In this document: positions 1-64,000 of the stretch, piece by piece
Layout: each line of letters begins with the position of its first letter
How positions within the stretch are numbered: position 1 is the first letter of the stretch
Source: Pantoea sp. 1.19
GTDB taxonomy: Bacteria; Pseudomonadota; Gammaproteobacteria; Enterobacterales; Enterobacteriaceae
Length of the DNA: 64,000 bases
Direction of reading: 5' to 3'
NCBI RefSeq assembly: GCF_001922585.1
Contig: NZ_MRBS01000002.1
Location: 372,001-436,000, forward strand
The notes under the pieces: generated by a model
What the model saw: the letters and a program-made list of their open reading frames with translations, nothing else
What the model was told of the DNA's origin: nothing
Database searches by the model: none
Made by a program: the position numbers and the translations under genes

Positions 1-85
1 GTTGATGAAGATCTTTGTAGATATCGTTCAGCACCGGCACCAGCCGGTCAATGGTGTCTTGTAATGGTTGCAGTCTGGCTTTCAT
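1..85 (-). CDS. M20-type amidohydrolase, N-terminal fragment (runs off left edge)
   Basis: Only the first 28 codons are inside the window. They read from an ATG at 85 toward position 1 and end in an IYKDLHQ segment. That segment resembles the start of M20D amidohydrolases (hippurate or N-acyl amino acid hydrolases), where a 'DLHxHPE' metal-site motif follows. The metal ligands themselves lie outside the window, so the assignment rests on a short match. A TTCATG-type upstream region with GGGT may serve as ribosome site. The gene is co-oriented with the SorC regulator and the TPI-like gene but separated by about 200 nt, so common transcription is uncertain. Confidence 0.5.
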   Translation of the reverse strand, partial: MKARLQPLQDTIDRLVPVLNDIYKDLHQ

Positions 86-287
86 GCGAATAACCCTTCA
101 TGAATTCGTCCCTGGAGATGGCCGCGCCGGCATTAGCCAGCGCTCAGGGAAACAGTAAAGGGCTGCAGCGGGAAAATTAGTGCATCGCGTGCGCCCCGGT
201 CTCGGCGCACGGCGCACGGCTGGGGCGTTGAGATACAGAAAACGTCGTACGAGGCCAGAACCCACGCGGCGTGGCGCGGCGTCCGGC

Positions 288-1253
288 TTATTGGGTAAGA
301 TTCAGCAGTGTGCGCACGTTTTGCGCGCTGGTAGCCAGCACATCAATGGCGCCGCTGCGCAGCGCACCGAGGATCGCCATCGCCTTGCTGCTCTCCGCCG
401 CCACCGCAATCACGCAGGGGACCGCGCGCAACTCTTCCATACTCAGGCCGATCACCCGATCGTTCATCACCGTATCCACATGCTGCCCCTGCGCATTAAA
501 GAAGTCGTAGCCGGCAATATCCCCGGTCACCCCCTGATTGACGCTGGCATCAATGATTTCGTGCGGGGTAAACCAGCCCAGCTTCACCATGTAGCTGCTT
601 TCATTCATGTCACCGATTCCCACCAGCGCAAGATCGGCCTTGCGGGCGCGATCCAGCGTCTCTTTGATGGTACCGTTTTGCATAAAGGCGTCTTTCAGCG
701 CACGATTTTCCACGTAGGCGGGGGCATACAGGGTCTCGCTGCTGCCGCCAAATTTTTTCGCCAGTCGGCGGCTGATATGGTCGGCGTTAATCGCATCGCC
801 GGGGCGGTGCGTACCGCCGATGCCGCTGATAAAGTGGCACTGACGCAGCGGTACCTGGCCAGGATGGTCGGCGACTGCCGCCACGTTGCGCCCCTGTCCG
901 ACCGCCACGACCGATTGATCTCTCAGGTTGTGCGCCAGATGGGCGGCCACCAGGCCGGCGACCTGGCGCCGCTGCTCATCGGCATCGGCGTGATCAAGGG
1001 CGATAAGCACGCGCTGCAGTTGAGGAAAGCGTTCGCGCAGCTGCTGCTCCAGCCGGGTACTGAATACCGGATGATAGCGCACGTTAATTTCGACAATTCC
1101 CTCTTCGCGCGCGCGTCGCAGCAGCCTGCCCACCTTGATGCGTGAAATACCAAACCGCTGCGCTATCTCTTCCTGGGTAGTCTCATCCTGATAGTAGGCT
1201 ACGGCGATTTCCGTGAGCAGTTCGCTATCCTGAGAGAGCGTATTTTTTTCCAT
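288..1253 (-). CDS. SorC/DeoR-family sugar-phosphate-responsive transcriptional regulator
   Basis: A 321-residue DNA-binding regulator. Residues about 14-50 form an N-terminal helix-turn-helix (YYQDETTQEEIAQRFGISR), followed by the long C-terminal sugar-phosphate-binding domain typical of SorC, LsrR and EryD proteins (GIGGTHR, VGIGDMNESS and GVTGDI segments). These regulators act as tetramers, usually repressors released by a phosphorylated sugar. The start at 1253 has an AGGTCAGG ribosome site. It lies 109 nt downstream of a TPI-like isomerase on the same strand and faces the RpiB-like gene across a spacer with TGAAC repeats. I infer it controls those isomerases. The family call is firm; the ligand is unknown, with a tetritol or pentitol phosphate the best guess from the neighbours. 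Confidence 0.88.
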   Translation of the reverse strand: MEKNTLSQDSELLTEIAVAYYQDETTQEEIAQRFGISRIKVGRLLRRAREEGIVEINVRYHPVFSTRLEQQLRERFPQLQRVLIALDHADADEQRRQVAGLVAAHLAHNLRDQSVVAVGQGRNVAAVADHPGQVPLRQCHFISGIGGTHRPGDAINADHISRRLAKKFGGSSETLYAPAYVENRALKDAFMQNGTIKETLDRARKADLALVGIGDMNESSYMVKLGWFTPHEIIDASVNQGVTGDIAGYDFFNAQGQHVDTVMNDRVIGLSMEELRAVPCVIAVAAESSKAMAILGALRSGAIDVLATSAQNVRTLLNLTQ

Positions 1254-1362
1254 CCTGACCTGTTCTCACCTCGGGCTGCCTGAAGGACGTCAGGCGCGTT
1301 GGAGGAGTTATATCACTTCCTTCCCCGGTTTCGCCAGGCGTTGCGCCAGTGCGGTATAAGGG

Positions 1363-2136
1363 TTATTCCGCCGCAATCCGTTGGCTGGCCTCATCCACAA
1401 TGCTTTCCAGCGCCCGGGGATCGTGGGCGAACCGCCCGAGGAACAGGCCATCCACATCGCTACCCAGCCGCTGAATCAGCCCCGGTCCGGCGCTGCCGCC
1501 GTAAATGATGCGCAGCGTGATGCCCGCCGGCAGACGCAGCTGACGCAGTCCGGCGCAGACCGCGCGGATATAGCTGTCCGGAGCCGGTGCGGGTGCGCCA
1601 ATCGCCCACTGCGGCTCCCAGGCAAACAGCAGGGTACCGCCGAGCCCCTGCCCGACGGTTTCCGCCAGCGCCTCATCCAGCTGCTGCTGGCACAGTGCGA
1701 TCGCCTGCGCCGGTGTCCCTGAGTGCGCTTCACCAATGCACAACACCGGCGTGAGCCGGTGGCGCAGCGACAGCGCCACTTTGGCCGCGATCTGCGCGGC
1801 ATCCTCAGCAAAGTGACGTCGCCGCTCGGCATGACCGATCTCCGCCAGCGTGCACCCCAGCTCCTGCAGCATGCTGGCGCTGACCTCACCGGTCCAGGCC
1901 CCCGGCCCGGTGTGGCACACGTTCTGCGCCCCTACGCGCACCGGCGTATCGGCAAAGCACGCCAGCACGGCGGGGAGCGCGGGAAAGGCCGGTAAGACAA
2001 ACAGCCCCACTTTACCGCTTTGGATCGCCGGATGGCGCCGCGCCAGCGCCGCGACCGCCTCGCACCAGTTCAGAGTTTGCTGATAGCCAAAATACATTTT
2101 CAGGCTGACGCCCAGCCAGAGTTGCGGTTGAGACAT
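1363..2136 (-). CDS. Triose-phosphate-isomerase-fold sugar phosphate isomerase (EryH-like)
   Basis: 257 residues with a complete TPI active site: Lys13 (SLKMY), His102 (IGHAERR) and Glu174 (AWEPQWAIG), plus the phosphate loop IYGGS near 211-215. The segment VGAQN...GAWTGEVS and the replacement of the usual YEPVWAIGTG by AWEPQWAIG set it apart from housekeeping TpiA. They recall, from memory, EryH, the L-erythrulose-1-phosphate isomerase of Brucella erythritol catabolism. The start at 2136 is preceded by GGAG; longer in-frame starts lack a ribosome site. It is followed by the SorC regulator and is divergent from an RpiB-like gene, the same trio of families found in erythritol loci. Substrate specificity is inferred, not shown. 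Confidence 0.82.
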   Translation of the reverse strand: MSQPQLWLGVSLKMYFGYQQTLNWCEAVAALARRHPAIQSGKVGLFVLPAFPALPAVLACFADTPVRVGAQNVCHTGPGAWTGEVSASMLQELGCTLAEIGHAERRRHFAEDAAQIAAKVALSLRHRLTPVLCIGEAHSGTPAQAIALCQQQLDEALAETVGQGLGGTLLFAWEPQWAIGAPAPAPDSYIRAVCAGLRQLRLPAGITLRIIYGGSAGPGLIQRLGSDVDGLFLGRFAHDPRALESIVDEASQRIAAE

Positions 2137-2600
2137 GCTAATACTCCGTGATGAAACACCGGATCCCACCGGCCAGCCTGTGCCGGGGCGTCGCGCGGTG
2201 CGCCGGGGAGATCCCCGGCTTACGCAAAAAACACTGGTGTTGGCAACACACGGCATCCCCGGGATCCGTGTAAAAAGGAACGTGCTCACCGGCCCGACGG
2301 CCTGTGACAGGCGGCATTGACGTTCAACCACCGCATTGCACAGATGAACAATAATAGATTAAATGCGCAGTGCTCAACCCGGCGATGATAAAAGCGTGAG
2401 CGCGATCATAACGTTAAAAAGGACGACAACGGTCCGCTCTCGCGGTTAAGCGGCCGGCACAGCGCCCGGATGGCGGGAAGGATCGACTCACTCACAAAAC
2501 CAAATGAACAACACTTGAACATATGAACGATTCTGTGCCAGGCTACAGATCGGCCCCCTTCTCCCTGCCCCGTGCAGACGACCGCCTGATGGAGTGAATG
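2137..2600. promoter_or_regulatory. Divergent control region between the TPI-like and RpiB-like genes
   Basis: This 464-nt spacer has no convincing gene. It holds four TGAAC words: 2345-2349, 2505-2509, 2516-2520 and 2524-2528. The first two of the right-hand group are spaced exactly 11 nt apart, one helical turn. SorC-family regulators such as LsrR recognise sites built on TGAAC/GTTCA, so these are candidate operators for the neighbouring regulator. Promoters must exist for both directions but no strong -35/-10 pair stands out. Confidence 0.45.
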
Positions 2601-3059
2601 ATGAAAAAAATTGCTATTGGCGCTGATGATGCCGCGATTGAGCTGAAAAATATCATCAAACAACTGCTGGAATCACAGCACTATGATGTGGTGGATTACA
2701 GCAACGATAGTCAGAACGATCGCCCGGTCTATCCGGACGTCGCGTTTGCGCTCGCCAGCGCCATTCAGGCAGGCAGCGTCACGCGCGGCATTTTGCTTTG
2801 CGGTACCGGGATTGGCATGGCGATTGTGGCGAATAAAGTACCGGGCGTGCGCGCGGCGCAGTGTCACGACACCTTCTCCGCCGAACGCGCCCGTAAGAGT
2901 AATAACGCGCAGGTAATGACCCTCGGCGCGCGGGTAATTGGCCCGGAACTGGCAAAAAACATCGTCAATGCCTGGCTGGCCAGTGAGTTTGAAGGCGGCG
3001 GATCCCAGGCGAAAGTCGAACGGATTGATTACTACGAGCAGCACGCCCGACGCACCTGA
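2601..3059 (+). CDS. RpiB/LacAB-family sugar phosphate isomerase (EryI-like)
   Basis: 152 residues spanning the whole RpiB fold. The catalytic-base cysteine sits in CGTGIG (Cys67), and His89 plus the SAERARKSNNAQ segment match the ring-opening and substrate region. The motif GADHAG of most RpiB proteins is here GADDAA, so the usual histidine at residue 10-11 is an aspartate. The SAERA..SNNAQ and GARVIGPELAK wording fits the RpiB subgroup that includes EryI, a D-erythrose-4-phosphate isomerase, better than ribose-5-phosphate RpiB. Two adjacent ATGs exist (2598 and 2601); GGAG at 2591-2594 is better spaced for 2601. Located 269 nt upstream of talA on the same strand. Confidence 0.83.
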   Translation: MKKIAIGADDAAIELKNIIKQLLESQHYDVVDYSNDSQNDRPVYPDVAFALASAIQAGSVTRGILLCGTGIGMAIVANKVPGVRAAQCHDTFSAERARKSNNAQVMTLGARVIGPELAKNIVNAWLASEFEGGGSQAKVERIDYYEQHARRT

Positions 3060-3328
3060 CCCCCGCCTTTTCGCGCGCGCCCCGCGCGAACGCGCGCCGA
3101 CCACACAGAATGCACAGCAGTCGGCGGCAAATCTGCCAGGCTTAACGCTTACGTCAGGCGTCCGCCGGCGCGGCGGCTCTGCCCGCTGCGCCGCGTTTCG
3201 CCTGGCCCGCCTCTCGCAACAATCAGAAAAAGCGGATGTTCATCGCCTGGCGACTAAGGCAGTGTATTACCCCAGCCATTGTTCCCTTTTGCCAAAAAAA
3301 AATATACTGTGTATCAAGGAGTTATAAG

Positions 3329-4279
3329 ATGAATCAGTTAGAAGCATTAAAACAATACACCACCGTGGTGGCCGACAGCGGCGATATCGAATCCATCCGT
3401 CAGTACCATCCCGAAGATGCCACCACCAATCCCTCTCTGATTCTGAAAGCTGCCGGCCTCAACGCCTACCAACACCTGATTGAAGAGGCCATCGCCTACG
3501 CCAAAAAGCAGGGTGGCAGCCAAGAGACGCAGATCATTAATGCCAGCGACAAAGTGGCGATCAACCTCGGGATGGAGATCCTGAAAAGCGTACCGGGCCG
3601 CGTGTCGACCGAAGTGGATGCGCGCCTCGCATTTGACCGCGGCATGTGCGTCACTAAGGCCGAAAAACTGGTCAGAATGTACGAGGAAAACGGCATTGAT
3701 CGGTCGCGGATCCTGATCAAACTGGCCGCCACTTGGGAAGGGATTCGCGCGGCGGAAGAGCTGGAAAAAAATGGCATCCAATGCAACCTGACTCTGCTGT
3801 TCTCTTTTGCCCAGGCACGCGCCTGCGCCGAGGCCGGGGTCTATCTGATTTCACCGTTCGTTGGCCGTATTTATGACTGGTATAACAGCCGCAAACCGCT
3901 CGATCCGTACGTCGTCGATGAGGATCCGGGCGTGGTCTCAGTGCGCAAGATCTATGACTACTACAAAGCGCACCGCTACAACACCATTATCATGGGCGCC
4001 AGCTTCCGTAAGACCGAGCAGATCCTCGCGCTGGCCGGCTGCGACCGTCTGACTATTGCGCCAAACCTGCTGCAGGCGCTGCAGGCCAGCGATGCTCCGG
4101 TGGTACGCCAGCTTACGCCCTCTACGCAGGGATTGAACGCCCCGTCGCCGCTGAATGAAGCGCAGTTCCGCTGGGAACATAATCAGGACGCGATGGCGGT
4201 TGAGAAACTGGCCGAAGGTATTCGCCAGTTCGCCGTCGACCAGCAGAAGCTGGAAGATATGCTGGCGGCAAAACTGTAA
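3329..4279 (+). CDS. talA: Transaldolase A
   Basis: 316 residues, the same length as E. coli TalA. It transfers a dihydroxyacetone unit between sedoheptulose-7-phosphate and glyceraldehyde-3-phosphate in the non-oxidative pentose phosphate pathway, in the cytoplasm. Schiff-base Lys131 lies in [12 protein letters not shown], and ATTNPSL near residue 31 is the family signature. The start at 3329 has an AAGGAG site eight nucleotides upstream; further upstream in-frame ATGs are unlikely. It is followed by a hairpin terminator and then tktB, the same talA-tktB order as in E. coli. In this genome the pair sits directly after tetrose/pentose phosphate isomerases, which suggests use in sugar alcohol breakdown as well as stationary-phase metabolism. 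Confidence 0.97.
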
Positions 4280-4283
4280 TCGC

Positions 4284-4307
4284 GGCGGGGATAACCCCGC
4301 CTTTTTT
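4284..4307 (+). terminator. Intrinsic terminator between talA and tktB
   Basis: A perfect 7-bp GC stem GGCGGGG/CCCCGCC (4284-4290 with 4295-4301), a 4-nt loop and six T residues (4302-4307). It begins five nucleotides after the talA stop, so it likely ends part of the talA transcript. The tktB ribosome site (AAGGAG, 4314-4319) follows immediately. Confidence 0.85.
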
Positions 4308-4323
4308 CCAGAAAGGAGAATGC

Positions 4324-6327
4324 ATGTCATCTCGCAGAGAACGCGCTAATGCCATCCGCGCCCTAAGCATGGATGCCGTACAGAAAGCCAATTCCGGCCA
4401 CCCCGGCGCGCCAATGGGCATGGCCGATATCGCGGAAGTGCTGTGGCACGATCACCTTAAGCACAATCCCGGTAATCCACACTGGGCCGATCGCGACCGC
4501 TTTGTGCTGTCGAACGGCCATGCGTCCATGCTGCTCTACAGCCTGCTGCACCTGACCGGTTACGATCTGCCGCTGGCAGAGCTGAAAAACTTCCGCCAGC
4601 TACACTCTGCAACGCCCGGGCATCCGGAATATGGCTATACGCCGGGCGTAGAAACCACCACCGGCCCGCTGGGACAGGGGCTGGCTAACGCGGTAGGAAT
4701 GGCGGTCGCCGAGCGTACCCTGGCGGGGCAGTTTAATCGTCCCGATCATACGATTGTCGATCACCATACCTGGGTGTTTATGGGCGACGGCTGCCTGATG
4801 GAGGGGATCTCCCATGAGGCCTGCGCACTGGCCGGCACGCTGGGGCTGGGCAAACTGATCGGCTTTTACGATCACAACGGTATCTCCATCGATGGTCATG
4901 TGGAGGGCTGGTTTACCGACGACACGGCGCAGCGGTTTGAAGCCTACCACTGGCACGTGATCCGCGACGTTGACGGCCACGATCCCACCGCAATCAGCCA
5001 CGCTATTCAGCAGGCGAAAAAGGTAACCGATAAACCGTCGCTGATCATTTGCCGGACCACCATCGGCTTCGGTTCGCCGAACAAAGCGGGAAAAGAAGCC
5101 GCGCACGGTTCGCCGCTGGGCGAGGAGGAAGTGGCGCTGGCCCGCCAGCAGCTGGGCTGGCACCACCCGGCCTTTACGATCCCCAAAGCTGTCTATGACG
5201 AGTGGGATGCCCGGCCGGCCGGCGAGCAGCGCGAGCAGGCGTGGAACGCTACCTTCGCTGCTTACGCCAAGGCCTGGCCCGAGCTGGCCGCGTCGTTTAC
5301 CCGCCGGATGCAGGGGGAGCTGCCGGATAACTGGCAGGCCGATACCGACGCCTTTATCCAGCAGCTGCAGGAAAATCCGCAAAACATCGCCAGCCGTAAG
5401 GCCTCACAAAATACCCTGGAGTGCTACGGCAAGCTGCTGCCGGAGCTGCTGGGCGGCTCCGCTGATCTTGCGCCCAGCAACCTGACCCTGTGGTCCGGCT
5501 CGGTCGCGCTGAGGGACGATCCGGCCGGTAACTATCTGCACTACGGCGTGCGTGAGTTTGGCATGACCGCTATCGGTAACGGCATTGCGCTGCACGGTGG
5601 CTTTATTCCTTATACCGCCACGTTCCTGATGTTCGTCGAGTATGCGCGCAATGCGGTGCGCATGGCGGCGCTGATGAAGGCCCGACAGGTGCTGGTCTAC
5701 ACCCACGACTCTATCGGTCTGGGAGAAGACGGTCCCACTCACCAGCCGGTTGAGCAGCTGGCCAGTCTGCGGGTGACGCCAAACCTCAGCGTCTGGCGCC
5801 CCTGCGATCAGGTGGAAACCGCCGTGGCGTGGCAGCATGCGGTGGCCCGCCAGCACGGTCCGACCGCGCTGATTCTGTCGCGCCAAAACCTGCCGCAGCC
5901 GGCGCGCAGCGCGGCGCAGCTCCGGGACATTCACCGCGGCGGCTACGTGCTGCGCGAGAGCGAAGGCGGTACGCCGGAAGTGATTCTGATCGCCACCGGT
6001 TCAGAAGTGGCGATCACGCTTGACGCAGCGGAGACGCTCAGCGCCGAGGGACATCGGGTGCGGGTCGTCTCCCTGCCCTGTACCGACCTGTTTGATGCGC
6101 AGGATGTCGCCTGGCGAGAGTCGGTGCTGCCCTCCTCGGTCACCGCCCGGGTGGCGGTCGAGGCCGGCATTGCCGACTACTGGTACAAGTATGTCGGCCT
6201 GAACGGCAGCATCGTCGGCATGAACGGCTTCGGTGAATCGGCCCCGGCCGATCGGCTGTTTGCCGAGTTTGGTTTTACCGCCGACAACATCGTTGCTCAC
6301 GCGAAACGGCTACTCACAGTACACTAA
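4324..6327 (+). CDS. tktB: Transketolase B
   Basis: 667 residues, the length of E. coli TktB. A thiamine-diphosphate and Mg-dependent enzyme that moves two-carbon units between pentose, heptose, triose and tetrose phosphates. Visible signatures are the N-terminal [12 protein letters not shown] segment (about residues 22-33), the [13 protein letters not shown] cofactor motif near residue 154-166, and the central pyrimidine-binding region with REFGM near 405. The start at 4324 has AAGGAG just upstream. It is partly uncoupled from talA by an intervening terminator. Adjacent to talA it is better called tktB than tktA, although sequence alone would not exclude the paralogue. Confidence 0.96.
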
Positions 6328-6334
6328 CCGATTC

Positions 6335-6362
6335 CGGGCGGGGCCAATCCCCGCCCGATCTT
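6335..6362 (+). terminator. Terminator after tktB
   Basis: A perfect 9-bp stem CGGGCGGGG/CCCCGCCCG (6335-6343 with 6349-6357) around a 5-nt loop, followed by ATCTTCCT. The T-run is weak, but the stem is strong and sits eight nucleotides past the tktB stop codon. Confidence 0.7.
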
Positions 6363-6491
6363 CCTGCTGCCACGCCACCTTCCGGTTCCATGCGCTGCAT
6401 CAATCTGCGGCCGGTTATTTCCCTTCAACAACTACATCCAGGTATTAATATACCCCAACACCGCAATATGATGTAGACAAGGAGCTTTCGC

Positions 6492-8345
6492 ATGTCTGAC
6501 CCCTACCTGCGCCTGCTGCGCGAGGTGCGCGGCCTGCTGGAACAAAACCATCCGGCGCTGCTGACGGAGAATGCCAATAAGGATAGCCAGGCGATTCCCA
6601 CCCAGCGCGATCTGCTGGCGGGGATCATGGCGCGCGAATACGCCTGTCAGCACCTGCTGCCGCCGGAGATCGTCACCGCACACCAGCGCGGTGAGATTCA
6701 CTATCACGATCTGGATTACGCGCCTTGCTTTCCGATGTTTAACTGCATGCTGGTCGATATAGGCGGCATGCTCCGCGAGGGATTTCGCCTCGGCAATGCG
6801 GATATTGCCCCACCCCGCTCCATCGCCACCGCCGCCGCACTGACCGCGCAAATCATTGCCCAGGTTTCCAGCCACATCTACGGCGGCACCACGCTAAACC
6901 GGCTGGATGAGGTGCTGGCGCCGTGGGTGGAAGCCAGCCTCGCCAAACACCGCGCAATCGCCGATGCCTGGCAACTCACCGACGCAGCCGGCTATGCGCG
7001 CGCGCAAACGGAAAAAGAGTGTTACGACGCCTTTCAGGCGCTGGAGTATGAGGTCAACACGCTGCACACCGCTAATGGTCAGACGCCGTTTGTCACTTTC
7101 GGCTTTGGTCTCGGCGACAGCTGGGCGGCGCGACTGATCCAGCGTTCAATCCTGACGGTACGCCGAGACGGACTCGGTCAGCAGCGCCGCACGGCAATCT
7201 TTCCCAAGCTGGTATTTGTGCTGAAGGCCGGCCACAATCTGCATCCGCAGGATCCCTGTTACGACATCAAGCAGCTGGCGCTGCGCTGCGCCAGCGAGCG
7301 TATTTATCCGGACATCCTTAATTATGACCGGGTGGTCGAAGTCACCGGTTCCTTTAAAACGCCGATGGGCTGCCGCAGTTTCCTCAGCGACATACCGGGC
7401 GCCCCCGGGGCAGCGCACGAGGGACGCAATAATCTCGGGGTGATCACCCTCAATCTGCCGCGGCTGGCGCTGGAAGCCAACGGCGATTTGGCTGCGTTCT
7501 GGCGCCAGCTGGACGCGCGCCTGCCGCTGGCGAGAGCGGCGTTGATGACCCGCGTGGCGCGGCTGAACGGCGTGAAAGCGCGGGTGGCGCCCATTTTGTA
7601 TATGGAGGGAGCCTGCGGCGTCCGCCTGGGACCGGATGACGATATCGCGCCGCTGTTTACTCGCGGACGCGCCACCCTGTCGCTGGGCTTTATCGGTCTG
7701 CATGAAACGCTGAATGCGCTCTGCGGTGATGCTATCCATCCGTTTGACGATCCGGCTCGGCAGCAGCTTGGAGTGGCAATTGTTCGCCATCTTCGCGCGG
7801 CCACCGACCGCTGGCAGGCCGAGACCGGCTACGGCTTCAGCCTGTATGCCACCCCCAGCGAGAGTCTGTGCGACCGCTTTTGCCGGCTGGATCGCGCCGC
7901 CTTTGGCGACGTGCGTGGCGTCACCGATAAGGGCTACTACACCAATAGCTTTCATCTCGACGTCGGCAAACGGGTCTCGCCGTTCGATAAAATCGACTAT
8001 GAGCAGCCCTATCCGGCGCTGTGCAGCGGAGGATTTATTTGCTACGCCGAGTATCCCTCTCTGACGCACAACCTGAAGGCGCTGGAAGATGTCTGGGATT
8101 ATAGCTACCAGCGCGTCCCCTATTACGGCACCAACCTGCCGATCGATGCCTGCCATGCCTGCGGCTTTCGCGGCGAATTTCGCTGCACCAGCAAAGGGTT
8201 CAGTTGCCCGCGCTGCGGCAACCGCGATCCCGCCACGGTCTCGGTGATTCGCCGGGTCTGCGGCTACCTCGGCGCGCCGGACGCGCGGCCCTTTAACCCC
8301 GGTAAGCAGGAAGAGGTACGGCGGCGGGTCAAACACGGCGAATAA
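6492..8345 (+). CDS. nrdD: Anaerobic ribonucleoside-triphosphate reductase lacking the ATP cone
   Basis: 617 residues. This class III glycyl-radical enzyme reduces ribonucleotides to deoxyribonucleotides without oxygen. The C-terminal radical loop RRVCGYLG carries the radical glycine at about residue 591, and four zinc cysteines form CxxC pairs at about 554/557 and 572/575. E. coli NrdD is 712 residues; alignment from memory puts the first residues here at about E. coli position 95, so the N-terminal allosteric ATP cone is missing. No cone-like coding is visible upstream, and AAGGAG at 6479-6484 fixes the start, so this looks like a natural short form. nrdG follows 10 nt later. E. coli has no nrdDG at this map position. 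Confidence 0.93.
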   Translation: MSDPYLRLLREVRGLLEQNHPALLTENANKDSQAIPTQRDLLAGIMAREYACQHLLPPEIVTAHQRGEIHYHDLDYAPCFPMFNCMLVDIGGMLREGFRLGNADIAPPRSIATAAALTAQIIAQVSSHIYGGTTLNRLDEVLAPWVEASLAKHRAIADAWQLTDAAGYARAQTEKECYDAFQALEYEVNTLHTANGQTPFVTFGFGLGDSWAARLIQRSILTVRRDGLGQQRRTAIFPKLVFVLKAGHNLHPQDPCYDIKQLALRCASERIYPDILNYDRVVEVTGSFKTPMGCRSFLSDIPGAPGAAHEGRNNLGVITLNLPRLALEANGDLAAFWRQLDARLPLARAALMTRVARLNGVKARVAPILYMEGACGVRLGPDDDIAPLFTRGRATLSLGFIGLHETLNALCGDAIHPFDDPARQQLGVAIVRHLRAATDRWQAETGYGFSLYATPSESLCDRFCRLDRAAFGDVRGVTDKGYYTNSFHLDVGKRVSPFDKIDYEQPYPALCSGGFICYAEYPSLTHNLKALEDVWDYSYQRVPYYGTNLPIDACHACGFRGEFRCTSKGFSCPRCGNRDPATVSVIRRVCGYLGAPDARPFNPGKQEEVRRRVKHGE

Positions 8346-8355
8346 CGGAGAAGAC

Positions 8356-8820
8356 ATGTACTATCACGCTTACTACCCGCTGGACGTGGTCAACGGCCCG
8401 GGCACGCGCTGTACCCTGTTTGTTGCCGGCTGCGCGCATCGCTGCCCGGGCTGTTATAACCGGAGTACCTGGCGGATCGACTCCGGCAGGCCATTTACCG
8501 CGGCAGTGGCCGATCGGCTGCTGGCCGATCTGGGGGATCGGCGCATTCCGCGCCAGGGCTTGTCACTGAGCGGCGGCGATCCGCTGCACCCGGCCAACGT
8601 CGCAGAGATTGCGCGGCTGGTGACGCGGGTGCGCCAGGCGTATCCGCAGCAGGATATTTGGCTGTGGACCGGCTACCGGCTGGCAGAGCTGAACGCCGCA
8701 CAGCGGGCGATCCTGCCGTGGCTGGACGTGCTGATTGACGGCCGCTTTGAGCAGGATCTGGCCGATCCGGGGCTGATCTGGCGCGGCAGCCGCAACCAGG
8801 TGATTCACCGTCTGCGCTAG
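8356..8820 (+). CDS. nrdG: Anaerobic ribonucleotide reductase-activating protein (radical SAM)
   Basis: 154 residues, the E. coli NrdG length. The radical-SAM cluster motif CxxxCxxC is CAHRCPGC (Cys26, Cys30, Cys33), and SGGDPL near residue 73-78 binds S-adenosylmethionine. It installs the glycyl radical on NrdD, whose gene ends 10 nt upstream, so the two form one operon with GGAG as ribosome site. The stop overlaps the 3' end of the convergent ypfG by 3-4 nt. Confidence 0.95.
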   Translation: MYYHAYYPLDVVNGPGTRCTLFVAGCAHRCPGCYNRSTWRIDSGRPFTAAVADRLLADLGDRRIPRQGLSLSGGDPLHPANVAEIARLVTRVRQAYPQQDIWLWTGYRLAELNAAQRAILPWLDVLIDGRFEQDLADPGLIWRGSRNQVIHRLR

Positions 8821-9881
8821 TCGCTGACCGCGCGGGTCTGCCACAGCGGCGGCCAGTCGCGACTGCCCTGCCAGCTATCACATGCCGACTGCGCGGCATA
8901 GTCGGCCAGTACAAAGGTTTTGCCATTGAATTGCCAGCGCGCACGCCAGCCGCAATCCCCCAGTCCGCGACCGCTGGCGGCGGTAGACAGCTGGCTGCTC
9001 ACCGCATCGTAACCGGCATTGATTAACTCGAGATGGCGATCGCCATGTCCGGGCGGGGTAAAAGGCAAACGCAGACTGATATCTCGGGCAACGTACGGCG
9101 GGCGGCGACTCACCTCCCACCCCAACGACACGGTGTTGTAAGCGCCCTTCTCGCAGCTCACCAGCAGCAGCGCCTTTGCGGCGGTGAGCGGCGCAATCGT
9201 CACCGCGCGGCTCAGCGGATCGAGCGAGCAGCCATCGGTATTCACCCGCCAGCTGCCAAAATCTATCAGGCCACGGCGCTCTTGCGGGCTGAGCGGTGGC
9301 GCGGCGTTACGCACCTGCCATACCTCCGGCGCCCGCGGCATCGGGGCCAGCGCCGTGGCCCCGCGCGGTCCGCGGCTGACCCAGGCACTCAGGCTACCCG
9401 CACGCCCCTGCTGACGATCCAGCTCCGCCAGCGCCGCCGCCAGGCCGTCCAGCCGGAAGGCCGCCTCGGGCTGCCAGGTCATTTGCAGGCTATCGGCGGC
9501 CATCATTTGCGCCAGAAACTCGCTGATGGCAATCGCGTGATGGGTGTGCAGATGGTGTGGCTGCACCTGCCAGTGTTTCAGATCGATCTGCAGCCGGCGG
9601 CCATCCAGCAGCAGCGTATCGGCCAGCGCTTCGCCGCGCAGCGGGCCGGTAAACGCGCTGCCGTAATCGAGGCGCAGCGTCGGCGCATCGTGGATGCCCG
9701 CCTGACGCGACAGGGTCATGACCAGACCGCGGTCGCCCGGTACACTGCGCACCACGCAGGCATTCAGGTTGGTGCAGGTCAGCTGCCAGTGGCCGAAAAG
9801 CGTCTGCAGCGGATCGGCACGCAGGCTGCCGCTCAGTAGCAACAAGGCGGTCAGCAGCAGCCCTTTTATTCCGTCAGGCAT
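8817..9881 (-). CDS. ypfG: Exported DUF1176 protein YpfG
   Basis: 354 residues. A cleavable signal peptide is clear: a hydrophobic run from about residue 7 to 19 ending at LRA, then mature DPLQTLFG. The rest fits DUF1176, of which E. coli YpfG is a member. The next gene on this strand is nudK, as in E. coli, where ypfG lies between tktB and nudK; here nrdDG has been inserted before it. Paired cysteines (about 36/42, and near the C terminus) fit a periplasmic disulfide protein. No biochemical role is established. The start has only a weak ribosome site. Confidence 0.82.
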   Translation of the reverse strand: MPDGIKGLLLTALLLLSGSLRADPLQTLFGHWQLTCTNLNACVVRSVPGDRGLVMTLSRQAGIHDAPTLRLDYGSAFTGPLRGEALADTLLLDGRRLQIDLKHWQVQPHHLHTHHAIAISEFLAQMMAADSLQMTWQPEAAFRLDGLAAALAELDRQQGRAGSLSAWVSRGPRGATALAPMPRAPEVWQVRNAAPPLSPQERRGLIDFGSWRVNTDGCSLDPLSRAVTIAPLTAAKALLLVSCEKGAYNTVSLGWEVSRRPPYVARDISLRLPFTPPGHGDRHLELINAGYDAVSSQLSTAASGRGLGDCGWRARWQFNGKTFVLADYAAQSACDSWQGSRDWPPLWQTRAVSD

Positions 9882-10054
9882 AGCAGCGATATATCCCCGC
9901 AGGAAAAACGGTCGTTAAGGCGCCGCACGCCGGGAGCCGGGGCCGGCAGCGGGCGGGCCGCGCAGGTGAGCATCCATCATCGAAGGGCCGTATGCGGCTT
10001 ACAATCGGATTTATCGGACTGTCCCGCGCACGTTTTCCACGCTCTATCGCCAGC

Positions 10055-10633
10055 TCAGGGTCTGAGCCAGCCGCGCAGCTGCGCGTGCTGCAGCAGCATA
10101 ATGGTTTTACCGTCGACGATCTCGCCGGCCGCTACCCTCGCCATCGCCTCCGGAAACGACAGCTCAAGCACCTCAATCTCCTCATCGTCGACGCCGCCGC
10201 CGGCATTGTCGCGCTGATCGGCCGCGTACTCTGCAGCAAAAAAGTGCAGTTGTTCGGTAACGCCGCCGGGAGACATATAGGCGGTAAACAGCTTTTCCAC
10301 TTCACCAATGCGGTAGCCGGTCTCTTCTATTGCTTCTTTACGGATGCAGGTTTCCGGCGAGTCATTATCCAGCAGGCCGGCGCAGGCCTCAATCAGCATG
10401 CCATCGGCATTCCCATTGATCCAGGTCGCTATGCGAAACTGACGGGTCAGCACCACGCTGTTTTTTTCGCGATTATAGAGCAGCAGAGTGGCCCCGTTGC
10501 CGCGATCGTAAACTTCGCGCTTGTGGCGCAAAGCACTGCCATCGGGGCGAGCGATCTCGTAGGTGTAGTTCCAGAGGGTGAACCAGTTTTCGGACAGGCA
10601 TTTCTTTTTGATCACGCGGACTGAGGCTGACAT
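10055..10633 (-). CDS. nudK: GDP-mannose pyrophosphatase (Nudix hydrolase)
   Basis: 192 residues, close to E. coli NudK (191). It hydrolyses GDP-mannose and similar sugar nucleotides. The Nudix box is [20 protein letters not shown]; the usual REUxEExGU reads KEAIEETGY, as I recall for E. coli NudK itself. MSPGGVTE and NAGGGVDDE segments are also family-specific. It lies 173 nt upstream of ypfG on the same strand with only GC-rich, featureless sequence between. Confidence 0.94.
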
Positions 10634-10695
10634 AGCGGCTCCGTAGTCAATAAGGAGCCTGCCATCATACGATCTGCGCGATCAAAACACTATCG

Positions 10696-10717
10696 GCGGG
10701 GACCGGGCGGTCCCCGC
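10696..10717 (-). terminator. Terminator after ansP
   Basis: A perfect 9-bp stem GCGGGGACC/GGTCCCCGC with a 4-nt loop lies seven nucleotides past the ansP stop. On the minus strand it is followed by CGATAGTGTTTTG, a moderate T-rich tail. Confidence 0.65.
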
Positions 10718-10723
10718 ACTGCG

Positions 10724-12223
10724 TCAACCGCGCGGTGACTCTTCCGCCAGCACCGGCGGCGCCTCTTCGTGATGCGCCTCATCATGCTCGGTCTGCGCCA
10801 CGGCGTAGACGCGCTTGCGCACCGCCAGCCAGCCCAGCGCCAGCAGCGCCGCCAGCAGCGGAATCGATGCCACGGTCCAGGTGCCGTTCGGATAATCGAA
10901 GGCCATCAGCACGATCACCGCGGCGAGAAACAGCAGCGTCAGCCACGAGGTGAAAGGCGCGCCCGGCAGCTTAAAGCTGACGTCGTCCGCCTTGCCCTCT
11001 TTGATCGCCTTGCGCAGGCGCATCTGGCAGACCACGATAAACGCCCAGGAGGAGATGATGCCCAGTGACGCGATATTTAGCACGATTTCAAACACCTGCG
11101 ACGGCACAATATAGTTGAGATAAACGCCAATCACGTAGATGGCGCAGGTCACCAGGATGCCCATGTAAGGAACCTGACTGCGGCTCATCTTCGACATGAA
11201 CTTCGGTGCGCCACCGCCCATCGACATAGAGCGCAAAATGCGGCCGGTGGAGTAAAGGCCGGAGTTCAGGCTGGAGAGCGCCGCGCTGAGCACCACGATA
11301 TTCATCACGCTGCCGACGTAAGGCACGCCCAGCTTGCTAAAGAAGGTAACAAACGGACTCTGACCGGCCTGATAGGCGTTCCACGGTAGCAGCAGCACCA
11401 GCAGCACGATAGAGCCGACGTAGAACAGACCAATACGCCAGATAACGCTGTTAATCGCTTTCGGCAGCATGGTTTTCGGATCTTTACATTCGCCGGCGGC
11501 GGTACCCACCAGCTCGACGGAGGCGAAGGCAAACACCACGCCCTGTATTAGCACCAGCGCGGCCAGCAGGCCGTGCGGGAAGATCCCGCCGTTATCGCTG
11601 ATCAGATGGAAGCCGGTAGCGTTACCGTCCAGCGGCTTGCCGCTGCCGAGGAACACCACCCCCACCACCAGAAAGGCCACGATTGCCAGCACTTTCACCA
11701 GGGCAAACCAGAACTCCATTTCAGCAAACCAGCGTACGCCGATCATGTTCATGGTCCCGACCAGCACCAGCGCGCCGAGGGCAAAGACCCACTGTGGTAC
11801 ATCGCCAAAGGCGCCCCAGTAGTGCATATATAGCGCCACGGCGGTGATATCGACAATCCCGGTCATCGCCCAGTTAACGAAATACATCCAGCCGCAGACG
11901 TAGGCCGCTTTTTCACCGAGAAACTCGCGCGAGTAGGAGACAAAGCTGCCGCTTGAAGGGCGGTGCAGCACCAGTTCGCCCAACGCGCGGAGGATAAAGA
12001 AGCAGAAAATCCCGCAGACCAGATAAACCAGCGCCAGCGCCGGCCCGGCGGCCTGCAAACGCCCCCCGGCACCGAGGAACAAGCCGGTGCCGATAGCGCC
12101 GCCGATGGCGATCATCTGCACATGGCGATTGTCCATCGCTTTGTTATAACCAGAATCGTGGGAGTTTAACCAGCGGCGCCGCGCCGCGCGCTGGGCGTCA
12201 GCCGACTTTTTATGACTTTTCAT
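10724..12223 (-). CDS. ansP: L-asparagine permease (APC family)
   Basis: 499 residues, exactly the E. coli AnsP length, with about 12 membrane helices. An inner-membrane amino acid/proton symporter. The conserved APC helix 1 (IAIGGAIGTGLFLGAG), the RALGELVLHRPSSGSF segment and FASVELVGTAAGE match AnsP rather than CycA or GabP. The start at 12223 (MKSHKK) fits family length; a much longer in-frame opening upstream has no support. E. coli carries aegA and narQ between nudK and acrD, so ansP is a local substitution. Confidence is high on family, slightly lower on asparagine as sole substrate. Confidence 0.93.
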   Translation of the reverse strand: MKSHKKSADAQRAARRRWLNSHDSGYNKAMDNRHVQMIAIGGAIGTGLFLGAGGRLQAAGPALALVYLVCGIFCFFILRALGELVLHRPSSGSFVSYSREFLGEKAAYVCGWMYFVNWAMTGIVDITAVALYMHYWGAFGDVPQWVFALGALVLVGTMNMIGVRWFAEMEFWFALVKVLAIVAFLVVGVVFLGSGKPLDGNATGFHLISDNGGIFPHGLLAALVLIQGVVFAFASVELVGTAAGECKDPKTMLPKAINSVIWRIGLFYVGSIVLLVLLLPWNAYQAGQSPFVTFFSKLGVPYVGSVMNIVVLSAALSSLNSGLYSTGRILRSMSMGGGAPKFMSKMSRSQVPYMGILVTCAIYVIGVYLNYIVPSQVFEIVLNIASLGIISSWAFIVVCQMRLRKAIKEGKADDVSFKLPGAPFTSWLTLLFLAAVIVLMAFDYPNGTWTVASIPLLAALLALGWLAVRKRVYAVAQTEHDEAHHEEAPPVLAEESPRG

Positions 12224-12900
12224 TCGCGTTCCTGTTTTGCCTGTCCACAACGGAGCGCCGGCGCACCCAATCGTTTGCGCGCCGACGGTGATACCCCTGC
12301 CTGTGATTATTATGTGCTGGCAGGGACCAAAATAATGGCGAAGAATACTAACCTCAACACGTGAGTAACTCAAAACAATGGCGGCGGGAAAAAGTGATAT
12401 TTTGTAAATTTTGCCGGCGAGGCGACAAATTGACTTTTCCCCCCTTGCGATCGGCCGCGAACGCGCTGGTGGCCGGGGCTGTACAGAATGCATTCAGCTA
12501 CGGGTGGCTATCTGACCAGCAGAAACGCCTGCTCGCGGGCAGGGTAACGACAACGTGGCTGGTTTGTCGCGCTCGCCGGCCAGGCCAGGCGGTAGGGGAC
12601 GCCTCGGGTCACGCAACGCCGGATAACCTAACCGGTAGCGCTCCCGGCCCCTCACGGTGCCCTCCCCGCTGGCACGTTAGCGGATTGTACACCAGGGCGG
12701 CGAACCCTTTGTGCGCCCGACCGTCGGATCGCCGATCGACGCTAAGCGCGGTAATTTACATTTTCTCCTCAATTTCTCCACGATTCCTGACGCGGCACCC
12801 GCTACAGTAATTCGGTACGGTGCGCCCTCCTCGTCCGCCGCCGTGCAGGCCGCGTTTAGCCAACCTCTTTCCCCGGATAGCGTTAAGGAGCAGCACCTCA
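12224..12900. other. Intergenic region between divergent ansP and acrD
   Basis: 677 nt with no supported gene. The segment next to ansP (about 12300-12430) is more AT-rich and probably holds the ansP promoter and leader; a GC-rich middle (12440-12700) shows nothing recognisable; 12750-12790 is AT-rich again and may hold the acrD promoter. I could not find convincing CpxR or BaeR sites, which control acrD in E. coli. Confidence 0.5.
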
Positions 12901-15900
12901 ATGGCGAATTTCTTTATCGGTCGCCCGATTTTTGCCTGGGTACTGGCGATTTTGCTTAGCCTTACCGGGATTCTGGCCATTTCGTCGTTGCCCATTGAAC
13001 AGTATCCGGACCTGGCGCCGCCGAACGTGCGCATCACCGCCAACTATCCCGGGGCGTCGGCGCAAACGCTGGAAAACACCGTCACGCAGGTGATTGAGCA
13101 GAACATGACCGGCCTGGACAACCTGATGTACATGTCTTCTCAGAGCAGCAATACCGGCCAGGCAACCATCACCCTCAGCTTTACCGCCGGAACCGATCCC
13201 GATGAGGCGCGCCAACAGGTGCAAAATCAGCTGCAAACCGCCCTGCGCAAGCTGCCACAGGCGGTACAGCAGCAGGGGGTCACCGTCAGCAAAACCGGCG
13301 ACAGCAATATTTTAATGATCGCCTTTGTGTCCACCGACGGCAGCATGAATAAGCAGGATATTGCCGATTACGTCGCCAGTAATATTCAGGACCCGCTTAG
13401 CCGCATCAGCGGCGTCGGCCAGGTCGATGCCTATGGCACCCAGTATGCGATGCGCATCTGGCTCGATCCCAATAAATTGATCAACTACCGCCTCACCACT
13501 CAGGACGTGATCAGCGCCATCACCTCACAAAACAGTCAGATTTCCGTCGGGCAGCTGGGCGGCACGCCGTCGGTCGACAATCAGGCGCTGAACGCCACCA
13601 TTAACGCCCAGTCGCTGCTGGAGACGCCGGCGCAGTTTCGCGCCATCACTCTGCGCGTCAACGCCGACGGCTCGGCGGTCACCCTCGGCGACGTGGCGGA
13701 CGTGGCGCTGGGCGGCGAAAAATATGACAACCTGTCGCGCTATAATGGCCAGCCCGCCTCCGGGCTGGGGGTAAAGCTGGCCTCCGGCGCTAACGAGCTG
13801 CAGACCGACCAGCGGGTACGGGCGCGGCTGGCGGAGCTGTCACAGTATTTCCCCCCCGGACTGGAGGCCAAAGTCGCTTATGAAACCTCGCCGTTTGTCA
13901 CCGCCTCCATTCGCGACGTGGTAAAAACGCTGCTGGAAGCGGTGCTGCTGGTCTTTCTGGTGATGTATCTGTTTTTACAAAACTTTCGCGCCACGCTGAT
14001 TCCCACCCTCGCGGTGCCGGTGGTGCTGCTCGGCACGTTCTGCGTGATTTACGCCTTTGGCTATAGCATCAATACCCTGACCATGTTCGCGATGGTCCTG
14101 GCTATCGGGCTACTGGTGGACGACGCCATTGTGGTGGTTGAAAACGTCGAGCGCATTATGAGCGAAGAAGGGTTGTCGCCGCGGGCGGCCACCCGCAAGT
14201 CGATGGGACAAATTCAGGGCGCGCTGGTGGGCATCACGCTGGTGCTGTCGGCAGTGTTTGTGCCCATGGCCTTTTTTGGCGGGACCGTGGGCGCCATTTA
14301 CCGCCAGTTCTCGGTCACCATCGTATCGGCGATGATGCTGTCGGTGCTGGTGGCCATGACCCTGACGCCAGCGCTGTGCGCCACCCTGCTCAGGCCGCTG
14401 ACGCAGGGGGAGCATCACGGACGCCGCGGCTTTTTTGGCTGGTTTAACCGCACCTTTAACCGCACCGCCGATCGCTACGCGCGCGGTGTGGATCGGATGA
14501 TAGCGAAAGCCGGCCGCTGGCTCCTGCTCTATCTGCTGCTGATTGCGGTAATGGCCGTTCTGTTCATCCGCCTGCCCACCTCGTTTTTACCGCAGGAAGA
14601 TCGCGGGGTCTTTATGACCCAGGTTCAGCTGCCGCCGGGCGCGACCCAGCAGCAGACGCTGAAGGTGGTGGAAAAAGTCGAGCAGTACTATCTGACGGCA
14701 GAGAAAGACAACGTGCTGTCGGTGTTTGCAACCGTCGGCTCCGGCCCCGGCGGTAACGGACAGAACGTCGCACGGCTGTTCGTCAGGCTAAAGGACTGGG
14801 ACCAGCGCAGCCGCGGGGACAACAGCGCCTTCGCTATCATTGCGCGCGCCAGCAAGGCGTTCCAGGCGATCAGGGAGGCGCGGGTGATCGCGAATAACCC
14901 CCCGGCGATCAGCGGCCTCGGCAGCGCCGCCGGCTTTGATATGGCGCTGCAGGACCACGCCGGCATCGGTCACGACAAGCTGATGGCAGCGCGCGATCGG
15001 CTGCTGGAGTGGGCCAATGCTTCACCGGAGCTTTCACGGGTGCGCCACAACGGCCTCGATGACAGCCCGCAGCTGCGCATTGACATTGATCAGCGTAAGG
15101 CCCAGGCGCTGGGGGTCGACATTGACGACATCAACGCCACCTTGACAACCGGCTGGGGCTCGACCTACGTCAATGACTTTCTGGATCGCGGCAGGGTGAA
15201 GAAGGTGTATGTGCAGGCGGCGGCGGAATACCGCATGCTGCCGGACGACATTGCCCGCTGGTACGTGCGCAACAACAGCGGCAATATGGTGCCGTTCAGT
15301 GCTTTCGCCACCTCGCGCTGGGAGACCGGCTCGCCGCGCCTGGAGCGCTATAACGGCTACGCGTCACTGGAGATCGTCGGCGAAGCCGCCCCCGGCGTCA
15401 GCACCGGTACCGCGATGCAGGTGATGGAAGCGCTGGTGGCCAGGCTGCCCGGCAACCTCGGGCTGGAGTGGACCGGCGTGTCCCTGCAGGAGCGGCTCAG
15501 CGGCTCTCAGGCGCCGGCGCTGTATGCCCTTTCGCTGCTGGTGGTCTTTCTCTGCCTGGCCGCCCTGTATGAAAGCTGGTCGATTCCTTTCTCGGTGATG
15601 CTGGTGGTGCCGCTCGGGGTACTGGGGGCACTGATGGCGACCTGGCTGCGCGGGCTGGAAAACGACGTCTACTTCCAGGTGGGTCTGCTGACGGTGATCG
15701 GTCTGTCGGCGAAAAACGCCATCTTGATTGTCGAGTTTGCCAATGATCTCAACGCCCGGGGGCTGGGGCTGCTGGAGGCGACCCGCCTCGCCAGCCGCCA
15801 GCGCCTGCGGCCGATCCTGATGACGTCGCTGGCCTTTATCTTTGGCGTGCTGCCGATGGCAATCAGCCGCGGTGCTGGCTCGGCCAGCCAGCACGCGGTC

Positions 15901-16014
15901 GGTACCGGAGTGATGGGCGGAATGATCGCCGCTACCCTGCTGGCGATTTTCTTCGTGCCGCTGTTCTTCATGCTGGTACGCCGCCGCTTTCCACTGCAAA
16001 AAACGCCGGAATAA
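12901..16014 (+). CDS. acrD: RND multidrug/aminoglycoside efflux pump AcrD
   Basis: 1037 residues, identical in length to E. coli AcrD. An inner-membrane trimeric proton antiporter that works with AcrA and TolC to export aminoglycosides, bile salts and other amphiphiles. The proton-relay pair DD is in [12 protein letters not shown] (about 407/408), and a lysine in the [13 protein letters not shown] segment (about 940) completes it. Two large periplasmic loops follow TM1 and TM7. The start at 12901 has AAGGAG ten nucleotides upstream; an in-frame extension to 12820 is not needed. No adaptor gene is adjacent, as in E. coli. A hairpin follows the stop. Confidence 0.96.
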
Positions 16015-16016
16015 CC

Positions 16017-16040
16017 GCAGGCAGCCGTCAGGCTGCCTGC
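16017..16040. terminator. Hairpin between convergent acrD and ypfM
   Basis: A perfect 10-bp stem GCAGGCAGCC/GGCTGCCTGC with a GTCA loop begins two nucleotides past the acrD stop. The loop contains the stop codon of the ypfM-like gene on the other strand. T-runs are weak on both sides, so termination strength is uncertain. Confidence 0.6.
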
Positions 16041-16165
16041 TGTGCGGCCGCTGTTTCTGCCCGCTCCTGGGCAACGATGCCGCTGCTGATGGTGGTTATC
16101 TCATCGGGCGACGGCCGCAGCATCGCCTCGATAAACGCTTTCCAGGTGTTCAGTTCTGTATCCAT
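16028..16165 (-). CDS. ypfM: Small protein YpfM, C-terminally extended (45 residues)
   Basis: Reads MDTELNTWKAFIEAMLR and then about 28 further residues rich in Ala, Gln and Glu. The first part matches, from memory, the 19-residue E. coli YpfM (ELGNWKDFIEVMLR) in the pattern E-L-x-x-W-K-x-F-I-E-x-M-L-R. It also lies in the same place, between acrD and yffB and convergent with acrD. Start ATG at 16165 has AGGA about eight nucleotides upstream. E. coli YpfM stops after the LRK; here the frame continues into the acrD terminator hairpin. No function is known for the family. The position and the motif together make a real gene likely despite its size. Confidence 0.8.
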   Translation of the reverse strand: MDTELNTWKAFIEAMLRPSPDEITTISSGIVAQERAETAAAQQAA

Positions 16166-16340
16166 GATCCTGTGTTCCTCGCACGTGTTGCCGGGCGAGT
16201 ATACCGCGGTCTCAGTGAGGGGAGAAGCGGCGTTCAGGCGGCGCCCACCGCCAATCGCTGGACAGGCGGGTAAGAATCTGTAACGTTGAGATCGGATTCA
16301 CACGCTTCTCTTCCCCCATCACGATCCTACAGGAGCGCTG

Positions 16341-16787
16341 ATGCAATTGATTTCTGAGACCAACCAACACCCACTCGACGTCGATCTTCCCGCGCTGGCG
16401 CGGCTGCTACAGCGCGGCGGGCTGGGTGAACGGGCGCCGGATGCGCTGGAAAGATCGTATCAACACAGCCAGTACCGCTGGTTTGGCTGGCAGGACAACC
16501 GGCTGATCGCCACCGCCCACGCCATCACCGACTTCACCTGGAGCGCCTACGTCTCTGATATTGTGGTCGACCCGGACGACCAGGGGCGCGGCTACGGTGA
16601 CCGGCTGATGCAGGCGATCCTCCGCGACCTCGCCCCGGTCAGCAAACTGTTTATCTACGCGGTACCGGATAAGGTCGCTTTTTATCAGCGCTGGGGATGT
16701 CGGCCACTGGCCACCGCGATGGTCTACGCCGACGGGCCCGCCCTCACGCGGCTGCAGCAGGGCGGCTACCTGAGCGATGCGCGGTAA
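16341..16787 (+). CDS. GNAT-family N-acetyltransferase
   Basis: 148 residues. The acetyl-CoA binding motif A is visible as [20 protein letters not shown] (about residues 72-91), preceded by a typical beta-strand region and followed by [21 protein letters not shown], a common GNAT C-terminal half with the FYxxxGF-like turn. The start has a strong AGGAG at 16331-16335. It transfers an acetyl group from acetyl-CoA to an unknown amine. E. coli has no gene here, so it is a small insertion between ypfM and yffB. Confidence 0.88.
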
Positions 16788-16852
16788 GCGGTTTGACCGC
16801 GTCGCCAGACAGGTTATCCTGTGGGCCCTTTTCCCCATTGCAAGAGGCCGCT

Positions 16853-17224
16853 ATGTCCCGCCAGCCTGCCACGCTGTATGGCATTAAAAACTGCGACACC
16901 ATTAAAAAAGCGCGTAATTTTCTGCGCACTGAGCAGATTGACTACCGCTTTCACGACTACCGCAGCGACGGACTCGACGCGGACTTTTTACAGCGCGCCA
17001 TCGATGTCCTCGGCTGGCAGGCGCTGCTGAACACCCGCGGCACCACCTGGCGCCAGCTGCCGGAGGCGGAGCGCGCCGCGGTTGACAGTGCGGAGCGCGC
17101 AAAAGCTCTGATGCTGGCTCATCCGGCGATGATTAAACGTCCGTTGCTCTGCGGCGCGGACGGCACTATGCTGCTGGGCTTTAACGACGCCAGCTACCAC
17201 GCTTTTTTTCAGGAGACGCCTTAA
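16853..17224 (+). CDS. yffB: ArsC/Spx-like thioredoxin-fold protein YffB
   Basis: 123 residues (E. coli YffB 118). ArsC superfamily with the active-site context [13 protein letters not shown] (Cys near residue 15) but without the arginine set of true arsenate reductases; E. coli and Pseudomonas YffB proteins bind glutathione-like thiols. The start at 16853 follows CAAGAGG. The stop is one nucleotide from dapE, so yffB-dapE-ypfN form an operon, as in E. coli. Confidence 0.93.
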
Positions 17225-17225
17225 C

Positions 17226-18353
17226 ATGCACTGTCCGGTCATCGAGCTGACCCAGCAACTGATCCGCCGCCCTTCCCTGAGCCCGGATGATGCCGGCTGC
17301 CAGGCCCTGCTGATTGCCCGACTGGAGGCGATCGGTTTCACCATCGAACCGATGCACATCGGTGATACCCAGAACGTCTGGGCGTGGCGCGGCGAAGGCG
17401 AAACGCTGGCCTTTGCCGGACACACCGACGTGGTACCGACCGGGGAGGTTAGCCGCTGGATCACTCCGCCGTTTGAGCCCATCATCCGCGATGGCGTCCT
17501 CTACGGACGCGGCGCGGCGGATATGAAAGGTTCACTGGCGGCCATGGTCGTCGCGGCCGAGCGCTTTGTCGCCGCCTGCCCCCAGCACCGCGGACGTCTG
17601 GCGTTTTTAATCACCTCCGATGAAGAGGCCAGCGCGGTTAACGGCACCGTCAAGGTGGTCGAGCGATTAATGGCGCGCCAGGAGCGGCTGGATTACTGCC
17701 TGGTGGGTGAGCCTTCCAGCACTGAAGTGGTCGGTGACGTGGTCAAGAACGGCCGTCGCGGTTCAATTACCGCGAACCTGACGGTGCACGGCGTGCAGGG
17801 GCACGTCGCCTATCCGCACCTCGCCGACAATCCGGTGCACCGCGCAGCCGCCTTTATTCAGCAGCTGGTCAGTATCGAATGGGACCAGGGTAATGATTTC
17901 TTTCCGCCGACCAGCCTGCAAATTGCCAATCTGCAGGCCGGCACCGGCAGCAACAACGTGATTCCGGGCGAGCTGTTCGTACAGTTTAATGTCCGCTTCA
18001 GCACCGAACTGACCGACGAAATGATCAAAGCGCACGTGCAGGCGCTGCTGGAGGAGCATCAGCTGCGCTATACCCTCGAGTGGAACCTGTCCGGTCAGCC
18101 GTTCCTGACCGAACGCGGCAAGCTGGTGGATGCGGTAATCAACGCGGTTGAACACTATAATGAAATCAGGCCGGCGCTGCTCACCACCGGCGGCACGTCA
18201 GACGGCCGTTTTATTGCCCGCATGGGGGCCCAGGTGGTGGAGCTCGGCCCGGTCAACGCGACCATTCACAAGATTAACGAATGCGTCAAAGCGTCCGATC
18301 TGCAACTGCTGAGCCGTATGTATCAGCGTATTATGGAGCAACTGATCGCCTGA
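17226..18353 (+). CDS. dapE: Succinyl-diaminopimelate desuccinylase
   Basis: 375 residues, the E. coli length. An M20 di-zinc hydrolase that releases succinate from N-succinyl-L,L-diaminopimelate in lysine and peptidoglycan precursor synthesis. Metal ligands and catalytic residues are visible: [11 protein letters not shown] (His, Asp), [10 protein letters not shown] (Asp), TSDEEASA (Glu-Glu), VGEPS and ATIHKINE (His). Starts one nucleotide after the yffB stop. dapA, an earlier enzyme of the same pathway, lies about 6 kb away on the opposite strand. Confidence 0.97.
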
Positions 18354-18372
18354 TGGCGTCTCAGGAGACAGG

Positions 18373-18564
18373 ATGGAATGGCTAAAACATTACTGGTGGA
18401 TTTTGGTGATCGTGCTGATGGTGGGGATCCTTATCAACGTGATCAAAGATCTGAAACGCATCGATCCCAAAAAATATCTGGACAATAAACCGGATCTGCC
18501 GCCGCACCGCGATTTTAATGATAAATGGGATGACGAAGACGACTGGCCTAAGAAAAAGCCCTAA
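18373..18564 (+). CDS. ypfN: Small membrane protein YpfN (UPF0370)
   Basis: 63 residues. One N-terminal membrane helix (about residues 5-25, [17 protein letters not shown]) followed by a charged tail with [22 protein letters not shown], the conserved UPF0370 block. Follows dapE by 19 nt with AGGAG-like AGGAGACAGG as ribosome site. Function unknown. E. coli has ypfH next; here that gene is absent. Confidence 0.92.
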
Positions 18565-18583
18565 TAAATACCCGCCTCTTTTT

Positions 18584-18606
18584 TTCAGGCCCCGCCGGGG
18601 CCTGAA
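18584..18606. repeat. Inverted repeat after ypfN
   Basis: A perfect 10-bp palindromic stem TTCAGGCCCC/GGGGCCTGAA with a GCC loop, about 20 nt past the ypfN stop. The T-run lies before the stem on the plus strand, not after it, so it does not look like a standard terminator in either direction. It may still act as a 3' end stabiliser. Confidence 0.6.
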
Positions 18607-18835
18607 CACGTCACGCTTTCCGCCGTTGCGCAGTTCGCGCGCAGAATGGTTATTTAATGCGATTGCCATCGCGATGTACTACTGCTGCCCGCCGTTCGTT
18701 TGTAGAATAATCCCGCTTCGCCCTGAGCAGCTGCGCATCAACGCGATCGGCTGCCGGCGGCTTAAGGAAGCCCGCCGTCGCTGACGACGGGCTGGCGCCG
18801 CCTACCGGCAGCGCACAGGGATAGTTATTACAAGG

Positions 18836-18841
18836 TATAAT
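18836..18841 (+). promoter_or_regulatory. Consensus -10 box just upstream of the glycosyltransferase
   Basis: TATAAT ends five nucleotides before the ATG at 18847. If used as a -10 element, transcription would begin at or next to the start codon, giving a leaderless message. The -35 region (about 18813-18818) is poor, and no strong ribosome site lies upstream of the ATG. Confidence 0.4.
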
Positions 18842-18846
18842 GTCGC

Positions 18847-19599
18847 ATGTTTAAGCTCTCCGTATGTGTATTAACACATAATTCCGAACGCCTGTTAGCC
18901 GATGTTTTACAGGCGCTGCTTCCGGTTGCCGATGAATGTATTATCGTTGATTCCGGCAGTAGCGATAATACGCTGAACATTTGTCGGCAATTTGGGATCG
19001 AAGCGATATACCATCCTTTTAGCATGCACGGTCAGCAAATGAATGTCGCCATTAGCCGCGCCCGCCACGACTGGGTGCTGTGTCTCGACAGCGATGAAAT
19101 TCTCGATGCCGCCACCTGCGACTATATTTTACGCCTGAAGCAGGGCGACGCGCCGGATGCCGACTGCGCCTGGCGGCTGACCCGGCAGTGGTATGTGCTG
19201 GGCGAAGCGGTGCGCACTCTGTATCCGGTCTCCTCCCCCGACTTTCCCGCCCGTCTGTTCAACCGCCATTGCGCCCACTTCAACGATCGTCCGGTGGACG
19301 ATGAGGTTGTCGGCTTTCGCCGATCGCACATTATTCCCGGCGCCGTGCGCCACGACACCTTCTATTCACTGCACGAAATGTTCAACAAGCTCAACGCCTA
19401 CACGACCCGGCTGGTGACCTACAAAACGATCCGCCCCTCGCTGTCGCGGGGGGCATTCAGCGCCATCGGCTCATTTTTTAAATGGTATCTGTTCAGCGGC
19501 GCGTTTCGCCAGGGACGGGTCGGCGCGGCCACCGGCCTGTACGCGACGCTCTACAGCTTTCTGAAATATTACAAGGCCTGGCACGCCCGCCGCCGCTAA
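18847..19599 (+). CDS. Family 2 glycosyltransferase (WaaE/KdtX-like)
   Basis: 250 residues. A GT-A fold enzyme: N-terminal VCVLTHNSERLLADVL, IIVDSGSSDNT and the metal-binding DXD-type motif LCLDSDEIL at about residue 80. The length and the C-terminal basic amphipathic segment (FFKWYLFSGAFRQG, KYYKAWHARRR) resemble LPS inner-core beta-1,4-glucosyltransferase WaaE (KdtX). Acts on the cytoplasmic face of the membrane with a nucleotide-sugar donor. It takes the place of ypfH in the E. coli order, and its stop overlaps the end of convergent tmcA by 3-4 nt. Acceptor is not deducible. Confidence 0.85.
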   Translation: MFKLSVCVLTHNSERLLADVLQALLPVADECIIVDSGSSDNTLNICRQFGIEAIYHPFSMHGQQMNVAISRARHDWVLCLDSDEILDAATCDYILRLKQGDAPDADCAWRLTRQWYVLGEAVRTLYPVSSPDFPARLFNRHCAHFNDRPVDDEVVGFRRSHIIPGAVRHDTFYSLHEMFNKLNAYTTRLVTYKTIRPSLSRGAFSAIGSFFKWYLFSGAFRQGRVGAATGLYATLYSFLKYYKAWHARRR

Positions 19600-21581
19600 T
19601 TATCCTCACGCAGCGCGGCCAGCCGCTGCTGCCAGCGCTGCGCCCGGGCGGCGTCCAGCGCCGCCAGCGCCTGCTGGCATTCGCAACGGCAGGCCTGAAG
19701 CAGGCCTCGCCGGCCGGCGAGGCGATGCCGCTGGCAGAGCGCGGCGCTCTCCTCTCCGCGCCGCAGCCCACCGCGCAGCAGCGGCAGCGGCAGCGTGGAG
19801 TGCTGTAGCAGCACCTGCAGCGCGGCGCGCACCGACTCCAGCGGACGCTGCCCCCAGGCAAAGCTGGCCAAATCACGCCAGCTTTGCCCATCCAGCTCCA
19901 GGCCGCAGCGCGGAGGAAACGGCCACGCATCCGCGGACAGCGCGTGCCCGTCGGCCCCCAGGGTGGCGCGCAGCCGCGCGCTAATCGGCGCCAGTAGCCG
20001 TTTCCCCTCGGCGCTGAGCGCTTTGACCGCCATCGCGCTGTAGCAGCCGCTGCTGGCTTCGCGCTGGCTGCCCAGCCGTACCAGCTGAAAGCTGTTGGCC
20101 TGCCAGAATGCCCACAGCGCCGGAGTATAGCCAAAGCTGACCGACAGATAATCGCGCCCGGCGGCAGCGCGCTGCGCCTCGGCAATCAGCGCCCGGCCGA
20201 CGCCGCGGCGGCGCAGCCCGGGAGCAACCGCGATACGGCTGATGCGCAGGGCGCGCAGGGTGGCGGCCTCCGGCCAGCCGGCGTGCGCCGCCAGCGACTG
20301 GGCCACCAGATTGCCCTTCGGCCGGCGAAAGCCCGCCCAGACCGCCCGCGCCAGTCTCTCTGACAGCCCCCCCTCCTCCACCAGCCACAGCGCGCCTGCC
20401 ACCTGCTCTCCCTGATGCGCCACGGCGAAGTGCTGCCCGGGCGCATCCATCATCCGTCGCAGATCCAACGGCGTCGTGCGGTAGTGGGCGCTGGTGAGCA
20501 GCTGATAGGCCGACGCCATCCGCGCCGGCTCCCGCCGCCAGCCGTCTGCGGCCAGCCGCTGCACGGTCACCGGCCGATCGCTGACCGGAAACGGCGGGTC
20601 GGCAAACAGCAGCAGCCGTGCGGTAAACTGCTCCAGCGGATCCTCGCGCGCCCAGCGCTGCGGCGCATCCAGCGTACACTGGCGCACCGCCGGCAGCGAG
20701 GCGCAAAACTTCAGTAAAAAACCGCGGCCGGTACCCTCATAGCCTTGCACGGTGGTAGCCATCAATATCCGGGGGCAGACGGCGACCAGCCGCTGCAGCA
20801 GCGGCGTGGGAATGGCCGCGGCCTCATCGATAATCAGCCCCGCAATCGGCGGGGGATCCTCACCGGCCTGGGCCGCCAGTAGCGCATCCGGCGCCATAAA
20901 GCACGCGGCGTCGCCGGCCCAGGCCAGCACTACCGCCGCTGCCGCCTGCGAGGGCGCGGTGATCACCACCCGGCCGCCCCAGCGCCGCGCCAGCCTCCCC
21001 GCCAGCGCCGACTTACCGCGACCGCGCGGTGCCGTCAGGGATACAATCCCGTGACCCAGGTGGCTGAGCTGTTGCAGCAGCGCGGTCTGCTGCCGCTGCG
21101 CGGCGGCCTGCCACGCCCGGGGAGCGGGCGGCGACGGCAGGGCCAGCGCATCGCCTTCCCGCCAGACGATCGCCGCCGAATCGGCGCACAGGCATTGCTG
21201 CAGGTGAGCAGTAAAACAGGGCGTGGCTCGCGGCGTGGTGGATTCGCTCCAGCGCAGGCTGTCCGCATCGGGACGCGCAGGCCAGTCGTCCCAGGGAGGA
21301 ACGCAGAGCAGTAGCCAGCTGCCGGCGCGCAGGGCGCCGCTGAGTGCAGCAAACGCCTCGGCGTTAAATCCCTCCGCGGCGTGAAACACCGCGTGGGTCA
21401 GCTCGCGGCCCAGCAGCGTGCGCGCGGCAATCTCCGGCGTACAGTGAAACCAGTCACCCGCCAGCGCGCGCTGCCAGTCGGCGCAGCGCGCCGCGCACCA
21501 GGCCGGGGAGCCGCTGAGCACCAGCAGACGTCGCTGACCGGCGGCGGCCATCGCGGCAGTCAGCGTCACCAGGCGAGCCAT
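19596..21581 (-). CDS. tmcA: tRNA(Met) cytidine acetyltransferase
   Basis: 661 residues from ATG 21581 (E. coli 671). It makes N4-acetylcytidine at the wobble position of elongator tRNA-Met using ATP and acetyl-CoA. Order of domains: N-terminal DUF1726, RNA-helicase-like ATPase with Walker A GRGKSA (187-192) and Walker B IIDEAAAIP, GNAT domain with GLRRRGVGRALI, and a C-terminal tRNA-binding tail. A GTG at 21605 would add eight residues, but the ATG forms a TGATG overlap with the ypfJ stop and aligns with the E. coli start (MAELTAL versus MARLVTL), so I chose it. Translation is likely coupled to ypfJ. Confidence 0.94.
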   Translation of the reverse strand: MARLVTLTAAMAAAGQRRLLVLSGSPAWCAARCADWQRALAGDWFHCTPEIAARTLLGRELTHAVFHAAEGFNAEAFAALSGALRAGSWLLLCVPPWDDWPARPDADSLRWSESTTPRATPCFTAHLQQCLCADSAAIVWREGDALALPSPPAPRAWQAAAQRQQTALLQQLSHLGHGIVSLTAPRGRGKSALAGRLARRWGGRVVITAPSQAAAAVVLAWAGDAACFMAPDALLAAQAGEDPPPIAGLIIDEAAAIPTPLLQRLVAVCPRILMATTVQGYEGTGRGFLLKFCASLPAVRQCTLDAPQRWAREDPLEQFTARLLLFADPPFPVSDRPVTVQRLAADGWRREPARMASAYQLLTSAHYRTTPLDLRRMMDAPGQHFAVAHQGEQVAGALWLVEEGGLSERLARAVWAGFRRPKGNLVAQSLAAHAGWPEAATLRALRISRIAVAPGLRRRGVGRALIAEAQRAAAGRDYLSVSFGYTPALWAFWQANSFQLVRLGSQREASSGCYSAMAVKALSAEGKRLLAPISARLRATLGADGHALSADAWPFPPRCGLELDGQSWRDLASFAWGQRPLESVRAALQVLLQHSTLPLPLLRGGLRRGEESAALCQRHRLAGRRGLLQACRCECQQALAALDAARAQRWQQRLAALREDN

Positions 21582-22447
21582 CAGCGGCTGGCGAAGGTGT
21601 CGCACTGCCCGGGATCGCCGCTGTCGTAGCCGCGCTTAAACCAGCCGTAGCGCTGGGCGGAAGTGCCGTGGGTAAAGCTGTCCGGCACCACCCGCCCCTG
21701 GCTCTGCTGCTGCAGGCGATCGTCGCCGATGGCGCGCGCGGCATTCAGCGCGTCTTCCAAATCGCCGGTCTCGAGCACCTGCTGTTGCTGCATATAATGT
21801 CCCCAGACGCCGGCAAAACAGTCGGCCTGCAGCTCCATTTTGACCGACAGCTGGTTGGCCTGCGTTTCACTGGCGTTCTGCTGCAGCTGCCGGACGCGCG
21901 GTTCTATGCCCAACAGTTTTTGCACGTGGTGCCCGACTTCATGCGCAATCACGTAGCCCTGCGCAAACTCGCCGCCGGCGCCCAGGGTGGTTTTCATTTC
22001 ATCGTAGAAGCCGAGATCGATATACACGGTGCGATCGGCCGGGCAGTAAAACGGCCCCATCACCGACTGGCCGGTGCCGCATCCGGTGCGGGTTGCGCCG
22101 CGGTACATCACCAGCTTTGGTGCCTGATACTGTTTGCCCATCTGCGTAAACAGCTTCTGCCAGGTATCTTCGGTGGTGGCGAGGATCACCGAGGTGAACT
22201 TCGCCGCCTCATCATCCCGGGCCGGCGCGCGCGGCGCGGATGCGCTTTGCCCCTGGCTGACGCCGCCCTCGCCGGTCAGCAGCGGCGTCAGATCATAGCC
22301 GTAATAACCGGCGACCATCACCACCGCGAGGATAATCAGCCCACCTTTGCCGCGTGGAATGCGCATCCGCCCGCCGCCCATGGTGCCCGGCGACTGTCCG
22401 CGCCGGTCTTCCACATTGTCGCTTTCGCGACGCCCTTGCCAACGCAT
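21581..22447 (-). CDS. ypfJ: Neutral zinc metallopeptidase YpfJ
   Basis: 288 residues (E. coli 287). One membrane helix (about residues 35-52) follows a basic Gly/Arg-rich N terminus with [17 protein letters not shown]; the catalytic domain faces the periplasm. The zinc site HEVGH is at 169-173, and the glutamate ligand is expected downstream in [12 protein letters not shown]. The start at 22447 leaves the conserved MRWQGRRxSxNVEDRR opening intact. Physiological substrate unknown. It shares a TGATG junction with tmcA. Confidence 0.93.
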
Positions 22448-22564
22448 AATGCCTGCCCCTGCCGGAAACATAGAGAGTAACGGGTTATTTTAGCTGCCGG
22501 GACGGACGATCACCAGATGCCGGGAGCGCACGGCGAGAAATACGGCGCGGGAAGAGAGGATAGC

Positions 22565-22590
22565 CGCCCGTCCGCAAACGCGGACGGGCG
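22565..22590 (-). terminator. Terminator after purC
   Basis: A perfect 11-bp stem CGCCCGTCCGC/GCGGACGGGCG with a 4-nt loop, about 20 nt beyond the purC stop on the minus strand. The tail GCTATCCTCTCTT is only moderately T-rich. Confidence 0.6.
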
Positions 22591-22610
22591 TGAGGGAAAC
22601 GATTGCGCAG

Positions 22611-23324
22611 TTAGTCGAGCTGAACGCCCAGACGCTGGGCAACCTCTTCATACGCTTCAATCACGCCGCCCAGACTCTGGCGGAAACGATCTTTGTCCAT
22701 TTTGTTCATGGTCGCTTTGTCCCACAGTCGCGCGCCATCCGGCGAGAACTCGTCGCCCAGCACCACTTCACCGTTAAACAGGCCAAACTCCAGCTTGAAG
22801 TCCACAAGGATAAGCCCCGCGTCATCAAACAGCTTGCTCAGCACGTCGTTGGCCTTGAACGTCAGCTCACGCATCCGCGCCAAATGCTCGCGGCTGACCC
22901 AGCCAAAGGTCTCACAGTAGGATTCATTGATCATCGGATCGTGCATGGCATCGTTTTTCAGGAACAGATCAAACAGCGGCGGCGAGAGCTCGATCCCCTC
23001 TTCCACGCCAAGGCGTTTCACCAGCGATCCCGCCGCGCGGTTACGCACCACGCACTCCACCGGCACCATCTCCAGCTTCTTCACCAGCGCTTCGTTGTCA
23101 GACAACAGCGCTTCCATCTGAGTGGGGATCCCGGCGGCTTCCAGCTTGCTCATGATGAAATGGTTAAACTTATTGTTCACCATGCCTTTACGATCAAACT
23201 GTTCAATACGCGCACCGTCCCCTGCTGACGTATCGTTGCGGAACTCCAGTACCAACAAATCAGGATTGTCGGTGCTGTATACGGTCTTCGCCTTGCCGCG
23301 ATACAACTCAGCTTGCTTTTGCAT
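22611..23324 (-). CDS. purC: SAICAR synthetase (phosphoribosylaminoimidazole-succinocarboxamide synthase)
   Basis: 237 residues, the E. coli length. Joins aspartate to carboxyaminoimidazole ribotide with ATP in purine synthesis. Conserved N terminus [16 protein letters not shown], the [13 protein letters not shown] segment and DFKLEFG..NGE region are visible. The start at 23324 is set by homology; a longer in-frame opening runs into the bamC terminator and is rejected. It lies downstream of bamC but is separated by a strong terminator, so it should have its own promoter. Confidence 0.96.
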
Positions 23325-23365
23325 CTTGTTTAACTCCACACAAATAGAAAACGTACTGGCCCTGA

Positions 23366-23404
23366 GGCATAAAAACAAACGGGGCCGAAATATTCCGGCC
23401 CCGT
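23366..23404 (-). terminator. Strong terminator between bamC and purC
   Basis: 9-bp stem ACGGGGCCG/CGGCCCCGT (23379-23387 with 23396-23404), extended by further weak pairs across the loop. On the minus strand it is followed by TTGTTTTTATG. It sits 11 nt past the bamC stop. Confidence 0.85.
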
Positions 23405-23414
23405 CAGGTGACAC

Positions 23415-24446
23415 TTAGTTTAACGCCGCCTGCATCACGGCCACCAGCGCATCGTTCTGCGTCTGGCTCAGCGGACGACCTTTGCTGTCGATAAACTGCA
23501 GGCTGCTGCGGTTATCGAGGTCGCCGACCTGCAGGGTGTATTTACCGTCGTCAAGGCCGGGGTCTTTAGCTCCCAGCTTATCCCAACCGCTCTCGCCCGG
23601 GGCCGAGTAGCTCACCGACAGGCTGCCCTTGTTACGGCTGCTGTCCTTGACCTCCATCCCAATCTTGTTCAGCGCGGCGGGCAGACGCTGCCAGACGGTG
23701 TTGAACGGCGCGCGCAGGATCAGGTTCGGCAGGCCGGTCTCGTCCGCACCGCTCTGCACGTCAATCTGGCCGACGCTGCGCTGGGCCCCCGCACTGTCGC
23801 GCGCGCTGGCCAGCGTGGTCAGGCGGCTGCTCAGGGTATTGAGCATCTGCGCGTTATAGCGCTGCAGCTGGGCCGGGTCAGTGATGTCGTTACCGTTTTG
23901 CTGCAGCTGCAGCAGTTTCACCGTCAGCGACTGCTGATAGCCCTGCTGCTGTACGCCTATCTGGTAGCGACCACGGTATTGATTATCTTCATCCGCGCGG
24001 TTCCACTGCACCCAGTCGGTGGTCAGCGTCTGGCTGGCGTCCTGCTTATCGGCCACCGGGAAGTTGGCCTCTTTCACCGCTTCCACCACCTGCGGCCACA
24101 GCGAGCCGCCCCGACCGCTGTCAATCAGCAGGGTGCCGGTGTTGCCGCCAAACTGCGTACGGGCGCCGTTCATCAGCGCCAGCGGCTGCGCCGGAGGGCG
24201 GATGTCCAGCTGTTTGCCGATGGCGCCCTGGCTGCGATCGGGAGGCACATCGTACTCCCCGTTTTGCAGCGGCAGAATCATGCCACCGGGCACCTTCAGC
24301 GACTGCAATTCCGTTGCCTGCAGATAAGACTCATCACCGCTCACCTGGCGCTTGTAGCGCTGATCGTTAGAACAGGCCGCCAGCATCATGACCAGAGACA
24401 GCCCGACGACCTTTGCCAGCGCCGATTTTTGTACAGAGTAAGCCAT
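23415..24446 (-). CDS. bamC: Outer membrane assembly lipoprotein BamC
   Basis: 343 residues (E. coli 344). A lipoprotein of the beta-barrel assembly machinery. Signal peptide with lipobox LAAC (Cys near residue 25), then the unstructured BamD-binding segment ([14 protein letters not shown]) and two helix-grip domains; TDWVQWNR and [15 protein letters not shown] are highly conserved. ATG 24446 follows GGGAG; an upstream TTG codon is not needed. It starts 15 nt after the dapA stop, so dapA-bamC are one operon, as in E. coli. Confidence 0.96.
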
Positions 24447-24461
24447 CAAAACTCCCTTATT

Positions 24462-25340
24462 TTACAGCAGGCCTGCGTGTTGCAGTGCCTGCCTAACAAC
24501 CGGACGCGCGTCGTCAGTGATCGGCGTCATCGGCAGACGCAGCGTATCGGTAGCAATTAATTCCAGCTGTTTTGCCGCCCATTTCACCGGAATCGGGTTC
24601 GGTTCAACAAACAGTTGATGGTGCAGCGGCATCAGGCGCTGGTTCAGACGGCGCGCTTCGGCAAAGTTGCCCTGACGCGCCAGCGTGCACAGCGCCGCCA
24701 TTTCGCGCGCGGCCACGTTTGCGGTCACGGAGATAACCCCATGGCCACCCAGCTGCATCAGATCCAGCGCGGACGCATCATCGCCGCTGACGATAATAAA
24801 ATCGTCATGGACCCGCTCTTGGATCTGGGAGACGCGGGATAAGTTCCCGGTGGCTTCTTTGATCCCGATAATATTTTTGATTTTCGCCAGCCGCCCAACG
24901 GTATCCGGCAGCATGTCACAGCCGGTACGCGATGGCACATTATAAAGCATCTGTGGCAGATCGGTGCTGTTAGCAATCGCGGAGAAGTGCTGGAACAGCC
25001 CTTCCTGGGTGGGGCGATTATAATAAGGGGTAACGGTCAGGCAGCCCACGATGCCGCTGTTTTCAAAGCGCCGGGTCAGCGAAATCGCTTCCGCCGTGGC
25101 GTTGGCGCCGGTACCGGCAATGACCGGGATACGCCCATCGGCCAGTTCCAGCGTCATCATCACCACGTCGCCGTGCTCATCGTGGCTCAGCGTGGCGGAT
25201 TCACCGGTGGTGCCGACGGACACCATCGCCGAGGTGCCGCTGGCGACGTGATAATCAATCAGTTTTTTCAAACTCGCCCGGCAGACATTACCCTTGTCAT
25301 CCATCGGCGTAATCAGTGCAACAATACTTCCCGTGAACAT
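24462..25340 (-). CDS. dapA: 4-hydroxy-tetrahydrodipicolinate synthase
   Basis: 292 residues, the E. coli length. Condenses pyruvate with aspartate semialdehyde, the committed step toward diaminopimelate and lysine. Schiff-base Lys161 (IGIKEATG), Tyr133 ([10 protein letters not shown]) and the GTTGES pocket at 43-48 are present. Divergent from gcvR across a 171-nt spacer; bamC follows in the same operon. Confidence 0.97.
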
Positions 25341-25511
25341 TGGCCATCCCCTTCACAAACTTGTGCCTCATGGTACGGTTGAGCGGCAGTGAAAAGCAAG
25401 CCGCCATGCCCCTTCCAGCCCTTGGCAGAGGGTATTTTTTATGTTTACCTTACGGTTATTACTCTTACTAATCTCCCGTCACGCTGCGCGGGTTCAACAG
25501 GAAGCCTCACT

Positions 25512-26105
25512 GTGTCGCAATCACAGCCACACCATCTGGTGATCACCGCGCTGGGCGTCGATCGCCCGGGGATCGTTAACGCCATCACCCGACACGTCAG
25601 CAGCTGCGGTTGCAATATTGAAGATAGTCGCCTGGCGATGCTCGGAGACGAATTCACTTTTATCATGCTGCTGTCTGGCAGCTGGAACGCCATTAACCTG
25701 ATTGAATCTACCCTGCCACTCAAGGGCGCGGAGCTGGAGCTGCTGATCGTGATGAAGCGCACGCAGGCCACGCCGCGCAGGCCCATGCCGACCACCGTGC
25801 GGATACAGGTCGAAGTGCCAGATTCCGCGCACATTATTGAACGCTTCACTAATCTGCTCGACAGCCAGCAGATGAATATTGCGGAGCTGGTGTCGCGCAC
25901 CCAAGCCGGCAATGACAGCCGCCCGCCGCAGCTCTATATTCAAATGACCGCGCACAGCCCGGTCAGCGGCGAGGCGTCGCACGTTGAACAGGCTTTTAAC
26001 CAGCTCTGTACAGAACTGGGAGCTCAGGGCACGATGAGTGTCATCAATTACTTACCGCATGAAGAAAAAATGGAGAGCAGTCATGAATCCACTGAAAGCC
26101 GGTGA
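25512..26105 (+). CDS. gcvR: Glycine cleavage system repressor GcvR
   Basis: 197 residues from a GTG start (E. coli 190). Two ACT domains: the first around LGVDRPGIVNAITRHVSSCGCNI, the second around PDSAHIIERFTNLLDSQQMNIAEL. GcvR binds GcvA and blocks activation of gcvTHP when glycine is scarce. GTG 25512 has AGGA nine nucleotides upstream and gives an N terminus matching E. coli, while the longer in-frame extension to 25389 reads through AT-rich promoter sequence. Its 3' end overlaps bcp by 23 nt, suggesting coupled translation. Confidence 0.92.
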   Translation: MSQSQPHHLVITALGVDRPGIVNAITRHVSSCGCNIEDSRLAMLGDEFTFIMLLSGSWNAINLIESTLPLKGAELELLIVMKRTQATPRRPMPTTVRIQVEVPDSAHIIERFTNLLDSQQMNIAELVSRTQAGNDSRPPQLYIQMTAHSPVSGEASHVEQAFNQLCTELGAQGTMSVINYLPHEEKMESSHESTESR

Positions 26106-26550
26106 TACTGCACCGACATTTAGCTTGCCCGATCAGGATGGCGAACAGGTCAATTTAGCCGACTTCCGGGGACAGCGCGTACTGGTCTATTTCTACCCGA
26201 AAGCGATGACGCCGGGTTGTACGGTGCAGGCCTGCGGCCTGCGCGACAACCTTGACGCGCTCAAGCAGGCCGGCGTCGAGGTGCTGGGCATCAGTACCGA
26301 CAAACCGGAAAAACTCTCCCGCTTTGCCGAAAAAGAGCTGCTGAACTTCACCCTGCTGTCGGATGAAGATCACCGGGTCTGCGAGCAGTTTGGCGTCTGG
26401 GGCGAAAAGACCTTTATGGGCAAAACCTATGACGGTATCCACCGCATCAGCTTTTTGATTGATGCCCACGGCACGGTAGAAAAAGTGTTTGATAATTTCA
26501 AAACCTCGAACCACCACGATATCGTGCTGGCGTACGTCACCGCCGCCTGA
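26083..26550 (+). CDS. bcp: Thioredoxin-dependent peroxiredoxin Bcp
   Basis: 155 residues (E. coli 156). Atypical 2-Cys peroxiredoxin that reduces hydrogen peroxide and organic hydroperoxides in the cytoplasm. Peroxidatic Cys46 in TPGCTVQA and resolving Cys51 in the same helix are both present, as is the WGEK..MGK..GIHR segment. The start lies inside the end of gcvR, with GGAGAG as ribosome site. Followed by a GC hairpin shared with convergent perM. Confidence 0.96.
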   Translation: MNPLKAGDTAPTFSLPDQDGEQVNLADFRGQRVLVYFYPKAMTPGCTVQACGLRDNLDALKQAGVEVLGISTDKPEKLSRFAEKELLNFTLLSDEDHRVCEQFGVWGEKTFMGKTYDGIHRISFLIDAHGTVEKVFDNFKTSNHHDIVLAYVTAA

Positions 26551-26563
26551 GTGGCGGCAACGC

Positions 26564-26584
26564 GCCTCCCCCGGCGGGGGAGGC
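26564..26584. terminator. Hairpin between convergent bcp and perM
   Basis: A perfect 9-bp stem GCCTCCCCC/GGGGGAGGC with a 3-nt loop fills most of the 34 nt between the two stop codons. No long T-run follows in either direction, so it may work as a bidirectional block of moderate strength. Confidence 0.55.
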
Positions 26585-27649
26585 TTACGCCTCGTCGCCG
26601 TACAGGGTATCAGGCCAGGCGTGCACCACCGCTTTAATCAGCGTCGCCAGCGGAATGGCAAAAAACACGCCCCAGAAGCCCCACAGCCCGCCAAAAATCA
26701 CTACCGACAAAATGATCACCAGCGGATGCAGGTTAACCGCCTCGGAAAACAGCACCGGCACCAGCACGTTGCCATCCAGCGCCTGAATCACCAGATAGAC
26801 CACCAGCATGGTCCAGAAGTCGCTGCCCAGCCCCCACTGAAACAGCCCGACGCCTATCACCGGCAGCGTCACCATCAGCGCCCCGATATAGGGGATCATC
26901 ACCGAGAAGCCAATCAGTACCGCCAGCAGCAGCGCATAGTTCATGCCCAGCGCGGCAAAGGCGATCCAGCTGGCCACGCCCACTACCAGCATCTCCAGCA
27001 CCTTGCCGCGGATATAGTTGCTGATTTGCTGGCTCATTTCATTCCATACCTGGCCGGCCAGGCCGCGATCGCGCGGCAGCACGCGCCGCACGCCGTTCAG
27101 CAGCTGCGTTTTATCCTTCAGCAGGAAAAACACCATCATCGGCACCAGCACCAGGTAGATAGCCAGCGTCATCAGCCCCACCAGCGAAGCCAGCGAGTAC
27201 TTCACCACCGACTCTCCGACGCCGCTCAGGCGGCCGCGCAGGTTCTCCGCCACGATATCAATCACCCCGGCATCCACCAGCGCCGGATAGCGCTTCGGCA
27301 AGCCGGCGGCCCAACCGTAGAGGGTATTCAGCATGGTCGGCGTATCGCGCACCAGGTTGATGCCCTGCTGCCATACCAGCGGCGCGATGACCAGCACCGC
27401 AACCGACAGCAGGCCGGCGAACAGCATCAGCACAATGCCGGTTGCCGCCGAACGCGACAGTCCGGCCCGCTGCAGCTGTGAGGTCGGCCACTCCAGCAGA
27501 TAGGCCAGCACCAGCGCCACCAGCAGCGGCGCCAGCAGGCCATTGAAGAAAAATAAAATAATAAAGCCGGCCAGCAAAATGACCAGCAAGGCAATGGCCT
27601 GCGGATCGCTGAAGCGACGGCGGTACCACTGCAGTAACAATTCCAGCAT
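26585..27649 (-). CDS. perM: AI-2E family permease PerM
   Basis: 354 residues (E. coli 353) with about eight membrane helices. The family includes TqsA and Na/H antiporter-like proteins; PerM's own substrate is not established. Conserved segments: GLLAPLLVALVLAYLLEWP near residue 30, LVPMMVFFLLKDK, IPYIGALMVTLP and the C-terminal GGLWGFWGVFFAIPLATLIK. Two ATGs compete; I chose the one giving MLELLLQWYRRRFSDP, which matches E. coli and has AAGG about nine nucleotides upstream, rather than the ATG three codons earlier that overlaps that site. Confidence 0.92.
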   Translation of the reverse strand: MLELLLQWYRRRFSDPQAIALLVILLAGFIILFFFNGLLAPLLVALVLAYLLEWPTSQLQRAGLSRSAATGIVLMLFAGLLSVAVLVIAPLVWQQGINLVRDTPTMLNTLYGWAAGLPKRYPALVDAGVIDIVAENLRGRLSGVGESVVKYSLASLVGLMTLAIYLVLVPMMVFFLLKDKTQLLNGVRRVLPRDRGLAGQVWNEMSQQISNYIRGKVLEMLVVGVASWIAFAALGMNYALLLAVLIGFSVMIPYIGALMVTLPVIGVGLFQWGLGSDFWTMLVVYLVIQALDGNVLVPVLFSEAVNLHPLVIILSVVIFGGLWGFWGVFFAIPLATLIKAVVHAWPDTLYGDEA

Positions 27650-27692
27650 GCCCTTCATCCTTATGACAAAAAATCCGACTGTTGCGCAGACC

Positions 27693-29258
27693 TCAGTGCG
27701 ACGGCGCGCCGGCGGCGATCGCGCAGTCGCGGCCGGCGCGCTTGGCCTGATACAGCGCGGCATCCGCCTCGCGTAGCGTCTGCTCAATGCTGACGCCGCC
27801 CGGCAGCCACTCGGCAATGCCGATCGAGACTGAAACCTGACCTACCGGCGGCAGCGCGCTGTATCCGATCGCCTCGCGCAGCCGGTTAGCTATCTGCACG
27901 CCCTGCCCGAGGTCGGTAGCGGGCAGGATCATTAAAAACTCCTCGCCGCCGTTGCGGCACACCACATCGCTCTGCCGCGCCTGCTGCTGCAGCAGTCGGG
28001 CCACGCTGATAATCACCGCATCGCCGTGCTCGTGCCCCCAGGTATCATTAACCCGCTTAAAGTGGTCAATATCCAGCGCCAGCACGGCAAATGACTGGCG
28101 GGTAGCGAGGAAATACTCCAGCACTGCGGTCAGGCCGCGCCGGTTGAGCAGCCCGGTGAGCGGATCGGTCTGCACCTCCACCCGCAAACGCCCAATCTTA
28201 TCCTGAAACAGCGTGATACCGGTGAGCAGCGCGCGCTTAATTTGCGCCGACTCAAAATACCACGAGCGAATGCGGCCGATCTCGGTCGAGACGCTGGTGT
28301 TATCCATCTGGCTGGCGTTGCGCGCCAGCTGCCACAGCGGTAGCGCAATCAGCCGCGCCAGCAGCCAGGCGCCGATCAGGGTCAGCAGTACCACCGGCAG
28401 GGAGTGTTTCAGTACGTTTAGCAGCAGGCCGCTTAACGGCGCGAGGGTCTTTTCCGTCGGTTTGATGGCATAAATGGTCCAGCCGGGCGTCGGTACCACT
28501 GCATAGCCGACCAGCTGCGGCGGGCTGCTTACCTGCTGAGCGCCATTCTGCTGCTGTTCGCGCGCGGCATTGCCGATCGGCGGCGGACGCTTCTGGCCCA
28601 CCAGTTTCATTTGCTGATGGTAAAGCACGCGGTTTTCACTGTCGCTCACCATCAGCGAGGAGCCGTCGCGGTAGTACTGCGCACCCAGTAGCTGCTGCAA
28701 AATACTCTTCTGCCGCAGATAGAGGGTTCCCCCCACGTAGCCCTGATACTCTCCCTCCTTTGACCAGATCGGCCACGAGATAAATACCACCAGGTTATTC
28801 GCAGCCGAAATGGCCGGCTGACTGATCAATGGTTTGCGCTCGGTCAGCGCCTGCTGGGCAATTTCCGTACGCAGCTGACGTCCCAGCAGCTTCAGCGATT
28901 CCGGCGAGACGCCTTTTACCCAGCCGCGGGCATCAACAATCAGCACCGAGTTAAAGCTGTGGGTCTGCTCGCGCAGCCGCGTCACTTCGCTCGTCAGCAG
29001 GGCGCTATCGCTGAGGCGATCGGCGAGATGGCTGGCGCTCCAGGCGAGCTGGGACTGCGCCTGTTGAAAATAGAGCTCGGTCGTCGACGCCAGCTTGGTG
29101 GCGTAGACCCGATTGGCTTCCAGAGTGGTATCGATCAGCGCCTGTCGCTGCACGCGCCAGCTGGCGTACAGGGAGGTAGCCAGCGTGATCACGATACTGG
29201 CGATGGCCAGCAGGGTAATCAGGGTACGTAAATCTCGCTTAAATAAGGAGAGTCTCAC
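27693..29258 (-). CDS. Membrane-bound diguanylate cyclase with periplasmic Cache-type sensor
   Basis: 521 residues. TM helix 11-33, a periplasmic sensor region of about 250 residues with the dCache-like SWPIW..EGEYQGYVGGTL segment, TM helix about 283-303, a HAMP-like linker and a GGDEF domain. The active site GGEEF is at 437-441, and the inhibitory RxxD (RQSD) stands five residues before it, so the enzyme should be active and product-inhibited. It makes cyclic di-GMP. E. coli has no such gene between perM and bepA. The upstream 315 nt show no gene. The sensed ligand is unknown. Confidence 0.92.
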   Translation of the reverse strand: MRLSLFKRDLRTLITLLAIASIVITLATSLYASWRVQRQALIDTTLEANRVYATKLASTTELYFQQAQSQLAWSASHLADRLSDSALLTSEVTRLREQTHSFNSVLIVDARGWVKGVSPESLKLLGRQLRTEIAQQALTERKPLISQPAISAANNLVVFISWPIWSKEGEYQGYVGGTLYLRQKSILQQLLGAQYYRDGSSLMVSDSENRVLYHQQMKLVGQKRPPPIGNAAREQQQNGAQQVSSPPQLVGYAVVPTPGWTIYAIKPTEKTLAPLSGLLLNVLKHSLPVVLLTLIGAWLLARLIALPLWQLARNASQMDNTSVSTEIGRIRSWYFESAQIKRALLTGITLFQDKIGRLRVEVQTDPLTGLLNRRGLTAVLEYFLATRQSFAVLALDIDHFKRVNDTWGHEHGDAVIISVARLLQQQARQSDVVCRNGGEEFLMILPATDLGQGVQIANRLREAIGYSALPPVGQVSVSIGIAEWLPGGVSIEQTLREADAALYQAKRAGRDCAIAAGAPSH

Positions 29259-29573
29259 TCTGGTCGCACCTTGACGGTGATCATCACACTGAAGTCTCGC
29301 GGCTGGGGAAAAGGAAACGCCAAAACGTCAGCGTTATTTCAGTGTACACACCCACCGGCCGATCGGAAACGGTGACCCGCCGGGCAGATGAAAAAAAACG
29401 CCGCCGGATTTCCGCCTCGCGCCAGCCGTCAGGCACTGCGATTTTTCTGCGCCGCGCCCGCCGGCGGGTCGCGCGCAGGCGTTTCCTTCCGTCCTGAGTG
29501 CCGTTAAGATGGTGCGGCAGCCGCACCGCTGTCACGCGCGGCCCCCTCTCACGTACTGGTTACAGGACGGAAT
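29259..29573. other. Divergent promoter region of the diguanylate cyclase and bepA
   Basis: 315 nt without a supported gene. It is GC-rich over most of its length; the strand toward bepA ends in an AGGACGG ribosome site. No recognisable operator, repeat or terminator was found. Confidence 0.5.
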
Positions 29574-31034
29574 ATGCTAACCCGGATGAAAACAAGCCTG
29601 CTTACCGCGCTGCTGATCGCCTCGTGCGGCAGCACCCTGTCCGTGCAGGCGGACGTCGCCGATCGCCTTCCCGATATGGGGACCACCGCCGGCGCCACGC
29701 TGTCCATTAATCAGGAGCTGCAGATGGGCGATTTCTACGTGCGCCAGCTGCGCGCCAGCGCCCCGCTGATTAACGATCCCCTGCTTAACGGCTATATCAA
29801 CGATCTGGGCCAGCGGCTGGTGTCCCACGCCTGGTCGGTACGCACGCCGTTTCACTTTTTCCTGATCAGCAACGATGAAATCAATGCCTTCGCGTTTTTT
29901 GGCGGCAACGTCGTGCTGCACACCGCGCTGTTTCGCTACGCCGACAACGAGAGCCAGCTGGCCTCGGTCATGGCGCACGAAATTTCCCACGTCACCCAGC
30001 GCCACCTGGCGCGCGCCATGGAGGAGCAGCAGCGTAATGCCCCGCTCACTTGGGTGGGTGCACTGGGATCGATCCTCCTGGCGATGGCCAGCCCGCAGGC
30101 CGGCATGGCGGCACTGAGCGGCACGCTGGCCGGCTCCCAGCAGGGGGTGATTAGCTTTACGCAAAACAATGAGCAGGAGGCGGACCGCATTGGCATTCAG
30201 GTGCTGTCGCGCGCCGGATTTGATCCGGAGGCGATGCCAAACTTTCTGCAGAAGCTGGCGGACCAAACGCGCTACGCGTCAAAACCGCCGGAAATGCTGC
30301 TCACCCACCCGCTGCCCGACAGCCGGCTGGCCGACGCGCGCAACCGCGCCAATCAGATGAAGCCGGTGGTGGTCCACTCCTCCCAGGCGTTTTATATGGC
30401 AAAGGCGCGAGCGCTGGGCATGTATGCAACCGGACGTAATCAGCTAACCGATGAGCTGCTGAACAGCTGGCAGAGCGGCAACAGCCGGCAGCAGGCGGCC
30501 GCACGCTACGGCCAGGCGCTGCAATTCTTACAGGCCAAAAGCTATGCCAATGCTGAACGGCTGATTGCACCGATGCTGGCGCAAGATCCTGATAATATTT
30601 GGTATCTGGATATCATGACCGATATCGATCTCGGTCAGGGGCAGGCGGCCCGCGCCATTGCCCGCCTGCAGGGGGTTAAGGGCGAAGCGGCGCGCAGTCC
30701 GGTTATTCAGCTGAACCTCGCCAATGCGCTGGTTGAAGGGAAGCAGCCGGCAGCGGCCAGCCGTATTCTTAACCGTTACACTTTCGCGCACCCCGATGAC
30801 AGCAACGGTTGGGATCTGCTGGCGCAGGCCTCCGCGGCACTGGGACGGCGCGACGAGGAGCTGGCGGCGCGCGCGGAGAGCCTGGCGCTCAGCGGTCAGC
30901 TGGATCAGGCGATCACCACGCTCAGCAGCGCCAGCAGCCAGGTGGCGCTGGGCAGTCTGCAGCAGGCGCGCTACGATGCGCGTATCGATCAGCTGCGACA
31001 GCTGCAGCTGCGCTTTAAACAGTATCAACGTTAA
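29574..31034 (+). CDS. bepA: Periplasmic chaperone and metalloprotease BepA
   Basis: 486 residues (E. coli 487). Helps LptD and other outer-membrane proteins mature and degrades stalled forms. Signal peptide 1-26 (cleavage after VQA), M48 protease domain with HEISH at 135-139 and the third ligand in EQEADRIG, then a C-terminal tetratricopeptide-repeat domain from about residue 300. ATG 29574 has AGGACGG just upstream and gives a normal signal sequence. yfgD follows 14 nt later in the same operon. Confidence 0.96.
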
Positions 31035-31048
31035 TCAGGAGAAGCTCG

Positions 31049-31408
31049 ATGCACCCGGTTTTCATATGGCATAACCCCCGCTGCTCTAAAAGCCGCGAAA
31101 CGCTGGCGCTGATTCAGGCGCAGGGCATCACGCCGGACGTTATCCTCTATCTGCAAACGCCGCCGGATACGGCCACGCTGCAGCGTCTGCTGCGGCAGTT
31201 AGGCATGCAGGATGCCCGCCAGCTGATGCGGCAAAAAGAGCCGCTGTATCGCGCGCTGAATCTCGGGGAGGCCTCGCTGAGTCAGGCCGCGCTGCTGGCG
31301 GCGATGGCGGCCCATCCGCAGCTGATTGAGCGGCCAGTTGTGGTCTGCAACGACCAGGCGCGACTGGGGCGACCGCCGGAGCAGGTGCTGGAGATCCTAC
31401 AGGCTTAG
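31049..31408 (+). CDS. yfgD: ArsC-like reductase YfgD
   Basis: 119 residues, as in E. coli. ArsC family; the catalytic cysteine lies in [12 protein letters not shown] (Cys12), and [10 protein letters not shown] closes the fold. Arsenate reduction has not been shown for YfgD as far as I recall. Operon partner of bepA. Its last 12 nt overlap the convergent hda stop. Confidence 0.93.
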
Positions 31409-32098
31409 CGTATCTTTCACGAACGGGATGGTCAGCTTACGCTGGGCGGAAATAGAGGCTTTGTCCAACTGGTCCAGGGTCTCAAACAGGGTACGCATCT
31501 CGCGATCCAGCCGCTTGAGCAAAAAGCGCCCGACATCGTCGGGCAGTTCAAAGCCGCGCTGGCCGGCGCGCAGCTTAAGCGCCTGCAGCTTATCCTCATC
31601 CGACAGCGGCTGCAGACGATAAATTTGTCCCCAGTCAAGGCGGGAAGCGAGATCGGGCAGGCCCAGGTTAAGCTGGCGCGGCGGGCGGTCAGCGGTGATC
31701 AGCAGCCGCGTTTTGCCGGTTTCCAGAATGCGATTGTAGAGGTCAAAAATCGCCAGCTCCCAGGGCGCATCGCCGGCGATGCATTCAATATTGTCAATGC
31801 AGATTAGCGACAGCTGCTCCATGCCTTCCAGCACATCCGGTACAAACCAGGTGCGCTTATCCAGTGGCACATAGCCCACCGCATCGCCGCGGGCCGACAG
31901 TGCGGCGCAGGCGGCGTGCAGCAGATGACTGCGTCCGCCGCCCTCACGCGACCAGAAATAGAGATAGCTACCGTGTTCCTGAGTCAGCGCCGCATGCAGC
32001 GCCGCCAGCAGCGCGGCGTTGTCCCCCGGCCAGAAACTGGCGAAGGTTTCATCATCAGGCAAAAAGAGTGGCAGCGAAAGCTGCGCCGATGCGTTCAG
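31397..32098 (-). CDS. hda: DnaA regulatory inactivator Hda, CTG start
   Basis: 233 residues if started at the CTG codon at 32098-32096, exactly the E. coli Hda length. Together with the DNA-loaded beta clamp it stimulates ATP hydrolysis on DnaA and prevents re-initiation. The N terminus then reads [16 protein letters not shown], holding the clamp-binding motif QLSLPLF at residues 6-12, which is essential for function. The first ATG in frame lies downstream of it, at 32062, and would remove it. GAGG sits nine nucleotides upstream of the CTG, and E. coli hda is known to use CTG. The AAA+ fold is visible in [20 protein letters not shown] and the arginine finger region LPDLASRL. Lies 95 nt after uraA. 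Confidence 0.93.
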
Positions 32099-32193
32099 AA
32101 GTACCTCAAATCCGCGATGGCAATAAACGCCGGAATTCTACCACAAAACCGACCGCGTGCCACGGGCGGGATCGCCCGCGCGCGGCAGCGGGA

Positions 32194-33474
32194 TCAGGGG
32201 CGATCCGCCTCACGTTCCTCCACCGGCTCTTCCGGTGCAATCAGTGAAATCACTTTAAAAATCAGCGCCAGGGCGATGCCCACCAGCGTAGCCAGCGCCA
32301 TGCCTTTTAGCTCGGCGGCCCCTACGTGGACCTTCGCGCCGCTGACGCCGATGATCAGGATAACCGAGGTCAGGATCAGGTTTTGCGCCTTGTTATAATC
32401 CACCTTCGATTCAATCAGCACGCGGATCCCCGAGGCGCCAATCACTCCGTACAGCAGTAGCGAAACGCCACCCATCACCGGCACTGGCACCGCCTGAATG
32501 GCCGCCGCCAGTTTGCCAACGCAGGAGAGCAGGATGGCAAAAATCGCCGCCCCGCCGATAACCCAGGTGCTGTACACGCGGGTAATGGCCATCACGCCAA
32601 TGTTCTCCCCGTAGGTGGTGTTTGGCGTGGAACCAAACCATCCGGAGATCATCGTCGACAGGCCGTTAGCAAACATCGAACGGTGCAGGCCCGGATCGCG
32701 AAGCAGATCCTTTCTCACGATATTGGCGGTCACGACCAGATGACCGACATGCTCAGCAATCACTACCAGCGCCGCCGGCAGAATCGTCAGCATCGCCGCC
32801 CACTCGAAGCGCGGGGTATAGAACGTGGGCAGCGCGAACCACGGGGCGTGATACACCGGCGCCCAGTCCACCATGCCCAGCGAAAACGCCAGCGCATAGC
32901 CCACCAGCACGCCAATCAGAATCGGGATAATCGCCAGAAAGCCGCGGAACATCACCGACCCCAGCACGGTAACCGTCAGGGTCACCAGCGACACGGTAAG
33001 CACCTTGCCGTCCGGTGCGGTCCCTTCCGCGGGCAACAACCCGGCCATATTGGCCGCCACGCCCGCCAGCTCGAGGCCGATCACTGCCACAATCGCCCCC
33101 ATCGCCGCCGGGGGAAACATCACGTCCAGCCAGCCGGTACCGGCTTTTTTCACGATCAGCGCCACCAGGCAAAACAGCGCACCGCTAAGAATAAATCCGC
33201 CCAACGCCAGCTCGTAGCCGAGCGGCAGCAGCAGCAGTACTGGCGAAATGAAGGCAAAGCTGGAGCCGAGGTAAGCCGGGATTTTCCCCCGACAAATCAG
33301 CAAATACAGCAGCGTGCCGATGCCGTTAAACAGCAGCACCGTAGCCGGATTAATGTGAAACAGAATCGGTACCAGTACCGTGGCGCCAAACATTGCAAAC
33401 AGGTGTTGCAGGCTCAGCGGGATAGTTTGCAGCAGCGGTGGGCGCTCACTAACGCCTATCGCACGTCGTGTCAT
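32194..33474 (-). CDS. uraA: Uracil:proton symporter
   Basis: 426 residues (E. coli 429), 14 membrane segments of the NCS2/UraA fold. Imports uracil, which Upp then converts to UMP. Conserved pieces: SLQHLFAMFGATVLVP near residue 20, TPNTTYGENIGVMAITRVYS with the uracil-binding glutamate, and AEHVGHL. The start at 33474 gives the family N terminus; an upstream in-frame opening is rejected. Downstream of upp on the same strand, with an attenuating terminator between. Confidence 0.96.
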   Translation of the reverse strand: MTRRAIGVSERPPLLQTIPLSLQHLFAMFGATVLVPILFHINPATVLLFNGIGTLLYLLICRGKIPAYLGSSFAFISPVLLLLPLGYELALGGFILSGALFCLVALIVKKAGTGWLDVMFPPAAMGAIVAVIGLELAGVAANMAGLLPAEGTAPDGKVLTVSLVTLTVTVLGSVMFRGFLAIIPILIGVLVGYALAFSLGMVDWAPVYHAPWFALPTFYTPRFEWAAMLTILPAALVVIAEHVGHLVVTANIVRKDLLRDPGLHRSMFANGLSTMISGWFGSTPNTTYGENIGVMAITRVYSTWVIGGAAIFAILLSCVGKLAAAIQAVPVPVMGGVSLLLYGVIGASGIRVLIESKVDYNKAQNLILTSVILIIGVSGAKVHVGAAELKGMALATLVGIALALIFKVISLIAPEEPVEEREADRP

Positions 33475-33501
33475 GGTGTTCCCCTTGCATCTTCTACAGG
33501 C

Positions 33502-33529
33502 AATAAAAAGCCGACTCTGCGGTCGGCTT
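33502..33529 (-). terminator. Intrinsic terminator between upp and uraA
   Basis: On the minus strand a 7-bp stem AGCCGAC/GTCGGCT with a 6-nt loop is followed by TTTTTATTG. It lies in the 64-nt gap and would lower uraA expression relative to upp. Confidence 0.85.
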
Positions 33530-33538
33530 GGTGTTTCA

Positions 33539-34165
33539 TTATTTTGTGCCAAAAATCTTATCCCCGGCGTCGCCGAGTCCGGGAATGATATAGCCCTTCT
33601 CATTCAGCCCCTGATCGATCGAGGCGGTGTAGAGTTCAACGTCCGGGTGCGCCTTCTCCAGCGCGGCGATGCCTTCCGGTGCGGCCACCAGCACCAGCAC
33701 CTTGATGCTGCTGCAGCCGGCGTTTTTCAGCAGATCGATGGTGGCGATCATTGAACCACCGGTGGCCAGCATCGGATCCACCACCAGCGCCATGCGCTCT
33801 TCTATATTGGAGACCAGCTTCTGGAAATAGGGCACCGGCTCAAGGGTCTCTTCATCGCGGTAGACCCCGACCACGCTGATGCGCGCGCTAGGCACGTGCT
33901 CCAGCACCCCTTCCATCATTCCCAGGCCCGCACGCAGGATCGGTACTACGGTGATTTTTTTGCCTTTAATCTGCTCAACCTGCACCGGGCCATTCCAGCC
34001 TTCAATAGTCACACGCTCGGTTTCCAGGTCGGAGGTGGCTTCGTAGGTCAGCAGGCTGCCGACTTCTGAAGCCAGCTCACGAAAACGCTTGGTGCTGATG
34101 TCATTCTCACGCATCAGGCCCAGTTTGTGTTTAACGAGTGGGTGTTTCACTTCCACGATCTTCAT
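33539..34165 (-). CDS. upp: Uracil phosphoribosyltransferase
   Basis: 208 residues, the E. coli length. Makes UMP from uracil and PRPP. The PRPP loop [11 protein letters not shown] (about 131-141) and the uracil-binding C terminus [12 protein letters not shown] are intact. Divergent from purMN. Confidence 0.98.
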
Positions 34166-34327
34166 GCTTGTACTCCCGACGTGTATGGCAACAGAAAAAA
34201 AAATCGCGAGATTATAGCGCTATTTGTCGCTGACACCATATGACCGGTGACAATTCGCGAAAAATTCGCGGCTGAGAAGATCATCGTCGAAAAATCACCG
34301 GCTGGCAAAACGGGGGGCAGATGGCAC

Positions 34328-34343
34328 TCGCAAACGTTTGCCT
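34328..34343. promoter_or_regulatory. PurR operator upstream of purMN
   Basis: The 16-mer TCGCAAACGTTTGCCT matches the PurR palindrome ACGCAAACGTTTGCGT at 14 of 16 positions, with a perfect GCAAACGTTTGC core. It lies 65-80 nt upstream of the purM start, where PurR with hypoxanthine or guanine would block transcription. Confidence 0.88.
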
Positions 34344-34407
34344 GCGCTGGTAGAATTGCCGCGCTTCATGTTCATACCACCAACCGCATATGCGTGGGGA
34401 AATCGCT

Positions 34408-35448
34408 GTGACCGCAAAAACCTCTCTGAGTTACAAAGACGCCGGTGTAGATATCGATGCCGGTAACGCTCTTGTCGATCGTATCAAAGGCGTAGTGAAA
34501 AAAACGCGTCGCCCGGAAGTGATGGGTGGCCTGGGGGGGTTTGGCGCCCTGTGTGCGCTACCGCAAAAATACCGTGAGCCGGTGCTGGTCTCCGGCACCG
34601 ACGGCGTCGGCACCAAGCTGCGCCTGGCGATGGATCTGAAACGCCACGACACCATCGGCATCGACCTGGTAGCAATGTGCGTCAATGACCTGGTGGTACA
34701 GGGCGCCGAGCCGCTGTTCTTCCTTGACTACTATGCCACCGGCAAGCTGGACGTCGATACGGCAGCCAGCGTCATCACCGGTATTGCCGAAGGCTGTACC
34801 CAGTCCGGCTGCGCGCTGGTTGGCGGGGAGACCGCCGAGATGCCCGGCATGTACCACGGCGAAGATTATGACGTGGCCGGTTTCTGCGTGGGCGTGGTAG
34901 AGAAAGCCGAGATCATCGACGGCAGCAAGGTACAGGACGGCGATGTCCTGATCGCCCTCGGCTCCAGCGGCCCGCACAGCAACGGCTATTCGCTGGTGCG
35001 TAAAATTCTGGAAGTCAGCGGCACCGACCCGGAGCAGACGCCGCTGGCCGGCACCACGCTGGCCGATCACCTGCTGGCTCCCACCCGTATCTACGTCAAG
35101 AATATCCTCAGCCTGATTGCGCAGATGGACGTCCACGCCATTGCGCACCTTACCGGCGGCGGCTTCTGGGAAAACATTCCGCGCGTGCTGCCGGACAACA
35201 CCCAGGCGGTGCTGGAAGAATCCAGCTGGCAGTGGCCACCGGTATTCCAGTGGCTGCAGCAGGCCGGCAACGTCAGCCGCCATGAAATGTACCGCACCTT
35301 TAACTGCGGCGTGGGCATGGTGATCGCGCTGAGCGCGGCGGATGCCGATAAAGCGGTGCAGCTGATGACCGACGCCGGCGAGCAGGCGTGGAAAATCGGC
35401 GTGATCGCCGCCACCGACGGCGGCGAGCAGGTAGTGATTAACCCATGA
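34408..35448 (+). CDS. purM: Phosphoribosylaminoimidazole synthetase (AIR synthase)
   Basis: 346 residues from a GTG start (E. coli 345). Closes the imidazole ring of FGAM with ATP. Conserved blocks: [27 protein letters not shown] (ATP site), [11 protein letters not shown] and [16 protein letters not shown] 34408 follows GGGGA and matches the E. coli N terminus ([13 protein letters not shown]). The stop overlaps the purN start as ATGA. Confidence 0.97.
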
Positions 35449-36083
35449 AGCGCATCGTCGTACTGATCTCCGGCAGCGGCAGCAACCTGCAGGCGATCAT
35501 TGACGCCTGCCAGCAGGGGCGCATTGACGGCCGTCTCGCGGCCGTCTTCAGTAACCAGGCCGACGCCTACGGCCTGACCCGCGCCCGCGAGGCGGGCATT
35601 CCCGCCCACGCGCTGGACGTGCGCGACTTTGCTGACCGCGAAGCGTTTGATCAGGCGCTGATGGCTGAGATCGATCGCTATGCTCCGGACCTGGTGGTAC
35701 TGGCGGGCTACATGCGCATCCTCAGCCCGGCGTTTGTGCAGCACTGGCAGGGACGGATGCTCAATATCCACCCTTCCCTGCTGCCGCGCTATCCCGGCCT
35801 GCACACCCACCGGCGAGCGATCGCGAATGGGGATGAGCAGCACGGTACCTCTGTGCATTTTGTCACCGAAGAGCTGGACGGCGGACCGGTAATTTTACAG
35901 GCGCGGGTGCCTATCTTTGCCCAGGACAGCGAAGCGGAGGTCGCCGCCCGGGTACAGCATCAGGAGCACGCCATCTATCCGCTGGTCGTGAGCTGGTTTA
36001 TGCAGGGACGCCTCACGCTGCGCGACGGCGCCGCCTGGTTGGATGGCCAGCGCCTACCGCCGCAGGGCTACGCCGGCGAGTGA
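35445..36083 (+). CDS. purN: Phosphoribosylglycinamide formyltransferase 1
   Basis: 212 residues, the E. coli length. Transfers the formyl group of 10-formyl-tetrahydrofolate to GAR. The catalytic triad segments are visible: INIHPSLLP-type loop as [13 protein letters not shown] (Asn, His near 106-108) and [14 protein letters not shown] with the aspartate near 144. Translationally coupled to purM through an ATGA overlap; both under the PurR site. Confidence 0.97.
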
Positions 36084-36102
36084 TCGCCGGCCTCATCCTC
36101 TT
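36072..36102 (+). terminator. Terminator overlapping the end of purN
   Basis: A perfect 8-bp stem GCCGGCGA/TCGCCGGC encloses the purN stop codon in its GTGA loop (36080-36083). It is followed by CTCATCCTCTT, a modest T-rich tail. Confidence 0.6.
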
Positions 36103-36214
36103 CCCGGTGGCGCTCAGCCGGCCTCTTTTCCCGCCGACTCACGCCCGGCCCCGGGTCTGCATCGGTCAATTCTCCGGGCCGCACCCCGGCCCGTTTACCG
36201 CAGCCGCAGCCCGC

Positions 36215-37786
36215 TTATGACTCCTGCCCCTCCTGCTGACCTGCGCTGTCGACCGCGGGAGGAAGGGAGTACGGAGTGAAGGGCTCCTCCCCGTCCACCT
36301 CTTCTGCCGGCAGGCAAAAAGTCTCATCGCGTTTTTTTTCCGGTTCCAGCACATATGCCACCACGGCGCGATCAACGCAGCGATTAATGCCACTCAGTGC
36401 CAGCGTATGCCCATCCCCCTCCAGCGTGACCAGTGGACTGTTAAACTTGCTGGCCATCGCTCTGGCGTTGTGCCACGGCGTCGTCGGATCATAGCGCTGT
36501 GCAACAAACAGTAGCGGGGGCAGAGGAGGAGCGGTAGCAGGGCGTGAAGCATGGACATGATTTCGCCATGGCCATATCTCACAGAGATCGGGGAGACGAT
36601 TTTCCCCGGACCCGGAGTACGTTGCCGCGAAAGCCTCTCTGAGACGTTTTTTTTGCACGTTAATCTCATGCTGACTGAGTGGCGGCAGGGATTGATCGAG
36701 GCAGCTGATCACGTTTAATGCATCCATATCACCATAGGTGCTGGCATAATCCTCCAGCCTGTCGGTTATTTCTTTACTCACCTCTCCACGATCTAACTCA
36801 CTGACTGCCCTCGCTAATACCGGCCAGTCCGACCGCCAAAGCAGCAGATCGGTGGTCAGCAATATCAGCTCATCGTCAGACACTTTCCGCCCTTGCAGGC
36901 TGTAAACCGGAGAGGCCCGCAGCCAGCTTAATAAATTTTGGAATTGCGCTGTCGCGCGCGTTTTATCGGGGGATAATGGACAGCGTCCGGTTTTGGCACA
37001 CCAGGCGGTAAATCGTTCAAAAGTATGCTGATAAGACTTTGACTGATTAAGCTGTAGGGCATAATCATTTTTCGCTTCATCCAGATCGACAACGCCATCC
37101 AGTACGATAGCCCGAACGGAAGTCGGGAAGCGTTCAGCGTAAAGTGCCGCAACCTGGGTACCGTACGAATATGCCACGGCGGTCAGCTTACTTTCCTGCA
37201 GTGCCTGCCGGATACGATCAACATCGTTAACCGCTTCGTCGGTCCCCATGTGCTTCAGTACCTCAACGCCCGTGTTTTTGATGCAGCCCTCGAGCATACT
37301 ATAGGCATCTCGCTGCGTATCGTTAGCATCAGCATTGGCCTGATACCCATTTTTGCAGCGAATCGTTGGCGTCGAGCGCCCGACGCCCCTGGCATCATAC
37401 GCGACGATATCCCAGGATTCCCGCAGCCTGGCAACGGGCTGTTCAGGGGAGAGCGAGGGCTGAATGCCTGGCATGCCCGGACCGCCCGCTATCATCACCA
37501 CACTCCCCTTTCGCACGCCCGTTGCCGGTAGCAGGGTTACAGCAAGCCTGACCGTTTTATCGCTCTGATCCGCGGCAATACTGGTGCCTATTTTATACTG
37601 AAGTGGCACGACCAACCATCCACAGCGCAGTGAGTCGAGAGGTGGCGATTGAAACCAGGTGTGAAACTCAGCGTGCAGGCAAGAATCCCATCTCAGGGAG
37701 GTCGCCTGGCTTGCGTAAGTCGTTATACTCGTCACGAGCCATACGCAAAACGGGGTGATTGCCCTGAAATAAAACATTCCGTCCAT
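36215..37786 (-). CDS. Exported S33 alpha/beta hydrolase (tripeptidyl aminopeptidase-like)
   Basis: 523 residues. N-terminal hydrophobic signal (about residues 5-25). The oxyanion-hole motif GGPG is at 101-104, the nucleophile is Ser207 in AYSYGT, the acid is likely in FVAQRYDPTTPW, and the base in EGDGHTLAL. The C-terminal 'TAP-like' domain places it with tripeptidyl aminopeptidases of the SlpD/SlpE kind, which cut short peptides or proline-containing substrates outside the cytoplasm. Two starts (37786 and nine nucleotides later) are possible. No operon partner. Base composition is lower in GC than the purine genes beside it, suggesting accessory origin. Confidence 0.85.
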   Translation of the reverse strand: MDGMFYFRAITPFCVWLVTSITTYASQATSLRWDSCLHAEFHTWFQSPPLDSLRCGWLVVPLQYKIGTSIAADQSDKTVRLAVTLLPATGVRKGSVVMIAGGPGMPGIQPSLSPEQPVARLRESWDIVAYDARGVGRSTPTIRCKNGYQANADANDTQRDAYSMLEGCIKNTGVEVLKHMGTDEAVNDVDRIRQALQESKLTAVAYSYGTQVAALYAERFPTSVRAIVLDGVVDLDEAKNDYALQLNQSKSYQHTFERFTAWCAKTGRCPLSPDKTRATAQFQNLLSWLRASPVYSLQGRKVSDDELILLTTDLLLWRSDWPVLARAVSELDRGEVSKEITDRLEDYASTYGDMDALNVISCLDQSLPPLSQHEINVQKKRLREAFAATYSGSGENRLPDLCEIWPWRNHVHASRPATAPPLPPLLFVAQRYDPTTPWHNARAMASKFNSPLVTLEGDGHTLALSGINRCVDRAVVAYVLEPEKKRDETFCLPAEEVDGEEPFTPYSLPPAVDSAGQQEGQES

Positions 37787-38379
37787 CGGTTAACGCCCCC
37801 CGCAAGGTGAAAAAGTCAGATGGCTTCAAAAATAAGATCGCGCGCCGGGTGAACATCGGGCTTCCCATCGCGCAGGCTGACAGCGGGCAGTCGGTACGCG
37901 CGGGGCGTATTGCGGTTAACACACCGCCTCGTCTTCCCTTCCCATCCGGGATGGCAGGCCCGCTTTCCTGGAGAGCAACGTGTTAAAATGTGCTGAAAAG
38001 CATCCGCCCTACGCCCCGTGAAAACGTTCTTGCGGCCGCCCAGTGAGAGGCGCGGCCATCCAGGCAGCTCCGGAAGGCTTCCCTCAGGCTGACCTGAGGT
38101 AGAGACCGTGAATCAGGCGCCCCGACGGCGGCTTAGCAGAGAGGCGGGAAACATTCATGGTTATCTGATCCAGCACAGCAACGTTCGGCGGCCCGGTTAC
38201 CCGCGTCTTTCGCTTTTTGCTGAGGCTTTGCCACATCGTGGTAAGCGCCTGGAGCAGTATAATCTTGCCCACGCCACACAGGACAATGCGCGACGACACC
38301 CGCGCATTGTCCTGCCAACACCTTGATTAAAATAGCGATTCTGTCCCCAACGCGGGTATAATGACGGATGCGCGTGCCG
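37787..38379. other. Gene-free stretch between the S33 hydrolase and the ClpP-like gene
   Basis: 593 nt. Several short open frames cross it on both strands, but none has a ribosome site, a familiar motif or sensible composition. The only clear structure is the 13-bp inverted repeat listed separately. It may be remnant sequence at the edge of the AT-rich block. Confidence 0.5.
38280..38313. repeat. Perfect 13-bp inverted repeat
   Basis: AGGACAATGCGCG at 38280-38292 and its exact reverse complement at 38301-38313, with an 8-nt spacer. No T-run on either side, so it is not an ordinary terminator. It lies 66 nt past the stop of the ClpP-like gene. Confidence 0.75.
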
Positions 38380-39225
38380 TCACAATACCTCTTTCTCCGT
38401 AATAATAAATAACTTACCACCGTGTTTAAATGTGACATTCGGCGCCCACTCTCCCGCTACCGGAACAATGTTTTTCACGCCCAGCGCCTTCATCGCGTCC
38501 AGGGTATAGGTCCATCCTACGATGTCCCTATCTTTCGCATGGGAGCTGAACTTTTCATGTTGCCCCAGTTTGACCAGATTAATATCCACGCCATTCCTTT
38601 GATAGAAATCAGACTCCAGTTTAATTGCGTTTTTATGTCCTAACACGCTACTGTCCAGCGAGTCATCAGCCGTTAAACCTTCACCCTCCAGGTCATTAAA
38701 TTTTTCCGATGCTTCACCACCATGAAAACCAACAACGGAGTGCTTGTGAAGAAATTTTTTATTTCCGGCAACAAAAATATAATTAGCCGCAGAGGAAAAA
38801 ACCTCACCCACAATGTCAACGTCCATATTCCTCATTTTGATGAGTTCTGCAAAGCATAAACCTATGACAGTTACACCACCTTGAGAAGATATTTTAAACG
38901 TATTTACCTCGCTGTTATTTTTTAATAACCTGGCAAAATCCTTCAGGCTACGATAGGATAAATGTCCATCCATAGAAATGGCGTCACCCTCCATTTTTAT
39001 TACTACGCTATCGAGGCGGTTGTTAACATTCACGGACTTGAAAAAATTTCGCATCGCCTCATCCGCATACTCCCCTTCCTCATCGCTGATGCTAAACCTT
39101 CCTGCACAATCAACCCCGGTGGACGGCCGCTCTTTATGTTGTTCCACCGTATAGATAAATACCAGAAGAAACGCAACGGTCACCAGCACGTAAATGACTA
39201 CAGAATAGACCTTAGCTTTAAGCAT
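38380..39225 (-). CDS. Membrane-anchored ClpP/SppA-like protein, function unknown
   Basis: 281 residues. One N-terminal membrane helix (about 6-26) leads to an extracytoplasmic domain. Residues 72-170 follow the ClpP/crotonase plan: SSQGG at 113-117 in the oxyanion position, a helix, FSSAANYIFVAG at 143-154 where ClpP-like proteins keep the nucleophile serine, and GFHGG at 166-170 in the place of the catalytic histidine loop. The C-terminal third is not recognisable. Predicted periplasmic serine hydrolase or pseudo-enzyme. AT-rich codon use sets it apart from the chromosome around. No operon partner within 170 nt. Confidence 0.7.
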   Translation of the reverse strand: MLKAKVYSVVIYVLVTVAFLLVFIYTVEQHKERPSTGVDCAGRFSISDEEGEYADEAMRNFFKSVNVNNRLDSVVIKMEGDAISMDGHLSYRSLKDFARLLKNNSEVNTFKISSQGGVTVIGLCFAELIKMRNMDVDIVGEVFSSAANYIFVAGNKKFLHKHSVVGFHGGEASEKFNDLEGEGLTADDSLDSSVLGHKNAIKLESDFYQRNGVDINLVKLGQHEKFSSHAKDRDIVGWTYTLDAMKALGVKNIVPVAGEWAPNVTFKHGGKLFIITEKEVL

Positions 39226-39398
39226 TAATTATATCTCCATGGTGTTTTCATCCCCGGACAGATCAGTTGTTAAAAACCCGGTGCATTCATTTTTAAACGA
39301 TGCAACAACTTTATTACACTCATTTTTAAAAATGCCGATAATGACGCGCATCGATATTAAAGCCCGTGGTGGGTTTGCTTTTTTATGCGATTAGATGA

Positions 39399-39608
39399 TT
39401 ACTTCATATAATTCATCATATGACTCTCTTCTCGCTGATCGAGATCGTTACGCTGTAGATGAATGTCTTTCAGACAGTCAGAATACTTATCTGACCCCAC
39501 CTTATATCCGAATTTCTCGCACTGCGACTTATCCATATTAAACTGCTGTTCCGGGCTGACGCACGCAGCAGATAAGAAAGCGATAGCCATAACAGTGAAC
39601 ACCCTCAT
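39399..39608 (-). CDS. Small lipoprotein
   Basis: 69 residues. A signal peptide (RVFTVMAIAFLSAAC) ends in a lipobox with the lipidated cysteine at about residue 16. The mature part has two more cysteines in CEKFGYKVGSDKYSDC, a motif seen in many short enterobacterial and phage lipoproteins of unknown role. ATG 39608 has GGAG well placed; four codons upstream another ATG overlaps that site. AT-rich, like its neighbours. Confidence 0.75.
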   Translation of the reverse strand: MRVFTVMAIAFLSAACVSPEQQFNMDKSQCEKFGYKVGSDKYSDCLKDIHLQRNDLDQREESHMMNYMK

Positions 39609-39642
39609 AATGCGCTCCATTTTTCAACGTTAACACAGCTCG

Positions 39643-39846
39643 TTAACTTTCATAAGTCAAAATATCACCCGGCTGGCAATCAAGATAAGTACATATTTTT
39701 TCAAGCGTTGAGAACCTGATCGCCCTGGCTTTACCGCTTTTTAAAATAGATAAATTAGCTTCTGTTATATCAATTTCTTTAGCCAGCTCCTTGGAGGTTA
39801 TCCCTCTGGCCTTAAGCAACTCATCCAGTCGGATTTTTATGGCCAT
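39643..39846 (-). CDS. Cro/C1-type HTH regulator (YozG-like)
   Basis: 67 residues, almost entirely a helix-turn-helix domain: IRLDELLKARGITSKELAKEIDITEANLS followed by TLEKICTYLDCQPGDIL. This is the short XRE subtype that is regularly paired with DUF2975 membrane proteins. Its ATG begins one nucleotide after the DUF2975 stop (TAAT ATG), so the two are translationally coupled. Likely autoregulator of the pair, acting at the dyad repeats upstream. Confidence 0.88.
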   Translation of the reverse strand: MAIKIRLDELLKARGITSKELAKEIDITEANLSILKSGKARAIRFSTLEKICTYLDCQPGDILTYES

Positions 39847-39847
39847 A

Positions 39848-40366
39848 TTATATTACCAGCTCTTGTTCTTCTTGCAGCGCATTCGCTATTTTCAGCACGA
39901 AGGCAAGAATAAACAACCCGATACCAATTGGGATATATATTATATTGTTAAGATCAATATATACCTCTACCTCACCGGCCTTTGCATGGTACAGTGACAT
40001 TATCATATCCGTAGCAAGATGATAGACGGCCAGGATGATAAAACACCCTCCTGTAATATAAATTCGTTTAACCTGGAAAAAGTTAAATACGCCTCTCACT
40101 CTGATACTCTTGAACAGCAGATACAACTGACAAAGTAGAAAACTGACGATCATATCAGAACACAAGAAAATCACAGCCTGGGTGAACCTCGATAACTCAC
40201 TGTTGAAAACACTTTGACAATCTGTGCTAATGTGAAATCCCTGAATCACCGTATCATTCGGTAGCCAGGCCCGCACCTGACCTAACACAGGAATAAATAC
40301 AACGCTAAAAAACAAAAAGTACTCCATCATCTTACAGCATATTTTGAGTTTTTTTGAATTGTTCAT
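39848..40366 (-). CDS. DUF2975 membrane protein
   Basis: 172 residues with four predicted membrane helices (about 14-30, 63-83, 100-120, 135-160), typical of DUF2975. The start at 40366 has an excellent AGGAGAGGAG site; a longer in-frame start is unnecessary. Partner of the small HTH regulator just downstream. DUF2975/HTH pairs are widespread but uncharacterised; a role as a membrane sensor that sequesters the regulator is conceivable but unproven. Confidence 0.85.
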   Translation of the reverse strand: MNNSKKLKICCKMMEYFLFFSVVFIPVLGQVRAWLPNDTVIQGFHISTDCQSVFNSELSRFTQAVIFLCSDMIVSFLLCQLYLLFKSIRVRGVFNFFQVKRIYITGGCFIILAVYHLATDMIMSLYHAKAGEVEVYIDLNNIIYIPIGIGLFILAFVLKIANALQEEQELVI

Positions 40367-40423
40367 CTCCTCTCCTTGGCAGTAAGCCACTTGCCCTGTT
40401 TCATGTATGGTATTGCTCAGCAT

Positions 40424-40759
40424 GGTGATACGGTTAAGTATCGGCCACGCGGCAATTATTATTGTTTATCGATAACAAAGCAAGAAATTATTGTTTTTCA
40501 ATAACAGATGTAAGGCATTGATAATAAATATTAAAACCCTGAAATCCAGATTAAAAAATAAAATATCGATACTTTTAAGGCGTAAAATTCTGGGATTGTC
40601 GTTAATTTCATTTTTTAATACCACCACAGTTAACCGCGCGACGCCCCGCTTTCAGCCCCGGTGACGCAGACCTGATATCACCAGCCTGATCCGCAGGCCA
40701 CCTACCGCTGAGCGGAAGCGGCGTCCCCCTGCCCGAGCGCATCGCCCTGATCGCTGGGA
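40424..40759. promoter_or_regulatory. AT-rich control region with tandem dyad repeats
   Basis: 336 nt between the DUF2975 gene and pstB. Two 20-nt near-identical repeats occupy 40458-40477 and 40487-40506, differing at two positions and starting 29 nt apart. Each is a dyad of the form TTGTT-N7-AACAA; the first has TATCGAT in the centre. A further TATCGATA lies near 40564-40571. The repeats stand 92-140 nt upstream of the DUF2975 start and are good operator candidates for the HTH protein. The part beyond about 40630 is GC-rich and shows nothing. Confidence 0.6.
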
Positions 40760-41533
40760 TTACCCAAAGCGACCGGTGATGTACTCTTCCGTGCGCCGCT
40801 GCCGCGGCGTGGTGAACAAGGTGTCGGTGTCAGCAAACTCGACCAGTGTCCCCTGGTGCAAAAAAGCGGTGTAATCGGAGACGCGTGCCGCTTGCTGCAT
40901 GTTGTGCGTAACCAACAGCAAGGTGAAGCGCTGGCTCAGGGTCGTCATCAGCTCCTCAATCACCAGCGTAGAGAGGGGATCCAGCGCGGAGGTGGGCTCA
41001 TCCAGCAATAACACCTCCGGTTCCACCGCGATGGCACGGGCTATCACCAGCCGCTGTTGCTGTCCACTGGAGAGCGTCAGCGCAGGCTGTCGCAGGCAAT
41101 GTTTGACTTCCGGCCAGAGCGCAGCGGCGCGCAGCGCCCGCTCCACCGCCTCATCCAGCACCCGCCTGTCGCGCACGCCCTGCAGGCGCAGGCCGTAAGT
41201 CACGTTGTCATAGATAGACTGGGGAAAGGGATTGGGACGCTGAAACACCATCCCAACCCGGCGGCGCAGCGCGGGCAGCGACGGGCCTCCCTGCAAAATG
41301 GAGCGCCCCTCCAGCAGAATGTCACCTTCTATCCGGTGACCGTCAATCGGATCGTTCATGCGGTTCAGGCAGCGCAGCAGCGTTGATTTCCCGCAGCCAG
41401 AAGGACCAATCAGCGCCGTAATACGCTGACGCGGCAGCGCCAGATTGATCTGGCTAAGCGCCTGTTTATCACCATACCACAGTGAAATGTTCTGCAGCAC
41501 CATCGCGGCGCGCGGCGCGACGTTATCGGTCAT
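40760..41533 (-). CDS. pstB: Phosphate ABC transporter ATPase PstB
   Basis: 257 residues, the E. coli length. Energises phosphate import. Walker A is GPSGCGKST, Walker B is [12 protein letters not shown], the switch histidine is in [16 protein letters not shown], and [20 protein letters not shown] is the PstB-specific Q-loop. The ABC signature reads LSSGQQQR instead of LSGGQQQR. GGGAG precedes the start. Third gene of pstC-pstA-pstB, 11 nt after pstA. No phoU follows. Confidence 0.95.
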
Positions 41534-41544
41534 GATAAGCTCCC

Positions 41545-43188
41545 TTAAGTCAGCGTTCGGTATCGTTCGCGCAGGCGGTGGCGCAGCCCCATCGCCAGCA
41601 GATTCAGGCTAAGAATGATCAGCACCAGCAGCAGCGCGGTGGCAAACACCAGCGGCTGCTGCGCATCGGCATCCGGATGTTGAAACGCCAGATCGTAGAT
41701 ATGAAAACCGAGATGCATAAATTGACGATCGAGGTGTAACCAGGGGAAGACCGCATCCACCGGCAGCTCGGGCGCCGATTTCACCACACCAACCAGCATC
41801 AGCGGCGCGGTCTCACCGGCGGCGCGCGCCACCGCCAGAATCAATCCGGTTAGCATCGCCGGCACCGCCAGCGGCAGGGTGATCTGCCGCAGCGCTTCGC
41901 TGCGCGTCGCGCCCAACGCCATCGCCCCCAGCTTCAGCTCCGGCGGAATACGCGAGAGTCCCTCCTCGGTGGCGACAATCACCACCGGCAGGGTCAGCAG
42001 GGCCAGGGTTAAGGCCGCCCACAGTAAGCCTGGCGCCCCAAAGGTGGGATTCGGCAGCGCGTCGCTGAACAGCAGGCGATCAACGCTGCCGCCGACCAGC
42101 CAGACAAAGAACCCCAGCCCAAATACGCCGTAGACAATCGACGGCACGCCGGCCAGATTCACCACGGCGATACGTACCAGCCGGGCCAGCGCGTGATTAC
42201 CGGCGTACTCATGCAGCCAGACGGCGGTAATCACGCCCAGCGGCATCACCATCACCGACATCAGTAGCACCATCAGTACGGTCCCGAAGATAGCCGGAAA
42301 AACCCCGCCCTGCGCCTGCCCGGCGCCGGGAGAGTCGCTGACAAAATGCCAGAGCTGGTCGGCAAACTGCTGCAGTTTAGCCCGGAAGCTCAGGGTATTG
42401 GGATACCAGAAGGCGCGGATGTCGGCCAGCGGAATACGCTGCAGCTGACCGTCGGCATCGCGCAGTACCAGACGGGTGCGCTCGCTCTCCGCGGTGAGCA
42501 TCCGCAACCGATCGCTGAGCCGGCTAAACTGCCGCGTCAGCGCCGCGCGGTCGGCGCGGTAGCGCGACTGCGCTTCGGCATCAAAGCGCCCGGTAGACTG
42601 CCGGCGAGTGCGATCCGTCTCCAGCCTCTCCAGCCGATCGTTGAGCCGCGCCAGGGTCACCCGCCGCAGCCGATCCGCCTGCCTGACGCTGGCATCGGCC
42701 TGCGCCAGCCGGTGGCGCAGCGTCGCCTGCAGATCGCCAGCCACCAGCGGCTGCCCCTGCTCTTCCAGTCCGCTCAGCCAGCCCCAGCTCATCCCGACGC
42801 TGCGACGCTGCAGCGCCAGCGCATCCGCAGGCCGCTGGCGGGAAACGATATCGTCAGCGGTCAGCGAGCGAAACGCGCTGCCGGGAGCACGCTGCGCATC
42901 GCCGCCGACGTGAATCACGAAGCGACGCTGCGCCTGCACGCCGGCCGGTAGCGTCATGCCGCGCTGGGCCAGTGCTTCGCGGCTAAGGATCCGGTCCGAC
43001 ACCACCTCCCCCAGCAGGGCACCGCGCCCATCGCTCAGGGTGAACAGCGTCAGCGGCTGCGGCCAGAAATAGCGCAGTCCCTGCCAGGCCAGCAGCGCAA
43101 TCAGCAGCGTAAACGCCAGCAGGCTGAATGCCACCGCGCCGGCGGTCAGCCAGCGCCAGCGGCGATTTTGTCGCTGCGCGTGGCTCAT
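41545..43188 (-). CDS. pstA: Phosphate ABC transporter permease PstA, long form
   Basis: 547 residues, nearly twice the 296 of E. coli PstA. After TM1 (about 16-38) comes a long extracytoplasmic region rich in Arg, Gln and Leu with a coiled-coil-like stretch (about 170-230), then the permease core of five helices with the EAA-type loop [27 protein letters not shown]. The ATG overlaps the pstC stop as ATGA. This extended architecture belongs to the second type of Pst system known from Vibrio and Pseudomonas, usually near ppk or phoU-phoB genes. Confidence 0.92.
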
Positions 43189-45311
43189 CCCCGGCCTCCG
43201 GTGGCCTGATAGCGCTGGCGCAGACCGTGGCGCACCCACTCGGCCAGCGTATTCACCACCAGTGTAAACAGCAGCAACACCAGCGCGCTGAGAAACAGCA
43301 CGCGATAGTGGGCACTGCCGGCCGCGGCTTCCGGCATCTCAATCGCCACGTTGGCGGCCAGCGTACGCAGACCGTGAAACAGCCCACCGTCAGTTTGCGG
43401 CGTGTTACCCGCGGCCATCAGTACAATCATGGTTTCGCCGATCGCGCGACCGAAGCCGATCATCAGCGCGGCAAAAATACCGGCCGAAGCGCCCGGCAAA
43501 ACCACGTGCACCAGCGTCTGCCACGGCGTCGCACCGAGCGCCAGCGAAGCCTGACTCAGCTCGACCGGCACGCTAAACAGCGCATCTTCTGCAAGGGTAA
43601 AGATCAGCGGCACCAGCGCAAACCCCATCGCCACGCCGGCCACCAGCAGATTGCGCTGCTCGTAGCCGTCGCGCCAGCGGGCGGTAAAAGCTTCGCCGGT
43701 GAGCATCGGCACCAGCCACAGGGTTACGCCGCTGACCAGCAGCAGCAGCGGGATCAGGATCAGCATCTCGCGCCCGGGGCGCTGCCGCCAGCGCTCCGGC
43801 AGCCGGGCATTGCACCAGGCGCAGCCCAACAGCGTCAGCGTCAGCACCACCGGCAGCAGCAGCACGCCGATCAGCCGGTCGCCCAGCGTCGGCGCCAGCC
43901 ACAGTCCGGCAATCAGCCCAACCACCACGCTCGGCAGCGCCCCCATCATTTCCATCGCCGGTTTTACCACCCGACGCAGCCCCGGCGACATAAACCACGC
44001 GGTGTAGATCGCCGCCGCCAGTGCCAGCGGCGTCGCAAACAGCAGCGCCAGCCCGGCGGCCTTCAGCGTACCGCTGACCATCGGTACCAGGCTGAATTTA
44101 GCCTGATAGTTATCACTGGCCGCGCTGGATTGCCACACCCAGTCCGGTGCCGGATAGTGTTCATACCACACTTTCTGCCACAGACTGCGCCAGCTGAGAT
44201 CCGGCCAGGGGTTATCGACACGGTAATGTTGCCACTGGCCAGCACGCTCGAGCAGCAGCCCATCGCCGTGCGGGGAAAAACGCAGCGCGGAGATCCCGGT
44301 GCCCAGCGCTTCACGGGCCAGCGCCCCTTCGCGCTTGCTGCTGAACAGCGTGAGCTCACCCGCCGGGCTGAGGGTGGCAAATACCCGGCGCAGCGGCTCC
44401 ACCAGCAAATGCCGGTGGCCATCGGTTCCCGCCACCCGGCGAATAAAGGTCAGCTGCGGCCCGTCGCTGCCGGGCACATCAAACCACTGACTGATGCCCT
44501 GATCATCGGCCACCAGCAGCGAGGCACCGCCGCCGAGCAGCGCCAGCGCCAGCGGCGGTCGCGGTAACGCCACGCGCTCGCGCAGTCGAGGCAATCCGCT
44601 ACCGGTATGCCACAGCGTCAACTGCTGCTGCTGCTGCAGATAGAGTTGCTGGCCGTCCGGCGTAAGCAGCAGGCGTTCAGCCGGGATCTCCGCCAGCCAC
44701 TGTCGCTGCGGCGCGGCACCGGGCCGCAGACGCAGCAGCATGCTGCCGCGCTCGCCGCTCACTGCCAGCGTCCAGCGGTCGCCCTCGCCGGTGGCCAGCG
44801 CCAGCGCGCGAAGACGGCCCACCTCGGGCACCGTCAGTTCCGGCGCAAAAGGAAAACGCCAGCGCGGGGCCGCCGGCTGACTGAGATCGACCGTTACCAG
44901 GTGCAGGCGCCCGTCGGCATCGGCCAGCGCCAGCGCGCTACCGTCACGGTTGGTGGCAACCTGACGCAGCGGCCGCCGATCGGAAAGCGCCTGGCCGGCG
45001 GCAATCGCCCCGTCGGGCAGCGAAAAAAAGCGTCCCTCGCCGGCGTTATCAATACGCCAGCCGGTCCGCTGGTCGGCGTCAAGGCCGAGGACACGAGCTG
45101 GCAGCAGACTGGCCGGCAGCGCGTTCGCGGCGGAGGGTGAAAAGGTCGGCGAGGCGAACAGCGGCAACACCACCCACAGCAGCCAGCCAAACAGCAGCAG
45201 CATCACCAGCATCACGCTGACGGCGCTAACGGTCACCAGGCCGCGCGTGAGCCGGTCCCACAGCAGGCGGCGGCGATCGCTGAATGACGCGGGAATGGGA
45301 TGTTTATCCAT
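43185..45311 (-). CDS. pstC: Phosphate ABC transporter permease PstC, long form
   Basis: 708 residues against 319 in E. coli. TM1 at about 26-50, then an extracytoplasmic domain of about 350 residues with repeated beta-propeller-like strands (DRRPLRQVATNRDGSALALADADGRLHLV and similar), then the permease core with the EAA loop VPVELSQASLALGATPWQTLVHVVLPGA. Start 45311 gives MDKHPIPASFSDRRR; a longer opening reads across the divergent promoter. First gene of the pst operon, divergent from ppk. The periplasmic binding protein PstS is not encoded here. Confidence 0.92.
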   Translation of the reverse strand: MDKHPIPASFSDRRRLLWDRLTRGLVTVSAVSVMLVMLLLFGWLLWVVLPLFASPTFSPSAANALPASLLPARVLGLDADQRTGWRIDNAGEGRFFSLPDGAIAAGQALSDRRPLRQVATNRDGSALALADADGRLHLVTVDLSQPAAPRWRFPFAPELTVPEVGRLRALALATGEGDRWTLAVSGERGSMLLRLRPGAAPQRQWLAEIPAERLLLTPDGQQLYLQQQQQLTLWHTGSGLPRLRERVALPRPPLALALLGGGASLLVADDQGISQWFDVPGSDGPQLTFIRRVAGTDGHRHLLVEPLRRVFATLSPAGELTLFSSKREGALAREALGTGISALRFSPHGDGLLLERAGQWQHYRVDNPWPDLSWRSLWQKVWYEHYPAPDWVWQSSAASDNYQAKFSLVPMVSGTLKAAGLALLFATPLALAAAIYTAWFMSPGLRRVVKPAMEMMGALPSVVVGLIAGLWLAPTLGDRLIGVLLLPVVLTLTLLGCAWCNARLPERWRQRPGREMLILIPLLLLVSGVTLWLVPMLTGEAFTARWRDGYEQRNLLVAGVAMGFALVPLIFTLAEDALFSVPVELSQASLALGATPWQTLVHVVLPGASAGIFAALMIGFGRAIGETMIVLMAAGNTPQTDGGLFHGLRTLAANVAIEMPEAAAGSAHYRVLFLSALVLLLFTLVVNTLAEWVRHGLRQRYQATGGRG

Positions 45312-45393
45312 GAGCAAAGTTCGGCCCCTGTGGGTTGGACGGAGTATGTTGCCCGTAACCCCTTGAGAACACAATCGGCGTACCTGGACTTTC

Positions 45394-45411
45394 TTGCCAT
45401 ACTCTCGCCAT
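45394..45411. promoter_or_regulatory. Pho-box-like direct repeat between pstC and ppk
   Basis: TTGCCAT (45394-45400) and TCGCCAT (45405-45411) are spaced 11 nt start to start, the exact geometry of a PhoB box (two CTGTCAT units with a 4-nt gap). Sequence match to the consensus is partial. Placement between divergent pst and ppk-ppx genes supports PhoB control of one or both. Confidence 0.5.
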
Positions 45412-45500
45412 AATGAACGTGGATACTGCTGACCAGCGAGTGTCTCTTCCGCTGACGGGCAACCCGACCGGCTGCCCTGCCTCACTGTTACGGAGAAAAA

Positions 45501-47561
45501 ATGGGTCAGGAAAAGCTGTACATTGAAAAAGAACTGAGCTGGCTTGCGTTCAACGAGCGCGTGTTACAAGAAGCAGCGGATAAATCCAACCCTCTGATAG
45601 AGCGTATGCGCTTTCTCGGGATCTACTCCAATAACCTCGATGAATTTTACAAGGTGCGCTTTGCCGACCTGAAGCGGCGCATTCTGATCGGCGAAGAGCA
45701 GGGATCGTACAGTACCCCGCGGCATCTGCTGAAAAAAATTCAGGCGCGCGTACTGAAGGCGGACCAGGAGTTTGACGGTCTGTATAACGAACTGCTGCTG
45801 GAGATGGCGCGCAACCAAATTTTCCTGATAAACGAGCGGCAGCTCTCCCCGAATCAGCAGGCCTGGCTGCGGCACTACTTTAAGCACCATTTGCGCCAGC
45901 ATATTACGCCGATAGTCATTAACCATGACACCGACCTGACCGCTTTTCTGAAAGACGATTACACCTATCTGGCGGTGGAGATCATTCGCGGCGACAGCAT
46001 TCGCTATTCGCTGCTGGAGATCCCGTCGGATAAGGTTCCGCGCTTTGTTAATCTGCCACCGGAGTCCCCGCGCCGTCGCAAGCCAATGATTTTACTGGAT
46101 AATATACTACGATACTGTCTGGATGATATCTTTAAAGGCTTCTTTGATTACGATGCGCTCAACGCCTACTCGATGAAGATGACCCGCGACGCCGAATACG
46201 ATCTGGTTACCGAAATGGAGTCGAGCCTGCTGGAGCTGATGTCCTCGAGCCTCAAGCAGCGGCTGACCGCCGAGCCGGTGCGCTTTGTCTATCAGCGCGA
46301 TATGCCGGACGCGATGGTGGAACTGCTGCGCCACAAGCTGAGCATCTCCAACTCCGATTCGGTGGTGCCGGGTGGGCGCTACCATAACTTTAAAGACTTT
46401 ATCAGCTTCCCGAATGTCGGCAAAGCCAACCTGGTGAACAAGCCGCTGCCGCAGCTGCGCCACCAGTGGTTTAACCATTTTCGCAACGGTTTCGACGCCA
46501 TCCGCAACCGCGATGTGCTGCTGTACTACCCTTATCACACGTTTGAGCACGTGCTGGAACTGCTGCGCCAGGCGTCGTTTGATCCCAACGTGCTGGCGAT
46601 CAAAATCAATATTTACCGCGTCGCCAAAGATTCACGCATCATCGACGCCATGATCCACGCCGCCTATAACGGCAAGAAAGTGACGGTGGTGGTCGAGCTG
46701 CAGGCGCGCTTTGACGAAGAGGCCAATATCCACTGGGCCAAGCGGCTGACCGAAGCGGGCGTTCACGTCATCTTCTCGGCGCCGGGGCTGAAAATTCACG
46801 CCAAGCTGTTCCTGATCTCTCGCCGCGAGGGGGATGAAGTGGTGCGCTATGCGCACATTGGTACCGGCAACTTTAACGAAAAAACCGCGCGGATTTATAC
46901 CGACTATTCGCTGCTGACCGCCGACGCGCGCATCACCAACGAGGTGCGCCGGGTGTTCAACTTTATCGAGAACCCTTATCGGCCGGTCAGCTTTACCCAC
47001 CTGATGGTCTCGCCGCAAAACTCGCGCAGCATGCTCTATCAGCTGATCGATACCGAAATCGCCAATGCGCAGAACGGACAGCCGGCCGCCATTACCCTGA
47101 AAATTAACAACCTGGTGGACAAAGGGCTGGTCGATCGCCTCTACACCGCCTCCAGCGTCGGGGTACAGGTCAATCTGCTGGTGCGCGGCATGTGCTCGCT
47201 GATTGCCAATCTGGCCGGCATCAGCGAAAATATCCGCGTCATCAGCATCGTTGATCGTTACCTTGAGCACGACCGCGTCTATATTTTTGAGAACGGCGGC
47301 GATAAAAAAGTGTTCCTCTCCTCCGCTGACTGGATGACACGCAATATCGACTACCGTATCGAAGTCGCCGTGGCGCTGCTGGATCCGGTGCTGAAACAGC
47401 GCGTGCTCGATATTATTGCCATTTTATTGAGTGATACCCTGAAAGCCCGCTACGTCGACAAAGAGCTGAGTAATCGCTATGTACCGCGCGGCAACCGCCG
47501 TAAAGTGCGTGCGCAGCTGGCCATCTACGATTACATCAAAAACCTGGAACAACCCGACTGA
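45501..47561 (+). CDS. ppk: Polyphosphate kinase 1
   Basis: 686 residues (E. coli 688). Polymerises the ATP gamma-phosphate into polyphosphate through a phosphohistidine. The autophosphorylated histidine is in [13 protein letters not shown], with the second active-site histidine in [15 protein letters not shown]; the N terminus [25 protein letters not shown] is nearly invariant. ACGGAG lies upstream of the start. ppx follows after 5 nt, as in E. coli. Membrane-associated tetramer by family. Confidence 0.98.
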
Positions 47562-47566
47562 TCACT

Positions 47567-49102
47567 ATGCCAATATCACAAAAAAACAGCCCGAAACCGC
47601 AGGAGTTTGCCGCAATTGACCTCGGTTCCAACAGCTTCCATATGGTGATCGCCCGGGTGGTTGACGGGGCCATTCAGGTGTTGGGTCGTCTGAAACAGCG
47701 GGTGCATCTGGCCGATGGGCTGGACGAGAACAACGTGCTCAGCGAAGAGGCGATGCTGCGCGGGCTGAACTGCCTCGCGCTGTTTGCTGAACGCCTGCAG
47801 GGGTTCAGTCCAGCCAACGTGACCATGGTCGGTACCCACACCCTGCGCCAGGCGGTCAATGCCGAAACTTTTTTGCAGCGCGCCGCCGAGGTGATCCCTT
47901 ACCCGATTGAAGTGATCTCTGGCCATGAAGAGGCGCGGCTGATCTTTATGGGGGTGGAGCACACCCAGCCGGAAAAAGGCCGCAAGCTGGTGATCGACAT
48001 CGGCGGTGGCTCCACCGAAATGGTGATTGGCGAAAACTTTGAAGCGAAGCTGGTAGAGAGCCGGCGAATGGGCTGCGTCAGCTTTGGCCAACACTTTTTT
48101 CCCGGTGGGGTTATCACCCGCGACAACTTCCGCCGCGCGCGGCTGTCGGCGGCGCAAAAGCTGGAGACCATGGCCTGGCAATACCGCCTGACCGGCTGGG
48201 ATACCGCGATGGGCGCCTCCGGCACCATCAAAGCCGCGTGTGAAGTGCTGCTGGCGATGGGTGAAAAAGAGAGGATCATCACCCCGGCGCACCTCGAGAC
48301 GCTGATGGAGGCGGTACTGCAGTTTAAGCAGGTGGATGCGCTGAGCCTGCCCGGACTGTCGGAAGAGCGCAAATCGGTGTTTGTGCCGGGGCTGGCTATC
48401 CTTTGCGGCGTGTTCGACGCGCTGGCGATTCGCGAACTGCGCTACTCCGACGGCGCGCTGCGCGAAGGGGTGCTGTACGAGATGGAGGGGCGCTTCCGCC
48501 ACCAGGATATCCGCAGTCGCACCGCCCAGAGCCTCGCTAATCAGTACGCCATCGACAGCGAGCAGGCGCGACGCGTGCTGGATACCACCCAGCAGCTCTA
48601 CGCCCAGTGGCAGCAGCAAAATCCGCGACTGGTCAATCCCCAGCTGGCCACGCTGCTACAGTGGGCCGCCCTGCTGCATGAGGTGGGGCTGAGCATTAAT
48701 CACAGCGGTATGCAGCGCCACTCGGCCTATATTTTGCAAAACGGCAATCTGCCGGGGTTCAACCAGGATCAGCAGCTGTGCCTCGCGACCCTGGTGCGCT
48801 ATCACCGCAAAGCGATCAAAGCGGATGAGATGCCGCGCTTTACCCTGTTTAAAAAGAAACAGTTTCTGCCCATGATCTTCCTGCTGCGGCTGGGCACGCT
48901 GCTTAATAACCAGCGCCAGGCGACCACCACGCCGGAGCGGCTGACGCTGACGACCGACGACGGCCACTGGACGCTGACCTTTCCGCACGGCTACTTCAGT
49001 CAGAACACGCTGGTGCAGCTCGATCTGGAACGTGAACAGCACTACTGGCATGACGTCACCGGCTGGAAGCTGATGATCAATGAAGAGGAGGCCGCGCCGT
49101 GA
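47567..49102 (+). CDS. ppx: Exopolyphosphatase
   Basis: 511 residues (E. coli 513). Releases phosphate from polyphosphate ends. ASKHA-fold phosphate loops: [16 protein letters not shown] near residue 16 and [14 protein letters not shown] near 145, followed by the HD-like C-terminal domain ([22 protein letters not shown]). Directly after ppk, and its stop overlaps the next start as GTGA. Confidence 0.97.
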
Positions 49103-49713
49103 CGCAGCAGGCAAACGGCGCGACGCTGCAGGCCATCACCGCGCGCTGGGGACTCAACCCGGCGCATTCTGAGCTGCAGGCAGCGCTGCCGCTGCTGCAC
49201 GGCGGCCGCGCGCTGGATCTCGGCTGCGGCGTCGGGCGCAACGCGCTCTGGCTACAGCAGCACGGCTTTGCGGTTACCGCCTGGGATAATGATCCGCGTA
49301 AGCTGGATCGCCTGCGGCAGATGATCGCCGCCGAGGCGCTTAGCGAGATTACCGTTGAGGCACACGACCTGAACCGACTGCGCTTTAATGGCGCATGGGA
49401 TCTGGTGATTTGTACGGTGGTGATGATGTTTTTACAGCCGGAGAGCATTCCGCAGCTGATTGCCGATATGCAGGCCAGCACGGTTAAAGGCGGCTATAAC
49501 CTGATCGTCGCTGCCATGGATACCGAGGATGCCCCCTGCCTGCAGCCATTTCCGTTTACCTTCCGCTCCGGCGAACTGAGCCACTACTATCGCCGCTGGC
49601 AGATCATGAAATACAACGAAGATCTCGGGCAGCTGCACCGGGTTGACGCCGACGGTAACCGCATCACCCAGCGTTTTGCCACCCTGCTGGCGCGCAAGGC
49701 GCCGCCGGAGTAA
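49099..49713 (+). CDS. tehB: TehB-like SAM-dependent methyltransferase
   Basis: 204 residues (E. coli TehB 197). Methylates tellurite and thiopurine-type substrates with S-adenosylmethionine. Motif I is [15 protein letters not shown]; the C terminus [17 protein letters not shown] and [19 protein letters not shown] is specific to TehB. Starts at GTG 49099 with GAGGAGG eight nucleotides upstream and a 4-nt overlap with ppx, so it is the third gene of the ppk operon. No tehA is nearby. E. coli has tehB elsewhere, with tehA. Confidence 0.9.
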
Positions 49714-51939
49714 TCACTCCGGCTCGCGGCAGAGCGGCCGTGGATGGTCTATCAGGTAGCCCTGAATATAGTCGACGCCCAGCGCGTTCAGCGTGGCCTG
49801 CTGCTCTGGCGTCTCCACGTGGGTAGCGATGACCTGCATATGCTTCAGACGGGCCAGCGCAACAATCGATGAGACCAGCTGAAAATCAACGCTGCTATTC
49901 TGTAGCTGCTCAACCAGCGGGCCACCGATTTTCAGCATATCCAGCTGCACTTCGCGCAGGCGCGTGTAGCTGGAGAAAGCGGTGCCAAAATCATCAATGA
50001 TCACCTGGCAGCCCATCTCCCGCAGCTGCGACAGCGTGCGGTTTCCCCAGGAGAAATCGCTCATGACCTGCGACTCCTCCACTTCGATCATGAGCTGCCA
50101 CGGCTCCACCTGCCAGCGGCGCAGCTTCTCCGCCAGCTCGTGCGCAAAGCGCGGACGACACAGGGTGCTGGCAAACACATTTACCGAAAAGCGCGCACCC
50201 GGCTGCGACGCGCGCTGGCGGTGAATACAGGCCAGCGTACGATCAATCACCCAGTTATCGACGTCCCAGGTGAGGCCGAACTCGTGCACCACCGGCATAA
50301 ACTCGGCCGGTTTCAGCCACTCGCCGGCCTCGTTACACAAACGCAGTAAAATCTCATGAAAGTGGTCACCGCGGGCCCCCTCCACACGCTGCGCCAGCAG
50401 CTGAAAACGATCGTGCGTGAACGCCGCCTGCACCTCTTCCAACAGCCGGCGTTTGTTTTCGGCATCGTGCCGCAGAGGCGGCGAATGGCGCAGGTGCAGC
50501 CCTTCAGCCCGGCCGCTTTGCAGCGACATTTCCGCCACCTGGCTTAGCTCTCCCAACAGCGCATAGAGTCCGCTAACCGGATGCCGCACGCTGCAGTAGC
50601 TGATGCCGATGCGCGGATGCAGCGGCAGGCTCTCCCAGCTCAGGCGATACAGGCGCAGCCGCGACTCAATTTGCTCTATGCGCGTTTGCATGCCTTCATG
50701 ATTCAGACGAATCACCAGATCAAAGCCCGGCAGCTGACAGACGGCCTCCTCCGGCTGTAAATCGGGCTTCAGCCAGGCCGCCAGGCCGCGCTTGTAAGCA
50801 ATGCGCAACTGCAGGCCGTACGTGCGGCCCAGCTGATCCAGCTCGGGAATACGTAAAAAGCACAGCACCGACACCGGCTGACGCTGGAGATCCTCGATTA
50901 ATGCGCGCAGATTAGGCAAGCCGATAATCGGATCGGTCAGGGCGGCGCGGCGGGCAAAAGCGTGCAGCTGGCGCTGGTGGGTACAGACCGCCGCCATAAT
51001 AAACAGGGTAATGGTCAGCACCAGCATATTGGCGGAGACCACCGCCATGTGCTCCGGCAACACCGGGTTCACCAGGATATTATCGCGATACTGGTAGAGT
51101 GCCTGCAGCAGCAGCGACCAGCTCAGTAGCGTGAACAGATAGCCAAAGCGCATCGCCGCCCACAGCATCAGCGGCAGCAGCAGCGTCAGGGTGTAATCGG
51201 TCAGCAGCAGATTTTCCGTCAGGGATCGGCCTTCAATCATGAAGCCCATCAGTGCGCAGATCAGCAGCAGCCAGACGCCAAATTCGCGCAGGCTGACTCG
51301 CGGACAGAACTGCCGCCGCAGCTGGTGGGCCAGCACCAACAGGTAGCGCGGAGTTTTAGCAATGCGGATCAGCGAATAGTAGAGCGGCACCGCGCACAGC
51401 GCGGAGATCAGCGAGGCCTGATAATTGATCAGATTGCGCACCGACAGCGGCACGCTGCCAAACACCGACAGGCTGGCGGGAAACAGATTCACCGCAATCA
51501 GCAGCTGCATCAGCGCCAGCTGCAAGCAGGGGGACAGCACCGCCAGCCAGCACAGGCGCACCAGGTTATGGCGCAGGCTGCCGACGCTCACGCCCCAGCG
51601 CCGGCCCATCTGTGCCCGATAGCCCCACCAGCAGAGCAGCAGCCCGATTTGCAACGCCAGCACCATCGTACTGGCATACAACGGGCCGTAGATCGGGACG
51701 TAGCGCAGCAGCAGCGCCAGCACCATCCCGGGGATGGCCGCCCAGCTGAATACCAGCAGCAGCGAGATCATCATCGCGATAGGCAGATAAATCAGGTAGG
51801 CGTAACCGTCCGGCATCATCAGCCGGGTGGAGAGGTGCGCCGACAGCGGCATTAAAATCTGCGGCAACAGCAGAGGAAGCCCCCACCAGCGGGCATTGAC
51901 GCGCGACCAGCAGCGGGAAAAAAAGGTATACATGTTCAT
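49714..51939 (-). CDS. pdeF: Cyclic di-GMP phosphodiesterase YfgF (MASE1, degenerate GGDEF, EAL)
   Basis: 741 residues (E. coli YfgF 747). About eight N-terminal membrane helices (MASE1, residues 1-300), a degenerate GGDEF domain in which the signature reads LPGFD, and a C-terminal EAL domain. EAL residues seen: EILLR (EAL replaced by EIL), EVEES, IDDFGTAFSS, LDMLKIGG, and THVET where many active enzymes have AEGVET. E. coli YfgF is an active phosphodiesterase important under anaerobic conditions. The gene follows ppx in E. coli too, but there on the same neighbourhood without tehB between. Confidence 0.92.
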   Translation of the reverse strand: MNMYTFFSRCWSRVNARWWGLPLLLPQILMPLSAHLSTRLMMPDGYAYLIYLPIAMMISLLLVFSWAAIPGMVLALLLRYVPIYGPLYASTMVLALQIGLLLCWWGYRAQMGRRWGVSVGSLRHNLVRLCWLAVLSPCLQLALMQLLIAVNLFPASLSVFGSVPLSVRNLINYQASLISALCAVPLYYSLIRIAKTPRYLLVLAHQLRRQFCPRVSLREFGVWLLLICALMGFMIEGRSLTENLLLTDYTLTLLLPLMLWAAMRFGYLFTLLSWSLLLQALYQYRDNILVNPVLPEHMAVVSANMLVLTITLFIMAAVCTHQRQLHAFARRAALTDPIIGLPNLRALIEDLQRQPVSVLCFLRIPELDQLGRTYGLQLRIAYKRGLAAWLKPDLQPEEAVCQLPGFDLVIRLNHEGMQTRIEQIESRLRLYRLSWESLPLHPRIGISYCSVRHPVSGLYALLGELSQVAEMSLQSGRAEGLHLRHSPPLRHDAENKRRLLEEVQAAFTHDRFQLLAQRVEGARGDHFHEILLRLCNEAGEWLKPAEFMPVVHEFGLTWDVDNWVIDRTLACIHRQRASQPGARFSVNVFASTLCRPRFAHELAEKLRRWQVEPWQLMIEVEESQVMSDFSWGNRTLSQLREMGCQVIIDDFGTAFSSYTRLREVQLDMLKIGGPLVEQLQNSSVDFQLVSSIVALARLKHMQVIATHVETPEQQATLNALGVDYIQGYLIDHPRPLCREPE

Positions 51940-52167
51940 GGCTCATCCAGGGCGCCCGCTGGGCGCCGACATCCGTCATCCCTGTCCGCGAAGGAAGGCA
52001 CCCCCCGTCGCGCGCGGCGCACAGTGTAGCGTAAATTTCCAGTAGGCTGAAGACGCGCGTATCACGGATAGCGTTGGCCAAAGCGGATTGACGTGACGCG
52101 CCGGCTGTGCCTAAATGGCATCATTGCCCCCGCGGGCCTGAACTGGAAACCGTGCGTGAACCACGCG

Positions 52168-52356
52168 ATGAAAATGAAACGACAGCAGAAAACCGGTCTG
52201 ATGACGCGCATCGTATTGCTGATCAGTTTTCTGATTTTACTGGGCCGCCTGCTGTACGCCATTCCCGGCGCTATCGAGCATCGGCAGCAGAAACAACAGG
52301 CGCAATCGGCGCCGGCAACCAGCCTCTCGGTGCAGCCCGTTCGGGACAACCCCTGA
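52168..52356 (+). CDS. yfgG: Small membrane protein YfgG
   Basis: 62 residues. The core MTRIVLLISFLILLGRLLYAIPGAIEH, one membrane helix, matches E. coli YfgG (MTRIVLLISFIFFFGRFIYS from memory), and the position next to yfgF agrees. The exact start is uncertain: ATG 52168, ATG 52174 or an earlier codon, none with a good ribosome site. E. coli YfgG has been linked to nickel and cobalt tolerance; that link is recalled, not visible here. Confidence 0.82.
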   Translation: MKMKRQQKTGLMTRIVLLISFLILLGRLLYAIPGAIEHRQQKQQAQSAPATSLSVQPVRDNP

Positions 52357-52416
52357 CTTGCTCCGGGCCTGGACGCCCTCTATGCTTAAACTTTTGGTTG
52401 TTTTCAGGGAAGTCTC

Positions 52417-53853
52417 ATGTCTGTCGCCCACTCTTATGCCCAGCAGCTGGGCGAAATACGCAGCCGGATTATTTCACTCCTCATTGAGCATGATGCCCTC
52501 ACCCGGGCGATTCTCGAACATCCGCAGGTTGAAACCCCCGACCAGCTGAGCCATCTCAGCCCGCTGGTCATTGAACTGCGGGGCTACATCAACGGCCTGC
52601 ACGCGGCGGACATCGCCGATATTCTGGAAGCCCTGCCCAACGACGAGCGCCTCGCGCTGTGGCGACTGGTGGATAACGAACGCCGCGGCCGCACGCTGGT
52701 TGAAGCGTCCGAAACCGTCTGGGAAAGCCTGATCGCCGAAATGCGCGACCGCGACATTTTGCGTGCGCTGGCACCGCTGGACATTGATGATCAGGCGTGG
52801 CTGGCGAAGTACCTGCCGCGCGACCTCACCGGTCGCCTGCTGGCCTCGCTGGAGCCGGCTCTGCGCGCGCGGGTACTGAACGTGATGGAGTTCGATCGCG
52901 ACAGCGTCGGGCGCATTATGGACTTTAATATCCTGACCGTGCGCGAGGGGGTGACGCTGGAAGCGGTACAGCGCTTTCTGCGCCGCCGCAAAACCATCCC
53001 CGACGGCACCGATAAACTGTTTATCACCTCACGGCAGAATCAGCTGCTCGGTGAGCTGGCTCTGACCGATATCCTGCTGAATCAGCCGGAGACGCCGGTG
53101 GTCAAGGTGATGAACGCCCTGCCTACCACCTTTCTGATCACCGATAAAGCCGAAGAGGCCGCCGGCGCGTTTGAGCGTTACAACCTGATCTCCGCCGCGG
53201 TGATTGACGAGCAGGGCAAGCTGATTGGCCGCGTCACCATTGAAGATGTCGTAGACCTGGTCAATGAAGAGAGCGACAGTAACATCCGTAAAATGGGCGG
53301 GTTAAGCCCGGAAGAGGATGTGTTTGCGCCGGTGCAGAAGGCGGTGCGCCGCCGCTGGACCTGGCTGGCGATCAATCTCTGCACCGCCTTTGTCGCCTCG
53401 CGAGTGATTGGCCTGTTTGAAGACACCATTTCGCAGCTGGTCGCGCTGGCCACGCTGATGCCGATCGTTGCCGGTATCGGCGGCAACACCGGTAACCAGA
53501 CCATCACCATGATTGTGCGTGCGCTGGCCCTGCACCAGGTTGAACCGGGCAACTTCTCTTTCCTGATCCTGCGTGAGCTCGGCGTAGCGCTGATTAACGG
53601 CGTGTTCTGGGGCGGCATCATGGGGCTGATCACCTGGCTGATGTACGACAATCCGGCGCTGGGCGGGGTGATGATGCTGGCAATGGTGCTCAACTTACTG
53701 CTGGCGGCGCTGATGGGCGTGCTAATCCCACTGATCATGACCAAACTCAAGCGCGATCCGGCGGTCGGCTCCAGCGTGCTGATCACCGCGCTCACCGATA
53801 CCGGCGGTTTTTTTATCTTCCTTGGCCTCGCCACGCTGTTCCTGCTCCCCTGA
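52417..53853 (+). CDS. mgtE: Magnesium transporter MgtE
   Basis: 478 residues. Cytoplasmic N domain (about 1-130, with LHAADIADILEALPNDERLALWRLV), two CBS domains (about 135-265, with VVKVMNALPTTFLI and VTIEDVVDLVNEESDSNIRKMGG), then five membrane helices with the ion-path sequence PIVAGIGGNTGNQTITMIVRALA. A Mg2+ channel/transporter gated by Mg2+ at the CBS domains. E. coli K-12 lacks mgtE at this site. A strong terminator follows. The 60-nt leader is too short for a magnesium riboswitch. Confidence 0.95.
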   Translation: MSVAHSYAQQLGEIRSRIISLLIEHDALTRAILEHPQVETPDQLSHLSPLVIELRGYINGLHAADIADILEALPNDERLALWRLVDNERRGRTLVEASETVWESLIAEMRDRDILRALAPLDIDDQAWLAKYLPRDLTGRLLASLEPALRARVLNVMEFDRDSVGRIMDFNILTVREGVTLEAVQRFLRRRKTIPDGTDKLFITSRQNQLLGELALTDILLNQPETPVVKVMNALPTTFLITDKAEEAAGAFERYNLISAAVIDEQGKLIGRVTIEDVVDLVNEESDSNIRKMGGLSPEEDVFAPVQKAVRRRWTWLAINLCTAFVASRVIGLFEDTISQLVALATLMPIVAGIGGNTGNQTITMIVRALALHQVEPGNFSFLILRELGVALINGVFWGGIMGLITWLMYDNPALGGVMMLAMVLNLLLAALMGVLIPLIMTKLKRDPAVGSSVLITALTDTGGFFIFLGLATLFLLP

Positions 53854-53867
53854 ACGCCGGCTATCCG

Positions 53868-53917
53868 GCCCCTGTCCGCGCGCCGTCGACGGACAGGGGC
53901 TGATTTGTTACTTTTTG
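53868..53917 (+). terminator. Terminator after mgtE
   Basis: A perfect 11-bp stem GCCCCTGTCCG/CGGACAGGGGC (53868-53878 with 53890-53900), 11-nt loop, and the T-rich tail TGATTTGTTACTTTTT. It lies 15 nt past the stop. Confidence 0.85.
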
Positions 53918-54081
53918 ATAACCAATGTTCTTATATGTGATTACTCTCGCAGAAAAAAGCCCTCCCACCGCCTAATCTAACAAAAAATAACAAAAGACGA
54001 TCGGCCTCCTTGCCGCTGCGGTGCAGTATCGCGACGGAAGACGGGCTGGCAACCTCCCCTACACCGAGAGAAGGATTTCCC

Positions 54082-55401
54082 ATGAGCACTCCGCTTGCAC
54101 TGCCCTCCGCCCGGACGACCCCCGACGCCGTCGAGGAACAGGCGTGGAAAAAAGCCGTCTGGCGTATCTTACCGATTCTGATGATAAGCTACGTGATGGC
54201 CTATCTGGATCGCATCAATGTCGGCGTGGCCAAGCTACAAATGTCCAGCGATCTCGCCTTTTCAGAAACCGTCTACGGGCTGGGCGCCGGGATCTTTTTT
54301 ATTGGCTTCTTTTTCTTTCAGATTCCCAGCAATATGGCGCTGCATCGCTTCGGCGCCCGCCGCCTGCTCGGCATCCTGCTGATCTCCTGGGCATTCATTG
54401 CTCCGCTCACGGCCTTCGTCACGACCGCCGGGCAGTTCTACGCGGTACGCTTTCTGCTCGGTCTGGCTGAATCGGGCTTCTATCCCGGGGTGATCCTCTA
54501 CCTGTCCGGCTGGTTCCCGACCTGGCGGCGCGGCAAAATGTTTGCCCTGTTTGCCACCGCTGTCCCGCTGTCCGGCGTGCTGGGCGGGCCGTTCTCCGGC
54601 TGGATCATGGAGTATTTTCACCAGCACGGCGGGCTTGCCGGCTGGAAATGGTTATTCATTATTCAGGGCACGCCGTCGCTGCTGGTCGGGCTGCTGGTAC
54701 TGTGGCTGCTCACCGACCGCATTGAGCAGGCCCACTGGCTGAGCGCCGAAGAGCAGGCGCTGCTCACCGCGCGCCTGCGCGAAGATAACGCCCGGCAGCC
54801 GGCCATCGCCAGCGCCGCCTGGCAGTCGGTGTTCCGCAGTGGCAAAGTGTGGCTACTGACCTTTATCTACTTCTGCCTGATTGCCGGCTTTTATACCGTC
54901 AGCTTCTGGCTACCGACGCTGGTTAGCAACGCCGGCGTGGACGACGTCTTTACCGTCGGCCTGCTTACCGCCATCCCCTATGCCGCCGCAATCGTGACCA
55001 TGCTGCTGGCTTCACGCAGCGCCGACCGGCATCGCGAACGGCGCTGGCACCTGGCGGCGATCGCCGTACTCGGTGGCGTTGGCATGATCATTTCCGCACT
55101 GTTCAGCGACAATCTGTGGATCGCGATGGGCGGTCTGACGCTGGGCGCCGCCGGCGCGCTGAGCACCCTGCCGCTGTTCTGGAGCCTGCCAACGGCGTTT
55201 CTCGGCGGTGCGACTGCGGCAGTAGGCATCGCGCTGATCAACTCGTTTGGCAACCTGGCCGGCTTTCTGGCGCCGTGGATGATGGGCCTGCTGGCCGACC
55301 TCACCCACTCTACGCTCACCGGAATGCTGCTGATCTCCGCCACGCTGTTTGTCGGTGCGGCCGCCATCTTTTTTATTCCAGGCCGCCTGGTCAATCGTTA
55401 A
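54082..55401 (+). CDS. MFS transporter, anion:cation symporter (sugar acid/phthalate) family
   Basis: 439 residues, 12 membrane helices. ACS-family marks: N-terminal YLDRINVGVAKLQM and IGFFFFQIPSNMALHRFGARR, GLAESGFYPGVILYLSGWFP in helix 4-5, and central EEQALL loop. Relatives carry hexuronates, tartrate, 4-hydroxyphenylacetate or phthalate. The start 54082 has AAGGATTT. It precedes denD by 19 nt, forming an operon; a carrier for D-erythronate or a related C4 acid is a reasonable inference. The 228-nt upstream region is AT-rich near 53930-54000 and likely holds the promoter. Confidence 0.88.
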   Translation: MSTPLALPSARTTPDAVEEQAWKKAVWRILPILMISYVMAYLDRINVGVAKLQMSSDLAFSETVYGLGAGIFFIGFFFFQIPSNMALHRFGARRLLGILLISWAFIAPLTAFVTTAGQFYAVRFLLGLAESGFYPGVILYLSGWFPTWRRGKMFALFATAVPLSGVLGGPFSGWIMEYFHQHGGLAGWKWLFIIQGTPSLLVGLLVLWLLTDRIEQAHWLSAEEQALLTARLREDNARQPAIASAAWQSVFRSGKVWLLTFIYFCLIAGFYTVSFWLPTLVSNAGVDDVFTVGLLTAIPYAAAIVTMLLASRSADRHRERRWHLAAIAVLGGVGMIISALFSDNLWIAMGGLTLGAAGALSTLPLFWSLPTAFLGGATAAVGIALINSFGNLAGFLAPWMMGLLADLTHSTLTGMLLISATLFVGAAAIFFIPGRLVNR

Positions 55402-55420
55402 TCTGTTTGAGAGGATAAAC

Positions 55421-56392
55421 ATGAACGTTGTCGTTACCGGCGCCGCCGGATTTTTAGGGAAGAAACTGGTTAGTGCGCTGTTAAAAAAAGGCGCGCTGCG
55501 CGATGCTCAAGGAACGCTGCAGCCTGTCACGCGCGTGGTGGCCTGCGATATCGTTCCGCTCAGCGGCATTGACGATCCTCGCCTGGTCGTCACCTGCGGG
55601 GATTTAAGCGATGCGGCGCAGCTGCCCGGCCTGCTTGGCGATCGACCAATCGACTCGCTGTTCCACCTCGCCGCGGTGGTCTCCGGCCAGGCCGAACAGC
55701 AGTTCGAACTCGGGATGAAAATCAATGTGGATCTGCCACGGCAGCTGATGGAGCACCTGCGCCATCAGCCGCGCCGCGCCCGCCTGATCACCACCAGTTC
55801 GGTAGCGGTATTCGGCGGCGCGCTGCCGGAAAAGGTGCCGGACTCCCAGGTGTGGATGCCGCAAAGTTCGTACGGCACGCAAAAAGCCATCACCGATTTG
55901 CTGCTGGGCGATTACAGCCGGAAGGGCTTTCTTGACGGACGCAGCCTGCGGATGCCGACCATCGTGGTACGCCCCGGCAAGCCAAACGCTGCCGCCTCGA
56001 GCTTTGCCAGCGGCATCCTGCGCGAGCCACTCAACGGCGAGGAGGCCGTGTGCCCGGTGGACGTGACCACTCGCCTGTGGCTGCTGTCGCCCAATATGGC
56101 GGTGGCGGCGCTGATCCACGCCCACGAGATAAGCGAAGATTCCCTCACCCAGGGCCGCGTCATCAATATGGCCGGCCTCTGCGTCACGGTTGAAACGATG
56201 CTGGCCGCGCTGCGACGCATTGCCGGAGACCCGGTTGCCGATCGCGTTCGCCACCAGCCGGACCCGGCCGTTCGCCGCATCGTCAACTCCTGGCCGGGTG
56301 ATTTTCACGCCGCTTATGCCCACGCGCTGGGTTTCCAGGCCAACCGCAGTATCGATGAAATGATTCACGAATTTATTCAGGAAACGGCATAG
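55421..56392 (+). CDS. denD: D-erythronate dehydrogenase (extended SDR)
   Basis: 323 residues. NAD-binding GAAGFLG at 7-13, catalytic serine in TTSSVAVFGG (about 125-126), Tyr151 and Lys155 in SSYGTQKAITD. The PSSYGTQKA, RMPTIVVRPGKPNAAASSFASGI and EEAVCPV segments are, from memory, those of DenD, which oxidises D-erythronate to 2-oxo-D-erythronate. In other bacteria denD stands with otnK, otnC and otnI; none is present here, only the MFS carrier. AGAGGA precedes the start. Confidence 0.85.
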   Translation: MNVVVTGAAGFLGKKLVSALLKKGALRDAQGTLQPVTRVVACDIVPLSGIDDPRLVVTCGDLSDAAQLPGLLGDRPIDSLFHLAAVVSGQAEQQFELGMKINVDLPRQLMEHLRHQPRRARLITTSSVAVFGGALPEKVPDSQVWMPQSSYGTQKAITDLLLGDYSRKGFLDGRSLRMPTIVVRPGKPNAAASSFASGILREPLNGEEAVCPVDVTTRLWLLSPNMAVAALIHAHEISEDSLTQGRVINMAGLCVTVETMLAALRRIAGDPVADRVRHQPDPAVRRIVNSWPGDFHAAYAHALGFQANRSIDEMIHEFIQETA

Positions 56393-56416
56393 CCCGGGCA
56401 CCGTTTTTTATGGGCC

Positions 56417-56458
56417 ACAGGGCCAGGATAGGTTATAACAGGCCCTGTTTACGCTTTT
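56417..56458 (+). terminator. Terminator after denD
   Basis: An 8-bp stem ACAGGGCC/GGCCCTGT (56417-56424 with 56441-56448), a 16-nt loop and the tail TTACGCTTTT. About 25 nt past the denD stop. Confidence 0.65.
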
Positions 56459-56469
56459 GGTGGATCATC

Positions 56470-56568
56470 ATGAACAAAAACGCCCTCGCGCCTGCCGCTA
56501 TATTTATTGCCGCCATGGCCTTCCTCGCCTGGTTTATCCTGAGCGGCGCCGCCGTTCCCGGCGCCTAG
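56470..56568 (+). CDS. Putative 32-residue single-pass membrane protein
   Basis: MNKNALAPAAIFIAAMAFLAWFILSGAA plus a short end: nearly the whole protein is one hydrophobic helix (about 8-27). It is framed by a terminator on each side (56417-56458 and 56576-56607), which suggests its own transcription unit. A GGTGGATC segment upstream is a weak ribosome site. I do not recognise a family. The hydrophobic, helix-length composition is not what random GC-rich sequence usually gives. Confidence 0.5.
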   Translation: MNKNALAPAAIFIAAMAFLAWFILSGAAVPGA

Positions 56569-56575
56569 CACCGAC

Positions 56576-56612
56576 GCGGCGGGCGGGGATACGCCCGATC
56601 CCGCCGCTATTC
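56576..56612. terminator. Hairpin between the small ORF and the DUF3750 gene
   Basis: An 8-bp stem GCGGCGGG/CCCGCCGC (56576-56583 with 56600-56607) followed by TATTCTTCC on the plus strand. The loop can form a further short GC stem. It sits between convergent genes and touches the DUF3750 stop. Confidence 0.6.
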
Positions 56613-57377
56613 TTCCCCGGCGGGGTCACTCTGCAGGTTTGCCCGCCCCAGCCCGCCAATAAACGGCAGTCGCAGCTGCGGCGGTGACAGACCGACGCCG
56701 AAGCTGAGTCCCAACACGTTGACCTCCACTCCCTCCTGCGCTCCCAGCGTGACCCCCGCTACGCCCAGCAGCGACAGCTGCACGCCGCGTCCGGAGGGTG
56801 GCAGACCGATCGGATCGGTCAACTCACGATAATCTTTTCCCAGCGCATTCGCCGGCATATTCAGCTGCAAATCCGGTACCTCGCGGCCAATGTGCGCCAG
56901 AAAGGTATTGCTGTTCGGTCCGGGCCACGCGCGATAGGTGTCCCGCCACGGGTAGTCGGCGATGGCCGCCTCAATCTGCGGGATCATCACCTGCGCCTTT
57001 GGCCCCCAGTGCTGCTGCAGCAAACGCGGCGTTTCGCCGTACCAGTAGCCGTCCGGTGGGTTAGCGTTACGGCGCACCTTGTCACCCGCACCCCAGCCGA
57101 TAACTTCATAGCGCTGAAACTGGCGATCGCCGGCGCGTTTGAAAATGATCCACGGATGCACTGCCACCGCGCCGCGCCAGCCCCAGGTCGGTGCGGCATA
57201 GACCTGAACGATCGCCGTATTCACCCAGCGCGAGGGATCCGGCGCGACGCCGGCCGAATCGCGGCGTGCAGACCACCAGTGCTGCCCGGCATCGGGGTGG
57301 CGCACGGCCTGGGTGCAACCGATCGCCAGTGAAAACAGCATAATGGCCACGCCTGCCGGCCCGTTCCCTTTTTTCAT
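56607..57377 (-). CDS. DUF3750 protein, likely envelope-located
   Basis: 256 residues. N-terminal hydrophobic segment (about 9-20) ending in LAIGC, a possible though non-ideal lipobox. The DUF3750 core is clear: HPWIIFKRAGDRQFQRYEVIGWG, DGYWYGETPRLL, YRAWPGPNSNTFLAHIGREVPDL and NALGKDY. No function is established for the family. The start at 57377 has GGAGGGGG and is preferred to a 65-codon longer frame. Monocistronic. Confidence 0.85.
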   Translation of the reverse strand: MKKGNGPAGVAIMLFSLAIGCTQAVRHPDAGQHWWSARRDSAGVAPDPSRWVNTAIVQVYAAPTWGWRGAVAVHPWIIFKRAGDRQFQRYEVIGWGAGDKVRRNANPPDGYWYGETPRLLQQHWGPKAQVMIPQIEAAIADYPWRDTYRAWPGPNSNTFLAHIGREVPDLQLNMPANALGKDYRELTDPIGLPPSGRGVQLSLLGVAGVTLGAQEGVEVNVLGLSFGVGLSPPQLRLPFIGGLGRANLQSDPAGEE

Positions 57378-57859
57378 GTTCCCCCTCCCCGCTGCGGCGC
57401 GGCGCGTGAAATTTACAGTATATACGCCAGCGGACGACGGCCAGCCTGGCACCGCGTGACGCGCCCCGATTGCCGCCGGCTCGCTGCCGTTGTGTGCACT
57501 TGTGCGGGAAAAATCTGACGATTTCTGAGCATTCGCCTGCGCTGGCCACGCCGTCGCAAAACGTACCTCCACGACTAAGACAATTCTTACAACGTCGCGA
57601 GATAATTCATAAATAATATTTCATTATAAAAACTTTAAATGCGTATAAGCAGCAATTTAATTTCTATTCTTTTAGGGTGTTTTATATTTTGATAGCATCC
57701 ACACCTGTTCAATTACGCTATTTTCACATTTAATTACTGTGGTAATGCTATCGCGCCAGTTGAACATTAAGGACAACGCCTGACATGGATCGATATACCG
57801 ATTTATCGTGAGGTGGGCATTCTTCATTTCTCAGGATATGAGTATAAACAGGACGCATT
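57378..57859. promoter_or_regulatory. Fimbrial operon control region
   Basis: 482 nt without a supported gene. About 57590-57760 is strongly AT-rich and is the likely promoter and H-NS-type silencing region of the fimbrial operon. An 8-bp inverted repeat (GATAGCAT 57691-57698, ATGCTATC 57745-57752) lies within it. No recombinase gene is adjacent. An AGGA ribosome site precedes the first pilin gene. Confidence 0.5.
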
Positions 57860-58429
57860 ATGAAAAAGATTAACGTTGTTATAGCCATGGTTTTTAGTGC
57901 CGCCATGGGTTCAGCCTCTGTATTTGCTGCGGATACCACCAGTGGTCAAATTAAGTTTGAAGGCGAACTGGTGAATACCGCTTGCGGCCTCTCCGCTAAC
58001 TCCAGCCCGGTCAGCGTCAATTTTTACCAGGTACCGGTTTCCGCTCTGAAAAATGGCGCGCGCGCGGCCAGCGTTCAGAAAAATATTGAGCTGCAATATT
58101 GCGATACTACCGTCGCGCAGAGCGCCGTGGTGACCTATAACCCCACCAGCCAGAACAGCGTCGATAATTCGCTGGCCGCCTTCACTTCCGGCACCGCTTC
58201 CGGCGCCGGGATTGGCCTGCTGGATAGCGCCAACCAGGAAGTGCAGTGGGGCCAGGCCACCGCGGCAGTCCGGCTGAAAGATGGTACCAACGCCATTCCT
58301 TTCGTCGCCTTCCTGCGCGCGGAAAAGACCACCACCAGCAGTGAGGGTAGCGATCCGGTCGTGTCGTACAGCAACGTGACCGCCGGTTCGTTCCAGTCCA
58401 CCATTAACTTTGAAATTGCCTACCAGTAA
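57860..58429 (+). CDS. Major fimbrial subunit (FimA-like pilin)
   Basis: 189 residues. Signal peptide 1-24 (cleavage after VFA), then a pilin domain with GQIKFEGELVNTACGLS; the disulfide cysteines are at about 42 and 81 (ELQYCDT). The C-terminal beta strand ending in STINFEIAYQ, with the penultimate tyrosine, is the chaperone/donor-strand signature. First gene of the chaperone-usher operon and the best candidate for the shaft subunit. Confidence 0.93.
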   Translation: MKKINVVIAMVFSAAMGSASVFAADTTSGQIKFEGELVNTACGLSANSSPVSVNFYQVPVSALKNGARAASVQKNIELQYCDTTVAQSAVVTYNPTSQNSVDNSLAAFTSGTASGAGIGLLDSANQEVQWGQATAAVRLKDGTNAIPFVAFLRAEKTTTSSEGSDPVVSYSNVTAGSFQSTINFEIAYQ

Positions 58430-58501
58430 TTTCGTCTGATTAACGCGTGCGGGCACGCGCCCGCACCGTTGTATTCCGTCACCGCCACAGGGAGAGTGGA
58501 G

Positions 58502-59047
58502 ATGCACATCAGCAATACCGGCGTTTTACTCGCGTATTTCTCTGCGCTTCCCGCGGCAGTCTGCGCGACGCCACCGGCCACGCCGGGGCATATGCAGATC
58601 AGCGGCGAACTGCTGGCCGGAACCTGTGAGTCAGCCAGCGCATCCCACGATACGCTGATCGATTTTGGTGTGATCCCCGCGCGACTGATTAACGCCAGCC
58701 CCGCCGGCTATCCAACTCGTGAGATCTCCCTGCGCCTGAACGCCTGCCCGGCCCTGGCTCACGGCAGCGGCCTCCGTCCCTATTCATATGCCACGCTGAC
58801 CCTGTCGGGGGAGCACGCGCAGGGCGATCCGAGCGCGCTGGCCGTGAGCGGGGATGTCGACGGTATTGCGTTACGCTTTCGCGACGCGCAAGGCCATATT
58901 TTACGGTTAGGGGAACCATCTGAAAATACCGTGCTTTATTATCAGCACGACGTAATGACAGTATTCGCATCCGTTATTCGCATTAAGCCAACGATACGCT
59001 CGGGAAATTTTAATGCACTGGTAAGATACTCATTAAATTATAACTAA
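58502..59047 (+). CDS. Minor fimbrial subunit
   Basis: 181 residues from ATG 58502, preceded by GGGAGAGTGGAG. Signal peptide about 1-21, pilin-type MQISGELLAGTCES with Cys pair (about 41 and 81), and a C-terminal SGNFNALVRYSLNYN donor-strand end with the penultimate Tyr. Lies between the major pilin and the usher, where many operons encode an anchor or regulator subunit (PapH-like place). GC drops toward its 3' end. Confidence 0.87.
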   Translation: MHISNTGVLLAYFSALPAAVCATPPATPGHMQISGELLAGTCESASASHDTLIDFGVIPARLINASPAGYPTREISLRLNACPALAHGSGLRPYSYATLTLSGEHAQGDPSALAVSGDVDGIALRFRDAQGHILRLGEPSENTVLYYQHDVMTVFASVIRIKPTIRSGNFNALVRYSLNYN

Positions 59048-59096
59048 TTAATTAATTTATTCAGACTATTCAACATTTACGTCAGGGCTGGTTATT

Positions 59097-61571
59097 ATGT
59101 CAGTAGCGTTCAGAGTAAAAACAACCGCGTTTGTTTTTCAGACACTCAGCGTCTGCTCTGTGACGCCGGTCTGCGCCGATCAGCGGGTAGAATTTAATAC
59201 TGATGTTCTCGATGCGGCCGACCGCAGCCATATTGATTTGTCGCGTTTCTCCACCGACAACTATATTTCTCCGGGTGATTACCTGTTGGATATTCGCGTT
59301 AATGGTCAGTCACTGGGGCAGGAAAAAGTCCGCTATGTCAACACCGCGCCGGATCGCAGTGCCGAACCCTGCATCAGCGACGATCTGCTGGATAAGCTGG
59401 CGCTGAAAGATGAAACCCGGCAGCGGCTGACCCGACGCGAAGCACAGTGCACCCTCCTTTCCAGCCTGCCGGGTGCGCAACTCCGCACGCAGGCGGGGAT
59501 GCTGGATATCACCGTGCCGCAGGCGTGGATGAAATATAACGATCCCGACTGGACTCCGCCGGAGCGCTGGGATAACGGCGTGGCCGGACTGATCTTCGAC
59601 TACAACCTGAACGGTCAGCTGACGCGGCAGTTCGATCGTCAGCCGGATACCCGCTCCCTGTCGGGCTACGGCCAGGCAGGCGTCAATCTGGGCGCCTGGC
59701 GCCTGCGCGGTGAGTATCAGACCAGCTACTACAGTCAGCCGCGCCGTTTCCAGTACGACTGGAACCAGTTTTACGCCTTTCGACCGCTGCCGCAGATGGC
59801 CGCAACCCTGACTCTGGGCGAGATGTATCTGAATTCGCAGCTGTTTAGCAGCGTACGTTTTACCGGCGCCAACCTCGCCAGCGACGAACGCATGCTGCCG
59901 CCGGCGCTGCAGGGCTACGCGCCGGAAATACACGGGATCGCCAACGGTAACGCCAAAGTGATTGTCAGCCAGAGCGGACGAGTTATTTACGAGACCACCG
60001 TCCCGGCCGGCCCGTTTAATATTCAGGATTTGCGCAGCTCAGTGCGCGGCACCCTCGACGTCCGCGTAGAGGAGCAGGATGGGTCAGTCAAGACCTTCCA
60101 GGTGAATACCGCCGACATTCCCTACCTCACGCGCCCGGGCTATGTTCGCTACAACCTTGCGGCCGGTTCGCCCTCAACGACGCGTCACCGGGTGCAGGGG
60201 CCCGCCTTTGCCTCCGGTGACTTTTCTTGGGGGGTGAGCAATGCCTGGTCGCTTTACGGTGGCCTGCAAAGCGCCGGCGAAGACTACACCGCGACCTCGC
60301 TGGGGATAGGCCGCGATCTGAATCGCTTTGGCGCGCTGTCGTTGGACGCCACCGAATCATTCAGCCGCCAGCGTAACGGACAGCGCCTGCAGGGGGCCTC
60401 GTGGAAGCTGAGCTATGCGAAAACGTTCGACGAATACCACAGTGCAATCACCTTTGCCGGCTATCGCTTCTCGCAAAAAGATTTTCGCACTCTGGCGCAG
60501 CACCTGGACGATCGCGACCGGTCACTGACGACCCGCGGACGCGAAAAAGAGATGTACACCGTGACCGCCAACAAAACGTTTTGGGCGGAGCGGGCAGACC
60601 GCGCCACCACGCTGTTTCTCTCCTGGACGCACCAAAATTACTGGGATCGTCAACAGCGCGACCGCTATGGCGTTGCGGTGGGACGCAGCTTCAGCCTCGG
60701 TGATACCCGCGGCATCAGCGCCAACCTGTCGGCCTGGCGCGCCGACTATCGCGGTCGCCAGGATGACAGCCTGGCCCTGTCGCTATCGATTCCGCTGGGC
60801 GACAGCAAATGGGCCGGCCTGGACGTACAAACTGACGGTGGACGCACCAGCCCAATGGCTTCCTGGACCGATAACAGCGATGCCAATAATCTGTGGCGCC
60901 TGCGCGCCGGTGCCAGCCAGCAGGGACGCGGCAGCGTCGATGGCTACTATCAGCGCCGCGCCGCTCTGGCGGAGATGACCGGCAGCGCCAGCTATCAGCA
61001 GGACCGCTTTATCGCGCTGGGCGGCTCACTGAGGGGGGGCTTTACCGCCACCCGCTACGGTGCCGCGCTGCACAACGGCGGCGGCACGCTGAATACCGCT
61101 CGCATCATGGTCGACACCAACGGCATTGCCGATGTACCGCTAAACGACAAACGTTCACGCACCAACCGCTTCGGCATCGCCGTCGTACCGGACATCGTGA
61201 GCTACAACCGGTTTGACACCCGCGTCGATGTGGATGCCATGGCGGACAACATCGAGCCGGCAAAAGCCATCAGTACCACCACGCTGACCGAAGGAGCAAT
61301 TGGTTACCAGACCTTTGGCATGGCAAAAGGGCTGCGAATGATGGCCACCCTGCAGCTGGCCGACGGGAGCGCGCCGCCGTTTGGCGCCGAACTGTTCAAC
61401 CGCGATGGCATCAGCGTGGCGATGGTGCTGGACGATGGTCTGGCGTGGCTGGCCGGGGTCAATCCCCAGGAAACCCTGAGCGTGAACTGGGGAGGCAAAA
61501 CGCAGTGTCACGTCACACTGCCGGCCACCATTGACGATCGTTCGGTCGGTACCCGGCTTCGTTGCCAGTAA
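59097..61571 (+). CDS. Outer membrane fimbrial usher (FimD/PapC family)
   Basis: 824 residues. Signal peptide about 1-27, N-terminal chaperone-binding domain with VEFNTDVLDAADRSHIDLSRFS, 24-strand barrel with plug domain, and two C-terminal domains ending in the conserved cysteine pair (CHVTLPA...TRLRC). Usher motifs YEIHGIANGNAKV-type (APEIHGIANGNAKVIVSQ) and AGPFNIQDL are intact. Pore for fimbrial assembly. Confidence 0.96.
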   Translation: MSVAFRVKTTAFVFQTLSVCSVTPVCADQRVEFNTDVLDAADRSHIDLSRFSTDNYISPGDYLLDIRVNGQSLGQEKVRYVNTAPDRSAEPCISDDLLDKLALKDETRQRLTRREAQCTLLSSLPGAQLRTQAGMLDITVPQAWMKYNDPDWTPPERWDNGVAGLIFDYNLNGQLTRQFDRQPDTRSLSGYGQAGVNLGAWRLRGEYQTSYYSQPRRFQYDWNQFYAFRPLPQMAATLTLGEMYLNSQLFSSVRFTGANLASDERMLPPALQGYAPEIHGIANGNAKVIVSQSGRVIYETTVPAGPFNIQDLRSSVRGTLDVRVEEQDGSVKTFQVNTADIPYLTRPGYVRYNLAAGSPSTTRHRVQGPAFASGDFSWGVSNAWSLYGGLQSAGEDYTATSLGIGRDLNRFGALSLDATESFSRQRNGQRLQGASWKLSYAKTFDEYHSAITFAGYRFSQKDFRTLAQHLDDRDRSLTTRGREKEMYTVTANKTFWAERADRATTLFLSWTHQNYWDRQQRDRYGVAVGRSFSLGDTRGISANLSAWRADYRGRQDDSLALSLSIPLGDSKWAGLDVQTDGGRTSPMASWTDNSDANNLWRLRAGASQQGRGSVDGYYQRRAALAEMTGSASYQQDRFIALGGSLRGGFTATRYGAALHNGGGTLNTARIMVDTNGIADVPLNDKRSRTNRFGIAVVPDIVSYNRFDTRVDVDAMADNIEPAKAISTTTLTEGAIGYQTFGMAKGLRMMATLQLADGSAPPFGAELFNRDGISVAMVLDDGLAWLAGVNPQETLSVNWGGKTQCHVTLPATIDDRSVGTRLRCQ

Positions 61572-61597
61572 CCCCTCATAGATGAACGGATGAAAAG

Positions 61598-62350
61598 ATG
61601 AAAAAAATGCACGCTACCCCTCTTGCCGCAGGCGCACTGATCCTCGCTCTCGGCGTTACGCTCCCGCAGGCGCAGGCAGGGATCTCGCTCGACAGAACCC
61701 GGGTGATCCTGACCGAAAATGAGAGCTCCGCCAGCGTCAATCTGGTCAACACCAGTCCGACCATCCCCTTTCTGGCGCAGTCCTGGGTGGAAGATGAGCA
61801 CGGCAAAAAAATCACCACGCCACTGATGGTTCTGCCGCCGCTGCAGCGGATCAACGGCGGGGAAAAAGGGGTGGCGCGCATCACTAAAACCGCCGGGATC
61901 GCCGCGCTGCCGCAGGATCGTGAAAGCCTGTTCTACCTGAACGTGCGTGAAATTCCGCCCAAACCGGATCGGCCCAACACCCTGCAGCTGGCGATGCAGT
62001 CGCGCATCAAGCTGTTCTATCGTCCGGCGGCGGCGATCCCGAAAAGCAAAAGCGAAGTCTGGCAGGACCAGGTGGTGTTCGTGCAAAACGGCGATCAGCT
62101 GACCGCGCAAAACCCCACGCCGTGGTATATCACGATTCTGGGACTGTCACGCCTCAACGGCGACAAGCTGACGCGCTTCCCCGGTATCATGATCGCCCCC
62201 AAATCCAGCCAGTCTTTCGCCGTGACCGACAGCCACCTGCGCGAATTTTCCATGATGTACATCAACGATTACGGCGGGCATCCGCAACTGAACTACCGCT
62301 GCGAGGGCAACACCTGTAAAGCCCTGCCCACCGCCCAACAGCCCAACTGA
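61598..62350 (+). CDS. Periplasmic fimbrial chaperone (PapD family)
   Basis: 250 residues. Signal peptide about 1-28 (cleavage after QAQA), then GISLDRTRVILTENESSASVNLVN; the invariant Arg near the start and Lys in RIKLFYRP hold the pilin carboxylate. FYLNVREIPPK is the domain 1 signature. Two cysteines in NYRCEGNTC near the C terminus suggest a disulfide. 26 nt after the usher. Confidence 0.96.
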   Translation: MKKMHATPLAAGALILALGVTLPQAQAGISLDRTRVILTENESSASVNLVNTSPTIPFLAQSWVEDEHGKKITTPLMVLPPLQRINGGEKGVARITKTAGIAALPQDRESLFYLNVREIPPKPDRPNTLQLAMQSRIKLFYRPAAAIPKSKSEVWQDQVVFVQNGDQLTAQNPTPWYITILGLSRLNGDKLTRFPGIMIAPKSSQSFAVTDSHLREFSMMYINDYGGHPQLNYRCEGNTCKALPTAQQPN

Positions 62351-62373
62351 ATAACGGAGTAAGGACGCTGACG

Positions 62374-62733
62374 ATGCGACACGCTTATTCTCTGCCCGGA
62401 CTGCTGGCGCTCGGCCTGACGCTCCCCGCGTTTCCTGCCGACGATCGCGCGGTGGTGCAGGGCGGCGCCCTGCTGCCGACGACGCCCGCCGACGCCCTTG
62501 CGCTTTTTCCGGAAAGCGTAACTCCATTATCGGCCGCGTCATCCACGGCGCTGACCGCCGGCCGCTCCTCACCGCCGCGCTTCCGCCGCGCGCCGCTTCC
62601 GGTCCGGTTCCACCTGAAAGATTGTCTGAAAGAGGCATCGCGACTGTTCATTCGCCGGGTGCGCTGCGCGTTCAGCAGCCGTGGACAGGAAAATCTGCCC
62701 GCACGGCAGCCCGTTACTCCGGAGTCTCTGTAA
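62374..62733 (+). CDS. Short fimbrial-locus protein, possibly a truncated minor subunit
   Basis: 119 residues. A plausible signal peptide (MRHAYSLPGLLALGLTLPAFPA) is followed by VVQGGALLP, which recalls the GxLL strand of pilins, and LPVRFHLKDC, which recalls the FxxxLxxC strand. Between and after these the sequence is Pro/Ser/Arg-rich and lacks the partner cysteine arrangement and the C-terminal donor strand. Typical pilins are 150-190 residues. It may be a decayed pilin or a specialised short protein. The stop forms a TAATG overlap with the next start, which favours continued translation through it. Confidence 0.55.
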   Translation: MRHAYSLPGLLALGLTLPAFPADDRAVVQGGALLPTTPADALALFPESVTPLSAASSTALTAGRSSPPRFRRAPLPVRFHLKDCLKEASRLFIRRVRCAFSSRGQENLPARQPVTPESL

Positions 62734-63767
62734 TGAAGATCTGCATTCGACGTTCCATGCTGCTGGCATCCCTGCTGCTGTCCGGTGCCGCATTCGCTCA
62801 GCCACACGGCGTGCTGGAGCCAATAGCCGGTACCTTTGACTACAATATCGATTTAAACAACACCGACATTACCAATAATACCGCCGGTGCCACCATTAGC
62901 CGGGCCTACGATCTCAGCGGGACCTATACCGCGCAGGTCTGGTGCAATACCAATATCACCAATGCGCCGATTTACTTTTCGTCGACGGCGACATTAATGC
63001 CGGACAGTCAGCGGGCCGGCTATCTGAAACTGAATGATTACCTGTCGGTGAAAATTGAAATTTGGGTTAGTGGCGCGGTGCAGGCCTATTTCCCTGTGCC
63101 GTTTAACGACATTTCCAATCGGCTGAATAACCGCTGTATTGCCCCATCGTCGCGCATCACTCCCGATTTGGGTTCCGGCTCGCGCGGGCGGGTCACGTTC
63201 ATGGTGACCAAGCCAATCATTAACGGCATTCGCCTGGAAGGTACCGAAATTGCCAAGCTGTACGGCAGCCTGGTACCCGGCAATCGCGGCAGCGTGGCGC
63301 TGTCGCGTACTAATATTAATTCCGCCATCATCACCGTGCCGGATAAATGCATCATCAACCAGGGAACGCCGATCACCGTTGATTTTGGCAATATTCCAGG
63401 CAGCGGAAGTAAACTTAACGGCGTTAATTTTAGTAAGAATATTCCCATTCACGTCAAGTGCCAGGGTGGCAGTTTTGCCAGCGGTGCGCTGAACATCAAA
63501 CTGGGGATCCAGCAGGCATCACCTGCGTTTGAAGATGGCCGCTATCTGAGCGTCAGCGGCGTGCCCGCGCGGCCGGAGCTGGGCATTGCCCTTAAAGACA
63601 GCAGCGGGCAGCCAGTGATCCCCAACCAGTTTTATCGGGTTCCCGGCTTCACCCAAAACGAAGGTAACTGGAATCTGGTGGCGGCGCCGATTGCCAAAAG
63701 CGCCAGCTCGGTGATTCAGGAAGGCGCGTTCAGCGCGTCGGCCGCCGTCGTTGCAGAGTTTCAATAA
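62733..63767 (+). CDS. Two-domain fimbrial adhesin-like subunit
   Basis: 344 residues. Signal peptide 1-22 (cleavage after AFA). The N-terminal half (about 25-190) has one cysteine pair (71 and 135) and no pilin match, as in receptor-binding domains; the C-terminal pilin domain begins near VPDKCIINQG with cysteines at 206 and 243 and ends in SASAAVVAEFQ. GGAG upstream; the start overlaps the previous stop. FimH-like by architecture; receptor unknown. Unusually it is followed by another subunit gene. Confidence 0.85.
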   Translation: MKICIRRSMLLASLLLSGAAFAQPHGVLEPIAGTFDYNIDLNNTDITNNTAGATISRAYDLSGTYTAQVWCNTNITNAPIYFSSTATLMPDSQRAGYLKLNDYLSVKIEIWVSGAVQAYFPVPFNDISNRLNNRCIAPSSRITPDLGSGSRGRVTFMVTKPIINGIRLEGTEIAKLYGSLVPGNRGSVALSRTNINSAIITVPDKCIINQGTPITVDFGNIPGSGSKLNGVNFSKNIPIHVKCQGGSFASGALNIKLGIQQASPAFEDGRYLSVSGVPARPELGIALKDSSGQPVIPNQFYRVPGFTQNEGNWNLVAAPIAKSASSVIQEGAFSASAAVVAEFQ

Positions 63768-63776
63768 GGAGCGGGT

Positions 63777-64000
63777 ATGAGACATTATCTCGCCGCCGCC
63801 GCGCTGGTGCTGCCCCTGACCGCCCCCTCGCCGGCGCAGGCCTATGGCGAACTGATTGGTGGCCAGATGGATTTCAAAGGGGTGGTGGTCGCCTATCCCT
63901 GCTCGATTGCACCGGAGTCCGGGAACCTCCCGGTCAATTTCGGCAAGCTGTCTACTCGCGATCTTTATCATGACGGCAAAAGCCCGCCGGTGACCTTTAC
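63777..64000 (+). CDS. Fimbrial subunit, 5' part only (runs off right edge)
   Basis: 74 codons visible. Signal peptide about 1-22 (cleavage after AQA), then GGQMDFKGVVVAYPCSIAPES, the usual N-terminal pilin strand with the first disulfide cysteine. AAGGAG eight nucleotides before the start, 9 nt after the adhesin gene. Continues the operon. Confidence 0.85.
   Translation, partial: MRHYLAAAALVLPLTAPSPAQAYGELIGGQMDFKGVVVAYPCSIAPESGNLPVNFGKLSTRDLYHDGKSPPVTF

Follow-up and report, generated by a model that had tools for sequence, protein, structure and literature searches.

A class III ribonucleotide reductase without the ATP-cone in a Pantoea genome, and cone loss in related Enterobacterales

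The window analysed here, a stretch of 64,000 nucleotides from the genome of Pantoea sp. 1.19, encodes an anaerobic (class III) ribonucleotide reductase, NrdD, that consists of a full-length catalytic core without the N-terminal ATP-cone. We consider it very probable that this is a working, formate-type enzyme whose cone was deleted in the ancestor of its Erwiniaceae genus, in one of at least three independent losses, and that the control by dATP has been left to NrdR. Natural deletion of the cone has occurred three separate times in E. coli-type class III enzymes, once within a genus that also has cone-bearing members, and the three cases are ready comparisons for the role of the cone in vivo and for a possible take-over by NrdR. 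Coneless NrdD is in itself already a known kind: in the survey of PMC4390871, 24% of 2426 NrdDs were without a cone and close relatives are said to differ. Among the literature matches listed, with most subscription journals outside the reach of the search, there was no report of a coneless NrdD in Xenorhabdus, Erwinia or their kin, and within the same reach no papers matched NrdD together with Xenorhabdus.

The nrdDG genes and their leader

The nrdD gene (6492..8345, forward strand) has an ATG start and 617 open codons. Its product, of 617 aa, is 95 residues shorter than the NrdD of E. coli (712 aa), and only 25 residues stand ahead of the NxN active-site flap motif (codons for E26-N27-A28-N29, 6567..6578, forward strand; the role of the flap is taken from PMC12662201) vs. 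about 115 in the 712-aa enzymes. The core itself is complete. Pfam NRDD (PF13597) is matched from 1 to 562 of its 562 positions with 591.5 bits, Gly_radical is also matched, and TIGR02487 gives 603.3 bits over a cut-off of 326. The ATP-cone model PF03477 was absent from the Pfam matches of the protein at E up to 1, a home-made cone model gave E 0.13, and the match to NCBIfam PRK09263 (712 positions, E. coli type) begins at position 100. The absence of the cone, first noticed in a sequence-only reading of this DNA, is thus borne out.

All the catalytic residues that we could name are kept, i.e., C85, the finger loop M292 G293 C294 R295 (MGCR), the zinc-type cysteines C554, C557, C572 and C575, and the radical glycine G591 within RVCGYLG (codon 8262..8264, forward strand, position read from the sequence); their roles are presumably those of the equivalent residues in the T4 enzyme. 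G591, C294 and the four zinc-type cysteines were invariant in an alignment of 18 rows. The gene of the glycyl-radical activase, nrdG (8356..8820, forward strand, 154 aa), follows and is intact, with PRK11121 and TIGR02491 both over their cut-offs and matched almost end to end, so that the completeness of glycine loop, cysteines and activase partner claimed beforehand holds. The finger loop has a methionine two residues ahead of a single cysteine (M292/C294), and since the MGCR loop is given as the mark of formate-type NrdD (PMC9669993) the enzyme is predicted to be of this type. A PFL-like enzyme encoded in the same genome is the likely source of formate. The specificity-site residues Q120 and E187 are also retained. 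The AlphaFold model of the protein was poor (mean pLDDT 56.5) and therefore gives no structural support.

The short start appears to be genuine. A ribosome-binding site, AAGGAG (6479..6484, forward strand), lies 7 nt ahead of the ATG, and a scan with a matrix built from six published E. coli NrdR boxes (sequences from PMC12176259) detected two NrdR-box-like sites on the forward strand, a weak one (6429..6444, score 4.8) and a better one (6461..6476, score 7.7), separated by a 16-bp linker and with a pair score of 12.5 (shuffle p about 0.007). Two such sites with a linker of 15–16 bp are found in the nrdD leaders of Erwiniaceae. The distance from the end of the pair to the start codon is 15 nt in the window, 19 nt in the genome of another species of the genus (G068) and 11–22 nt in ten cone-bearing Erwiniaceae. 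This native-like spacing indicates a leader of native type, directly behind which the cone codons are missing. No cone-like translation was seen by eye in any of the six frames of 6328–6491. Given this and a leader geometry that suits the short start, a mis-called start or a truncation by frameshift can be ruled out, in agreement with the original call of the start.

Genomic position and number of copies

Upstream of nrdD lies tktB (4324..6327, forward strand), identified as a transketolase gene from its open reading frame and from transketolase homologues in the four genomes searched (4/4). Downstream, and convergent with nrdG, is a ypfG-like gene (8817..9881, reverse strand) that keeps the name given to it in the sequence-only reading. 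This location differs, as that reading had pointed out, from the one in E. coli, where nrdDG adjoins treC. At 16 other named Erwiniaceae nrdD loci, compared over about 6 kb on each side, neither tktB nor ypfG was found beside nrdD (0/16), and treC was present in six. The only genus-mate genome in the sample, G068, has a short NrdD of 616 aa, also within the tktB–ypfG interval, so that a cone-bearing gene at the same locus in relatives, which would have pointed to a local truncation, was not encountered. In G068 permease-like, LuxR-type regulator and GNAT-like genes (assigned by eye; L116:2200-4621), absent in the window, are located on the opposite strand between tktB and nrdD. About 350 nt separate its nrdD from nrdG (L116:6820-7170), with minus-strand reading frames that read as repeated short units, and TTG is given as the start codon of its nrdG. 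The 64-kb window had no matches when scanned with Rfam and for tRNAs.

The question whether this was a second copy or the only one can be answered from the genome (3.79 Mb in 41 contigs, rated 100% complete), in which the profile search found one NrdD; a second copy is not supported. With a limit of E 0.1, only two ATP-cones were detected there. The first belongs to NrdA (775-aa frame); the second, in a frame of 177 aa, is preceded by a CxxC...CxxC ribbon, as in NrdR. No separate cone protein that could act in place of the missing domain was found. We extended the search with PF03477 to 18 genomes. In each of the five with a cone-bearing NrdD there are three cones (in an NrdR-size frame, an NrdA-size frame and the NrdD frame). 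The other 13, among which two lack NrdD, contain two cones each, and no separate cone protein was found, aside from a weak third match in the Xenorhabdus-type genome G568 (C5:7099-7356, a 779-aa frame). In a search of nine genomes for class I large subunits, the window genome had one, NrdA (G000 C12:235444-236970), as did two Xenorhabdus-type genomes, and G068 and five others carried an additional one of NrdE size.

A gene of this length and layout resembles that of phage T4 (605 aa in the PDB entry), and the window gene could have been derived from a naturally coneless NrdD of a T4-like phage. We regard this as practically dismissed. The enteric chromosomal NrdDs that were fetched are 69–74% identical to the window protein. 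Records with a match in a phage collection numbered 2800, of which 15 fell at 60–80% identity, and among the 13 of these 15 that were seen the closest (all near 72%) were two Salmonella assembly contigs (501 kb) and one unannotated record of 2 kb; the best other phages among those seen, of Vibrio and Aeromonas, reached 60–62%. Three phage rows tried in a tree of 129 cores sit away from the window, the leader is of Erwinia type, and the core groups with Enterobacterales NrdD, not with a phage-derived group, by which a phage or plasmid origin was rejected. Among plasmid records 31 of 132 matched at 60–80%, and those listed are mostly enteric or Vibrio-group NrdDs. Among large phages, Klebsiella phage phi1_146002 and Vibrio phage GRLPWR (L142, L143) encode a cone-bearing NrdD by the home-made cone model, unlike phage T2.

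Separate cone losses among relatives

In a GTDB family sample of 198 genomes, 123 had an NRDD match. Six of them (G026, G028, G051, G054, G104 and G107, counted from the list) contained only fragments or a stop-filled frame, and five of the remaining 117 had an open frame of less than 700 codons: the window genome (622), G068 (629), G115 (634), G012 (662) and G160 (671). In G026 the gene is split into two parts about 16 kb apart (C1:2199591-2217436), and it is also broken or split in G028 (C1:4571065-4572777), G051 (C48) and G104 (C1). The short form is thus common to the window genus (2/2 genomes sampled) but it is not a feature of the Erwiniaceae as a whole, given that the home-made model found the cone in the 16 other loci of the family. 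With this model E was below 1e-10 in 113 of 138 frames, two partial rows being skipped. The frames that fell short, 25 in number and in part repeats of one genome, belong to the window genus, to Xenorhabdus, to the group of G115 and to phage T2. From the Xenorhabdus group the model was applied to 12 short frames out of 26 plus six further rows, and from the G115 group to both short frames.

The genus of G012 appears to be Xenorhabdus, as L128 and L123 contain N-terminal stretches identical to those of the Xenorhabdus loci L075 and L088. NrdD was found in 26 of its 30 genomes, one per genome and always in frames of 630–701 codons; the match was absent in four, one of which is only 82% complete. 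In the genus of G115 all six genomes have NrdD, two of them short and four with 721–733 codons.

In the tree of 129 cores the window and G068 come together (SH-aLRT 99) among Erwiniaceae, and a careful 46-row tree unites them again (100/99), beside Erwiniaceae rows. G115 and G598, whose loci are 99.2% identical over 4770 nt, are nested in the 46-row tree inside their own genus (100/99), and Xenorhabdus joins the cone-bearing Photorhabdus (98/92), so that the state of the cone changes three times on this tree. A single clade of all coneless rows was rejected (p-AU 4.13e-07), as was one of the window genus with Xenorhabdus (AU 3.5e-4), although the window row is a long branch and the test is itself open to the long-branch attraction of the model. 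The exact place of the window row is unsure because its branch is very long; that of G068, which shares the same cone loss, is not long in the 129-core tree. The cone has been lost at least three times independently in the group.

What remains at the start of the gene also differs. No trace of the cone is left in the window genus, where nrdDG is at a new place. In Xenorhabdus a hairpin-sized start remnant seems, by eye, to survive in G573 and others, and none was seen in L095, L124, L130, L131 and L132. In G115, nrdD begins 115 nt after treB (named by eye), with no open reading frame of at least 120 aa between them, and has a short N-terminus of its own.

Rates of change, dATP control and known enzymes

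Another explanation would be that nrdD of the window is losing its function, an anaerobic reductase for which there is little need having begun to decay with, among the first steps, the loss of its cone. Window and G068 are 75% identical over the NrdD core and 94.7% over NrdA, and with P. dispersa as outgroup the changes in NrdD are divided 85:25 between window and G068 (chi-square 32.7). As a reference, NrdA gave 15:18 to 19:12 over five outgroups, and NrdG 16:14 with P. dispersa and near even values over six, including a reversed 9:19 with [Erwinia] mediterraneensis. Over nine outgroups the NrdD ratio ranged from 85:18 to 63:34, being weaker with G031 (72:34) and [Erwinia] mediterraneensis (63:34), and in one more case (74:32). 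TktB was also uneven (52:36 twice, 50:38 and once 66:29), so that the acceleration, although strong in NrdD, is among the neighbours not wholly confined to it. At 407 near-constant columns (unchanged in 99% or more of 108 cone-bearing rows) the window departs 46 times (one a gap), compared to 11 in G068, 7 in the Xenorhabdus consensus, 2 in G115 and 20 in the most deviant cone-bearing row, and the activity of the window enzyme could therefore be impaired. Its operator is weak, and the cases of Xenorhabdus-type genomes without a match and of broken genes in G028, G051 and G104 given above also fit a dispensable reductase. However, the 617 codons are open, the named catalytic residues and nrdG are intact, G068 lost the same cone and is not a long branch, and pN is far below pS between the two nrdD genes (0.158 vs. 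0.76; dS is saturated and no dN/dS is given). Together with a dN/dS of 0.043 for one Xenorhabdus pair, this shows purifying selection on nrdD, and we find decay unlikely. In the G115 lineage there is a hint, not a firm one, of relaxed selection: its changes against the cone-bearing G599 are 27:11 with G595 as outgroup and 17:15 with E. coli, and the dN/dS of G115/G598 is 0.127 for nrdD, from very few changes, vs. 0.022 for nrdA. Xenorhabdus against Photorhabdus gave 33:24 to 41:18 with Proteus as outgroup and mostly even values with E. coli.

Accelerated change in the core might also mean that some new feature of it, e.g., a nucleotide-binding site or an oligomer, now does the work of the cone, leaving total activity still under dATP. 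New ligand sites are mentioned for the cone-lacking class Ib enzyme of B. subtilis (PMC9669993; see also PMC6572854), and four near-constant positions (48, 49, 256 and 424 of the window protein) have changed in the window genus as well as in Xenorhabdus, G068 and the Xenorhabdus consensus sharing these 4 departures where 0.19 were expected. The same kind of sharing is, however, inflated between cone-bearing rows (16 vs. 4.5 expected in 136 pairs), G068 shares 2 departures with the cone-bearing Photorhabdus, and G115 shows none of the four changes. The shared columns fall to 2 if every Xenorhabdus row must depart (R424 is kept in 2 and N256 in 3 of 14 rows), and phage T2, also without a cone, keeps K48, H49, N256 and R424. 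The parallel changes were consequently not accepted as proof of lost cone contacts, given the inflated null, and may be taken as a hint only; a gained substitute seems to us very unlikely.

The preferred reading, a working core with dATP control left to NrdR, has a mechanism suggested by other enzymes. In the NrdD of Streptococcus thermophilus (StNrdD) dATP induces pairing of the cones, which then keep the connector and its NxN flap away from the active site; ATP in the cone is contacted by K171 and N167 of the core (PMC12662201). In the alignment these two map to R66 and T62 of the window protein and the flap to N27-A28-N29. With no cone to restrain the connector, dATP should not stop the window enzyme, which would be insensitive to it at the enzyme level. 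For good binding to the E. coli nrdDG promoter NrdR needs dATP together with ATP or ADP (PMC12176259), so that promoter-level feedback by dATP can continue, and reliance of coneless reductases on transcription has been offered as a presumption (PMC4390871). After the deletion the native-type leader would have come to stand directly ahead of the core, with nrdDG placed in the tktB–ypfG interval, and with the cone lost feedback is probably exerted through repression of the genes by NrdR at the operator. A box pair was found ahead of nrdD in every coneless lineage scored: the window pair (12.5) is the weakest of those scored, vs. 22.0 in G068 and 17.5–32.9 in ten cone-bearing Erwiniaceae, and values were 26.9 in G115 and G598 and 30.0–33.8 in six Xenorhabdus rows, with L093 at 33.1 from a later start; the nrdA operator of the window genome scores 22.3. 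The description of the gene as possibly unregulated was right about the cone and overstated otherwise, because the specificity residues Q120 and E187 and an NrdR-type operator, weak here, remain. It is possible, but doubtful, that cone loss is a repeated adaptive switch from enzyme- to promoter-level dATP control in some Enterobacterales, with parallel changes at former cone-contact sites, and that the promoter arm is fading as well in the window species; anaerobic dNTP synthesis would then be nearly free of dATP feedback, with a possible rise of dNTP pools and of mutation in the absence of oxygen.

Among known systems, the closest is the E. coli-type NrdD (PRK09263), which has in common with the window enzyme the core, the MGCR loop, the zinc-type cysteines, the radical glycine, the nrdG partner and the upstream NrdR boxes, and differs in having the first 95 residues, i.e., the ATP-cone, and in lying beside treC instead of between tktB and ypfG. 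The NrdDs of T4 and T. maritima have no cone either (PMC11226230). That of T4 (PDB 1h78, 605 aa) is likewise a cone-free core with a short N-terminus, aligning from window residue 9, but belongs to a phage lineage, of which the related phage T2 record is 51% identical to the window protein. In PDB 9d3x, taken from its length and mapping as the StNrdD of PMC12662201, the flap, Q225, E293 and K171 fall in the alignment on N27/N29, Q120, E187 and R66; the NrdDs of S. thermophilus and Prevotella copri carry the connector-restraining cone that the window enzyme is without. Xenorhabdus NrdD is also coneless and has kept its NrdR boxes, and differs in being the product of a separate loss, in some cases with an apparent remnant of the start.
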